In this document: positions 1 to 36,435 of the stretch, one piece after another | How the letters are laid out: each line of letters begins with the position of its first letter | How positions within the stretch are numbered: the first letter of the stretch is position 1 | From: a virus | Length of the DNA stretch: 36,435 bases | Virus record (IMG/VR): IMGVR_UViG_3300003873_000029 | Coordinates: 1-36,435 of that record | Reading direction: 5' to 3' (one strand) | Program-made: the position numbers and the translations under genes | The notes under the pieces: model-generated | The model's database searches: none | What the model was told of the DNA's origin: nothing | The model's input: the letters and a program-made list of their open reading frames with translations, nothing else

Positions 1-64
1 CAGAGGCGGAAAAGACAGCCAGCGTTGCAACACCGCTTCCACGAAGTAATACAAACGGTTTCAG
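1..64. repeat. 64-bp terminal redundancy of the circular assembly
   Basis: Bases 1-64 are identical to bases 36372-36435. The exonuclease reading frame that starts at 34865 runs unbroken across the join. Removing one copy gives a 36,371-bp circle. Because the repeat is short and lies inside a gene, it is most simply an assembly overlap of a circularly permuted, headful-packaged genome rather than a physical direct terminal repeat. Confidence 0.95.
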
Positions 65-191
65 CGCATGGTGGTTTTACGATGGGTCAGCAATAACACC
101 TCTGCCAGGCGAGGATATGGAAGAGTATGCAGAGCGAGTGGCAGAAGCAGCATGGGAATCGGCTTTGTCTGAACGTCAGATAACAGTTTAA
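1..191 (+). CDS. C-terminal end of the YqaJ-type exonuclease (wraps from 34865)
   Basis: This is the last part of the gene that begins at 34865. Base 1 is the second position of a codon whose first base is 36371; 62 further codons follow before TAA at 189-191, giving a 565-residue protein. The tail contains a WWFYDG motif and an acidic helix ending in ERQITV. It follows the long charged coiled coil of the parent protein. No separate function can be read from this tail. See the entry at 34865 for the catalytic domain. Confidence 0.9.
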   Translation, partial: EAEKTASVATPLPRSNTNGFSAWWFYDGSAITPLPGEDMEEYAERVAEAAWESALSERQITV

Positions 192-296
192 TAAGTTTCC
201 ACATGCTTGGTTACCCTCCCTTCCAATCATGTGTTGAGACGCCACAGCCCTTGGCGATAGCGAAAGCATGGGCAACAATTCAAAGGAGATTAAACA

Positions 297-431
297 ATGA
301 GTATATCATTACGAGCAATGAGCAAGGAACAACGACGCACAGCAATTCAGCGTAGGCTTAAACAATCTGAATCAAATCGCGGGCTTGGATATTGGGCTGC
401 TATTGATGCAAACAAAAAGGCGGTGAAATAA
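297..431 (+). CDS. Small basic protein, 44 aa
   Basis: ATG at 297 follows a good ribosome-binding site (AAAGGAGA, 7 nt upstream). The protein is rich in Arg, Lys and Gln in its first half (MSKEQRRTAIQRRLKQ) and has no recognisable domain. It shares one base with the next gene (TAATG at 429-433), which indicates translational coupling inside the early operon. The preceding 105 bp (192-296) hold nothing else I can support. Function unknown. Confidence 0.65.
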   Translation: MSISLRAMSKEQRRTAIQRRLKQSESNRGLGYWAAIDANKKAVK

Positions 432-622
432 TGGCATATACGATAACACACAATAACGGTAACAGAGTGACGATTCATGAGATTGGCGACACGGTGAAGA
501 TTCCGAATCCATTATATGATAAAAGGAGTTTGCTACAGCCGCCGCTAATCGACTTTACATTCAAGCGAACGAGATCACAACAAGACAGAAGTAAATACAA
601 AGGAAATGGTGATTTGAAGTGA
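431..622 (+). CDS. Hypothetical protein, 63 aa
   Basis: ATG at 431 overlaps the TAA of the upstream gene, and its TGA (620-622) overlaps the GTG of the SSB gene at 619. The protein starts with a short polar beta-like stretch (VTIHEIGDTVKIP) and ends in a basic tail. No family recognised. Coupling on both sides is the main evidence that it is real. Confidence 0.65.
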   Translation: MAYTITHNNGNRVTIHEIGDTVKIPNPLYDKRSLLQPPLIDFTFKRTRSQQDRSKYKGNGDLK

Positions 623-1035
623 ATATAAAAAATAACATGACAGCAATCGGCAACCTTGGCAGGGATTGCGAAATCAGGCGCACTCAATCAGGGGCATCTG
701 TGGCCACATTTTCAATCCCCGTTGAATCAGGATGGGGAGAAAATAAACATACATCATGGCTTCGCTGCACCCTGTTCGGGAAGCGTGCAGAGGGTGGCTT
801 GATTCAATACCTTGTTAAAGGCCAGCAGGTAGCCGTCAGCGGCGAGTTGAAGGTTAATCAGTACACGAATAAAGAAGGCGCAGAGAAAACGTCTGTTGAT
901 TTGATTGTTGATGATGTGGCATTGCTTGGCGTCAAGCCGCAACAGTCTGCACCACACCAGCAAGCACAAGCACAGAGACAGGTTGATCCCTTCGCTTCAC
1001 AGGCAGGGCAGGATGATGAAGGTATCCCGTTCTGA
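619..1035 (+). CDS. ssb: Single-stranded DNA-binding protein
   Basis: This 138-residue protein has a bacterial-type SSB OB fold over roughly residues 7-108: the opening TAIGNLGRDCEIR, the WLRCTLFGKRAEG strand and the GQQVAVSGEL strand are typical of the family. It ends in the acidic tip DDEGIPF, the conserved SSB tail that recruits partner proteins, after a Gln-rich linker. The annotated start is GTG at 619, coupled to the upstream stop; an in-frame ATG at 637 has no ribosome-binding site. It belongs to the same operon as the ERF annealing protein and the exonuclease, and should coat single strands during replication and annealing recombination. Confidence 0.95.
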   Translation: MNIKNNMTAIGNLGRDCEIRRTQSGASVATFSIPVESGWGENKHTSWLRCTLFGKRAEGGLIQYLVKGQQVAVSGELKVNQYTNKEGAEKTSVDLIVDDVALLGVKPQQSAPHQQAQAQRQVDPFASQAGQDDEGIPF

Positions 1036-1157
1036 TGGTAAAACACCCGGCAGCCCACTTCGCGCTCCTGATGCTCGGCACAGGGATAGCCTGTATAGTC
1101 TGGTATTCGGTAGCAGGAGTGGCTTGGGTGGTGAGTAAGATTAGGATAGTGAAATAA
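1035..1157 (+). CDS. Small single-pass membrane protein, 40 aa
   Basis: The start overlaps the SSB stop (TGATG, 1033-1037) and the stop overlaps the next start (TAATG). Residues 6-35 are almost entirely hydrophobic (FALLMLGTGIACIVWYSVAG and onward), followed by a basic C-terminus (KIRIVK). This is a single predicted transmembrane helix with the C-terminus probably cytoplasmic. Function unknown; one of four tiny membrane proteins in this operon. Confidence 0.6.
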   Translation: MVKHPAAHFALLMLGTGIACIVWYSVAGVAWVVSKIRIVK

Positions 1158-1336
1158 TGTCTGAGGCATACAAGTTTGAAGCACACCATTTTGAGAAGCG
1201 CAAACGAATACAGTGGCAGGTGTGTAGTAAATGTGGGTTGATAGCATTACGCAATGATTTTACACGATGGGCTATCAAGAAAGGATGCAACAATGAAGAC
1301 CACCCAGAGTTTGCGCGAAGAAGGAGGCTTAAATGA
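1157..1336 (+). CDS. Small basic protein with one CxxC pair, 59 aa
   Basis: The ATG overlaps the upstream TAA, and the TGA overlaps the next ATG (1333-1336, ATGA). The protein has one VCSKCG knuckle at about residues 23-27 and a third Cys with a His in CNNEDHPEF near residues 45-51, which could complete a zinc site. The C-terminus is strongly basic (ARRRRLK). No family assigned. Confidence 0.65.
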   Translation: MSEAYKFEAHHFEKRKRIQWQVCSKCGLIALRNDFTRWAIKKGCNNEDHPEFARRRRLK

Positions 1337-1833
1337 GATTAGTTTGTGATGCTACGAAACAAGAACTGGAAAGAGCACTAGATGCTTTACGCTTACCTAC
1401 CCCTGATCCATACAAGAAGTTCAAGGATGCTTTAGCCGCTGGTAAGCGGGTGCGTTGCTCACCTGGAGGTATTTGGTCAACGGGCGTTTTTAACTGGATG
1501 TGGGAACCATCTGCCTATGAAATTGAACCAGAGTATTTCGGCCACACCGAAGAACAATGGCAATTCGTTATTGACGGTGGGTTTCTTGTTAGTCGGCAGT
1601 ACTCATCTGGGTGGCACAAGCTAACACAGAATGAACTAGCTAACATGATAAGAAAGTCCAATTATAAAGTATCCATAGTCCGCCAAAAAGGAATAAAGCA
1701 GCCCGTGTTTGGGCGTAATGTTGACGTTATCACTAGCGTCCTTATCCATAGCAAACGAGGGTATGGAATGTATAATTATACTAATTCTCAGTATGTTACG
1801 TGGGACGACGTTGATTGGTTTATTGAGCTGTAG
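1333..1833 (+). CDS. Hypothetical protein, 166 aa
   Basis: ATG at 1333 is coupled to the gene before it and sits behind an AGGAGG site. The protein is soluble-looking, aromatic-rich (WMWEPSAYEIEPEYFG) and has no recognised motif or signal peptide. It is the longest unassigned protein of the rightward operon and lies between SSB and two small membrane proteins. An accessory early function such as host takeover or anti-defence is possible but has no direct support. Confidence 0.7.
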   Translation: MRLVCDATKQELERALDALRLPTPDPYKKFKDALAAGKRVRCSPGGIWSTGVFNWMWEPSAYEIEPEYFGHTEEQWQFVIDGGFLVSRQYSSGWHKLTQNELANMIRKSNYKVSIVRQKGIKQPVFGRNVDVITSVLIHSKRGYGMYNYTNSQYVTWDDVDWFIEL

Positions 1834-1835
1834 AT

Positions 1836-1997
1836 ATGACCACAATCACAATACCAAACTGGCTACTATACATCGTCACTGCACTATCGTTCGTCAGCAT
1901 TGTATTAACAATTCTCGACATACGAGAGGAGCGTAGGTTTAACAAGAGGCATAAGCTTGATGAAGTGAAGGAACCATCTGATGAAAATATATCCTAA
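1836..1997 (+). CDS. Small single-pass membrane protein, 53 aa
   Basis: ATG at 1836 starts two bases after the upstream stop. Residues 8-28 form one hydrophobic helix (NWLLYIVTALSFVSIVLTIL), followed by a charged tail of about 25 residues rich in Glu, Arg and Lys, probably cytoplasmic. It overlaps the next gene by 17 bp in another frame. Function unknown. Confidence 0.55.
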   Translation: MTTITIPNWLLYIVTALSFVSIVLTILDIREERRFNKRHKLDEVKEPSDENIS

Positions 1998-2136
1998 GAA
2001 TATAGCCATCCTATTTGTTGCTTGCGCTATCTTTGCCTTTGCTGAGTTTGTTGTGTGGCTGTTCGCGTTTAACTCTTTAATGCTCGCCGTGTACGCCCTT
2101 GAGCTTCTCAAAGCTGCGCATGCCACCAAGCCCTAA
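1981..2136 (+). CDS. Small hydrophobic membrane protein, 51 aa
   Basis: ATG at 1981 lies within the end of the previous gene. The product is hydrophobic over most of its length (IAILFVACAIFAFAEFVVWL and a second hydrophobic stretch), so one or two membrane helices are likely. It is the last gene of the rightward operon, and its 3' 60 bp overlap the end of the leftward holin gene, so the two operons converge with antisense overlap. Function unknown. Confidence 0.5.
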   Translation: MKIYPKNIAILFVACAIFAFAEFVVWLFAFNSLMLAVYALELLKAAHATKP

Positions 2137-2496
2137 GAGCCCGAGTAATATCTGCATGGTGAGGTTTGTGTCAATCACAGGGAATGCTCCTGTGTAGCCG
2201 TACATTATCTTTGCAACGAATCTTGCGAACGGCTCCAGTATCGTTGCATACAACAGGGCGAATCCACACACCCACATGATGAAGGGCCTACCACCAGCAA
2301 CGAACCAGTTTGTACTCTTGGCTTCTGCTTCATTGATCTTGAGCTGGCCTGTAGTTAGAGCGTTATCAAGAGCCTCAAGCTGCAAGTTTATCTTTGCCAT
2401 AGCTGCGGGGTCTTTTATTTTCTCCCCAGTCCAACTTTCACGAACGGAGGTAATTAAACTTCCTATGTCTGAGAGGTTAAAATCAATCAAGCCCAT
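2077..2496 (-). CDS. Holin, Gram-negative three-helix type
   Basis: This 139-residue protein starts MGLIDFNLSDIG and has a hydrophilic first half and a hydrophobic second half (FIMWVCGFALLYATILEP, then a second helix and LLGLLGLGGMRS), ending KLKGVHGEH. That layout matches the 3TM holin family of Gram-negative phages and gene transfer agents. Its role would be timed permeabilisation of the inner membrane to release the endolysin encoded at 3263. ATG at 2496 is chosen because AGGAG lies 8 nt upstream; an in-frame extension to 2556 lies inside the preceding HNH gene and is unlikely to be used. Its first 23 residues resemble the truncated protein at 3078-3263 (15 identical). Confidence 0.8.
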   Translation of the reverse strand: MGLIDFNLSDIGSLITSVRESWTGEKIKDPAAMAKINLQLEALDNALTTGQLKINEAEAKSTNWFVAGGRPFIMWVCGFALLYATILEPFARFVAKIMYGYTGAFPVIDTNLTMQILLGLLGLGGMRSFEKLKGVHGEH

Positions 2497-3136
2497 GCGC
2501 GTACTCCTGTATATTATGAGGTAATTTATTTTCTTTAATAACCCTATTTCTTTCATTCACAGCAATTTCTACACTGTCAAAAGTTTTCCGTAGGTATACC
2601 TTACCTTCGTAATAAACTCTTGCCACAAAAGTTCCTGTTCTTTTACCTTTAATAACACCTATATAGGGTATGATACCGTGACTTTTTATTTTGTTTGCTG
2701 CTTGAATTGAATTGCTAACCCATCTGCAATTATCTGGAGAGTACCCGAGCATATTGTTTATTCTATCGATGGTAAGGTTGTTTGAGTATCCGTTTTCTTT
2801 CGCCCATTTCCTAAATAAAATATAGTCCATCCATTGGTTGCATACAGATATGCCCATTGAACCATAGGCTTCATACCCTGATTGCTTAGTATCAAAACAT
2901 CTGGCCTTCATTTTATTCCAAATGCAGTATAATCTTGAGTGAGAATCACCATGTATTGTATTCGCAATAGACACTGAACAAGGCTGACAATAACCATTCT
3001 TCCTTCTATTCCATATAGAACGCCTAGTCTCCCATTCACGATTACACCGGCTACATTTAACCAGATAGAATCTTGCTTTATGCATACTGTTTGGTGATTG
3101 ATTTCTTGTACCTAAATCCTGTAATACTTCCAACAT
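2483..3136 (-). CDS. HNH homing endonuclease with AP2-type DNA-binding domain
   Basis: The 217-residue protein has two CxxC zinc knuckles (28/31 and 50/53), an HNH-type core at about 122-141 (TIDRINN, then YSPDNCRWVS), and an AP2-like beta-sheet domain at about 158-195 (TFVARVYYEGKVYLRKTF). This is the architecture of free-standing phage homing endonucleases. It would cut a phage lacking the insertion and be copied in by repair. The gene has its own AGGAG site 6 nt before ATG and its own promoter just upstream. Its last 14 bp overlap the holin start. It sits between endolysin and holin and interrupts the lysis cassette. Confidence 0.88.
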   Translation of the reverse strand: MLEVLQDLGTRNQSPNSMHKARFYLVKCSRCNREWETRRSIWNRRKNGYCQPCSVSIANTIHGDSHSRLYCIWNKMKARCFDTKQSGYEAYGSMGISVCNQWMDYILFRKWAKENGYSNNLTIDRINNMLGYSPDNCRWVSNSIQAANKIKSHGIIPYIGVIKGKRTGTFVARVYYEGKVYLRKTFDSVEIAVNERNRVIKENKLPHNIQEYAHGLD

Positions 3137-3263
3137 AGCAAGCTCCTGATGTGATAGGGTTGCCTATTGTATCAAACCAATAGCTTCGAATCAAGGTTAT
3201 CGCTTCTCTTGCACTGGTTAGTATCCCACCAACATCAGATAGGTTGAAATCAAGTAGTCCCAT
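3078..3263 (-). pseudogene. Truncated holin 5' end left by the HNH insertion
   Basis: ATG at 3263 shares its A with the endolysin stop (TAATG), the coupling expected of the native gene after the endolysin. The 61-residue product begins MGLLDFNLSDVGGILTSARE and matches the first 23 residues of the downstream holin at 15 positions, then diverges into sequence that contains the HNH promoter and start. It lacks every membrane helix, so it cannot form a holin. By hand count only 39 of the first 69 bases match the intact copy. It is either the ancestral holin start cut off by the element, or the remains of a duplicate holin. Confidence 0.75.
3166..3194 (-). promoter_or_regulatory. Sigma-70 promoter for the HNH endonuclease gene
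   Basis: On the minus strand, TTGATT (3194-3189) is followed by a 17-base spacer and TACAAT (3171-3166): four of six and five of six matches to the consensus with ideal spacing. It lies 30 nt upstream of the HNH start codon, inside the truncated holin fragment. This would let the endonuclease be expressed independently of late transcription. Confidence 0.55.
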
Positions 3264-3670
3264 TACTGCCACTCCCCAGTACGCATCATTACTGCTAGTT
3301 CATCAGCGCGTTTGCCTACCTGTGTAGCCCATACAGAGTCGAGCATTTCCAGTGCTGCCGCGTTGTACTGGCCGGCTGCAATATGGCCTATGGTGTTTTT
3401 GAATCCTTTGAACCTATGTAGTCCCATATTGAATACCATATCAATCACCACAGCTTGTCTGACACTGTCCAGATAAACGAACCAATCAAACGTAGAGCAG
3501 TCATGCCTAGCATCAGCAATGTCATCAGCTTCGATCTGAGCAATAGCGGCATCACTAATTGGCTTGCTTAGGTTATGCCCTACACCTATCGTTGCTACGC
3601 CCAGAGAATCCTTATACATGACGTGCCTGATCCCTTCATGTCGTGTAATCATTTCCTCAACTTTCGTCAT
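3263..3670 (-). CDS. Endolysin, T4-type lysozyme (GH24)
   Basis: The catalytic triad of the T4 lysozyme family is visible with exact spacing: Glu12 in RHEG, Asp21 in YKDSLG and Thr27 in ATIGVGHN. The 135-residue length fits a single-domain phage lysozyme that cleaves the glycan backbone of peptidoglycan. No signal peptide or signal-anchor helix is seen, so it should depend on the holin. Start 3670 is chosen because AAGGAG lies 7 nt upstream; the in-frame ATG at 3676 is only one base from that site. Confidence 0.93.
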   Translation of the reverse strand: MTKVEEMITRHEGIRHVMYKDSLGVATIGVGHNLSKPISDAAIAQIEADDIADARHDCSTFDWFVYLDSVRQAVVIDMVFNMGLHRFKGFKNTIGHIAAGQYNAAALEMLDSVWATQVGKRADELAVMMRTGEWQ

Positions 3671-3788
3671 CTTCATACTCCTTTTGTAGCTGTACCACTA
3701 TATTTTCTAGCCTATTTACTTCTGATCGTATCGAATGCAGGTCTTGCAACAAGGCTATAAAGGCCATGTCACGCTCGTGTTGGTTCAC
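3657..3788 (-). CDS. Small coiled-coil protein, 43 aa
   Basis: GTG at 3788 overlaps the stop of the upstream gene (GTGA), and the end overlaps the endolysin start. The product is one amphipathic helix (LLQDLHSIRSEVNRLENIVV) with a heptad pattern and an acidic C-terminus. It lies in the lysis cassette but has no transmembrane segment or lipobox, so I cannot call it a spanin. Function unknown. Confidence 0.55.
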   Translation of the reverse strand: MNQHERDMAFIALLQDLHSIRSEVNRLENIVVQLQKEYEDDES

Positions 3789-3910
3789 CGGCTCACAACC
3801 GATACCATAAAGGTGCGGGCATCCTCGATTTTGTGTTCAGCCACCGCCACGGACTCTTCGGCATGGGTGATGGTGTGCTGGAGCAGGTCTTTTAGTGTTT
3901 GGAGGGTCAT
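3785..3910 (-). CDS. Small helical protein, 41 aa
   Basis: ATG at 3910 overlaps the end of the LamG fibre gene, and the TGA overlaps the GTG of the next gene. The sequence (MTLQTLKDLLQHTITHAEES and onward) is predicted helical with mixed charge. Its place between tail fibre and endolysin and the tight overlaps support expression. No family recognised. Confidence 0.55.
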   Translation of the reverse strand: MTLQTLKDLLQHTITHAEESVAVAEHKIEDARTFMVSVVSR

Positions 3911-4596
3911 ACGATGCCCCATTTTGATTTCAGAGCAGTGTTAATTGCTGCCACATCCGCAGAAGAATGAGCAGAGCTATACAACAATATCTGACCAATG
4001 TCTCCATAGGGTACTCGCGCTGTAAACGTCCTATCTCTCAGACTGTCAGACGTGGCGTTGCCTGTAGTAACGAGTGAGACAACGCCGAACGCCCCGAATG
4101 GAGGGTATGTCAGTTGACCATTTACTGATGTGCCATTTAATTGCGTTGCCCCGTTATATACAACCGGATTACCGTATCTGCTAGACCACATATAGCCAGT
4201 GCCGTCGCGGTGAAAGTAAGGTGTATTCGTAGTATCTCCTAACAGGTGTCTATATTCACTCACCCGTCCAGCAAGAGCATTCTCTTTTAGCACCCAGTAA
4301 ACAGTGCGGATATTGCTGGACCTCGTAAAAGTATAAAAATCATCGACTCCATCAAATCGCAATATAGACAAACCATTCTGAATTGAAGTCTTGAATACTG
4401 CTTGTTGTCCCACTGTGGCTGTCCCATGCCTCAAACTACTAGATTGATCTGTAAATGTTGGGACAAACGAGCCATCTGAGTAACCTGTAAGAACAGACGC
4501 GTCCCAATTTGCAATCAGTCCAGAATATACTGATGGATCAAAACCATATGGGGGCGCAGCAGCCTGACTCGACATCATCATCGAATTACTAAACAT
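3907..4596 (-). CDS. Tail-associated protein with LamG/concanavalin-like lectin domain
   Basis: The 229-residue protein has a short Met/Ser/Ala-rich N-terminus followed by a LamG-like jelly-roll: a Trp-Asp opening (LIANWDASVLTGY), WTD-like TFTDQSSSLRHGTA, the strand ILRFDGVDDFYTF and the C-terminal GDIGQILLYSS...AAINTALKSKWGI, all typical of the family. Such domains bind glycans, so it is probably a receptor-binding tip. ATG at 4596 overlaps the previous gene by 8 bp and has AGAGG upstream; the in-frame start at 4659 would lie deep in that gene. Confidence 0.75.
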   Translation of the reverse strand: MFSNSMMMSSQAAAPPYGFDPSVYSGLIANWDASVLTGYSDGSFVPTFTDQSSSLRHGTATVGQQAVFKTSIQNGLSILRFDGVDDFYTFTRSSNIRTVYWVLKENALAGRVSEYRHLLGDTTNTPYFHRDGTGYMWSSRYGNPVVYNGATQLNGTSVNGQLTYPPFGAFGVVSLVTTGNATSDSLRDRTFTARVPYGDIGQILLYSSAHSSADVAAINTALKSKWGIV

Positions 4597-5161
4597 TGAT
4601 TGCCTCTGTGAAAGTGGTTGCTGCTGCAAGTGCATCAGAGCGTGCCTGTTTGTGTCCAATAATCTTTGCTGCTGCCGTTTTGAAAGCGGCTGCGTTTGCC
4701 AACACGCGTGTCACAATCGTAGCAACAGTGATGCCTCTTGCTGCGGCCAATCCTTCCAGCATTGGCGTCGGATTGGCCGGGTAGCCTTGTGCTTCTGCTT
4801 CTTGTATCGTCCAAGATTCACGTTCAGCGGGCAGATAGCCTGCCGTCATCTGTGCTATGGAAGTTTCAAACTCCATGTCAATTTCCATTTGCTTCTGTGT
4901 TTTCACATCAGCCAAAGGCATGGGTGTGTCAATACGTGATTCGATGACAGCACCACGCACGAGAGCATATGTTGGCGTGCCTGCCACATAATATGGATGC
5001 AGCGGAGCGGCTTTCACCAATGGATATACGCCAACCTTTTTAAGCTGCGCTGGCGTCCACAATATCAAGGCGTTGGCCGGATGATTGATGCCACGAGACG
5101 TAAATGGCTGCGCATACAATAGCGGTGTGATTTGTGCCCCTTCGACTAAAGCTAGATTCAT
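4589..5161 (-). CDS. Tail fibre-associated / fibre assembly-like protein, 190 aa
   Basis: The protein carries ILWTPAQLKKVGV near residue 40, a helical middle, and a C-terminal segment (GLAAARGITVATIVTRVLAN then HKQARSDALAAATTFTEAI) like those of phage fibre-chaperone proteins. It overlaps the large fibre gene by 4 bp (ATGA) and the LamG gene by 8 bp, which fits a job in assembling or capping the fibre encoded just before it. Family assignment is by resemblance only. Confidence 0.55.
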   Translation of the reverse strand: MNLALVEGAQITPLLYAQPFTSRGINHPANALILWTPAQLKKVGVYPLVKAAPLHPYYVAGTPTYALVRGAVIESRIDTPMPLADVKTQKQMEIDMEFETSIAQMTAGYLPAERESWTIQEAEAQGYPANPTPMLEGLAAARGITVATIVTRVLANAAAFKTAAAKIIGHKQARSDALAAATTFTEAINV

Positions 5162-6954
5162 GCTAACACCCCACTGATATGGATTCTCATTTGTGTTGTT
5201 GAGATAATATCATAATTTAGTTCCACTACACCGCTCAATGTCGTTGTCATGCCGGGGAATGTTCCGTCATAAATGATGCCTGCTACTTTGCTCAAGGTAA
5301 AAGCAGTCGCTGCATCTTGGGTGATGATGATATGCCCTGTTTGTCCGACCTTCGTTGCAATGTCCGTTGGCAGTTGCAGGGTCGTATTTTCCGTCATGAC
5401 GTGAGTGAAATTGTTTGACGATGATGCTGCGAACTGGAGTGAACCTGCTGCGCTTGTTATCGCTACTGGATCGACGTGTTGTCCGGCTGTCCATGCTTGA
5501 GCGGCTGCCAGTGCGGCTTTTAAGTCCAACGCTGCCTGTTGTGCTATTGATACTGGCTTGGCTGTATCAGCAGTGTTATTAACATTTGGCAATAATGCGG
5601 TCACATGATTTATGTCTGACACTTTCGCGTTATTGGCAACAATATCAGCAGCCTGTGCAGCGGTGATGCCGACTTTCGCAGTATTTGCAGACACGGCTGT
5701 ATTTGCAGACACGGCAGTCTGGAAGTCCGTTGTGTCTGATGCAACGTGGTTATGTGCTGTGGGCGTCCTGGCATCAGTCAGGCGTGAATCTGTACCGATA
5801 ACAACTTCACCAGCGGCAGCGTCACCAGTGGCGGGAATATTCTTGGCAGCTACGGTTCCGGCATCTGTAACATCAGCGACGACGTGCGTATGTCCCAACA
5901 CAGAATATAGGGTGTCCATGTAGGTTTTCAGCGTAGCCTTCAGATTTGCCCATGACAGTTTCTTGAGCACATTCGCGGCGGCTGAGTCAGTGAGACCGAT
6001 GGTGTCTGCATCAACGGGCGTAATTTTTGCAGCGGCACCACTCAATGCCGTTTCTGTGTAGTCCGCGTTTGCGGGAGCATGTGCGCTTGCGGCATGTATT
6101 TTGTTATTGGCAATGTCTGTTCGCTCATTAGCGGTTAGAATCTTGGTCAGAGCCCCTTCGGCCATGTTGTCCATAGCGAATGCATCGGCTGATTTTACAG
6201 TCGGGTCGTAGACTGCAATAGTCATATCGCCCGCGCCGGTTCCGTTTGCACCGTTGTAAACAGTGAACGTGCCGAGGTTGATTGTCGCTCCGGCATCACC
6301 CCATACTGTATAAGTGTCCAATGTACCAGACGCCCCATTTCCTGCCGTTCTCGACGTGTGGTCTATTGGCTGACCATTGGTACCGTCAATACCTTTATCT
6401 GCAACCAATCCCCACCATGAATCACTTGCTGCTGTCGTCGGCGGCTGGTGGTTGAGGTTGCCAGCTTTCAGGCTGATCCACGAGCGACCACCTGAGCTGA
6501 TGGTTTCGTCCAGCGCATATGTAGTCGTAGATAACCATGCACCGCGCCAGTTCATTGTGACTGCGCCGGACGTGCCGACAGTCAGGATTGGTAGACTCGG
6601 CATGGACACAAGCGGTATATCCAATAGTTCAATCGGCGTTGTTGTACTGATCGACCATTTCTGTGCGAGCATTGATGCGCCGTTCATAACCCACACTGCG
6701 TCGTAATAATTGTTGGCTACGTCGTTGCCTGCGCCAGTAATCGGGGCGATGCTTACCGTTGCCGGAGTGCCTGCGCCGTCTGTGATGATGCCATTTTCCA
6801 CATTGATCGTGGTCGTGGATTTACTGACGTGCGTTCGGACTGTGCCCTCGTCATACGCAAAAGGTAAATGAGGCGATAACTGGATGACTCCCGTGGCATT
6901 GGATCCGTCGGGTAATACGAGTTTCTGTGTCGTAATTTGTATCGTAATCATCAT
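5158..6954 (-). CDS. Large tail fibre protein, 598 aa
   Basis: This is the longest fibre gene. Residues about 130-190 (MNWRGAWLSTTTYALDETIS to WWGLVADKG) resemble a carbohydrate-binding CBM5/12-type module, followed by a short collagen-like turn (GIDGTNGQP). The middle has the GTDSRLTDARTPTAHNH motif common in phage fibres, and an Ala-rich region that probably forms a trimeric shaft. The C-terminus is beta-rich. It should bind the host surface. The gene overlaps its downstream partner by 4 bp. It contains an in-frame 18-bp tandem duplication at 5681-5716. Confidence 0.82.
   Translation of the reverse strand: MMITIQITTQKLVLPDGSNATGVIQLSPHLPFAYDEGTVRTHVSKSTTTINVENGIITDGAGTPATVSIAPITGAGNDVANNYYDAVWVMNGASMLAQKWSISTTTPIELLDIPLVSMPSLPILTVGTSGAVTMNWRGAWLSTTTYALDETISSGGRSWISLKAGNLNHQPPTTAASDSWWGLVADKGIDGTNGQPIDHTSRTAGNGASGTLDTYTVWGDAGATINLGTFTVYNGANGTGAGDMTIAVYDPTVKSADAFAMDNMAEGALTKILTANERTDIANNKIHAASAHAPANADYTETALSGAAAKITPVDADTIGLTDSAAANVLKKLSWANLKATLKTYMDTLYSVLGHTHVVADVTDAGTVAAKNIPATGDAAAGEVVIGTDSRLTDARTPTAHNHVASDTTDFQTAVSANTAVSANTAKVGITAAQAADIVANNAKVSDINHVTALLPNVNNTADTAKPVSIAQQAALDLKAALAAAQAWTAGQHVDPVAITSAAGSLQFAASSSNNFTHVMTENTTLQLPTDIATKVGQTGHIIITQDAATAFTLSKVAGIIYDGTFPGMTTTLSGVVELNYDIISTTQMRIHISGVLA
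5681..5716. repeat. 18-bp tandem duplication in the fibre gene
   Basis: Two adjacent 18-base units starting GTATTTGCAGACACGGC differ at one position (5681-5698 and 5699-5716). They encode a repeated Ala-Val-Ser-Ala-Asn-Thr hexapeptide. The near-identity suggests recent slippage that lengthened the fibre shaft. Confidence 0.85.
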
Positions 6955-7259
6955 TGCCCCCCATGTTGTGATTCTGATGCAGCCAATGCAACTTTGATAG
7001 ATGTTATGTCCTTACGCATTTCTTTCAGTTCAGTAAGCACGCGATAATTCTGTGTTTCACTTTGTGAATAGCGATTGCCTTCGCTTTGCACGTGTTGCTC
7101 GAATGCCTGCCAATGCAGGTCGACTTCACGCGTGATACTATTCATCCATGTGGTGAAACTAACCACGGCAATAAGTACAGATGCTATCGTTGCAATAGGT
7201 ACACGCTTATCAAGATGCCAATTATTTTCCATGCGCTCATCACCTGTGTAGTCTGTCAT
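6951..7259 (-). CDS. Small membrane protein, 102 aa
   Basis: After a polar start comes WHLDKRVPIATIASVLIAVV, a single transmembrane helix at about residues 20-40, followed by a coiled-coil-like tail. This layout recurs in small phage proteins near tail and lysis genes. ATG at 7259 overlaps the stop of the DUF1353 gene (ATGA); an in-frame start at 7283 is less likely. An accessory lysis or membrane-anchoring role is possible, but nothing in the sequence proves it. Confidence 0.65.
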   Translation of the reverse strand: MTDYTGDERMENNWHLDKRVPIATIASVLIAVVSFTTWMNSITREVDLHWQAFEQHVQSEGNRYSQSETQNYRVLTELKEMRKDITSIKVALAASESQHGGQ

Positions 7260-7636
7260 TTCACTTTCCTTTGCTTGTTCCACGCATGGAATCCGAAATA
7301 TTTCACTGCGTAATATAGTGCATCAACCTTCCACTGCTTAACCGTCAAACACTCGCACGCCTCTTTCAATATTGAGTCAGCCTGTGCTTTAGTCCATCCA
7401 AGATCAGGTGTACGATATAGATAATCATGGATCACAGCAGCTTTACCATAGTGGTCGAGGGGTGGAAGGATAGCCCATAGTACCGATGGCACAGATGCAA
7501 AGTCAGTCCGGAACCCTACGGGCACAGTGATAGCCTGGCTTGCATTCGTAATGTATGTGAACGGTGCATATATCTCCCGCTCACGAGGATTCTTGACGTG
7601 AATTTTGACGATTAGTGGTGTAGTGAAACTGCTCAT
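7256..7636 (-). CDS. DUF1353 family protein
   Basis: The 126-residue protein has the hallmark stretch GFRTDFASVPSVLWAILPP followed by YGKAAVIHDYLY, which defines DUF1353. Members are common in tail/lysis regions of phages, with unknown biochemical role; the conserved His-Asp pair has suggested a metal- or peptidase-like site to some, but that is unproven. It is expressed with the neighbouring membrane protein through a 4-bp overlap. Confidence 0.85.
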   Translation of the reverse strand: MSSFTTPLIVKIHVKNPREREIYAPFTYITNASQAITVPVGFRTDFASVPSVLWAILPPLDHYGKAAVIHDYLYRTPDLGWTKAQADSILKEACECLTVKQWKVDALYYAVKYFGFHAWNKQRKVK

Positions 7637-7658
7637 TTGGATGCCTCTGTTCTCATCA

Positions 7659-8288
7659 TCAGATCGTAACCGCGTTGATTGTCTTGACTGTCTTGGCCGC
7701 TGCTATGCCGGTTTTGGCTGTTTGTAATCGCGCAAACAAGTCGGCCTCTCGAGTTGCAATAGTGTCAGCAATAGCGTTCATGTTGGCCAGCGTGATCTGG
7801 TGTGTGCCATTCACAGTATCAAGCCAAACATCAGCACCTACCGGCGGCTTCCACCCGTTGTTCAGTCGATTTATGCATGCGTCAATTTTCATGCGTGATG
7901 ATGCATCGGCTTGAAAATCGGCTTTTAATAGTGATACTGTGATATTTGAATTCGATGACTTGGCATACGACGCAATAATTGCAGCCAATTTTGTAGCTCT
8001 CGCTGCCGCCAATGTCTCGCTCTTTGTTGGCACATAATCAGACCATGTTTTAGTTGTCTGGTCATAGACCTGCTTTGTCCCGTCGATAGCACGCTGCCAG
8101 ATCGCATCCGGTATCATCACCGCGGCCGCTGGTATTTTCGTAGTAGGATTCGGCACCATTGGGGCTTGCTTCATAGGCGCATTTTTCGGCGCTACAAATG
8201 CGGGGTCTGGAATGAGGCGTGCGCCATGAGTTTCGTCACTGTAAAAAGCAGTAGGTTGGTTGTTATTGTCTAAAGTTGCGTATTTCAT
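7659..8288 (-). CDS. DUF4376-like fibre-associated protein, 209 aa
   Basis: The N-terminus (MKYATLDNNNQPTAFYSDE) and the C-terminal half (ADVWLDTVNGTHQITLANMN to KTINAVTI) match the pattern of DUF4376 proteins found next to phage tail fibres. It lies one base downstream of the gp53-like fibre gene, as expected of a fibre partner or chaperone. An AGGAC site precedes ATG at 8288. Confidence 0.6.
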   Translation of the reverse strand: MKYATLDNNNQPTAFYSDETHGARLIPDPAFVAPKNAPMKQAPMVPNPTTKIPAAAVMIPDAIWQRAIDGTKQVYDQTTKTWSDYVPTKSETLAAARATKLAAIIASYAKSSNSNITVSLLKADFQADASSRMKIDACINRLNNGWKPPVGADVWLDTVNGTHQITLANMNAIADTIATREADLFARLQTAKTGIAAAKTVKTINAVTI

Positions 8289-8289
8289 T

Positions 8290-9270
8290 TTAATGTCCTA
8301 TTGCCATCCATCGATATTGTCTATTCGTAGTATCTGCGTTATGTATTGCAAAATAATTTTTGTGATAACTCGTAGGCGGTGCCGATGCAGAATATAGACT
8401 CCCGATCAGGCTCTCAGTTACCTGCGCATTTAAACAAGCATTTGGAAATGCTACAGGGAATGTAACACTTACTGTAGCACCAGTAGCCACGGCTACATCA
8501 CCTCCCCACTGCATAATCAAACCACTCGGCAATTTCTGATAACCGTTTGCACCTAGTGAAGCAGCGAAATCCGCGTCTTTGGTGATGCGCTCGAACGGAG
8601 TCCAAACACCACTAGAATCTGTACTCATGTACATTTGATTTGCTGTGTTGCCCGAACCAAAACTGCGCGCTGTTATCACGCGCCATTGATTGCTTGATAT
8701 GTCAGCAGAGTGCCGCTGCACGTCAATAAACCACCAGCCTACGGGCAAGCCGTTCTGTGCCGCTGCTAGGGAAACATCGTACTTGCCGTCTTCGAGCGCA
8801 TCGCTCCAAGTTTGTAGCGCGTAATCATTCGGCAAATGAGTTGATACACGCTGCAATCCTGCCGGCATTTGCGTGCGGAGAATCGGTGAGCTTGAATCTA
8901 GCAGTCTATTCCAGACTGCGGCGTTTGACGCGGGGTCTGTTGCTGTATTTGCTGTGATCGCTATGTATACGCCGCCGTTTCTGTTAGTCACAGCATCGGC
9001 GGGGTATTCCTGAGCAGAGTCCCACTCGGGCACGCCCATCTGATGGATGTATGCAATCAGTTGCGTCGCAGTGTACGCGACTGCATTAAAATCCTGTTTT
9101 GTCGGATTTCCGTTGACCGAGACAATACCCCATCCGCGCAAAAAACTTGCGCCGATGTTTGCGTCGAGAGTGTCGTTCTGCGTTATGCCGCCAAAAACTG
9201 TCCGCTCATTCGTTTGAGCAGCTGAGCCGAACGCCTTTAGGTCGCCCGTATATCGTAAAATCTTTGCCAT
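8290..9270 (-). CDS. Tail fibre with gp53-like C-terminal domain
   Basis: The 326-residue protein begins MAKILRYTGDLKAFGSAAQ, a segment typical of baseplate-attached fibres, and includes a short CBM-like stretch (WDSAQEYPADAVTNRNGGVY). Its end (GYQKLPSGLIMQWGGDVAV, then VSVTFPVAFPNACLNAQVT) is the gp53-like C-terminal fibre domain that binds host surface glycans. It follows the DUF2612 gene by one base. Together with 5158-6954 and 3907-4596 it gives the phage at least three candidate receptor-binding proteins. Confidence 0.82.
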   Translation of the reverse strand: MAKILRYTGDLKAFGSAAQTNERTVFGGITQNDTLDANIGASFLRGWGIVSVNGNPTKQDFNAVAYTATQLIAYIHQMGVPEWDSAQEYPADAVTNRNGGVYIAITANTATDPASNAAVWNRLLDSSSPILRTQMPAGLQRVSTHLPNDYALQTWSDALEDGKYDVSLAAAQNGLPVGWWFIDVQRHSADISSNQWRVITARSFGSGNTANQMYMSTDSSGVWTPFERITKDADFAASLGANGYQKLPSGLIMQWGGDVAVATGATVSVTFPVAFPNACLNAQVTESLIGSLYSASAPPTSYHKNYFAIHNADTTNRQYRWMAIGH

Positions 9271-9271
9271 A

Positions 9272-9991
9272 TCAAATCACCTTGCTTGCGAATATACCAC
9301 CTGTTGCTTGTGGGTCAAACTTGTCTGAAAAACCTCGAGCGCTGGGGCTGTCAGAAAAACCTAACGTTCCACCCGGCATCGCTTGTATGATACGGTCGAA
9401 TCGTACGCCCTGTGGCCTCGGAAGTAGCCCCAAACGCTGAACAGCTAACAGCAACTCGCTGCTATATGCAGGACTCACATAGAGACTCAACGCCATTGTG
9501 AACGCATCGACTACATACGCCTCTCCCTTGAAAATAGTTGATATCACTTCCTGAATAGATATTTCACTATCAGAAACCATATACGCTGATCCATTGTTAT
9601 ATGCGACCTTAACCTTGATAAAAAAACGATAAGCTGTGTCGTCTAGTTCTAAATCGGTTCGCGTCGGCTCGAACTTATCTTGAAACGGCGCGCTGAAATC
9701 TAATGTATTAAATTTGTCAGCGAATCCCTTGTCGTTCGGATTGTCAGCAAATCCAAACGCAACTTTCGCAATGATGGACGGGAGACGACGAGGCATGCCG
9801 ACGATGCGACCGATAATGTCAAGCCGATCGCCGGATGATGCGTCGATGTCGAACGCGTTACCGATTGACCTAAGTCCATCAATAATGGTTTCCCACATCG
9901 CCGACTTCATTTCGATCTCAGCACTCGACCGCGGCAGCCGCCAATATTGTTTGATCAATAATCCCGAATATGCGTTAGTGATGGCACTCAT
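9272..9991 (-). CDS. DUF2612 baseplate/tail protein
   Basis: The 239-residue protein shows the DUF2612 signature SSGDRLDIIGRIVGMPR at about residues 51-67. It follows baseplate J by a 4-bp overlap, the position of the P2 gpI-like protein that links the baseplate to the fibres. Two copies of a GF(A/S)D-x-P-x(3)-GF(A/S)DKF motif occur at about residues 84-98 and 212-226, an internal duplication that may contact fibres. Confidence 0.8.
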   Translation of the reverse strand: MSAITNAYSGLLIKQYWRLPRSSAEIEMKSAMWETIIDGLRSIGNAFDIDASSGDRLDIIGRIVGMPRRLPSIIAKVAFGFADNPNDKGFADKFNTLDFSAPFQDKFEPTRTDLELDDTAYRFFIKVKVAYNNGSAYMVSDSEISIQEVISTIFKGEAYVVDAFTMALSLYVSPAYSSELLLAVQRLGLLPRPQGVRFDRIIQAMPGGTLGFSDSPSARGFSDKFDPQATGGIFASKVI

Positions 9992-11160
9992 GGGATTTCA
10001 GTCACAGTTATATTAGCCGGAGAAATTATGAATACTTCACCGGGGCCGGGCGCTATAATATCAGTTACAAATGTTAGATTGTCGTTACTGATCGACAGCA
10101 ATGTAGCTGTGAAGTTATTACCAACGCCATAGACCGTAGCATAAAGATTGCTTGCGCGTGCTATCTCGCTAATGCTGTATGATTTCGCTGCAAGCGCGTT
10201 CTTAATGCCAACAATATCAACAACAGCGCCGCCGATAGGCTGCACAGTCAACGTGACATAAATCGGCACTGATACGGGTCTATCAAATGCCATGTTATGT
10301 AGATAGCTGAATGTTGTCAGGTCTGGCTTTGTCAATGTTTCTGTGTAAGTGCCTGTGACCGCGCCTTTTACGCTCACGCCTGCTGTTCGATTCTTCGCAA
10401 TCGTCCGAATGATGTCTGCAACATCACCACCCTCAACCACGCACCAAATTGAATGAGGGTTCATAGATAATGTTGCATCAAATGCATCGGTATTATTCTC
10501 GTAAACCTGCAAATCTGTCACGCCAATCTGATTCGCTAATGCTGTATACAATCCGCCCACTGTTGTTAGTGCGCGTGAAGATAGCGACTTATTGCGTCGA
10601 ATTCTTAAGGCTTCGTCAGTCTCTTCATCTTTACCAGCAATCGCGGCGAGTGGATTGGTAACTGATACAACGCCAATGATGATCGTATCTTGAATAGTTA
10701 CCGTTGATGCATCTGCTGATACATTACCAAAATTTTGCGCGAATAACGTGATCGACGTTGTGCCTGCTAAGAGCGTCGAAACGCTATCAGTAACCCATTT
10801 TTGACCGAGACTGTCAGACACAGTGTAGCCAATCGGTATCCGTACAGTTCTATCGGTCGCAATGTTAACATCAACTTGCGAGCGCGTAGGCACGCCGCGC
10901 GAAATACCCGCGAGCTTGATTATCTTATTAAGACCTTCGCCCGTAGAAAAATCAGGGTCTAGCTGATTATAAAGGTTCAATGCGTACGTCTGGACGTCAA
11001 GTCGCGCTTTTGCTTCGATCCCGATTCTCTGTCCGTCCGGACTGTCCGGAGCTGTGTTAATATCAGATCCGTATGCAGACCGATAACCTGCCACCAGTTC
11101 GTCATAGATTTCCTGATATGTCTGAATTGTTAAGCCGTTTGGCGTTAATGTAAAGCTCAT
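9988..11160 (-). CDS. Baseplate J-like protein
   Basis: The 390-residue length and motifs (GLTIQTYQEIYDELVAGYRS, SPDGQRIGIEAKARLDV, GKDEETDEALRIRRNKSLS) are those of the baseplate wedge J family (P2 gpJ, Mu gp47, T4 gp6). It polymerises into the ring around the hub that triggers sheath contraction. ATGA overlaps join it to genes on both sides. Confidence 0.95.
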   Translation of the reverse strand: MSFTLTPNGLTIQTYQEIYDELVAGYRSAYGSDINTAPDSPDGQRIGIEAKARLDVQTYALNLYNQLDPDFSTGEGLNKIIKLAGISRGVPTRSQVDVNIATDRTVRIPIGYTVSDSLGQKWVTDSVSTLLAGTTSITLFAQNFGNVSADASTVTIQDTIIIGVVSVTNPLAAIAGKDEETDEALRIRRNKSLSSRALTTVGGLYTALANQIGVTDLQVYENNTDAFDATLSMNPHSIWCVVEGGDVADIIRTIAKNRTAGVSVKGAVTGTYTETLTKPDLTTFSYLHNMAFDRPVSVPIYVTLTVQPIGGAVVDIVGIKNALAAKSYSISEIARASNLYATVYGVGNNFTATLLSISNDNLTFVTDIIAPGPGEVFIISPANITVTEIP

Positions 11161-11516
11161 ATTCTCACGCTCACTTTTTGTTCAATTCGTTGATCATAAA
11201 TATCAATAACTATCGCGTCAATGCTCGCTACGCGATTAGAATCGACAGAATTTAATCGCAATAATTCGATTGAGCGTACTCCAGTCGTGTTCAAAATCGT
11301 TTTTTCAATTTCAGCCAGAATTTGCTGTTCTGTTCCTCTCGTTCCGAGTAATTTTATCCACGGTATACCATGCCCGATATCTGCAAACCAATCATCAGTG
11401 AAAGAACGTAACCTAGTAACAACGCTTTGACCGATTGCTTCGGACTTAGTCGCGTAATTTGCGTGCCCGTTTCCGAAAGTCCAGTCGCCGTTTTTATCAA
11501 TTCGCGATACTATCAT
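11157..11516 (-). CDS. Baseplate wedge protein, gp25/gp46-like
   Basis: The 119-residue protein contains FADIGHGIPWIKLLG and a following EIEKTILNTTGV(R)SIE helix, as in Mu gp46 and related small wedge proteins that nucleate sheath assembly. It sits between the spike and baseplate J genes, the usual order. Overlaps of 4 bp occur at both ends. Confidence 0.85.
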   Translation of the reverse strand: MIVSRIDKNGDWTFGNGHANYATKSEAIGQSVVTRLRSFTDDWFADIGHGIPWIKLLGTRGTEQQILAEIEKTILNTTGVRSIELLRLNSVDSNRVASIDAIVIDIYDQRIEQKVSVRI

Positions 11517-12100
11517 TGCGCTGTGCCTGTTAATCCGCCACCCGGCTGTACGCCACCATGCACATGTGTGCCGAATGAAATCCCGTTAATGACTAGATTC
11601 CCTGTGATTGTAACATCACCTGTATGATTTGTTGTGCCTGTATGTGTTATGTTCCCGTCAATCTGCATGGCCCCGGTTTGGTGAGTATTCCCTTTTCGCT
11701 CTACGACCGTCGGTATGTTTATTGCCGATGCCAACGGATTTACGCCGACGATAGCAATACCATCACTATAATCATGCATCCTCAACTCAATCGGGGTTTT
11801 GTTATCTTGTCCTGCGTACCATTTGTCAAATGCGCGCTCAGTGAATATTAGTAAGCAATAATCGCCCACCGCAATAGGATACGCTGTATGACTTCCGCCG
11901 CCCTGCATGAACAATACTGGCACTTCCACGAACTCAGGCAAATCAATCTTTGCACCATTCACCAGTCGGCTGGTCACCGGCTTACAGTCGATAGTTGACG
12001 CATTAACCCGGGTCACTTTAGCGATAGTCGCAGTGTGCAAATTAGCTAGCGCCGAATCAATAGCGATCATTAATGTGTCGAGTAGCTGTTTAGTTTTCAT
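11513..12100 (-). CDS. Baseplate spike, gp138 N-terminal domain type
   Basis: The OB-like N-terminal domain (ATIAKVTRVNASTIDCKPV to VAVGDYCLLIF-like) matches the gp138/gpV spike family. The C-terminal region has beta-helix repeats (THTGTTNHTGDVTITGN) and ends in GTHVHGGVQPGG, the HxH motif that holds an iron ion at the tip of membrane-piercing spikes. ATG at 12100 overlaps the hub stop (TGATG) and has AAGGTGA upstream; a TTG at 12103 is an in-frame alternative. Confidence 0.88.
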   Translation of the reverse strand: MKTKQLLDTLMIAIDSALANLHTATIAKVTRVNASTIDCKPVTSRLVNGAKIDLPEFVEVPVLFMQGGGSHTAYPIAVGDYCLLIFTERAFDKWYAGQDNKTPIELRMHDYSDGIAIVGVNPLASAINIPTVVERKGNTHQTGAMQIDGNITHTGTTNHTGDVTITGNLVINGISFGTHVHGGVQPGGGLTGTAQ

Positions 12101-12939
12101 CAAATCACCTTATAATTTTGCGCCAACATGGCAGTCATAGATTGCTTCCAGTCCGCGCCATAATTGTCACCGTTATATACTGCCGTCTCGATTTTGTAAA
12201 CTCCATTATATCGCGGAGATAAATGACTATTCACTTCACATAGTCCTCCAATCCGCAGTGCTGGATTTAGCAGCGTATCAAATGTGAGCTGCGACATTTG
12301 TCTCGCTGGTGTATTGACGAGTCCAGTTTCAGCCGAAACAACCGGGATAAAGCTGCTCGTCACCTCGTGTTTTTTGATAATGTAAAGTTTGCCATCGTCA
12401 ATATACCAAGTTTCCCCTTCATTCATTAAATCGCTAATCAGATTCGTGCTGGCGCCGACCAACACACGCGGACGAATTAGGGGGGGCTGGTGAGTAAATT
12501 TTCCTTTTGTTGTGTTGGGCATATCTGACAATATGGCATCTAACGCGATGTTCTTACCTTTTACCGTCCGACTTGTGAAACTGTTCAAATGGTCGAATAG
12601 CCCATCTATGCACTCAATTTGACTCACCAGATCCGCGCCCTCCCGGGTGTTCTCGCCGCGATGTATTGTGCCGGTGAATAACAACTTTAGCTGACCGTCA
12701 TATCCAACGCTGAACGATACCGGTACACGTTTGTTTTGGTTCTGCGCGTCTTTAGCAATAGCCAATCTGCTCGACTGCTTTAGATTATAGATTTTGATTG
12801 TCAGCTTATTTAATCCGCCCATAATGGATTTACTCGCAGAAAATGACACGCGCAAGGGTGGCACAACCTCAACTTTTTGAGCATTGCTAACCTGTATCGT
12901 TAGTTTGTAGTCTCTATTAAATCGGGACAGGCGCTGCAC
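12100..12939 (-). CDS. Baseplate hub protein (gp44/gp27-like)
   Basis: The 279-residue protein lies between the plug-like protein and the spike, the place of the hub. Segments such as SASKSIMGGLNKLTIKIYNL and LVGASTNLISDLMNEGETWYI resemble phage hub proteins (Mu gpP / T4 gp27 superfamily). GTG at 12939 is chosen because GGAGG sits 6 nt upstream; the in-frame ATG at 12966 overlaps the upstream gene by 50 bp and lacks a comparable site. Confidence 0.75.
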   Translation of the reverse strand: MQRLSRFNRDYKLTIQVSNAQKVEVVPPLRVSFSASKSIMGGLNKLTIKIYNLKQSSRLAIAKDAQNQNKRVPVSFSVGYDGQLKLLFTGTIHRGENTREGADLVSQIECIDGLFDHLNSFTSRTVKGKNIALDAILSDMPNTTKGKFTHQPPLIRPRVLVGASTNLISDLMNEGETWYIDDGKLYIIKKHEVTSSFIPVVSAETGLVNTPARQMSQLTFDTLLNPALRIGGLCEVNSHLSPRYNGVYKIETAVYNGDNYGADWKQSMTAMLAQNYKVI

Positions 12940-13246
12940 GTATAACCTCCATGTCCGATGTCTCAAGCATAAATAACTTGCATCTGCCGGTCTTAAAGTC
13001 GTTCAGATTGAATGGGTCTATCACATCGCTCGATACGTAAAAATCGAAGGGCAGATTTCTTGACCGAATATGCAACACGCCGGCACTTAATTTTATGCCG
13101 TTTACGATCTTGCCTTTATACTCAACATCAAAACACCACATCCGTACAGTCGGATAAAATCTCAGCGTAAGGATTACTTCTGACTCGTGAAACATAATGA
13201 TATGCCGCTGGTGAGCCTCATTCGTTATATTCTCAATTTGTATCAT
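12917..13246 (-). CDS. Baseplate plug-like protein, 109 aa
   Basis: The pattern LTLRFYPTVRMWCFDVEYKG followed by a GIKLSAGVLHIR strand and a DPFNLNDF segment resembles the small beta-rich plug proteins of contractile baseplates (cyanophage Pam3 gp18-like). It precedes the hub gene. The assignment rests on this pattern and gene order only. Confidence 0.6.
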   Translation of the reverse strand: MIQIENITNEAHQRHIIMFHESEVILTLRFYPTVRMWCFDVEYKGKIVNGIKLSAGVLHIRSRNLPFDFYVSSDVIDPFNLNDFKTGRCKLFMLETSDMEVIRAAPVPI

Positions 13247-13250
13247 TTTC

Positions 13251-14006
13251 CTACCACGAGCTCATGATTTGTGATGCTAATGACGCCGGGACTTTTTTTC
13301 CGTGTTGAGCGCCTTTATCTTTTTTCGTCTCAAGCTGACCACCCGTCCCCGCCGATGGTTTTTTAGCAGCAACATTAGCATAGATCAGCTCTGCAAATTG
13401 CATCTTTTCGGCTTCGATTGTAAACGACGTCGAGTTATCCTGGTTGTCTGTCGATAACGTGAACGATGTGATCCGCATATTTGTCCGTTGTCGATACGGC
13501 ATGTCAATATCTATCAACTGACGGCCTAGATGTGCTGCCTCCATATAATCGACAAACTTGTTTTGGTTGCTTTTCCTCGCATCGTGATTCCCGAACATGT
13601 CGAGCAGTTGGCGCCCTTTCCCGATCATGTTATCCAGAGCGTGCACTGCGTCGAGTGCCGTATTTGCGTATTCAGCAACTTTCGATAGCTGGCTTTGAGT
13701 CGCAGCTGGTGCAAACAGGCTTGTAAAATTCCCAATCTCTGCCGACTTTGTCTGCAGTTGCCGAATCAACGGCGACGCTCGTACGTGTACGTCGCTGACG
13801 TCACCTTCGATTGAAATTCTCAGCGGTTTCAGTATGATATGATCATTTACAACACTGCCGTCCTCGAGTGGCGTTGCTGGTATTTCAGACTCGAAATGAG
13901 TTGAGTCATTGACCCGCACGAAAGCGGTGAAGCCTCCAATTCCGATCTCCGACTTCGGTACATCAGATATCTTGGAGCTCAGGAAATCAGAGACGAGTCC
14001 CATCAT
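13251..14006 (-). CDS. Baseplate/distal tail protein (Dit-like N-terminal domain), 251 aa
   Basis: The N-terminal part (GIGGFTAFVRVNDSTHFESEIP then KPLRISIEGDVSD) resembles the Dit-like domain of myovirus tail proteins just after the tape measure. The middle is helical, and YRQRTNMRITSFTLSTDNQD is a conserved-looking strand pair. It joins the tube end to the hub by position. Two ATGs, 14006 and 14003, follow a GGGGGG tract; both overlap the tape-measure stop. Confidence 0.7.
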   Translation of the reverse strand: MMGLVSDFLSSKISDVPKSEIGIGGFTAFVRVNDSTHFESEIPATPLEDGSVVNDHIILKPLRISIEGDVSDVHVRASPLIRQLQTKSAEIGNFTSLFAPAATQSQLSKVAEYANTALDAVHALDNMIGKGRQLLDMFGNHDARKSNQNKFVDYMEAAHLGRQLIDIDMPYRQRTNMRITSFTLSTDNQDNSTSFTIEAEKMQFAELIYANVAAKKPSAGTGGQLETKKDKGAQHGKKVPASLASQIMSSW

Positions 14007-15418
14007 CGACCCCCCGCTGAGAGCTGAATGTTAGCGTTGTCTAGCTGATGATTTAAGGCGCTGTCAACAGCCCGCCCTGTTCCCTCAGGGTCGTTTGTTT
14101 TTATCGTGATAGTGTTGTTCTGAACGACTTGCCTGTTGTCAGTCGTTTGTGAGTGTGAGCCGTTGGGCGCATGATACGTCATTAACGTCTGCGGGACGGC
14201 AGACGTCAACGTCTGAGATACAGCAGATGGAGATACATCAGACGTCAAATCAGCAGCGCCGAAATGAAACATTCCTGCTAATTTCTGGCCGCCGGAAATC
14301 ATCCATCCGCCTATTTTTCCGAGCATAGCCCACACTTTTTCCAAGCTATGAAATAGAACCATTACAACGTCCTTCATGACCTTGAATCCCGCAGTCGCGT
14401 CATTGACGATACTGCGCCCGGTCATGGCGTGATAAAAACCTGCGATGACCGACTTGCCGCCCTTAAAGGCCGTTATCAAATCATCGACAACTAAATACAG
14501 AGCTACTAATGCCCCAACGACCGCAGTTTTCCGAATCATAACAAGAGCGCCAGCCCATCCTAATGTCGCGATCTTCAGACCGATCATAGCAACTGATATT
14601 GCCGCAATTGCAGGAAGCATTCGTCTGAGTGACTGAATAAGTATGCTTACCCATTTTATCGCAAACTTGACGCCACCGATTATCCATCCTTTGTTTGCGA
14701 CCAGCAGATCGGTAAACGCGTCAGACATGCGGCGCATATCTGGCGCTGCGCCTACAGCGATGAGCTGCCGAAACGAATCAAGGCTGAATCGCATAGAGTT
14801 TACTGATTTCGTGTAGTCGGTGGCTAAAACGATCTGCTTTTTAGTTAATATGCCGAGTTTTTTTGCTTTGTCTCTGAGACCGTCAATCGCTGAACCTGTC
14901 TTATTAAGCAGCTGCAACAGACTCGAGTCTATGCCTAACGCCGACGCGAAATGCTCCTGCTCCGCCATGCTCAGGTGCAGCGCTTTGAACCGCCTGCCGA
15001 CTTCCAGTAGAATTCTGTCGGCAGACTTTACGTGCCCGTTTGCATCACGCACAGATATTCCGAGCCGCGAAAAATCGTCGCTACCATCTTGTGCTGCCCG
15101 ACCGATTGCGGACGACAGCCCCTTAAGACTGTTTTCCATCGCAGCTGTTGTGCTTTGGGACTGCGTAGCAGCATAAGACAGCTCTTGGATAGCTTTGACG
15201 CTCACTCCTGTTTGAGTGCTTAATGCGCCGAGTGAATCTGTGCCCTTCAGCACGCCATCAGCCCAAAACGTGAATGCCGCAGCCGCTGCATTCATACCGA
15301 CTAGCATTCCTCCGAGGAGCTTTATCGAGCTACCCAGTGTGGCGTTATAATCAGACAACGGTTTTGTCGATCCGGAAAAGCTGAACTTAGTCACAAGATT
15401 GTTTACGACTTGACCCAT
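14003..15418 (-). CDS. Tail tape measure protein
   Basis: The 471-residue protein is Ala-rich, helical and has hydrophobic segments (MLPAIAAISVAMIGLKIATL, VVGALVALYLVVDDLI), as expected of a tape measure that sets tail length and aids DNA passage. The N-terminal half (TDSLGALSTQTGVSVKAIQE to ALGIDSSLL) is typical of the family. By the known length rule it would give a short-to-medium tail of about 70 nm. GGAGG precedes the ATG, which directly abuts the stop of the frameshift ORF. Confidence 0.9.
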   Translation of the reverse strand: MGQVVNNLVTKFSFSGSTKPLSDYNATLGSSIKLLGGMLVGMNAAAAAFTFWADGVLKGTDSLGALSTQTGVSVKAIQELSYAATQSQSTTAAMENSLKGLSSAIGRAAQDGSDDFSRLGISVRDANGHVKSADRILLEVGRRFKALHLSMAEQEHFASALGIDSSLLQLLNKTGSAIDGLRDKAKKLGILTKKQIVLATDYTKSVNSMRFSLDSFRQLIAVGAAPDMRRMSDAFTDLLVANKGWIIGGVKFAIKWVSILIQSLRRMLPAIAAISVAMIGLKIATLGWAGALVMIRKTAVVGALVALYLVVDDLITAFKGGKSVIAGFYHAMTGRSIVNDATAGFKVMKDVVMVLFHSLEKVWAMLGKIGGWMISGGQKLAGMFHFGAADLTSDVSPSAVSQTLTSAVPQTLMTYHAPNGSHSQTTDNRQVVQNNTITIKTNDPEGTGRAVDSALNHQLDNANIQLSAGGR

Positions 15419-15993
15419 CTAAGCCTCCGAAGATTTTTGGTAATGATACGCTTCTAAATCAGCTTGTATGCTTTCAAACTCAACAACATCAAGGAACCTA
15501 TCGCTATCCCACTTTTCAATTTCATCAATCGAACCATACCCCTTTTTCGCCAGTTGGAATATGGTCGCGTCCTCATCGCTAACATTTGTGCATGTGACCA
15601 GATTGTCACACTCACGTCGAACATTAACGCTCAGTCGGTATCGCGACCTGCCAAAAAAGGGTAGCTAATCACAGCCAACGAAACGCCAATAAATGACAAA
15701 TAGTCATCCGGATGTTCTTCCCAATGAGCATCGCCCAACCTTGACAACAGCGAATCATTGAACGTAACTGAATCATTCACAACCGATTCAACTGGTTCAA
15801 ACTCAGCCGAGTCAAGAAATGCAAAGTCGTTATTGTGTATCTGTGCAGCAATGCCGGTATAAAAAGCGAATACTTTGCGGCGCTTCTTGTGAGTCATGGC
15901 CGTGAACTTATATTCACGCCCGTTTATCTCTGCGACACCGTCCGAATAAATCTTTTGTATCATTTCCTTTGCTTGTTCTTCTTGGCTCTGCAT
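15419..15993 (-). CDS. Tail assembly chaperone, -1 frameshift product (gpGT-like), 191 aa
   Basis: A second open frame, -1 relative to the chaperone, runs from a stop just upstream of the slippery site to TAG at 15421-15419, immediately before the tape-measure ATG. It has no ATG, GTG or TTG in its first 40 codons, so it can hardly be translated alone. A slip at TTTTTTG (15658-15652) gives 114 zero-frame residues plus 77 new ones, beginning GRSRYRLSVNV and ending YHYQKSSEA. This matches the lambda G/GT scheme in which the long form binds the tape measure. Confidence 0.8.
15631..15993 (-). CDS. Tail assembly chaperone (short, zero-frame form)
   Basis: The 120-residue protein lies between the tail tube and tape-measure genes, the invariable place of the tail assembly chaperone (lambda gpG-like). 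It is soluble and helical with a reading GREYKFTAMTHKKRRKVFAF core. Its start overlaps the tail-tube stop (TGATG). Near its 3' end the codons TAC CCT TTT TTG form a slippery sequence that allows a -1 frameshift into a longer form. Confidence 0.82.
   Translation of the reverse strand: MQSQEEQAKEMIQKIYSDGVAEINGREYKFTAMTHKKRRKVFAFYTGIAAQIHNNDFAFLDSAEFEPVESVVNDSVTFNDSLLSRLGDAHWEEHPDDYLSFIGVSLAVISYPFLAGRDTD
15652..15661 (-). promoter_or_regulatory. Programmed -1 ribosomal frameshift site
   Basis: The minus strand reads CCCTTTTTTG. In the chaperone frame this offers two X-XXY-YYZ heptamers, C-CCT-TTT (15661-15655) and T-TTT-TTG (15658-15652). The second is a classical slippery sequence. Both lead into the open -1 frame described above. 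Confidence 0.78.
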
Positions 15994-16424
15994 CAGATAT
16001 TCCTGAACGCGTTGCGGAATCTTATCGTATATTCCATCATCGCGTTTCCGTCTGTGTTGTTTTTCACGTTAGCCGGCTGTGTAGTAATGGATCCGTTCTC
16101 CAGCGTATATGACTCGGCGGCCGGTTTTCCATCGCGCGTAAAATCCTCTTTTACTGAACCATTAAACACAGTGATATTACCCTGATTTTTTGCACTGTTT
16201 AAGAAAATATCCGACCCGCTCTGCTTCTGCACTCGTAGTACCAGGTCACAGACTGTCGCATCAGACCTCACATTGATATTTACACTACCATTCGCCGCAT
16301 TGACCTGACTAGATAATGGATTGACTGGGTTAAGCTCTACAATATCACCGACTCCAAAATCTGTGATAGCAACCCCGTTTAAAACTACCGAGGTGCTATC
16401 TGCTTGCATTGTAATTACTGACAT
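15993..16424 (-). CDS. Tail tube protein (DUF3277-like)
   Basis: The 143-residue protein (VVLNGVAITDFGVGDIVEL, SVNINVRSDATVCDLVLRVQ, then AMMEYTIRFRNAF) has the beta-rich pattern and size of myovirus tube proteins. It directly follows the sheath gene and precedes the chaperone, the standard order. It stacks as hexamers to form the inner tail tube. Confidence 0.85.
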   Translation of the reverse strand: MSVITMQADSTSVVLNGVAITDFGVGDIVELNPVNPLSSQVNAANGSVNINVRSDATVCDLVLRVQKQSGSDIFLNSAKNQGNITVFNGSVKEDFTRDGKPAAESYTLENGSITTQPANVKNNTDGNAMMEYTIRFRNAFRNI

Positions 16425-16436
16425 AATTTATACTCC

Positions 16437-17948
16437 TCAGATATTAAAGTTGATTATGATATCAACTGAATGAATGGCGCCAGCGTTTTTCACTGCCGCT
16501 TGCAATACCGGCGATTTGCGGGCCTGCCGGTCAGCCTGTGGCTGGTCTGCTAATTTGCCTGCAAGCCAATAGAAGCCGTTCGCCAGTATATTGCGCTCGA
16601 ACGTGTCGCGATCACCGAAATAGTCAGGACTCGACCAGGTCCCCGGGGCAAATACCCCCGCGCGGACAAATCCGCGCGTAGTCTTATCGCCCTGATCTAA
16701 CAACTGATTCACGCCGCGTTGTGTTTGCGGAATTTTCGTTGACGTTGATTTCAACAAGTTATACATATCCGTTTGAACCGCATCAATAAACGCGATCAGG
16801 TTGTATCGATTGTCCTGAAAGTCATTAGCCCCGCTAGTCAAAATTACGGGCGTATTCTTTATTGACGTGTAAAGGTCAAGGCCGACTGTTTTAGCGTTTG
16901 CGATCTCTGTTTGCGTGTATGATTCTGACATGATCGGAAGTGATTTAAGTTGCAAAGTCAAAGCCGAGTTTTCGGCATTAAAATTCACAGTATGAGCGCG
17001 GGCCATGTATGCAGTAGCAAACAAACGATTGCCAGCGTGACTGAATAACATGCGATAGTTAGTAAGGCTTGATAGTTTAATATCCCATACTACGCTTGTA
17101 GGGTCAACGGTAAGGTCTGATGCTGCGCTGAACACGTCATACATTAGAACATTATTCGCTTGCGCCCATGCGGCCAAATCTTTCGACTCGATATCAGTAG
17201 GGTTGTCGATGAACACAGCACCCTTGATGTTAACCAGCGCCTTCAGCTCTGTGATCGCCGACACTTTAGTCTCGACGGGTAATACAACCGATGCAGCACC
17301 CTGTACAGCCGCAGCGCCGGATCCAGCAGACAGTCCCAAAATAGTGCCGATAAACGTTCCACCCGCTCCTGGACTCGCTACTGTAATCGTGCTCAGCGCG
17401 CCGGTTGCCGCGCTCGTTACCAAAATCTCATTGTCCACAGATACAGTAACCGCCGTGCCGGTGATGCCTGATACCTCACTGTCCAGCAATGCCGCAACCT
17501 CCGCGAGACTTGTCACGGAACGCAAATCCATGGCGGCAACGCTGACTGTCGTTCCGTCCACATCGATATTCAGCGAACCGTCTGATATAGACTGCAACTG
17601 ACTGACGACTGTTGCTGATGATAGTTGCGCGCCTTTCAATACAGCATGAGATGCAGCAACTGTTTCAGACGTGCCGCGCCAATATCCCGCCACAAAAACA
17701 CCCCCTGCATTGACAGGGTTCGGCTGCGTTCCAAAAAAAGCGGCTGCGTGAGCGTACATGTCAGACGATGTGCCGAACGCTGACGCAACTGACCCAATGT
17801 CGCTAAATAAAGCATATCGGTTAGCTGAGTCGATAGGCCCGGTTTTGTTACTCGTCAACACTGCACATACGTTCATGTTATCGCGCGCAGCGAGCAGACC
17901 CGCAGGCAGTAGAGCCACATTGATTACGTTATTTATATTAGTTTGCAT
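16437..17948 (-). CDS. Contractile tail sheath protein (DUF3383)
   Basis: The 503-residue protein matches DUF3383 sheath proteins: N-terminal NNVINVALLPAG, the Gly/Ala-rich beta region around residues 170-215, ALFSDIGSVASAFGTSS and the C-terminal YWLAGKLADQPQADRQARKS stretch. It contracts to drive the tube into the host. ATG at 17948 is chosen for its GGAA site and overlap with the terminator gene; in-frame starts at 17960 and 17978 lack usable spacing. Confidence 0.92.
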   Translation of the reverse strand: MQTNINNVINVALLPAGLLAARDNMNVCAVLTSNKTGPIDSANRYALFSDIGSVASAFGTSSDMYAHAAAFFGTQPNPVNAGGVFVAGYWRGTSETVAASHAVLKGAQLSSATVVSQLQSISDGSLNIDVDGTTVSVAAMDLRSVTSLAEVAALLDSEVSGITGTAVTVSVDNEILVTSAATGALSTITVASPGAGGTFIGTILGLSAGSGAAAVQGAASVVLPVETKVSAITELKALVNIKGAVFIDNPTDIESKDLAAWAQANNVLMYDVFSAASDLTVDPTSVVWDIKLSSLTNYRMLFSHAGNRLFATAYMARAHTVNFNAENSALTLQLKSLPIMSESYTQTEIANAKTVGLDLYTSIKNTPVILTSGANDFQDNRYNLIAFIDAVQTDMYNLLKSTSTKIPQTQRGVNQLLDQGDKTTRGFVRAGVFAPGTWSSPDYFGDRDTFERNILANGFYWLAGKLADQPQADRQARKSPVLQAAVKNAGAIHSVDIIINFNI

Positions 17949-18441
17949 ATTGTATTCCATCCTCTGTCCTGATTTCAATCTGTGCTGTATCTATCCGCAA
18001 ATTATTGACAGTCTCTGACGCCGATATGTACGCGGTCAATTCAATTTGAACACGCTCGCCGTATTGCTGCCCGGTCAAGGCCTTGACGTCTGTCAACCCC
18101 GTCGACTGATATAACGCTACGGCATGCAAATCTTTCAGCTCTAAAGCAGCCTGCGAATTCAGCAAAATAGCAAGCTTTGTCGCAGTTGCATACGCGTTTT
18201 TACCGTAAAAATCGACTGTTACTCGTCCGCTCAGTAACATGTCATACGTCATCGTTTCTGCGATTCCGTCGAAATGGTTGCCCGATGCTGAGCGTAGCAT
18301 TGGGCCAATATTATCAACAACTATATAACCCGTCTCAAATTGCTCGCGCACAAAATTTTGACGACCGATCCGGATCAGCTGATCGTCATACGAGAGCAGG
18401 TCGCGAATAACCAGAGCTGTGCGCGTCACAGCTGTATTCAT
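17938..18441 (-). CDS. Tail terminator / neck protein (gp12-like, LIC_12616 family)
   Basis: The 167-residue protein has GYIVVDNIGPMLRSASGNHFDG and RVTVDFYGKNAYATATKLAILL, the pattern of phage neck terminator proteins that cap the tube. It comes just before the sheath gene. Overlaps of 4 bp (upstream) and 11 bp (downstream) tie it into the late operon. Confidence 0.75.
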   Translation of the reverse strand: MNTAVTRTALVIRDLLSYDDQLIRIGRQNFVREQFETGYIVVDNIGPMLRSASGNHFDGIAETMTYDMLLSGRVTVDFYGKNAYATATKLAILLNSQAALELKDLHAVALYQSTGLTDVKALTGQQYGERVQIELTAYISASETVNNLRIDTAQIEIRTEDGIQYAN

Positions 18442-18770
18442 ATCAGCGTCCTTTTTGTCTGCTCTGCGATAGCTTCTGTAAATCCAAACGACTGATAGTC
18501 ACCATCGTCAATTATCTTGTAATCCTCGCCATTCACTTCCACAAACTCGCCAATAAACAATGGAACGCTTGCATGAACAAGAATATACCGAAGTGAAAAG
18601 TCGATATTGAGTGCGCTCAAATGCTCTTTCTGCGCTGGCTGAACTACCGCTTCAACTGTGCGTGGTGTCACCGTATCTGATTCGATAAAGTTGACCGTGC
18701 TTTTGGTTACAGTCTTGACGATGATGGGCTTGGTCCATGATGCCAATACGTTAGCAACGTTAGGAAGCAT
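18438..18770 (-). CDS. Head completion / neck protein, 110 aa
   Basis: The 110-residue, beta-rich protein (PRTVEAVVQPAQ, GEFVEVNGEDYKIIDDGDY) resembles small head-tail joining proteins by size, strand pattern and position between the gp10-like protein and the terminator. It overlaps the upstream gene by 11 bp. No firm family name. Confidence 0.6.
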   Translation of the reverse strand: MLPNVANVLASWTKPIIVKTVTKSTVNFIESDTVTPRTVEAVVQPAQKEHLSALNIDFSLRYILVHASVPLFIGEFVEVNGEDYKIIDDGDYQSFGFTEAIAEQTKRTLI

Positions 18771-19227
18771 TGCGTACTGCCCATGTTATTGAGCTGCGCA
18801 ACAACCCTGTGTCTATTAAGACTTGCGACGATCCTTTAGCCTTTTTAGTGCTCTCCGCGATATCTTGCCATTGACCATACCCCATCGTAGTAAACGCGCC
18901 TTTGCTGTAATTCGTCGCAATCACGCCAATTCGACCGAGTGCAACTGATGGCTTTTGACCATTAACCACAGATTCAAACTGTTTTGATATCGCCTTGTTA
19001 ATCTCATCTCGTTTGACAATAAACGGCACGCGCAAAAAAGAACGCTGAGGAACACGACCATGCCCGAACTCATTCTGTGCGCCGACCTGAATCACTGTCA
19101 TGCCATCGCCGTAAACTTCTCCGCCGACTTTGTCGTTAGGTAGACCAACGTCCACTGATGCCCGGGACAGTTTATACAACTTGGCAGCCATCTTTTCAGT
19201 GTAGGCAAGGAAATCTTTCGGGATCAT
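18760..19227 (-). CDS. HK97 gp10-like neck / morphogenesis protein
   Basis: The 155-residue protein has VGAQNEFGHGRVPQRSFLRV and the C-terminal LIDTGLLRSSITWAVR, the conserved blocks of gp10-like and virion morphogenesis (gpG/Mu-like) proteins found in the neck region. It overlaps the DUF4054 gene by 4 bp. It probably takes part in joining head and tail. Confidence 0.78.
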   Translation of the reverse strand: MIPKDFLAYTEKMAAKLYKLSRASVDVGLPNDKVGGEVYGDGMTVIQVGAQNEFGHGRVPQRSFLRVPFIVKRDEINKAISKQFESVVNGQKPSVALGRIGVIATNYSKGAFTTMGYGQWQDIAESTKKAKGSSQVLIDTGLLRSSITWAVRNAS

Positions 19228-19568
19228 ACAGCAACCGAGCCGAATTGATTAGCAGTCAAAAGTAAAAACTTTTGCCCGTATTTCGTCGAACTGAAAAAGT
19301 CAGCCAGCGCGCCAGTCCTCGTCGATTGCGAATAGCTCTCGGACACGCTGCCAACTGATTTGCTTTGTGCGTTTTGCACTGATGAGCTGCTCGACTCGAT
19401 TTCCAACACCAACAAATGCGCGACAAGATTTAATACAGCTTCTTTATTGAGTGCGTAGCTCTTATTGTAATAAGACGCACACACTGTCTCAATAATTGGA
19501 AGATAAATGTCCACATCAGCCGTAGCAAATGCAGGAAACCGAGCCTTGAAGTCTGTAATTAAAGACAC
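19224..19568 (-). CDS. DUF4054 head-tail connector
   Basis: The N-terminus (LITDFKARFPAFATADVDIY) and the C-terminal TKYGQKFLLLT block mark DUF4054, a small helical connector that attaches under the portal. The 114-residue length fits. It follows the 70-residue unknown gene by 3 bp. Confidence 0.82.
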   Translation of the reverse strand: MSLITDFKARFPAFATADVDIYLPIIETVCASYYNKSYALNKEAVLNLVAHLLVLEIESSSSSVQNAQSKSVGSVSESYSQSTRTGALADFFSSTKYGQKFLLLTANQFGSVAV

Positions 19569-19571
19569 TGA

Positions 19572-19784
19572 TTAACCGCGTTTCAACACGCCAAGCTCAA
19601 CCGCGCGGTCAATTTTCTGCATTAGCATTTTGTCCTTTTTGTCTTTTGCTAAAAGTTTGTAGGTGTCTCCAACTCCTACTGTGATATGATTTATCACGCG
19701 AATGTTTTTGGAAACATTTGTCAACCGGTCTTGCACCCGATTATTATTTTCCTTCACGTCGTCAATTACTTCTTCGTCGTTCAT
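19572..19784 (-). CDS. Hypothetical protein, 70 aa
   Basis: The protein is strongly charged, with acidic residues at the start (MNDEEVIDDVKENNNRVQD) and a Lys-rich stretch (LLAKDKKDKMLMQKIDRA). No family recognised. It sits between the capsid gene and the connectors and is separated from the capsid gene by a strong stem-loop, so it may be expressed at a different level. Confidence 0.6.
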   Translation of the reverse strand: MNDEEVIDDVKENNNRVQDRLTNVSKNIRVINHITVGVGDTYKLLAKDKKDKMLMQKIDRAVELGVLKRG

Positions 19785-19811
19785 TCCATACTCCTATATC
19801 GTGAGTTGATC

Positions 19812-19840
19812 AGGCGCGGCAATCACGTATTGCCGCGCCT
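19812..19840. terminator. 12-bp perfect stem-loop after the capsid gene
   Basis: AGGCGCGGCAAT (19812-19823) and its exact reverse complement (19829-19840) flank a 5-base loop, starting 6 nt beyond the capsid stop on the minus strand. No T-tract follows, so it is not a complete intrinsic terminator. It more likely acts as a 3' stabiliser or partial attenuator that raises capsid mRNA relative to downstream genes. Confidence 0.7.
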
Positions 19841-19846
19841 CGTGAA

Positions 19847-20815
19847 TTATAAACCTGTCAGAATATAACCTGACGTATCGTCCAGCACGTCTAATCCGGC
19901 AATCCTGTATTTACTGTCAATCCGATAGTCAAACGACCCCATTTGGATGATCATCCCGATTTCGAGCGGAGTCGGCAGCCGCATTTTCATGGCCTCGCTG
20001 TTTATTGCATATGCAACAGTATGAGACACGCCAGTTCCGCCCGCATTGTCCGCGCGGAAAGTGCCACGGAACTCAACGCCCGGAAAATTTGCTCTCAACG
20101 CGTTGAGCACGCTAGCTGATCCGTTCGTTGTGCTCAGAATAGTTACATTCAGCGTGTTGAGCACGTGAATGGGCATGTCTACGCGTACAGCCATGTATTC
20201 GGGCGTATTGTTTACTGCGTTATGCTGCGCGATAACCAATCCAGCAACATCATTATACATTTGCAGCGATGTCAGTGTGCCGACGGCACCGGTGGCAACC
20301 GATGATGCGAATCCAGGATGATTCAGCAAACCAGTCGAACCAGCAATGCCGGGGAAACCGAGATAGCCGATCTGGTCAACTTCGCGCAAATACAGTCGAT
20401 TGTGAGCTGTGACATAATCAGACACCAGATTAATATGCTGCAGCTCGGCCTGCTTAACTTCTGTGTCGGACCAGATTGAATGAGCCTCTCGCTCAACGAC
20501 TTTAATATGAGAGTCTTCGCCCATCATCGAGATCTTGCCCTTGTTTCCTGACACATCGCCTGCGGTCGTAAATTCACCCAGCTCCTGCTTTCTGAGCGAC
20601 TGAATGACAGCAGCATACCCGCCGGTATTGTCTGCTACAATTCCGCTATTAACAAACGACAGCTCCGGATATTTCTTTTCAAAAATCTGTGGGTCAACAG
20701 CAGTTAGATTACGTGCGAGCACAGAGCCGGCATACGCATCGGTGAATCCAACGCGCTTGCCGGAATCCATGAACTGCTTGAATTTATCTAGGTTATATAA
20801 GTTACCGATTTTCAT
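19847..20815 (-). CDS. Major capsid protein (DUF2184 / encapsulin-like fold)
   Basis: The 322-residue protein matches DUF2184 capsid proteins of myoviruses: SIWSDTEVKQAELQHINLVS, YLGFPGIAGSTGLLNHPG and AVRVDMPIHVLNTLNVTILS. It forms the HK97-fold shell. It follows the cement protein gene, and a strong stem-loop lies just past its stop. Confidence 0.92.
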   Translation of the reverse strand: MKIGNLYNLDKFKQFMDSGKRVGFTDAYAGSVLARNLTAVDPQIFEKKYPELSFVNSGIVADNTGGYAAVIQSLRKQELGEFTTAGDVSGNKGKISMMGEDSHIKVVEREAHSIWSDTEVKQAELQHINLVSDYVTAHNRLYLREVDQIGYLGFPGIAGSTGLLNHPGFASSVATGAVGTLTSLQMYNDVAGLVIAQHNAVNNTPEYMAVRVDMPIHVLNTLNVTILSTTNGSASVLNALRANFPGVEFRGTFRADNAGGTGVSHTVAYAINSEAMKMRLPTPLEIGMIIQMGSFDYRIDSKYRIAGLDVLDDTSGYILTGL

Positions 20816-20828
20816 TTTATGCTCCTTA

Positions 20829-21278
20829 TTATTTCAGGCGAATGAGCCACACATTGGGCTTGATTTCTTCGATGTATTCTGCATTTGTTGCGACGTCCGT
20901 GCTCGTTGCTGTTGCCATGCCTTCTGATCCAACCGCGTTTGACGCGTAAACAGGCCCAAACTGTGCAGGCGTCTCGCCCGGCTTAACGTCAACGGTCACC
21001 AGACCGGCTCGCATATACTCAACCTGCGAGAAAATTGTATTATCAACAACTCCGCCAGATTCGACGGGGCTAGCTACGTTTCGCAGCACTACACCTGCAA
21101 TAACGGGTGCTGGGTTGCCTGCCATGTTGTTAATAGAGCCAGCAACCAGCTGAGCAAATCGACCAATATTGAGCAGATTCTCGAATAGCACAGACGTCAG
21201 CACGGCCAGCGTCGTTCCGTGCCGTTCACCCGCGCCAATAACCTGCGGATCGTTTAAAAGTTTTGTTGGGAATGTCAT
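20829..21278 (-). CDS. Structural cement / decoration protein (Gp24-like)
   Basis: The 149-residue protein has the SINNMAGNPAPVIAGVVLRN and YMRAGLVTVDVKPGETPAQF blocks seen in the Gp24-type structural cement family. It is encoded between protease/scaffold and capsid, where decoration proteins usually lie. It should clamp capsomers on the mature shell. Confidence 0.75.
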   Translation of the reverse strand: MTFPTKLLNDPQVIGAGERHGTTLAVLTSVLFENLLNIGRFAQLVAGSINNMAGNPAPVIAGVVLRNVASPVESGGVVDNTIFSQVEYMRAGLVTVDVKPGETPAQFGPVYASNAVGSEGMATATSTDVATNAEYIEEIKPNVWLIRLK

Positions 21279-21279
21279 T

Positions 21280-21867
21280 TTAGATCTCCTGGTCTTTTAG
21301 TTTGTCAATCGCAGACGATACGTCGCCGTCTGCAAAATTCTTGTAACTTGCTGCCGCGCTTTTCAACATCTTAAATGCAACTGGCAATTCGGCATCCGTG
21401 AACGTGTCAGTCGTTTCTGTTGCTAGAGCATCGCGCATGATTGTCGCCGTATCTTTGTCAGTAAAATCATAATCGGAATCAACAAATCGACGTGCCTTCT
21501 CGATCACCGCGCCATGAGCTTTTACAGCAGCGTCCGCAAATTCTTTGGACTGTTTCGCGACCGCGTCGGAAAATAGTTTTTCACTCTGTGAGTCACCTAT
21601 CTGAGTACCCGCTTGTGGGTCAGCTTGTGGGTCGGCTTGTGGGTCGGCTTGTGGGTCGGCTTGTGGGTCGGCTTGTGGGTCGGCTTGTGGTGTTACTGAT
21701 CCCGCGCCCGCGGACTCGAGGACTTTATTCAGTACCGGCACAAGTTTAGCGAGCTGATCGACGGGGACTGATTTGATCGCCTCAGGCAGTGCCGTCACCA
21801 GGGCGATTATTTGCTGCAAATTCGGCTTACCTGCATCATCGCAGAATGCTTCATGTAGTTTTTCCAT
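21280..21867 (-). CDS. Internal in-frame scaffold protein, 195 aa
   Basis: Inside the protease gene an ATG (21867-21865) is preceded by AAGGAG with a 5-nt spacer, the best ribosome-binding site in the neighbourhood. Translation from here gives MEKLHEAFCDDAG and onward: the acidic helical C-terminal half without the protease. Nested scaffolds made this way are established for lambda C/Nu3 and relatives. The in-frame position at the domain border supports real use. Confidence 0.68.
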   Translation of the reverse strand: MEKLHEAFCDDAGKPNLQQIIALVTALPEAIKSVPVDQLAKLVPVLNKVLESAGAGSVTPQADPQADPQADPQADPQADPQADPQAGTQIGDSQSEKLFSDAVAKQSKEFADAAVKAHGAVIEKARRFVDSDYDFTDKDTATIMRDALATETTDTFTDAELPVAFKMLKSAAASYKNFADGDVSSAIDKLKDQEI

Positions 21868-22398
21868 ATTCTCTCCTTCTGTTTTTTTATCAAGAAAACT
21901 GCACATTGATCCGCATCGGCCTCGATCAACTACAGCTAAATGATGCGGCACAATATCAAGTTGTTCAAAATCATAATCATCATGCGGCACCAGATCGGCC
22001 ATGTATCCCAGCGACAGCTCGCGCTTTCCTGCATCAACCGTCGCTTGCATGGCGTCGCTCAATAACAAATGATTTTTGATTGCTATTGTGGTTTTAGTGG
22101 ACGGGTCTGATGCGTCAACCATTTCAGCATTAGAAACAGTGCCACAACTTTTCGGAGCAGGAACGTCCAGCGTTACATGTTCGTCTGTAATCGGGATCCC
22201 TGCCATTTTCATAGCTGTATTAGCGATGGTTGCTGGGGAACGATAAACAGTAAACGTACTGTCAGATGGCTCCATGCCTAATTCTGCCCCGCTGTACTCG
22301 AGCAATCCGTCGCGAACGCTCACCGCTGTTTTTTGCGTTGGGTCGAAAACGACCGCATCTGTAAACGCGCCACGATATGATTTTTGTTTAGCTGACAT
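21280..22398 (-). CDS. DUF2213 prohead protease-scaffold fusion
   Basis: Residues 1 to about 170 of 372 form a DUF2213 capsid-maturation protease (GIPITDEHVTLDVP, REL SLGYM, and DIVPHHLAVVDRGRCG blocks, with His and Ser candidates for catalysis). The rest is a helical, acidic scaffold-like region with a PQAD repeat at about 237-264. An internal start at 21867 would yield the scaffold alone. ATG at 22398 is preferred; an in-frame TTG at 22416 is possible. The product should cleave itself and the scaffold during head maturation. Confidence 0.82.
   Translation of the reverse strand: MSAKQKSYRGAFTDAVVFDPTQKTAVSVRDGLLEYSGAELGMEPSDSTFTVYRSPATIANTAMKMAGIPITDEHVTLDVPAPKSCGTVSNAEMVDASDPSTKTTIAIKNHLLLSDAMQATVDAGKRELSLGYMADLVPHDDYDFEQLDIVPHHLAVVDRGRCGSMCSFLDKKTEGENMEKLHEAFCDDAGKPNLQQIIALVTALPEAIKSVPVDQLAKLVPVLNKVLESAGAGSVTPQADPQADPQADPQADPQADPQADPQAGTQIGDSQSEKLFSDAVAKQSKEFADAAVKAHGAVIEKARRFVDSDYDFTDKDTATIMRDALATETTDTFTDAELPVAFKMLKSAAASYKNFADGDVSSAIDKLKDQEI
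21611..21690. repeat. 12-bp tandem repeat encoding PQAD
   Basis: Six complete 12-base units (plus strand GCTTGTGGGTCG, the first ending CA instead of CG) run from 21611 to 21682 and a partial one follows. On the minus strand they encode six Pro-Gln-Ala-Asp tetrapeptides plus PQAG, a flexible linker in the scaffold. Near-identical units imply recent slippage and probably length variation. Confidence 0.9.
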
Positions 22399-22483
22399 AA
22401 TGTGCTTTCTATTCAACTAATCCGCCCATGTCAAGAGGTTAATATGTAACCGTTAAGAATTACACATGTGGATATGTGGATGT

Positions 22484-23299
22484 TTAATCCTCCGGTATTA
22501 CATATTCAGTGTAGCATCTGCATTGATAGTCAATGCCGGGCAGTAGTGATTTACCATCTGTCGATGAATACAGGCCCTTGCTCACATCAAATTTTTTCCC
22601 GTCTCTAACTGCGTGAGAGTGTCGAACACGTTCATCCTCGCTGGTTCGCCATATGCCCTCAGTAATTCCCAGATTTTGCGCCCTTATTTTGCCCGTGATA
22701 GTGTTGAAATTTGCAATTTGATTGCGAGCTATAAAACGAGCGTGATTCTTGCGCTTTTCTACCACACCTTCAAAATTCTTCATGACGTCTTCTAGCGACC
22801 CGCCAACCGCCATCGCGCGTAGTGTATTTGCTGAGTATTCTGCCAGAGTGTTATCTCGCAATTTTTTGACCCAGGCTGACGTCTCAAGCATCAATGCGTT
22901 GATATTTGCCTTCAGCCCTTCCGTTGCTATTAGTTCAGAGCTTGGTATGCCGATCCGGCGCTCTACAAGATCATATAGCTGTTGCTGGTTGCGAGTGTTC
23001 ACTTTGTTTAGGACATTATTTACCATTTTATCAATGCGCTTGTTTGCGAACTGTTTCATAAGTCTTCGGTTTGTCTTGTTTGCCAGCATCGTCACGACCT
23101 TGGCGTAGTTGCCCGTCTGAGCATCTGAAAACTTAGCAATAGTTGATTTATGCAGACCCAATATCACATTATTTTTATATCGTTCGGTTATCTCTGATAT
23201 CATGTAAGCTATAACGCGGTCAAGCTCATGCGTTTGCGATTTTGGAGCTAGCGGGGATCTAATCACAGCCCCGCCGCTTGCAGTTACGTTACGCTTCAT
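22484..23299 (-). CDS. Mu gpF / SPP1 gp7-like head morphogenesis protein
   Basis: The C-terminal part (HARFIARNQIANFNTITGKI, GIWRTSEDERVRHSHAVRDG, then LPGIDYQCRCY) is the conserved Mu F-like domain of minor head proteins that bind the portal. The 271-residue form starts at ATG 23299, which has AGGG 6 nt upstream and overlaps the portal stop; an in-frame start at 23422 would lie far inside the portal gene. It may enter the host with the DNA. Confidence 0.88.
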   Translation of the reverse strand: MKRNVTASGGAVIRSPLAPKSQTHELDRVIAYMISEITERYKNNVILGLHKSTIAKFSDAQTGNYAKVVTMLANKTNRRLMKQFANKRIDKMVNNVLNKVNTRNQQQLYDLVERRIGIPSSELIATEGLKANINALMLETSAWVKKLRDNTLAEYSANTLRAMAVGGSLEDVMKNFEGVVEKRKNHARFIARNQIANFNTITGKIRAQNLGITEGIWRTSEDERVRHSHAVRDGKKFDVSKGLYSSTDGKSLLPGIDYQCRCYTEYVIPED

Positions 23300-24467
23300 C
23301 ATCGACCCTAAATACGCTGCTAAAATCGTCGGGCATGATAACCGCCTTCTCCTCGAGATATTTCGTATAGTCCTCACCCATTGACGCGAGTTTGACCGCG
23401 TTATTGATCGCCTTTGTTTCATAATCGATACGGTCGTTTGCAGTTTCGCCCTGATTCTCTTTAAATTTAACGTTACCTTTTCCGAGTTTCCGCATCAGCT
23501 CATTGATTGGTGGTGCAAGGTAATCGTCTTGTATAATCTCAATCGCGTCTTGAAATGATGCGCGTTCCGAATCACCGGAACTATTCAGACCTTTGACGTT
23601 TTCACCTACTAACATGGATAGCGGAATACTCGTCACCATGGCTAGTCGTCGAAGCGTAATCATATCCGCGTCTGCTAGGTTCGATATGTTTTGAGATACG
23701 ACCTCCAAATCGTCCTCTTTGTCAATCAATCCAGCCGTATGTATTCCGCGAACATCTTCAAGCCTGCCAAAATATTCAACCATATCTTTTTCAGTGCCAT
23801 TACGCATCGCGTCCTTGAATCCGGCAACTTTGTAAAACATTGCAGACGCCTTCTCGACAATTTTCGGGACGGCACGCTGAACGATACCATCAGCTATCAG
23901 CTGATCATAAATCAGGTCGAACTCGCCTATGCCGCCATAATAGTATTCCGGCGCGTCGTATTCCGGCGGCTGAACATAAGTGAAATCGATAATCCGAGTG
24001 TGATGTATTGCTGTCCCACGCACGTTATATATGATCGCTTTGTAATACCGCTCAGACTGTAGATTTCTGTCAATGTCTCCTATTGTGACCATATCTCCGG
24101 AGAACACATTCAGCATGACCCGGTCGGCATCAATCGACACGAGCGGCTTGCTTAAATCGTCGCCTCGATGATGCATCACAATAATCCCGCGCCCGAATGC
24201 AATCATCCACTTCGATGCCATTTTGATTTTGTTTTTTAATCTGACATCGTAAAAATCGGCATCATCGTCAGACGCGAATTGCATTGTATCTTTAAGTGCA
24301 TACCCGGCTTTAAGCCGGATTATCTTGCTACCTATGCCCGTCCGGTAAACCTGCCGCAATGTCGGAGACGTTAACCGAATTGCCTGGAACGCGTTTGTAG
24401 ATATTGCATCCCGGCGGTTCATCAGACCTGATATCAAACTTTTAACGCCATCTTCAAATTTACTCAT
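23289..24467 (-). CDS. Portal protein (DUF1073)
   Basis: The 392-residue protein shows DUF1073 portal features: LMNRRDAISTNAFQAIRLTS, MIAFGRGIIVMHHRG and PLSMLVGENVKGLNSSGDSE. It forms the dodecameric ring through which DNA is packaged and ejected. It overlaps terminase by 4 bp and the Mu F-like gene by 11 bp. Confidence 0.9.
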   Translation of the reverse strand: MSKFEDGVKSLISGLMNRRDAISTNAFQAIRLTSPTLRQVYRTGIGSKIIRLKAGYALKDTMQFASDDDADFYDVRLKNKIKMASKWMIAFGRGIIVMHHRGDDLSKPLVSIDADRVMLNVFSGDMVTIGDIDRNLQSERYYKAIIYNVRGTAIHHTRIIDFTYVQPPEYDAPEYYYGGIGEFDLIYDQLIADGIVQRAVPKIVEKASAMFYKVAGFKDAMRNGTEKDMVEYFGRLEDVRGIHTAGLIDKEDDLEVVSQNISNLADADMITLRRLAMVTSIPLSMLVGENVKGLNSSGDSERASFQDAIEIIQDDYLAPPINELMRKLGKGNVKFKENQGETANDRIDYETKAINNAVKLASMGEDYTKYLEEKAVIMPDDFSSVFRVDDEA

Positions 24468-25885
24468 AACATAGCTCCATAATCGTACGCACTACCGCTT
24501 AGTATATCGCATAACGCGTCCATCGTAGGGTCAACCTGATCATCATGCAATGAATTAGGAAATCCGCTGAACTCGCTCAAATAGTCAGATAGCCACTCAG
24601 CATCGCGCGGGAGCAATACGTTACCCGACATGACCAGCGGCGCAACATCAAGCGCGCGCGTGTATTTATCAGTGTTTCTTTGTATTGGTACCATCGGGAT
24701 CCCTCGCCGCTTTAACGTTTGTATCAACCCGGTGCCGCTCACTTTATCTTCTACGTTCATGCTTCTTAATGCGCCAAATTCAGCGCCACCAGCCTTATGC
24801 TTGTTCCAAAATGCATCGCCTTTTATCAAAAGTTCAGGTGCCTCCCATTTTCCGCGCAGCTGGTCAATCAGCACAGCTTTTCCGTCGTATGTCTCACCCC
24901 AACACTGAAACACTGTGAAGTCATTTTTTTCACCTGGTTTCTGAGCTGTATCTGCATAGATTGCACGCCACTTGATTTTGGGCATTACGTCATAATACTT
25001 CCACCATCCGTCTTTAAACAAATTGCCACCCTTTATGATCGGGTTCTGTTGATAAAGTGACTGCCAGTTCTCCTCTAGCATATTTCCGCGCAGTGATTCC
25101 AACATATCGAGCGATTTTAGCTCCGGAAACAAGGCGTCACCCTCTAGCCTGTGTTGCTCATCATGCTCAGCGACCGCTTTGTATGTAATCACCTTCACAT
25201 CGTCACCAAGTTTTCCCTTAAGGCGACCTATGGGATCATCGACATGCCATCGAGTTAGGATTGCAAGCATCCCTGAATCCTCGGAAAAGCGTGTGAAAAA
25301 ATCATCTGTAAGCCATGACCAAGTTGCATCCCTGACCGTCTTACTGTTTGACTCCTTCCGGCCTTTCATCGGATCGTCAATCACGCCTAAATCAAGAGAT
25401 TCTCCGACAATGCTGCCGTTCACTGTCGTGTTTCGGAAATAGCCGCCGCGGTCAATGTACTCAATCAGTTCACTGTTTCGTGCGTAAGCCAGATCAGTCG
25501 CTACCTTTTTTCCACTTATTTTTGTGTCAGGGAAACATTTATGATATCGCTCTAACGAATATATGCGCTGGCAAGCTTTGTTTGCACGCATACCCAGACG
25601 CTCACTTACTGACGTATAAATTGTCCTACAATCAGGGTTCTTGCCTGCAAGCCATGTGATAAATTCAGTTATCATGCGACTTTTCCCGTGCTGTGGTGGC
25701 GCTTCGATTATTAGTTTAGGACGTTTGCCCGCAATCATATCGTCATAAAATTGTTGCAAGTGGTGAGCCGCATCCTTCTGCCACCATCCTTTTTTCATGT
25801 CTGGATCGAGAAATTGGCGAAACGCCCAAAATGAACGCCGCGCCTGCATCAACGCCATTTGCTCCATTAAATCAAGCTTATTCAT
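24464..25885 (-). CDS. terL: Terminase large subunit
   Basis: The ATPase has a Walker A loop APPQHGKS at 62-69 and a Walker B VIDDP at 168-172. The C-terminal RNase H-like nuclease opens at IYADTA (Asp312) and has the late acidic HDDQVD near residue 455. Length 473 aa is normal. It pumps DNA into the prohead and cuts the concatemer. It overlaps the small subunit gene by 8 bp. The circular assembly fits headful packaging. Confidence 0.95.
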   Translation of the reverse strand: MNKLDLMEQMALMQARRSFWAFRQFLDPDMKKGWWQKDAAHHLQQFYDDMIAGKRPKLIIEAPPQHGKSRMITEFITWLAGKNPDCRTIYTSVSERLGMRANKACQRIYSLERYHKCFPDTKISGKKVATDLAYARNSELIEYIDRGGYFRNTTVNGSIVGESLDLGVIDDPMKGRKESNSKTVRDATWSWLTDDFFTRFSEDSGMLAILTRWHVDDPIGRLKGKLGDDVKVITYKAVAEHDEQHRLEGDALFPELKSLDMLESLRGNMLEENWQSLYQQNPIIKGGNLFKDGWWKYYDVMPKIKWRAIYADTAQKPGEKNDFTVFQCWGETYDGKAVLIDQLRGKWEAPELLIKGDAFWNKHKAGGAEFGALRSMNVEDKVSGTGLIQTLKRRGIPMVPIQRNTDKYTRALDVAPLVMSGNVLLPRDAEWLSDYLSEFSGFPNSLHDDQVDPTMDALCDILSGSAYDYGAML

Positions 25886-26411
25886 CGAGAATAATAGGGG
25901 GCAACCCGCGCGCTTTCAGCTCCTCGCGCAGTTGTGCTTCGCTCATTGAATCAGTGGACACGCTTTGATTATTCTGAATGTTAACTTGCGTTTGCGGCAT
26001 TTTACCCATGATGCCATCTTTGTTTCGGTTTGTGATTTGGGAGTGGATATTGAGGTCTTGAAGCTCCGCGCCATCTGCCAAGTTTTTCAGCGTTTTGTTC
26101 GCGAGCTTTTGATTGTACTCAAGCGAATCGGCGAATAAGCCTTCTAAACGCAGGCGGCGGTCTGCTTCGATGTTGATTGCCTGCGTTATTCCTGCATTAT
26201 CCTGCGTTGCATCAGCTAAAGCCTTGATTGCACTTACCTTTTTTTCTATGGCATCCTGCGTTTTTTCCCTGCACCACCTCTCACGCTTTAATCTGCGCTG
26301 AATGGTTGTATCAGCAACACCGAAAGACTTGGCAAGCTGTACTGTTGAAACCTTATCCACTTCGTATTGTTTACGAATATCAGCCCATTGGGCATTGGAT
26401 AACTTAGCCAC
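25878..26411 (-). CDS. terS: Terminase small subunit
   Basis: The N-terminal segment (VSTVQLAKSFGVADTTIQRR) is a helix-turn-helix that would recognise the packaging site, followed by a long coiled-coil oligomerisation region and a C-terminal tail for the large subunit. Length 177 aa. GTG at 26411 is chosen because GCGAGG lies 6 nt upstream; an ATG at 26435 is in frame but within the preceding gene. Confidence 0.8.
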   Translation of the reverse strand: MAKLSNAQWADIRKQYEVDKVSTVQLAKSFGVADTTIQRRLKRERWCREKTQDAIEKKVSAIKALADATQDNAGITQAINIEADRRLRLEGLFADSLEYNQKLANKTLKNLADGAELQDLNIHSQITNRNKDGIMGKMPQTQVNIQNNQSVSTDSMSEAQLREELKARGLPPIILDE

Positions 26412-26646
26412 CAAAAGCCTCGCCAGTTGCCTCATTGGTCGCCGTCTTACCTGTGAACCCCTGCCAGCGTCTCACGATAACATCGCAGTATCTTGGGTCG
26501 AGTTCCATCGCTATGATCGGAACTCTAAAACCGAACTCATGTACTATTGCAGACAACTTATCAACAGCATCATTCCCAATTTCACGCGGGTTTGTTGCGT
26601 ACTCGATCAGCGAGTCTATCGATCTCATCGTGACATTATTATTCAT
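26404..26646 (-). pseudogene. Internally deleted ParB-domain DNA methylase
   Basis: The 80-residue ORF starts as a ParB/Srx-like N-terminal domain (SLIEYATNPREIGNDAVDKL to FGFRVPIIA) and then passes straight into MELDPRYCDVIVRRWQGFTG and KTATNEATGEAF, the final segment of phage ParB-methyltransferase fusions. Everything between, including the rest of ParB and both catalytic motifs, is missing. The frame is kept, so a small protein may still be made, but it cannot methylate DNA. It leads the late operon. Confidence 0.8.
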
Positions 26647-26687
26647 TATGCACCGCCTCTTATATAAACCGACTCTAACACGTCAGA

Positions 26688-26704
26688 CGTATTTGCCAAA
26701 TACG
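26688..26704. promoter_or_regulatory. 17-bp perfect palindromic operator
   Basis: CGTATTTG (26688-26695) and CAAATACG (26697-26704) are exact reverse complements around one base. The site lies between the divergent genes at 26646 (late operon) and 26740, just downstream of the minus-strand -10 box. A second, weaker inverted repeat (CGATAT, 7-base gap, ATATCG) follows at 26703-26721. It is a likely binding site for the HTH protein encoded at 27063 or another dimeric regulator. Confidence 0.7.
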
Positions 26705-26706
26705 AT

Positions 26707-26712
26707 ATTATA
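26707..26712 (-). promoter_or_regulatory. Probable late-operon promoter (-10 box)
   Basis: The minus strand has a perfect TATAAT at 26712-26707. No good -35 lies at the proper distance (AAATCC with a 17-base spacer), which suggests dependence on an activator. The predicted start falls within the 17-bp palindrome. A further TATATA occurs at 26661-26666, closer to the gene, so the true start is not fixed. Confidence 0.4.
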
Positions 26713-26739
26713 CGCATATCGGAACAGGAGGATTTTAAG

Positions 26740-27066
26740 ATGACAATTTCATCACATATTATAGACGAAATGGAAAAACGCGGTCATAAATATCTTGGTA
26801 GAACAACGACCTGGGATATTCATGCAGGGATTAGCACTGGTAAAAATAGCAATTTCTACAGATTCGCATGTGAACTACGCAACAGAGGAAAAGCGCACGG
26901 TCTAATTACAGCGATGGCTGGCGCCCGGGGCAGATCGCAACACTCTGCTACTGAGCTGCTGATATTCGACGTTAAAAATGGGGACGGATACTGTGAACTT
27001 AACACAATATCAAATGCGCCTGGCGGTTGGATTGAACAAGTTGATAAAACGGGGCGCGTACTTTGA
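26740..27066 (+). CDS. Hypothetical protein, 108 aa
   Basis: AGGAGG 8 nt before the ATG gives a strong start. The protein begins SHIIDEMEKRGHKYLG and has GARGRSQHSATELLIFDV; no family recognised. It is first in a three-gene rightward cassette that faces the late operon across the palindromic operator, so a regulatory or early accessory role is plausible. Its stop overlaps the TTG start of the HTH gene. Confidence 0.7.
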   Translation: MTISSHIIDEMEKRGHKYLGRTTTWDIHAGISTGKNSNFYRFACELRNRGKAHGLITAMAGARGRSQHSATELLIFDVKNGDGYCELNTISNAPGGWIEQVDKTGRVL

Positions 27067-27314
27067 GCTTGTCGCGAACAACTCGAACCGCGCTCGGCAT
27101 GTCACAGGCCAGCTTCGGGCAGTGGCTTGCTGAACAAACTGGATCTCATTCCATGCCGCAAAGCCAAGTATCTCGTTATGACTGTGGTGTCAATGCTATG
27201 TCCATGGCGCAGGTCGAGGCTTGTGCCCCTGTAGCCGCTAATTGGCTTGCGGCACAAGTGCACGGGATGACAACGGAACAAACGGCAGAGCTTATACTTT
27301 CGGCGCTCAAATAA
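27063..27314 (+). CDS. XRE-like helix-turn-helix regulator, 83 aa
   Basis: Residues about 10-40 (ALGMSQASFGQWLAEQTG then MPQSQVSRYD) form a Cro/CI-type HTH in which SQSQVSR-like residues would be the recognition helix. The start is TTG at 27063, overlapping the upstream TGA; an ATG at 27099 would cut into the HTH. It is the best candidate to bind the palindrome at 26688-26704 and control the divergent late promoter. Confidence 0.72.
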   Translation: MSLSRTTRTALGMSQASFGQWLAEQTGSHSMPQSQVSRYDCGVNAMSMAQVEACAPVAANWLAAQVHGMTTEQTAELILSALK

Positions 27315-27360
27315 TTGTAAAGATCGAATCTTAAGCATACACTAAAAAGGAGAGAAAACA

Positions 27361-27546
27361 ATGCAAATAAATAGCGTTTCAATAGATTCAAAAACTTACG
27401 GATCAATAAAATACAGCGTAGAAAAAGCTGGCGAAAAATCATTCTTCATTTTGGTTGACGATGAAGTTACAGGTTTTGACGCATATAAAACAGAGCGCGA
27501 AGCTTTCTCCGCTATTTTTGACATGCTGAAATCATCATATACCTAA
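27361..27546 (+). CDS. Hypothetical protein, 61 aa
   Basis: AAGGAG lies 8-9 nt upstream of ATG. The product (ITHNSVSIDSKTYG-like start MQINSVSIDSKTYGSIKYSV, then FDAYKTEREAFSAIFDM) looks like a small alpha-beta protein without known motif. It ends five bases before an intrinsic terminator, so it closes the rightward cassette. Confidence 0.65.
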   Translation: MQINSVSIDSKTYGSIKYSVEKAGEKSFFILVDDEVTGFDAYKTEREAFSAIFDMLKSSYT

Positions 27547-27552
27547 ATATCG

Positions 27553-27575
27553 GGCGGCCTCATGGGTCGCCTTTT
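27553..27575 (+). terminator. Intrinsic terminator of the rightward cassette
   Basis: GGCGGCCT and GGGTCGCC can form an 8-bp stem with two G-T pairs and a 3-base loop (27553-27571), followed directly by TTTT on the plus strand. It lies between the convergent stops at 27546 and 27574, and would insulate the cassette from the leftward operon. Confidence 0.65.
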
Positions 27576-27945
27576 AATCCACTTCTGTGATCGTCAACAG
27601 CATATAAGATTGCTCCGGCTTTTTTATCTTTTTTGGCGCGTTGATTATGATGCGCTTCACCCAGCGATTCGTGTCATCCGGTAATACGCCTGACCGGACT
27701 AATCCATCAACTATGCACTTCGCGCTGAATCCATAATTATCCGTATCAAAGCACCTTCCCCTTATCATGGGATGGAATTCAATCGAAACGGCGCTGACGG
27801 CCATCCCACATCCTCTCGCAGCTATTTTAGTGGCAATATGGGCGGCGTCTGCAATGCGTTTCCGCTTTTGCCATGGCATCCCCGCATAGATCGAGTTTGT
27901 ACTCGGGCCCATCCAGTCAACGCGTAGCTGTACTGATGCTTTCAT
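27574..27945 (-). CDS. rusA: RusA-like Holliday junction resolvase
   Basis: The 123-residue protein has the RusA acidic pattern: Asp67 and Asp69 in FDTDN, Asp80 in AKCIVDGL and Asp90/Asp91 in VLPDD. It would cut four-way junctions during recombination and clear branches before packaging. It is the last gene of the leftward early operon and overlaps the upstream zinc-finger gene by 4 bp. Confidence 0.88.
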   Translation of the reverse strand: MKASVQLRVDWMGPSTNSIYAGMPWQKRKRIADAAHIATKIAARGCGMAVSAVSIEFHPMIRGRCFDTDNYGFSAKCIVDGLVRSGVLPDDTNRWVKRIIINAPKKIKKPEQSYMLLTITEVD

Positions 27946-28109
27946 TCTTTCGCCCCTTTTTTTATCCTACACGTCCGGCATACTGAATCAATATCAATCG
28001 CATTGCCCCACCACTTCCCGTCCTTACTCACCTGATAGCATGCAGGCCAGTCAAAAAAGCGCTTACAACGGCGGCAGACTCCAGCGCAGGTAAATTCTGT
28101 CTTACGCAT
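27942..28109 (-). CDS. Small four-cysteine zinc-binding protein, 55 aa
   Basis: Five Cys occur, arranged as C-x3-C-x2-C near residues 8-15 and a distal CRTC pair near residues 44-47, consistent with a zinc ribbon. The start overlaps the upstream stop (TGATG) and the stop overlaps the RusA start (ATGA). Function unknown. Confidence 0.65.
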   Translation of the reverse strand: MRKTEFTCAGVCRRCKRFFDWPACYQVSKDGKWWGNAIDIDSVCRTCRIKKGAKE

Positions 28110-28366
28110 CACGAGCGCGTTGTACCGATTGCCCTTGCCTTGTTTGCTGCCTTCCTCGCTTTTTTACGCTTTGCCTTTCTCTTACCTGCTGCAAATTTTG
28201 ATAACTTGCCGCCCGATGTCTTGCTTATTGTAACCTCGGTCTTCCCATTAAGTGCGCGTCGTGCTGCGTATTGCAGTTCGTCCGGCAACGACTGATAGCC
28301 TTTCGCAAGTAACTCCTCCATATTTGCATCTGTCATCATTTTTAATCCGTTAGTCTCAAATTGCAT
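28109..28366 (-). CDS. Small protein with basic C-terminus, 85 aa
   Basis: The acidic-neutral first half (MEELLAKGYQSLPDELQYAA) is followed by a very basic tail (KRKAKRKKARKAANKARA), suggesting nucleic-acid binding. GGAGA precedes the ATG. It overlaps the 35-residue gene upstream. No family recognised. Confidence 0.65.
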   Translation of the reverse strand: MQFETNGLKMMTDANMEELLAKGYQSLPDELQYAARRALNGKTEVTISKTSGGKLSKFAAGKRKAKRKKARKAANKARAIGTTRS

Positions 28367-28463
28367 TTTCTTTTCTCCTTTTTTTCCACCATCTGCGGGA
28401 TATACGCCTTGATTCCTCTCTGGCTTCGCGTGCAGCTCGGCAGTGTGTTGCTAATTCTGTCAT
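28356..28463 (-). CDS. Tiny basic protein, 35 aa
   Basis: ATG at 28463 overlaps the upstream stop (ATGA) and has GGAGGA upstream. The product is mainly Arg, Lys, Glu and Trp (EESRRISRRWWKKRRKEN). The end overlaps the next gene by 11 bp. Short, but well placed; expression is likely, function unknown. Confidence 0.5.
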   Translation of the reverse strand: MTELATHCRAAREAREESRRISRRWWKKRRKENAI

Positions 28464-28585
28464 TTATTAAATCCTCCGAGGAATTTCATAATCCCGCCCA
28501 CTTCATCTCTCTGGCACTGGTGGCATACCTGCCCTAACTTCTTGCATTCCTTCTTGCGCTGTTTACATTTCGGACAAAAGTGCAT
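28460..28585 (-). CDS. Mini zinc-ribbon protein, 41 aa
   Basis: It has two Cys pairs, CPKC at residues 4-7 and CHQC at 21-24, the layout of a zinc ribbon. ATG at 28585 overlaps the stop of the 159-residue gene. Probably a nucleic-acid-binding or protein-interaction module; function unknown. Confidence 0.6.
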   Translation of the reverse strand: MHFCPKCKQRKKECKKLGQVCHQCQRDEVGGIMKFLGGFNK

Positions 28586-29064
28586 TATTTATTCCTCCAT
28601 TTCTTCCAGTCATTATCCAAAACTGGTAATGGATGCCCCACCCCTTGGTAATACTCTTCTATTGCGTTCATGTAGCGTTTTGTTTGCGATAGTGTTGACC
28701 ATGACAAGCTAATCCTTTTAGCGTGTTTTATCAATTTATCTTGCTCATTCGCCATCTGATACACTGCTAGCAATTCAACCCACGATTCTTGTTCTGGTGT
28801 CAGCGTTTCCTCGACATATATACGAGCTAGAAACCGGGCCTTGAGCATTCTCTCAACGTAGTCCGTGTTGCCATCCTGATTTATCTCATCAGCTATGTAT
28901 TTAACCCATGAGCCGAATATACCTCCGAGTTGAGACAGCGTCTTTCCTGTCTGCGCGTTGCGTATTATCACCTCGACTTTGCCGTCCAATTTCTGCCGAG
29001 CGATATAGTCCACGCAATTACACATTACATCGTGGCTGATTAGCACGAACTTTTTACTTTTCAT
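28585..29064 (-). CDS. Possible NinB-like recombination protein, 159 aa
   Basis: The N-terminal stretch (CVDYIARQKLDGKVEVIIRN then GKTLSQLGGIFGSWVKYIAD) loosely follows the NinB/Orf pattern in which a short strand plus KTLSQN-type motif precedes a helix. The C-terminus (YMNAIEEYYQGVGHPLPVLD) also fits such phage proteins. The match is weak. NinB proteins load RecA-like activity by binding SSB, and the operon's recombination context (RusA, HNH nuclease) agrees with that. Confidence 0.4.
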   Translation of the reverse strand: MKSKKFVLISHDVMCNCVDYIARQKLDGKVEVIIRNAQTGKTLSQLGGIFGSWVKYIADEINQDGNTDYVERMLKARFLARIYVEETLTPEQESWVELLAVYQMANEQDKLIKHAKRISLSWSTLSQTKRYMNAIEEYYQGVGHPLPVLDNDWKKWRNK

Positions 29065-29221
29065 CTGACATCTCTTTCACTGCTACTTTGATATCTGCAA
29101 TGTATGCCAGAACGCCATGATGCTCATCAATGCGCCGCTGTGATTCTTCTTGTGAGTCTGTGCCGGCGAAATCAGGCGCATATACTGTCATCAGATCGTC
29201 TAGTGCTAGTTGAATGTTCAT
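29054..29221 (-). CDS. Hypothetical protein, 55 aa
   Basis: ATG at 29221 overlaps the upstream TGA (ATGA), and the end overlaps the next gene by 11 bp. The product is acidic and helical (MNIQLALDDLMTVYAPDFAG). No motif recognised. Confidence 0.6.
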   Translation of the reverse strand: MNIQLALDDLMTVYAPDFAGTDSQEESQRRIDEHHGVLAYIADIKVAVKEMSDEK

Positions 29222-29586
29222 AATTCCGCAAACGCACGGCGTAGCGTTTCATTCAAAGCGTCGTCCATATCCATCTTGCGTATTTTCCACGCTCTCCTCT
29301 GTCCGTGCCACCCCATTATGTTATCACGATGACACTCGCAGCACAAAGCCACGGCCGTGAACCACTGTCCCTGCTTTTGTTCGTGCGCCTCGCTTGGTGC
29401 CTGTGCGTCACATATTGAACACGGTAACGATTTCACACGCTGAATATGAAGCTTCTCGGCCTTTGTCGGTTGTCGCTTGTTTTTACTCGCCGTCATCGTT
29501 GCTCCTGCGTTGTAGTTTTTCTGCTCAATAATTCGCTGGTCTGAAAGTGCGTGGTTACGCAGTGTTATTTTTGTAATATTATTCAT
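29218..29586 (-). CDS. HNH-type (Ref/DUF968-like) nuclease, 122 aa
   Basis: The C-terminal part carries CSICDAQAPSEAHE then ALCCECHRDNIMGWHG, a Cys-x2-Cys / His / Cys-x2-Cys-His arrangement like RecA-dependent Ref nucleases and DUF968 recombination proteins. It may nick or cut recombination intermediates. Start 29586 makes a TGATG overlap with the upstream gene; an in-frame ATG at 29496 has a stronger AGGAG site 5 nt upstream and would give 92 residues that keep the whole domain. Confidence 0.65.
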   Translation of the reverse strand: MNNITKITLRNHALSDQRIIEQKNYNAGATMTASKNKRQPTKAEKLHIQRVKSLPCSICDAQAPSEAHEQKQGQWFTAVALCCECHRDNIMGWHGQRRAWKIRKMDMDDALNETLRRAFAEL

Positions 29587-29726
29587 CAGAATGTAACGCA
29601 AAATGTTAAACAGCTAGCCGACATCCAGTAAACAACTTTCCGCCAATCGCCGGCCATTGCGTACATGCCGGCGCTGGCTATGTTGATAATGATTAGCAGG
29701 GTTGGCAGGTATTGGGCGCGGGTCAT
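29586..29726 (-). CDS. Small membrane protein, 46 aa
   Basis: It is joined to the methylase by ATGA and to the nuclease by TGATG. Residues 7-27 are hydrophobic (LPTLLIIINIASAGMYAMAG) and a second weaker hydrophobic stretch closes the protein, so one or two membrane helices are likely. Function unknown. Confidence 0.55.
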   Translation of the reverse strand: MTRAQYLPTLLIIINIASAGMYAMAGDWRKVVYWMSASCLTFCVTF

Positions 29727-30541
29727 GCTGCATCCATCAATAACGATTTCTGCGTGGATTCACGGCGAACATTTACCGGCGAAAAAAGAGAATCTTGTTT
29801 TTTGCTTTCAAGAATCCACTTTTCAGCTTCGCTATAGAATCCTTTATCAATCTCAAACCCTGCTGCCTTACGGCCCATAATGTTTGCTGCAACCAGTGTT
29901 GCACCACTGCCAGCGCACGGGTCAATCACCACCTCCCCTTCGTCCGTGAACAATGCAATCAGCCGTTTCAACACAGCCAGTGGTTTTTGTGTCGGGTGGA
30001 TCTTCCGATACATTGGATCTCTTGTTGAATCTTTATCCCAATCAATCACGTTGAATACCATTGAGCCGCCATTGTTGAATTTTGGCAGTTTGTCGCGATA
30101 GAAGATCAGCCCGTATTCTGCATTTCCAACCACGCGCATATTCGCTTTCAATACCTGGGCGGAGAAATTTTTACGGAAAACAAGGTTGATGTAATTGTTC
30201 AAGCCATGCCGCTTTGCCAATTCAATTAAATACATTTGCTGATCGAATGCGCAAAAAACGACCATGCACGGCGCTTGCCCTCTTTCCTTTGGTTCTTTCC
30301 TAAGTAATTTGCTACAAAAATGCATAAACTCTGCCGGTTTGAAGTTTTCATCAGTTCCAAAAAAACCCGAATTGGCTTTGTCGCTTTCGCCGTTTTTGTT
30401 GTCACCATCGACATACCATGACGGATTAGAGCCATACGCATTATTGCCGATGTTGTACGGAATATCTGCAATAATAAGCTGTGCTTTATGCAGCCCGTAT
30501 TTTTTGAAGTTCTGGAAATGATCATTGATTAGCCCACTCAT
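29723..30541 (-). CDS. DNA N6-adenine / N4-cytosine methyltransferase, beta-class
   Basis: The 272-residue enzyme has the catalytic DIPY (26-29, a DPPY variant) before the AdoMet-binding DPCAGSG (207-213), with HPTQKP at 182-187 between; this order is the beta class. No restriction enzyme is adjacent, so it is an orphan methylase, probably protecting phage DNA from host restriction. The target cannot be read from sequence. ATG at 30541 overlaps the upstream stop; a GTG at 30547 is an in-frame alternative. Confidence 0.9.
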   Translation of the reverse strand: MSGLINDHFQNFKKYGLHKAQLIIADIPYNIGNNAYGSNPSWYVDGDNKNGESDKANSGFFGTDENFKPAEFMHFCSKLLRKEPKERGQAPCMVVFCAFDQQMYLIELAKRHGLNNYINLVFRKNFSAQVLKANMRVVGNAEYGLIFYRDKLPKFNNGGSMVFNVIDWDKDSTRDPMYRKIHPTQKPLAVLKRLIALFTDEGEVVIDPCAGSGATLVAANIMGRKAAGFEIDKGFYSEAEKWILESKKQDSLFSPVNVRRESTQKSLLMDAA

Positions 30542-30789
30542 ACCCACAGCCCCAACGCCGGACTAATCCTCGCATTATCATCATGATGGAAAGACGGCTC
30601 TTGTGTCAGTCTATCAGCTTCTTTAATAACTCTCGACTGTCTGCCGTAGCGTGAAACTCTACGGCTTATTGTTGCCCTCGGTATGCCAGTTTCCTTTGCA
30701 ATATCACATATCAGTTCGCCTGATGCCAGCATATCAAGCATCTTATTCCACGCCTGTGGTTTTCTCTGCGCCCATGATTTGATTTTCAT
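30538..30789 (-). CDS. Small helix-turn-helix protein, 83 aa
   Basis: Residues about 17-50 (MLDMLASGELICDIAKETGI then PRATISRRVSRYG) form a clear HTH of the resolvase/terminase-like kind. It overlaps both neighbours by 4 bp. It could be a transcription factor or a DNA-site recognition subunit; the operon gives no clearer hint. Confidence 0.65.
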   Translation of the reverse strand: MKIKSWAQRKPQAWNKMLDMLASGELICDIAKETGIPRATISRRVSRYGRQSRVIKEADRLTQEPSFHHDDNARISPALGLWV

Positions 30790-31052
30790 ACTATTGCCAT
30801 CATTTTATATAAAGCAGCCATCCTCTTTGATTCGCTCCGTGTAAGCGAAGGGCCTTTAGCTTTCATCTCACGCAGCTCTTCTCTGATACAGGGCCGGCAC
30901 AGCTTGTTGTCATGCGGAGAGAACCTATCCGGCACCGGCGTAAAATTTGCAGCGTTTTGTTTATGCGGAATCATATGCGCTGGCGGAAATGATTTCCCGC
31001 ATGAGCATCTGATATTTTTAACTTCGTCTAATGTCAATTCTTTACCTTCCAT
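30786..31052 (-). CDS. Zinc-finger protein, 88 aa
   Basis: Cys pairs CSC (16-18, in RCSCGKSF) and CRPC (52-55) with a His-rich stretch between (HMIPHKQN) suggest a zinc-binding fold. The C-terminus is basic (LTRSESKRMAALYKMM). It overlaps the HTH gene by 4 bp. No family name. Confidence 0.6.
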   Translation of the reverse strand: MEGKELTLDEVKNIRCSCGKSFPPAHMIPHKQNAANFTPVPDRFSPHDNKLCRPCIREELREMKAKGPSLTRSESKRMAALYKMMAIV

Positions 31053-31128
31053 TTTTCATCAGCTCCCTTTGTAGTACGACTTGTGCGCGCTTTACGCATT
31101 TTTTTTCAGTCTCTGTTCGTTTTGCCAT
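31042..31128 (-). CDS. Possible tiny basic protein, 28 aa
   Basis: ATG at 31128 opens a 28-codon frame (MAKRTETEKKCVKRAQVVLQ) that overlaps the zinc-finger start by 11 bp. There is no ribosome-binding site; a TATAAT only 7 nt upstream could make it leaderless. It fills the space between the helicase loader and the zinc-finger gene but is weakly supported. Confidence 0.35.
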   Translation of the reverse strand: MAKRTETEKKCVKRAQVVLQRELMKNGR

Positions 31129-31134
31129 GGCGCA

Positions 31135-31162
31135 ATTATATAGCCCGTGTTGCTGGTGTATA
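31135..31162 (-). promoter_or_regulatory. Possible internal promoter of the leftward operon
   Basis: TATACA (31162-31157), a 16-base spacer and a perfect TATAAT (31140-31135) lie in the 90-bp gap after the helicase-loader gene. This could re-initiate transcription for the methylase and recombination genes. The -35 is only a four of six match. Confidence 0.4.
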
Positions 31163-31218
31163 TTCACTATATCTTATGGTTTCGGCCTTTTGCATCAGGT
31201 TTGCTTATATTGAAATTA

Positions 31219-31977
31219 TCAGCTTAACCTAGACGATATCCACTGCATTTTGACAATCTTTCCGCCTTCCCGGATTCGATCCGCCGCGCGCTCGTCCAGC
31301 ACATCCGACTTCAGCTGCTCGCCAGTCAGATTACTGATAAGTAGCGTCGGCATGTCGGCTGAATACCTGTCACACAAAATTTCCGAAAATATTTGTTTGT
31401 CATCCTCGCTGCATCGTCCTGCGCCCAACTCGTCCACCACCAACACATCGGCATCAATAAAATTATTCATTGCCTGCTGTTCTGTCATTTCTTTTTTTCG
31501 CCATGAGTCTCTGATAGCTCTGATTAGTCTCGTAGACGTAGTGTAAACAGGGTTTATGTGCGTTTTTATACCATACTCATCAACTTTTTTACATAACGAC
31601 ATTGCACCTATAATACCAGCCGACAGCATCGTTTTACCTGTTCCACAATTACCCAGCATAAGCATGCGAAGTGTGCGCCCGTTAGCAAAGTCCTGCGCCG
31701 CGGCTTTAGCAGCACATTTTGCTTCAGTGTCTGCAATCCAATCATCTAGCGATACGCCACAAAATTTTTTTGGCATACCGGAAGCCAACCATCGCCTTTC
31801 CATCATTGCTTTATATGCTTGCCTCTGCCGTTCTCTCTCTTCATCCTGAGCTGCTTCCCTTACACAAATATCACATCCAGGGTGCTTCTCTCTAGTTGTG
31901 ACTGTTCCGTGTTTGGGACAATTAAACTCAATTTCTCGTCCAAAAGTTTTTTCAATATTCTCCAATATGGGTTGCAC
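31219..31977 (-). CDS. DnaC-like helicase loader ATPase
   Basis: The 252-residue protein has an N-terminal zinc cluster (Cys20, His23, Cys35, Cys38), a Walker A loop GNCGTGKT at 109-116 and a Walker B VLVVDE ending at Asp182-Glu183, the DnaC/IstB AAA+ pattern. It would load the host DnaB helicase at the phage origin. The GTG start at 31977 shares a base with the stop of the initiator gene. No phage helicase is present, so host DnaB is the expected partner. Confidence 0.88.
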   Translation of the reverse strand: MQPILENIEKTFGREIEFNCPKHGTVTTREKHPGCDICVREAAQDEERERQRQAYKAMMERRWLASGMPKKFCGVSLDDWIADTEAKCAAKAAAQDFANGRTLRMLMLGNCGTGKTMLSAGIIGAMSLCKKVDEYGIKTHINPVYTTSTRLIRAIRDSWRKKEMTEQQAMNNFIDADVLVVDELGAGRCSEDDKQIFSEILCDRYSADMPTLLISNLTGEQLKSDVLDERAADRIREGGKIVKMQWISSRLS

Positions 31978-32651
31978 TAGAATACCCCCGAATAATCATT
32001 CTTATCAAATCCGCTACGCTGGATACGATGAGGTTCTGTGGTATCGTATTCGTCATCCCATCGTTCTCCATTTAGCCATGTTGTTGGTAGTGGGATGAAC
32101 TTGCCACCATCTTTTCGCCAATCGTATGATGCCAATGCTCTATCAAGTCCGTTCATTACCGCTTCGCATTTTCCGTTGTAAAGTTTTTTCAGTTTCCATA
32201 TTTCTAGCGACTTTTTGCGATCTTTCTTTTTCGGATACTGTGACCAGAAAGCGTTGAATGTTGCGGTGACTGCACAAGGTGTTTTAGAAGTATCATTATC
32301 AGTATCATTATCAGTATCAGTATCAGTATCATTATCAGTATGGGCTTTTTTGGGTTCGCTTGGGTTTTTTGGGTTACCATATAACCCACTGGGTTTTTTG
32401 GGTTTTCTAGGTCTCCCGCCCTTGCTGCCATTGACTTTGTTGCGCTCACAAATTCTATTATACTTATCTATGTCTCTGTCAATTTGATTGCGTATTGGTA
32501 TAAAAGCGATAGTTAATAAGGGGTCAAGGTCTGGATTATTACCCTGTGAATATAGCCTGATTGCTTTGAATAATTTGCCGGATTGTTCATCGGAAAGATG
32601 CTCAAGTATATCAAGGCTGTCTGTGTATAATAAGAATGATTTTTTACTCAT
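31977..32651 (-). CDS. Replication initiator-like protein (DUF6291 N-terminus)
   Basis: The N-terminal domain (FLLYTDSLDILEHLSDEQSG to PIRNQIDRDIDKYNRI) matches DUF6291. A low-complexity linker of Pro/Lys and Asp/Thr/Asn repeats follows, then a DnaT/O-like C-terminal segment (FWSQYPKKKDRKKSLEIWKL and LPTTWLNGERWDDE). The domain order and the DnaC-like gene right after it fit a lambda O-type initiator that recruits the loader. The linker DNA contains clustered repeats that may be the origin. AGGAG precedes the ATG. Confidence 0.75.
   Translation of the reverse strand: MSKKSFLLYTDSLDILEHLSDEQSGKLFKAIRLYSQGNNPDLDPLLTIAFIPIRNQIDRDIDKYNRICERNKVNGSKGGRPRKPKKPSGLYGNPKNPSEPKKAHTDNDTDTDTDNDTDNDTSKTPCAVTATFNAFWSQYPKKKDRKKSLEIWKLKKLYNGKCEAVMNGLDRALASYDWRKDGGKFIPLPTTWLNGERWDDEYDTTEPHRIQRSGFDKNDYSGVF
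32291..32404. repeat. Repeat cluster in the initiator gene, candidate origin
   Basis: Eight tandem hexamers TATCAG/TATCAT run from 32291 to 32338. Next to them, TGGGTTTTTTGGGTT occurs exactly at 32361-32375 and 32390-32404, with a degenerate copy at 32341-32356, and GGGTT/AACCC form an inverted repeat between them. The two exact copies are read in different frames, so the DNA itself seems conserved. In lambda-like phages the origin iterons lie inside the initiator gene. Confidence 0.5.
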
Positions 32652-32712
32652 AGATCGTACTCCTATTTAGTTATTCATCATATGGTAGCAAATCAGATAA
32701 TGATCTCGGCTG

Positions 32713-32733
32713 TGACATGAAATAGGCATGTCA
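32713..32733. promoter_or_regulatory. 7-bp inverted repeat in the replication operon leader
   Basis: TGACATG (32713-32719) and CATGTCA (32727-32733) are exact reverse complements around 7 bases. The site lies about 40-60 nt downstream of the predicted transcription start and about 60 nt before the initiator gene. It may be an operator or an RNA hairpin in the 5' leader. Confidence 0.5.
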
Positions 32734-32778
32734 TCACTTAGCCAGCTACGGCACCGAGCGTTATTGTGATCGGGACTC

Positions 32779-32806
32779 ATTATATATGCAATGCCTGATA
32801 ATTCAA
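32779..32806 (-). promoter_or_regulatory. Promoter of the leftward replication operon
   Basis: TTGAAT (32806-32801), a 16-base spacer and a perfect TATAAT (32784-32779) on the minus strand form a good sigma-70 promoter. The predicted start near 32772 leaves a leader of about 120 nt before the initiator gene at 32651. Confidence 0.6.
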
Positions 32807-32844
32807 GATGGTTATCCTGCCGAATCAAGACAAAACTTTCCTGT

Positions 32845-32855
32845 CGTGAATCACG
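32845..32855. promoter_or_regulatory. 11-bp palindrome
   Basis: CGTGA and TCACG flank one base (CGTGAATCACG), about 40 bp upstream of the replication promoter. A possible binding site for a small dimeric regulator such as the Cro-like protein at 33004. Confidence 0.35.
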
Positions 32856-32882
32856 CTTTTATTTTTTGAATTGTCAGCAGGT

Positions 32883-32961
32883 GATAGTCAGTCATCTGCC
32901 GGTATGTCATCAGAAAGGCGGGAGCTTTCGCCACCCGCCGTGTTTGAGATGACTGACTATC
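32883..32961. repeat. 15-bp inverted repeat enclosing a GC-rich hairpin
   Basis: GATAGTCAGTCATCT (32883-32897) is an exact reverse complement of 32947-32961. Inside, GGCGGG (32917-32922) and CCCGCC (32934-32939) form a second stem with an 11-base loop. On the minus strand the inner hairpin is followed by TTTCT, so it could act as a weak terminator between the Cro-like gene and the replication operon. The outer arms are far longer than termination needs and point to an RNA structure or a protein-binding site. Confidence 0.7.
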
Positions 32962-33003
32962 CAGCACTCTAGGCAAAGAAAGCGGGGAGGCAAGTACAAA
33001 TGT

Positions 33004-33201
33004 TTATTCATCTATAGCCTCCCTGACGCATAGTGCCGCAATGAACACGCCTATTTTATATGATGGGGTTATCGTGTCCCCAAGAGCCAGTAATGAGATA
33101 GCTGCCCGCGTACAGCCAACTTGATCGGCAATATCGGATTGATTAAACCCTTTTCCTGCCAATGCTTTAATACGCCGCTGCCAAATAGTTTCTTTTTCCA
33201 T
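33004..33201 (-). CDS. Cro-like helix-turn-helix regulator, 65 aa
   Basis: The HTH is plain: GFNQSDIADQVGCTRAAISL at residues 18-37, with CTRAAIS as recognition helix. Small size and position at divergent promoters suggest a Cro-type repressor of the early operons. AAGGAG lies 6 nt before the ATG. Its own promoter lies at 33220-33248. The non-coding region downstream holds candidate operators. Confidence 0.82.
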   Translation of the reverse strand: MEKETIWQRRIKALAGKGFNQSDIADQVGCTRAAISLLALGDTITPSYKIGVFIAALCVREAIDE

Positions 33202-33219
33202 ATCAATCTCCTTGGCCGA

Positions 33220-33248
33220 ATCGTATCATAAATAAATAAATCGCGCAA
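33220..33248 (-). promoter_or_regulatory. Promoter of the Cro-like gene
   Basis: TTGCGC (33248-33243), a 17-base AT-rich spacer and TACGAT (33225-33220) on the minus strand give an acceptable sigma-70 promoter. Only 6 bp separate its -35 from the -35 of the rightward promoter, so the two polymerases would compete. Confidence 0.55.
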
Positions 33249-33254
33249 GGGTGC

Positions 33255-33283
33255 TTGACATTCCCTTTCGATAGGTTTAGGGT
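33255..33283 (+). promoter_or_regulatory. Rightward early promoter
   Basis: A perfect TTGACA (33255-33260) is followed by a 17-base spacer and TAGGGT (33278-33283), which keeps the conserved first, second and last bases of the -10. It would start transcription of the operon that carries ERF, exonuclease and SSB. The weak -10 suggests regulation. Confidence 0.55.
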
Positions 33284-33296
33284 TCGGGCTATCGAA
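33267..33296. promoter_or_regulatory. 8-bp inverted repeat spanning the early promoter
   Basis: TTCGATAG (33267-33274) and CTATCGAA (33289-33296) are exact reverse complements separated by 14 bases. They bracket the -10 box and predicted start, the ideal place for a repressor operator. Confidence 0.6.
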
Positions 33297-33365
33297 GGCA
33301 AACCGGGCGGAACGCTAATCGCAAGTATCTCGGACAACCGACACGAAGCAAAAAGGGAGTGTAAT

Positions 33366-33671
33366 ATGGGTATATCAGAAATACTGGATACTTATCCAGC
33401 GGAAAGAATCAACAGCGCGGCCATCGAGTGTGATTTTACGGCCACGGAAATCATGGATGAAATCAGGCGTGTGAGAAACAACAATAAAATCCCGTATGCG
33501 CAACGGGCACAGCATATTTATAACTATATTCTTGAGGCATCAGAGAATATATTAGATTGCATGCATGAAGAAGATCAGGAAGATAATGCTTGCCCGCATT
33601 GTGGCGGGTCTGGAGGTGGGTTGCCACCAATGTCATGCTCACACTGCAATGGAACGGGGGTGTCGTCATGA
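33366..33671 (+). CDS. Protein with DnaJ-like zinc finger, 101 aa
   Basis: A helical N-terminal part (ATEIMDEIRRVRNNNKIPYA) is followed by two CxxCxGxG-type motifs, CPHCGGSGGG and CSHCNGTGVS, as in the DnaJ central domain. ATG at 33366 is chosen for GGAG 7 nt upstream; the in-frame TTG at 33255 is the promoter -35 itself. It is the first gene of the rightward operon. Similar small proteins are common in phages; function unknown. Confidence 0.75.
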   Translation: MGISEILDTYPAERINSAAIECDFTATEIMDEIRRVRNNNKIPYAQRAQHIYNYILEASENILDCMHEEDQEDNACPHCGGSGGGLPPMSCSHCNGTGVSS

Positions 33672-33847
33672 ATGTTGATTTTCACGGAGTTTCAAAAGTA
33701 GAGGTAAGACATACGCGGTTCGCGAAGCCGTCCATGGGTGATAGTTTTAACTATATCTACCTGACGATATACGATGAAAAAGGTAAAGAGCAAGGCGAGG
33801 TTAGAATATACAGCTACAAGATGGATCTCGGGTTGGAGTTGGCATGA
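33668..33847 (+). CDS. Hypothetical protein, 59 aa
   Basis: ATG at 33668 overlaps the upstream TGA (ATGA). The protein is beta-rich with alternating hydrophobic residues (FNYIYLTIYDEKGKEQGEVR). No family recognised. An in-frame upstream start at 33590 would lie in the preceding gene. Confidence 0.65.
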   Translation: MNVDFHGVSKVEVRHTRFAKPSMGDSFNYIYLTIYDEKGKEQGEVRIYSYKMDLGLELA

Positions 33848-33999
33848 GGCAGTTTTATATCAACGCTATCATGCATGCAAGGAATGGGACAATTCTTGCA
33901 AAGGCTTTGGTTTGCGCCGGGCAAGCAGGTTGTTTGAGTGAGTCTGACTACAATTTCATTGTGTGTTCAGCATGGAAAGTTTTTGAGGTGAAGACATGA
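33844..33999 (+). CDS. Hypothetical protein, 51 aa
   Basis: The start and stop both use ATGA overlaps with the neighbours. The product (NAIMHARNGTILAKALVCAG then YNFIVCSAWKVFEV) has three Cys and a mildly hydrophobic character. Function unknown. Confidence 0.6.
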   Translation: MRQFYINAIMHARNGTILAKALVCAGQAGCLSESDYNFIVCSAWKVFEVKT

Positions 34000-34118
34000 G
34001 CATAGGACTATGGATAATTGTTCTGACGTTCGGCCTAGTGGCTGTGTTGCTGGTGGCCGGGTATATGGACATGGGCGCGGACATTGTTGATATTGAAGAT
34101 AACGACGAATATTTTTAA
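33996..34118 (+). CDS. Small single-pass membrane protein, 40 aa
   Basis: Residues 3-23 form a hydrophobic helix (GLWIIVLTFGLVAVLLVAGY), followed by an acidic tail (DIVDIEDNDEYF). Its start overlaps the upstream stop. The acidic end may face the cytoplasm or periplasm; function unknown. Confidence 0.6.
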   Translation: MSIGLWIIVLTFGLVAVLLVAGYMDMGADIVDIEDNDEYF

Positions 34119-34129
34119 GGGAGTGAATG

Positions 34130-34297
34130 ATGGGACGATCAGCAGAAATGTGGCAAGATAACCAGATGCAGGAGCATTTCTATTATGAGGAAATGGCCTA
34201 TGAAGCATCAGTTCAAGAGGTTGCAGATCATATCAAAGCAGGACACGTGACACTTGAACAGGTGGAAGGAAAGTTGCGGGAGGTGTTAAGTGAATAA
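34130..34297 (+). CDS. Hypothetical acidic protein, 55 aa
   Basis: GGGAG lies 6 nt before ATG 34130 (an ATG at 34127 is too close). The product is acidic and helical (EHFYYEEMAYEASVQEVADH then LEQVEGKLREVL). Its end overlaps the GTG start of ERF by 8 bp, so it is coupled to it. Confidence 0.65.
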   Translation: MGRSAEMWQDNQMQEHFYYEEMAYEASVQEVADHIKAGHVTLEQVEGKLREVLSE

Positions 34298-34868
34298 ATT
34301 GTTATCGAAAATACAGCGTGAGTTGAAGGCGCCAAAAAGCAATTTCAATTCATTCGGGAAGTACAGTTATCGTTCATGCGAGGATATTCTTGAAGCAGTG
34401 AAGCCGTTGCTTGGTGGTGCTGCGCTCACGTTATCAGATGAAATGGTGGAAGTAGGTGGTCGAGTATATGTTAAGGCCACTGCAACACTTATTGCAGGTG
34501 AAACAATCAGTGTAACAGCCTTTGCTCGTGAGCCTGATTCACGCAAGGGAATGGATTTGAGCCAGATAACCGGCACAGCATCATCCTACGCACGCAAGTA
34601 TGCCTTGAATGGGTTATTCTGCATTGATGACACCAAGGACGCTGATACCATGAATAACTCACAGACAACAACGAATGCCGTAATGGATGATGAAGCATTC
34701 CATAAAAACCTCCCGACTTACACGAAGATGATAAAGTCAGGCGCTAAGTCTGCTAGTGAACTGATTAACTTCCTTTCCAGCAAAAAAGAGCTGACACCAG
34801 GACAGTGTGAAACACTCAATAAAATAAAGGTGTCCGAAGTTATGGACGCCGAGGTGGTGAACGGATGA
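34290..34868 (+). CDS. erf: ERF-family single-strand annealing protein
   Basis: The 192-residue protein has the ERF core: KIQRELKAPKSNFNSFGKYS at the start, the ATATLIAGETISVTAFARE strands, and GTASSYARKYALNGLFCIDD, the family signature. It anneals complementary single strands, in this operon with an exonuclease and SSB, to repair, circularise or concatenate phage DNA. GTG at 34290 has GGGAGG 6 nt upstream. Confidence 0.92.
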   Translation: MNKLLSKIQRELKAPKSNFNSFGKYSYRSCEDILEAVKPLLGGAALTLSDEMVEVGGRVYVKATATLIAGETISVTAFAREPDSRKGMDLSQITGTASSYARKYALNGLFCIDDTKDADTMNNSQTTTNAVMDDEAFHKNLPTYTKMIKSGAKSASELINFLSSKKELTPGQCETLNKIKVSEVMDAEVVNG

Positions 34869-36435
34869 AAGCAACAACGCATAATTTACAGCAGGGGTCC
34901 ATCGAGTGGCTGCAATTTCGAAAAAAACACTTCGGGGCATCAGATGCGCCAGTGATGATGGGATTGTCCAGTTATAAAACACGTGACCAGCTGCTACATG
35001 AGCGCAAAACGGGTATTTCACCAGACATTGATAGCGCAACACAAGCACGCTTTGATGAAGGCCACCGGGCAGAAGCACTTGCCCGTGAAGTGATTGAAGA
35101 TCAGGAAGGCGAGGAACTTTTCCCGGTGACCGCCACCTTAGATTTTAATGGATTGCCGTTATCCGCGTCATTCGATGGTGTGGATCTCTGCGAAACATTC
35201 TGCGTTGAACATAAACTGATAAACGCGAAACTAGCAAAACTTACATCCATTGATGATCTGGATATGCAATACAAGGTGCAGATGACGCAGCAAATGCTTG
35301 TTGGTGGATTAAAGAAATGCCTGTTTGTTGCCAGTGACGGCACAGCAGAAAACATGGTGCAATTCTGGTATGAATACGACGACATCCTATCGTCTGATAT
35401 ATTAACACATTGGCGGCAGTTTGCTAATGATCTCGAATCATACGAAGCACCGGTAGTGACTATTGAACCAGTAGCAGCAACAGTCGAAAGTCTACCCGCA
35501 TTGAACGTGCAGATATCCGGAGGTGTAACGAAGTCGAACCTTAACGACTATAAAGCCTATGCACTCAAGTTTATAAACGGCATCAGCACGGACTTACAAA
35601 CAGATCAAGACTTCGCCAATGCTGATGCACTGGTAAAATTCTGTGGCAAAACAGAAAAAGAACTTGATGCAGTCAAGAAAGCGGCATTATCACAGACAGA
35701 GGATATTGCCAACCTGTTCGCCGCCATTGACGATATTAAGTCAGTAATACGGACGAAGCGTCTGGCACTGTATAAAATGGTGAAGTCGTGTAAGGAACAA
35801 TTAAAGTTGGATAGCGTTGCCAATACCGATGAAGAGTTACAAGGCCACATAAAGAAACTGAACAAGCGCATCAATGATGATGTTCACCTTCCACTTATTG
35901 AAACTCATTTTACTGATGTTATTAAGCATAAGCGATCATTGGAGTCTATGAATAACGCGCTTCACACTGAACTAGCACGCTGTAAGATAGCAGCTAACGA
36001 GTGCGCTGATATTATTGAAATGAACATCAAGACGCTGCATGAATTGGCACCAGAGCATGGCTTCCTGTTCCGTGACTTACAGGAAACTTGCACGAAGCTG
36101 CCTGATGACTTTGCATCAATGGTTAAGTTACGTGTCTCTGAATATAAGACAGCGGAAGAAAAGAGGCTTGCAGACGAGCGCGAACAGATACGAAAAGAGG
36201 AAGAAGCCAAAGCCGAAGCTAAGGCGAAAGCAGAAGCCGAACGCATCCGGCTTGAAGAAGCTGCCAAGGTGCGTGAAGCGGCATTGAAAGAAGAACGCGA
36301 CCGTATCGAAGCCGAACGTAAGCAAATGGCCGTGAAGAAAGCGGAAGCGACTATCAAGCCTACCGTAGCACCAGAGGCGGAAAAGACAGCCAGCGTTGCA
36401 ACACCGCTTCCACGAAGTAATACAAACGGTTTCAG
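34865..36435 (+). CDS. YqaJ-type (lambda exonuclease-like) exonuclease with long helical extension
   Basis: Residues 1 to about 190 are a YqaJ nuclease: GSIEWLQFRKKHFGASDAP, Asp in SFDGVD, the Glu-x-Lys of VEHK and the Gln-rich QYKVQMTQQM. It would resect duplex ends to feed the ERF annealing protein, whose gene it overlaps by 4 bp. Residues about 220-420 form a helical domain, and about 425-500 a highly charged coiled coil (EQIRKEEEAKAEAKAKAEAE). The frame continues through the end and stops at 191, making 565 residues, far longer than the usual 200-350. Confidence 0.9.
   Translation, partial: MKATTHNLQQGSIEWLQFRKKHFGASDAPVMMGLSSYKTRDQLLHERKTGISPDIDSATQARFDEGHRAEALAREVIEDQEGEELFPVTATLDFNGLPLSASFDGVDLCETFCVEHKLINAKLAKLTSIDDLDMQYKVQMTQQMLVGGLKKCLFVASDGTAENMVQFWYEYDDILSSDILTHWRQFANDLESYEAPVVTIEPVAATVESLPALNVQISGGVTKSNLNDYKAYALKFINGISTDLQTDQDFANADALVKFCGKTEKELDAVKKAALSQTEDIANLFAAIDDIKSVIRTKRLALYKMVKSCKEQLKLDSVANTDEELQGHIKKLNKRINDDVHLPLIETHFTDVIKHKRSLESMNNALHTELARCKIAANECADIIEMNIKTLHELAPEHGFLFRDLQETCTKLPDDFASMVKLRVSEYKTAEEKRLADEREQIRKEEEAKAEAKAKAEAERIRLEEAAKVREAALKEERDRIEAERKQMAVKKAEATIKPTVAPEAEKTASVATPLPRSNTNGF
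36372..36435. repeat. Second copy of the 64-bp terminal redundancy
   Basis: Identical to bases 1-64 and inside the exonuclease gene. It marks the point where the circle was opened. Confidence 0.95.

Follow-up and report, generated by a model that had tools for sequence, protein, structure and literature searches.

A probable HNH/AP2 homing-endonuclease element in a phage holin coding sequence, with a putative recoded replacement for the severed gene start

An enzyme gene lying inside a coding sequence would normally break its host gene, and homing endonucleases are thought to persist in needed genes by way of introns or inteins, by occupying intergenic sites, or by splitting a gene into working halves. 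Such enzymes cleave element-free alleles and are then copied into them via repair (PMC2988022). In fungal mitochondria, mobile endonuclease ORFs replace the 3′ ends of genes (atp6 of Allomyces macrogynus; atp6, atp9, cox2, and nad3 of Glomus sp.); there, as at the locus described below, an endonuclease ORF is accompanied by a foreign, divergent replacement end, and the native end left behind is closer to element-free relatives (PMC3630166). The seg and mob genes of phage T4 resemble our locus in being free-standing and homing without introns, some of them in coding sequence; however, the insertions covered in the available portions of PMC2988022 lie between genes or split a gene into two polypeptides, and a recoded end is not mentioned in those portions. 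Phage HNH/AP2 homing endonucleases have also been described (IPA-HNH, PMC10448857; HNN-AP2, PMC2248197), which likewise combine a nuclease with an AP2 domain, are free-standing, and lie in or near core genes, but for which the accessible parts of the two papers describe no replacement gene end.

Here we describe a locus in a 36,435-nucleotide stretch of viral DNA (positions 1 to 36,435 of IMG/VR record IMGVR_UViG_3300003873_000029; hereafter the window) that very probably represents a free-standing HNH/AP2 homing-endonuclease element lodged in a holin coding sequence and carrying a recoded replacement start. On the minus strand, from window position 3263 to 2077, a native 69-base holin start is followed by an element of ~765 bp, which consists of an HNH gene and a divergent copy of those 23 codons that opens a complete holin, with the following features:

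3263 to 3676, minus strand: endolysin (phage lysozyme), the left homology flank (Pfam Phage_lysozyme, E = 2.4e-10; 73% amino acid identity in the uninterrupted relative)
3195 to 3263, minus strand: stub, native holin codons 1 to 23 (MGLLDFNLSDVGGILTSAREAIT), severed by the insertion (23/23 amino acids and 60/69 nucleotides shared with the uninterrupted holin of L025; blastn 88%)
2431 to 3195, minus strand: inserted element, ~765 bp, absent between the contiguous flanks of contig 3300022697_000044
3166 to 3194, minus strand: promoter-like TTGATT-17-TACAAT (9/12 positions, plus TG before the second hexamer), starting with the element's first base
3143 to 3147, minus strand: ribosome-binding site AGGAG of the HNH gene (AGGAG-6-ATG), read from the sequence
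2483 to 3136, minus strand: HNH endonuclease gene, 217 amino acids (PHROG 374, E = 5.9e-38)
2504 to 2508, minus strand: ribosome-binding site AGGAG of the recoded holin, within the HNH gene, read from the sequence
2428 to 2496, minus strand: the 23 recoded codons that open the holin (MGLIDFNLSDIGSLITSVRESWT), located at the element's 3′ edge, where they overlap the stop codon of the HNH gene (15/23 amino acids and 40/69 nucleotides identical to the native start)
2077 to 2496, minus strand: complete hybrid holin, 139 amino acids, consisting of the recoded start and the native body (2427-2080) (Pfam GTA_holin_3TM, E = 1.1e-12; PHROG 3427, E = 7.5e-25)

The stop codon of the endolysin and the ATG of the stub overlap as TAATG, and the stub frame stays open until a stop at 3078; the holin-like start that the first-pass annotation had placed directly after the endolysin, coupled in this way, is indeed present at 3263-3195. 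The complete holin said there to overlap the end of the HNH gene corresponds to the minus-strand ORF at 2496-2077 with its Pfam and PHROG matches, and its ATG sits within the final codons of the HNH gene. The 23 divergent codons of the element continue in frame into the native body, which restores a complete holin coding sequence to the interrupted gene. The two starts agree at 15 of 23 amino acids and 39 of 69 nucleotides, the same figures as first reported, and this similarity is far above chance: the pair scores 84, whereas the maximum over 1704 mismatched pairings of upstream and downstream sequences from other HNH loci is 50. The edges of the element are uncertain by ~3 bases because an ACC/ACT codon is shared, and its GC content is 36.8%, as against 46.4% for the window.

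An uninterrupted form of the locus is found in IMG/VR contig 3300022697_000044 (L025), which carries a related endolysin, a 33-codon ORF, and a single, intact holin. Residues 1-23 of that holin are those of the stub, the nucleotide differences amounting to nine synonymous and no nonsynonymous codon changes, whereas the start in use in the window matches it at only 15/23 residues and 40/69 nucleotides; from codon 24 onward, the window holin and its relative share 88% amino acid and 73% nucleotide identity. With no boundary chosen beforehand, blastn aligns window 3263-3196 with positions 9000-9067 of the contig (88%) and window 2430-2090 with positions 9066-9406 (74%), the latter abutting the left-flank match, and the 765 window bases from 3195 to 2431 are missing between the two flanks. 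This is a presence/absence polymorphism at a precise site, documented at the DNA level by one close uninterrupted relative, and a search of that contig for an HNH homologue (run without a positive control) found none. The stub is the native copy of the holin start, and the start in use is a different copy. The endolysin-holin junction of this HNH-free relative is as the replacement model had predicted, with one holin whose 5′ DNA matches the stub and whose 3′ DNA matches the downstream half, the two being contiguous. These contiguous flanks support the earlier proposal that an element broke the holin and that a replacement start is present, and neither of the patterns that speak against it (two full tandem holins, or an uninterrupted holin identical to the downstream copy with no trace of the upstream fragment) is seen among 43 relatives.

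As in the Allomyces and Glomus systems, the displaced copy of a divergent gene-end duplicate is the one closer to the element-free relative (60/69 nucleotides for the stub, 40/69 for the replacement), and the comparison with Allomyces drawn in the first-pass annotation is apt insofar as a gene end is replaced. It does not carry over to the end in question: in the mitochondrial cases the 3′ end is replaced (by a LAGLIDADG element for atp6), whereas here it is the 5′ end, with an HNH/AP2 enzyme and in a phage, so that the window works like the Allomyces/Glomus type but as a variant of it. In L025, the 33-codon ORF (L025:4399-4500) resembles a membrane-protein gene and lies between the endolysin and the holin; the window has instead the overlap of the endolysin stop with the stub ATG.

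The identity of the HNH endonuclease, as first annotated, is confirmed by its match to PHROG 374. The protein comprises an N-terminal Cys-pair region (zinc-ribbon-like), the HNH region, and a C-terminal AP2-like DNA-binding domain (~residues 157-205, window 2668-2522), and in an alignment it keeps all residues that are invariant across 18 family members; the enzyme gene therefore looks intact. The annotated AP2 domain is upheld by way of relatives: the window protein itself gives no Pfam AP2 match above threshold, but 5 of 14 aligned relatives do, the family profile matches the plant AP2 chains WRI1 (E = 2.6e-4) and TEM1, and the best Foldseek PDB matches of an AlphaFold model (pLDDT 86.7; whole-model search) are AP2 domains, at poor E-values of 0.1 or more. 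The same profile matches the homing endonuclease I-HmuI weakly (E = 0.068). Of the promoter and ribosome-binding site claimed for this gene, the latter is plainly visible; the hexamers of the former are present, but promoter-like sites in the region are no commoner than in shuffles (3 vs. 4.2), and the reading of TTGATT-17-TACAAT as the gene's own promoter is therefore only suggestive.

From the sequence we infer cleavage, homing, immunity, and a functional hybrid holin, in the following manner. The element sits after holin codon 23, within the conserved motif REAIT^GEK, and its enzyme would cut element-free holin alleles at or near this same site. Repair off an element-bearing allele, using homology in the endolysin and stub on one side and in the holin body on the other, would copy in the enzyme gene and the replacement start together; since the element brings a rewritten copy of the part that it severs, holin function should be preserved. 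Around the insertion point the replacement has codons other than the native ones (REAIT having become RESWT) and hence would not be recut, the recoding plausibly removing the endonuclease target, and it would be too dissimilar to the 69-bp stub for repeat recombination to excise the element; both properties should thereby prevent recutting and loss of the element. By carrying a recoded gene end, such an element could occupy a conserved coding site without an intron or intein.

This would be a further phage solution to persistence in a needed gene, in which a recoded replacement is brought for the displaced gene end, and a natural counterpart of engineered recoded-rescue gene drives. Indeed, the home-and-rescue drive HomeR also homes into a needed gene and keeps it working through a recoded stretch of 22 or 27 codons (23 in the window), which there adjoins the cut site; it differs in being engineered, Cas9-based, built in flies, and placed at a 3′ end, and the likeness is one of logic, not of kinship (PMC7968924). 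In the open-access literature searched, we found no report of a recoded gene end arranged in this way in phages or at any 5′ end. The arrangement also indicates the likely target of the enzyme, namely the native codons absent from the replacement, and makes immunity through recoding and retention of the element testable in a small phage system. For tree building it is a caution, as gene ends beside phage HNH genes may be hybrids.

The first-pass annotation had allowed that the recoded start was either brought or kept. The former is favoured here: the stub is native, and the recoded copy is nearer to another holin lineage (18/23 residues shared with the holin of L242, vs. 15/23 with the native relative). 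Searches for a DNA source of the recoded start, by a degenerate N-terminal pattern and by profile, gave only intact holins bearing REAITG, REALTG, or RESITG, none of them a close match in DNA, and the suggestion that it was carried in therefore draws on its divergence. REAITG stands at the insertion point in nearly all holin relatives, the exceptions being REALTG (L241) and RESITG (L234); RESWTG, with its W in the motif, occurs only in the replacement copy of the window (the scan patterns favour a REAITG-type motif but allowed W). A blastn match to the L236 contig starts exactly at the recoded ATG. A nucleotide search found no relatives of the region among sequenced phage genomes, and a rank correlation of N-terminal with body similarity across 35 relatives was uninformative, the rows for L233, L248, and L249 being off register by one residue. 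Within the recoded start, 23/33 nucleotides are alike far from the insertion site and 16/36 near it, whereas at an ATPase locus described below (L043) the corresponding figures are 44/57 and 45/60; recoding that is densest near the site is thus a tendency in the window, absent in L043, and makes no general rule.

A local duplication of the holin 5′ end, either preceding or accompanying the arrival of the HNH gene between the two copies, with the used copy diverging in place and never having been carried, would account for the lack of a detected DNA donor and for the recognisable homology of the two starts. It is nonetheless improbable, in that the abandoned stub would have been conserved (23/23 amino acids) while the used copy diverged (15/23) far more than the rest of the gene (88%); the replacement is moreover nearer to the L242 lineage, and the same layout occurs with HNH genes in unrelated host genes.

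We give very little credence to insertion of the HNH gene in the first of two tandem holin genes, the alternative raised in the first-pass annotation. Two successive holin-like starts are what such an event would leave, but single-holin relatives and the contiguous flanks in 3300022697_000044 contradict it. A holin profile scan returned 43 loci (including contigs already found otherwise, and near-duplicates), none of which has an upstream duplicate of the holin start or a clear second, tandem holin downstream. One holin is present at the locus in L025 and in L049, the latter being, with L047, one of two further intact holins of the window type found by DNA pattern.

It is no more credible that the HNH gene lies in a self-splicing intron, although phage HNH genes often lie within group I introns, the junction is exact at the codon level, and joining 3195 to 2427 would give back a native-like holin. 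Apart from the HNH ORF the element has some 110 bases, too short a stretch to hold a group I core; an intron would not be expected to bring a further holin start, in frame and equipped with a ribosome-binding site; and no Rfam family matches the 2000-3800 region at E ≤ 1, on which ground, as regards the intron core RNA, a group I intron was rejected. That the HNH protein acts in packaging or regulation and not in homing, a role suggested by literature on HNH proteins near terminase genes that participate in packaging, is highly unlikely given an HNH gene in one phage's holin that was not found in the relative's contig, and an HNH-plus-AP2 architecture that PMC10448857 describes as a phage homing-endonuclease class.

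To return to the reading of a homing element with a recoded start, we surveyed ~176 HNH loci from viral contigs, annotated phages, and species genomes for a gene end beside an HNH gene with a diverged second copy across the HNH gene; the sample consists of the best-scoring relatives of one family and therefore gives no frequency for phages at large. Under the final positional criterion, 143 loci were scorable for the 5′ form and 137 for the 3′ form, the numbers being descriptive and not a test because the criteria were made stricter once initial results had been seen. Four loci stand out in the 5′ form (the window, 84; L182, 69; L080, 51; L089, 46; the next scoring 32), and 0.12% of 1704 mismatched pairings score at least 45; in the 3′ form, the highest score among 1630 mismatched pairings is 38, which L043 (170) and L107 (42) both surpass. 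There are thus five further candidates, three at 5′ ends (helicase, DNA methylase, SSB) and two mirror-image cases at 3′ ends (ATPase, methylase):

L182, 2370 to 3161: 5′ form in a DEAD-like helicase, with stub MLRKHQADFAKTIGRIMNGDPIDTIY and replacement MLRKHQQQFKNVIDGIMAGSKVNTIY immediately before TPGSGKS
L080, 2432 to 2998: 5′ form in a DNA methylase, whose start stub reads in frame into the HNH ORF (TTG start)
L089, 2041 to 2211: 5′ form in an SSB gene, with a small minus-strand ORF (56 amino acids) separating the HNH gene from the SSB stub, within the same candidate element
L043, 2138 to 3608: 3′ form in an ATPase ORF, in which the replacement 3′ end, differing mostly by synonymous changes, lies upstream of the HNH gene (3025-3468) and the displaced native end (3483-3608) lies downstream
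L107, 71 to 1170: 3′ form in a DNA methylase whose 3′ end is probably a replacement; next come the HNH gene and then the displaced end (YWKASCERLEQAQRQQTLF)

The helicase locus L182 comes from a Deltaproteobacteria genome bin with phage-like genes nearby, and its insertion lies immediately upstream of the Walker A motif; in its relatives L225 and L226, the start is single and uninterrupted and shares marginally more nucleotides with the stub (45 and 48 of 78) than with the replacement (40 and 44). In L143, a relative of L043, the ORF is single and uninterrupted, and it resembles the displaced end slightly more (91/111 nucleotides) than the replacement (84/111). The 3′ form is thus seen in phages in L043 and, probably, L107, and among phages L043 comes nearest to the atp6 element of Allomyces. 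For L080, L089, and L107, the basis is layout and protein similarity only; since stub and HNH ORF form an in-frame fusion in L080, the enzyme there may use the start signals of the host gene. On balance, we lean towards a recurrent class of phage HNH elements with a recoded 5′ or 3′ gene end, natural "home-and-rescue" elements that could settle in conserved codons of needed genes, with no intron, intein, or splitting, because a cut-resistant replacement end is brought along.

Other survey matches, including L111, L066, L081, L093, L038, and L102, were not counted, as they looked to be of low complexity, off-frame, or poorly placed, and L094 was left out because its HNH ORF was mis-called. In Escherichia phage U1G (L056:564-3983), an HNH gene of the same family has an ORF annotated as DNA polymerase I on either side; a recoded gene end was not found at this locus. 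L174, whose score of 47 is above the mismatched 3′ maximum, was likewise not counted, as the repeat is non-coding: at L174:2170-3060 the HNH gene sits in a non-coding region with an imperfect direct repeat of ~65 bases on either side, possibly a non-coding counterpart of stub and copy.

Follow-up and report, generated by a model that had tools for sequence, protein, structure and literature searches.

The window, by which we mean the whole stretch of 36,435 nucleotides analyzed here (IMG/VR record IMGVR_UViG_3300003873_000029), is recognizable from its sequence as a tailed-phage genome, with genes for a terminase, a tape measure, SSB, Erf and a YqaJ-type exonuclease. Its gene directions diverge at ~33.2-33.36 kb. 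Rightward from this point lie recombination genes, and leftward the order is a cro-like gene, the structured element described here, an initiator-like gene and the gene of a DnaC-like helicase loader. The first of these encodes a 65-aa helix-turn-helix regulator (33004..33201, minus strand; PHROG transcriptional regulator families, E 4e-8 and 8e-8), the replication initiator-like gene (31977..32651, minus strand) matches Pfam DUF6291 (E 2e-26) and PHROG replication initiation families, and the loader gene (31219..31977, minus strand) matches PHROG_50 (E 7e-50). Since leftward genes are found on both sides, the element is intergenic in the leftward early operon or part of its leader, and its sense strand is the minus strand. 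These assignments bear out the location given in a preliminary description, which had placed the element between the genes for the Cro-like protein and for replication and had also remarked that no gene explains it. Indeed, no credible gene covers the hairpin: the sole ORF of at least 50 aa over most of it (32791-32952, plus strand) lies on the strand opposite to the flanking leftward genes. A search for relatives of a 37/53-aa ORF, which is located past the element and ahead of the replication gene, returned none.

GC skew merely tracks gene direction along the window. Tandem 12-bp repeats (AGTATCATTATC, 4.4 copies) occur at 32289-32341 inside the DUF6291 gene, beside GGGTTTTTTGGGTT-type repeats. 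They resemble the iterons that some initiator genes contain, lambda O among them, and by this analogy mark a candidate origin. In L012, which has a related DnaC-like gene, GGTTAACC-type repeats are found in the gene just upstream. Another 12-bp tandem repeat (GCTTGTGGGTCG, 6.7 copies) is located at 21611-21690, within the DUF2213 gene of the head region.

The element is composed of two arms of 15 bp, 100% complementary and 49 nt apart, at 32883-32897 (GATAGTCAGTCATCT) and 32947-32961 (AGATGACTGACTATC). In RNA sense on the minus strand, the 5' arm of this stem I (32947..32961, GATAGTCAGTCATCT) has a pairing probability of ~0.98, and the 3' arm (32883..32897, minus strand, AGATGACTGACTATC) is its inverted-repeat match. 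An apical hairpin, GGCGGG-U-GGC-GAAA-GCU-CCCGCC, is nested between them (32917..32940, minus strand; pairing probability 1.0), and in the predicted fold a GNRA loop (GAAA) closes GGCGGG/CCCGCC on the minus strand. Both the exact 15-bp inverted repeat at 32883-32961 (15 of 15 positions complementary) and the nested GGCGGG/CCCGCC hairpin had been noted in the preliminary description and are present. The arms are not palindromic in themselves. No other inverted repeat of the 36.4-kb window with a loop of up to 120 nt is as long, and chance alone would yield 0.017 repeats of 15 bp whose loop does not exceed 100 nt (mean of 60 dinucleotide-preserving shuffles). When the element itself was shuffled, a terminal stem this long was obtained in 0 out of 20,000 cases. 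Its folding energy is ~-40 kcal/mol on both strands (z -4.4 on the minus and -4.7 on the plus strand); because both fold about equally well, energy alone does not choose the strand. The apical hairpin is followed by UUUCU, and there is no U-run after the 15-bp stem on either strand. A terminator-like switch had been among the roles proposed, and an ordinary intrinsic terminator was rejected for the missing U-run and because a terminator scan of both strands did not include the element among terminator-like sites. A search of the whole window against Rfam, including the c4 antisense RNA, returned no family above the gathering threshold, and the weak matches nearby were unrelated.

A single close relative was identified, the phage contig IMGVR_UViG_3300022695_000041 (hereafter L015), whose Cro protein is 89% identical to that of the window. 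Cro homologues were looked for in phages and plasmids, in species genomes and in 398 genomes from a single phylum, and L015 provided the only close relative. The early genes of the two phages share 67-90% DNA identity in patches, and the structural genes are almost without DNA match. In L015, the cro gene is followed by an extra 86-aa ORF, a flank of ~50 nt, a hairpin, CACCTGC, the shared AAAATAAAAGCGT, GTCTTGA, GGCAGGAG and the replication gene. The flank corresponds to a G-poor and C-rich region of the window (32962..33012, minus strand), which gave a 65-nt blastn match at 89% and is identical to L015 at 48 of ~52 positions (~92%) in a pairwise alignment. The A-rich AAAATAAAAGCG after the hairpin is also conserved. 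The L015 hairpin therefore occupies the equivalent position, between conserved flanks, and since L015 carries a different hairpin at precisely this joint, we discarded an insertion element. The replication modules behind the two hairpins are unrelated, with DUF6291 and DnaC in the window and a RepB-type primase and a helicase in L015.

No further copies of the element were recovered. The exact-arm pattern was absent from viral contigs, and the flank sequence TTGCCTAGAGTGCTG occurred there at 15 loci, of which the L015 phage alone was real and the others were unrelated sequence. Relatives of the window replication proteins, of the L015 replication protein and of the terminase carried no further copies, and an inverted-repeat scan upstream of DUF6291 homologues did not find the element. 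The region had no DNA match in phages, E. coli genomes or plasmids, and the hairpin sequences themselves gave matches at chance level only. The comparison with L015 also returned a non-coding remnant, ISKPDAKGRNHKI (31165-31215, minus strand), which matches the C-terminal end of a 214-aa ORF of L015 (8752-9396) and looks like what remains of the end of a gene that has been lost. This ORF has no Pfam match and is possibly a homing endonuclease. In addition, the exonuclease-like gene (34865-36435) runs off the window end and SSB comes at 619; these positions, together with the L015 gene order, suggest that the record represents a genome that was cut or is circularly permuted.

The two hairpins differ in sequence, and they differ in a coordinated way. 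When the arms were aligned by hand starting from the stem foot, we observed that one A-T pair of the window is deleted from both arms in L015, that a G-C pair is replaced by C-G and that a T-A pair is replaced by C-G. Moreover, one position has become a bulge and two additional pairs have formed at the top, so that stem I has 11+5 bp in L015 and 15 bp in the window. The duplex energies of the phages' own arms are -23.4 and -25.4 kcal/mol, as compared to -12.1 and -11.5 kcal/mol when the arms are swapped between phages. The L015 terminal stem was equalled in 8 out of 20,000 shuffles and is thus also improbable as a chance event. Neither the sequence nor the length of the region between the arms (49 nt in the window) is conserved in L015, and the same is true of the apical hairpin. 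A sequence-only alignment and consensus fold of both phages slides the arms and misses stem I. Judging from the aligned arms, they appear to have changed together, such that the fold rather than the letters was kept, with three events in two genomes. Paired changes in both arms of a relative had been suggested beforehand as a check for RNA structure, and the L015 stem favors base pairing. Even without selection, however, the arms of an inverted repeat can stay matched if one corrects the other by template switching during replication. In both phages, the element is the most structured stretch on the cro side (z ~-4), and comparable structure was sought in the divergent operon of both phages and not found. 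U-G pairs in stem II of the window (see below), at the top of stem I in L015 and in the apical hairpin of the window are possible in minus-strand RNA only.

Directly after stem I, a second stem is predicted in both phages. In the window, this stem II region (32815..32882, minus strand), defined by pairing probability and flank alignment, pairs CCUGCUGA (32881-32874) with UCGGCAGG (32823-32816), and in L015 CCUGCC pairs with GGCAGG. The predicted probability of these pairs is 0.77-0.89 for the window and 0.82-0.96 for L015, and the loop contains AAAATAAAAGCGT (32865-32853), which is identical in L015. In L015, GGCAGGAG lies 5 nt ahead of an in-frame GTG. This codon is probably a better start of the replication gene than the first ATG, since the latter is without ribosome site and its window counterpart is not ATG. 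The GGCAGGA of the window is the counterpart of the probable Shine-Dalgarno sequence of the L015 replication gene. Because this probable ribosome site falls within stem II, the stem would hide it. The homology of the window to L015 stops just past GGCAGGA, with no clear start codon after it. A second inverted repeat of the window (32866-32877/32795-32806; 12 nt, 92%) is not seen in L015. Its pairing would come at the expense of stem II, and the -35-like part of a downstream promoter-like site falls within the repeat.

Promoter-like sites are found on both sides of the element. A pR-like site for cro, TTGCGC-N17-TACGAT (33220..33248, minus strand), was read from the sequence and corresponds to TTGACG-N17-TACGAT in L015; its consensus score is 6.5 in the window, which is weak, and 10.2 in L015. 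The conserved flank holds another site found by promoter scoring, P2, composed of TTGCCT (32993-32988), 16 nt and TAGAGT (32971-32966) on the minus strand, with TTGACT-N16-TAGAGT in L015. P2 ends a few bases ahead of the stem in both phages. It is weak by consensus and its scores are modest, as that of the window is reached by ~1 in 570 positions per strand and that of L015 by ~1 in 2,500 window positions. In both phages the predicted P2 start coincides with the stem foot; if P2 is real, an RNA begins at the foot of stem I. Downstream of the element and upstream of the replication gene, a strong site, TTGAAT-N16-TATAAT (32779..32806, minus strand), has a score reached by ~1 position in 14,600 per strand. 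On the opposite side of cro, in the 33255-33300 region, a promoter-like site for the rightward operon (TTGACA-N17-TAGGTT) overlaps CGATAG...CTATCG. Here CCGAACC..TAAACC..ATCGAAAGGGAATGTCAAGC is conserved in L015 and is a candidate Cro operator.

It is likely that the leftward early transcript contains the element in base-paired form. For its function, our tentative preference, with chances a little short of even, is mainly a cis-acting structured leader RNA that controls the replication operon. The leftward RNA would start upstream of cro, or at the promoter-like P2 at the stem foot, stem I would fold in it as a stable cap or insulator, and stem II would then set ribosome access to the first replication gene. 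We infer that the element is transcribed, that P2 acts as a promoter and that the translation or stability of the replication message is controlled. The position of the hairpin, the covariation of its arms and the conserved flanks support a leader, as do both stems, which are predicted in both phages. In these two genomes, compensatory changes preserve a structure that has the same location ahead of the operon, as is typical of cis-acting leader RNAs. The element also resembles the structured leaders that sequester the ribosome site of phage and plasmid replication genes, with a stable hairpin and a second stem holding the site. This comparison concerns the general mechanism alone, as no homologous sequence was found and the target start codon in the window is unclear. 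Given the stronger promoter-like site downstream and the lack of a clear start codon after GGCAGGA, the target of control is less clear in the window, and control through the ribosome site is less certain there than in L015. A bolder proposal, to which we give a small chance, is a new class of phage early-transcript RNA recognized by shape, in which stem and flanks are kept, the apex is free, and the RNA acts in cis on RNA polymerase or ribosomes whatever replication module follows.

Among the alternatives, a separate small RNA that starts from P2 and acts in trans, as an antisense regulator or a protein decoy, is unlikely but survives best. It would account for the predicted P2 start at the stem in both phages, for the stronger promoter-like site that the window replication gene has of its own and for the retention of AAAATAAAAGCG after the hairpin. 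Such an RNA would recall the phage P4 cI RNA and the P1 c4 RNA, which are short hairpin RNAs in an early leader beside a regulator. However, the element differs from them in having no Rfam match, and no downstream complementary target was found beyond the short stem II. The minus strand is also without intrinsic terminator after the element, the window holds no extended complementarity beyond the element's own arms, and the apical part, where the base-pairing seed is usually placed, is not conserved.

Less probable is a role at the DNA level, where the hairpin, extruded or in single-stranded DNA, would serve lagging-strand priming or replication control, or where the arms would be paired protein sites. 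The element adjoins replication genes, DNA base pairing explains the covariation as well as RNA pairing does, and L015 encodes a RepB-type primase; primases of this type use hairpin priming sites, as in RSF1010. However, the arms are non-palindromic, their concerted changes would not be required of paired protein sites, and the U-G pairs indicate RNA of the minus strand. The two phages have unrelated replication proteins behind the element, which argues against an initiator-specific origin, and the iteron-like repeats of the initiator sit inside its own gene. When the roles listed in the preliminary description are weighed, what remains is a structured regulatory RNA, either leader or small RNA. 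The compensated arms and the unrelated L015 replication gene lower the likelihood of a site for a repressor or recombinase and of an origin specific to one initiator.

Slightly lower still do we rate a cis-acting RNA that would keep RNA polymerase from terminating or pausing. In phage HK022, the put RNAs cause antitermination without any protein, via the zinc-binding domain of RNA polymerase. The element has the nutR/putR place after cro, and like putR it is a structured RNA of ~70-80 nt in the early operon, with two adjacent stem-loops predicted here and no known protein partner. No Rfam family matches the element. In the window, it follows the predicted start of the cro transcript by ~255 nt, and putR lies ~270 nt from its start (PMC9378689). 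However, after the candidate HK022 putL and putR stretches had been located via their mutual similarity, local alignment of the element to them was within shuffles (120-388 out of 500 as good). Put sites lie downstream of each early promoter, whereas in both phages studied here the structure is on the cro side only, and the extra L015 gene shifts it further from pR. Moreover, an RNA that contacts the polymerase should keep its sequence, and put consists of two sequence-conserved bulged stems, whereas the element has a long regular stem that varies, as does its apex. The lambda nutR/tR1 region is similar in its place between cro and the replication genes, and the window hairpin has a purine-rich loop. 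The element differs from lambda nut in several ways: no convincing boxA could be read from the sequence, the stem has 15 bp where that of boxB is short, the divergent operon carries no second copy and no N gene was identified.

Least probable is that the element limits read-through from cro to the replication genes, either by attenuating transcription or within a Rho-dependent terminator such as lambda tR1: its tR1-like position, the C-rich and G-poor upstream flank reminiscent of Rho sites and the UUUCU are set against the missing proper U-run, the absence from the terminator scan, an apical hairpin that is not conserved in L015 and a switch pairing of the upstream CCCGCU with GGCGGG that we rejected because its predicted probability is 0.

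Lambdoid phages keep transcription switches at the junction between cro and the replication genes, and our analysis adds to this junction a candidate structured RNA that is absent from Rfam. The element itself is new and unnamed, and is of a kind already known. Since the regulator and the element are shared while the replication genes are swapped, we would assign the element to the regulatory module rather than to the replication machinery. Should it control read-through or translation, the timing of replication would be set in a simple manner that requires no protein.
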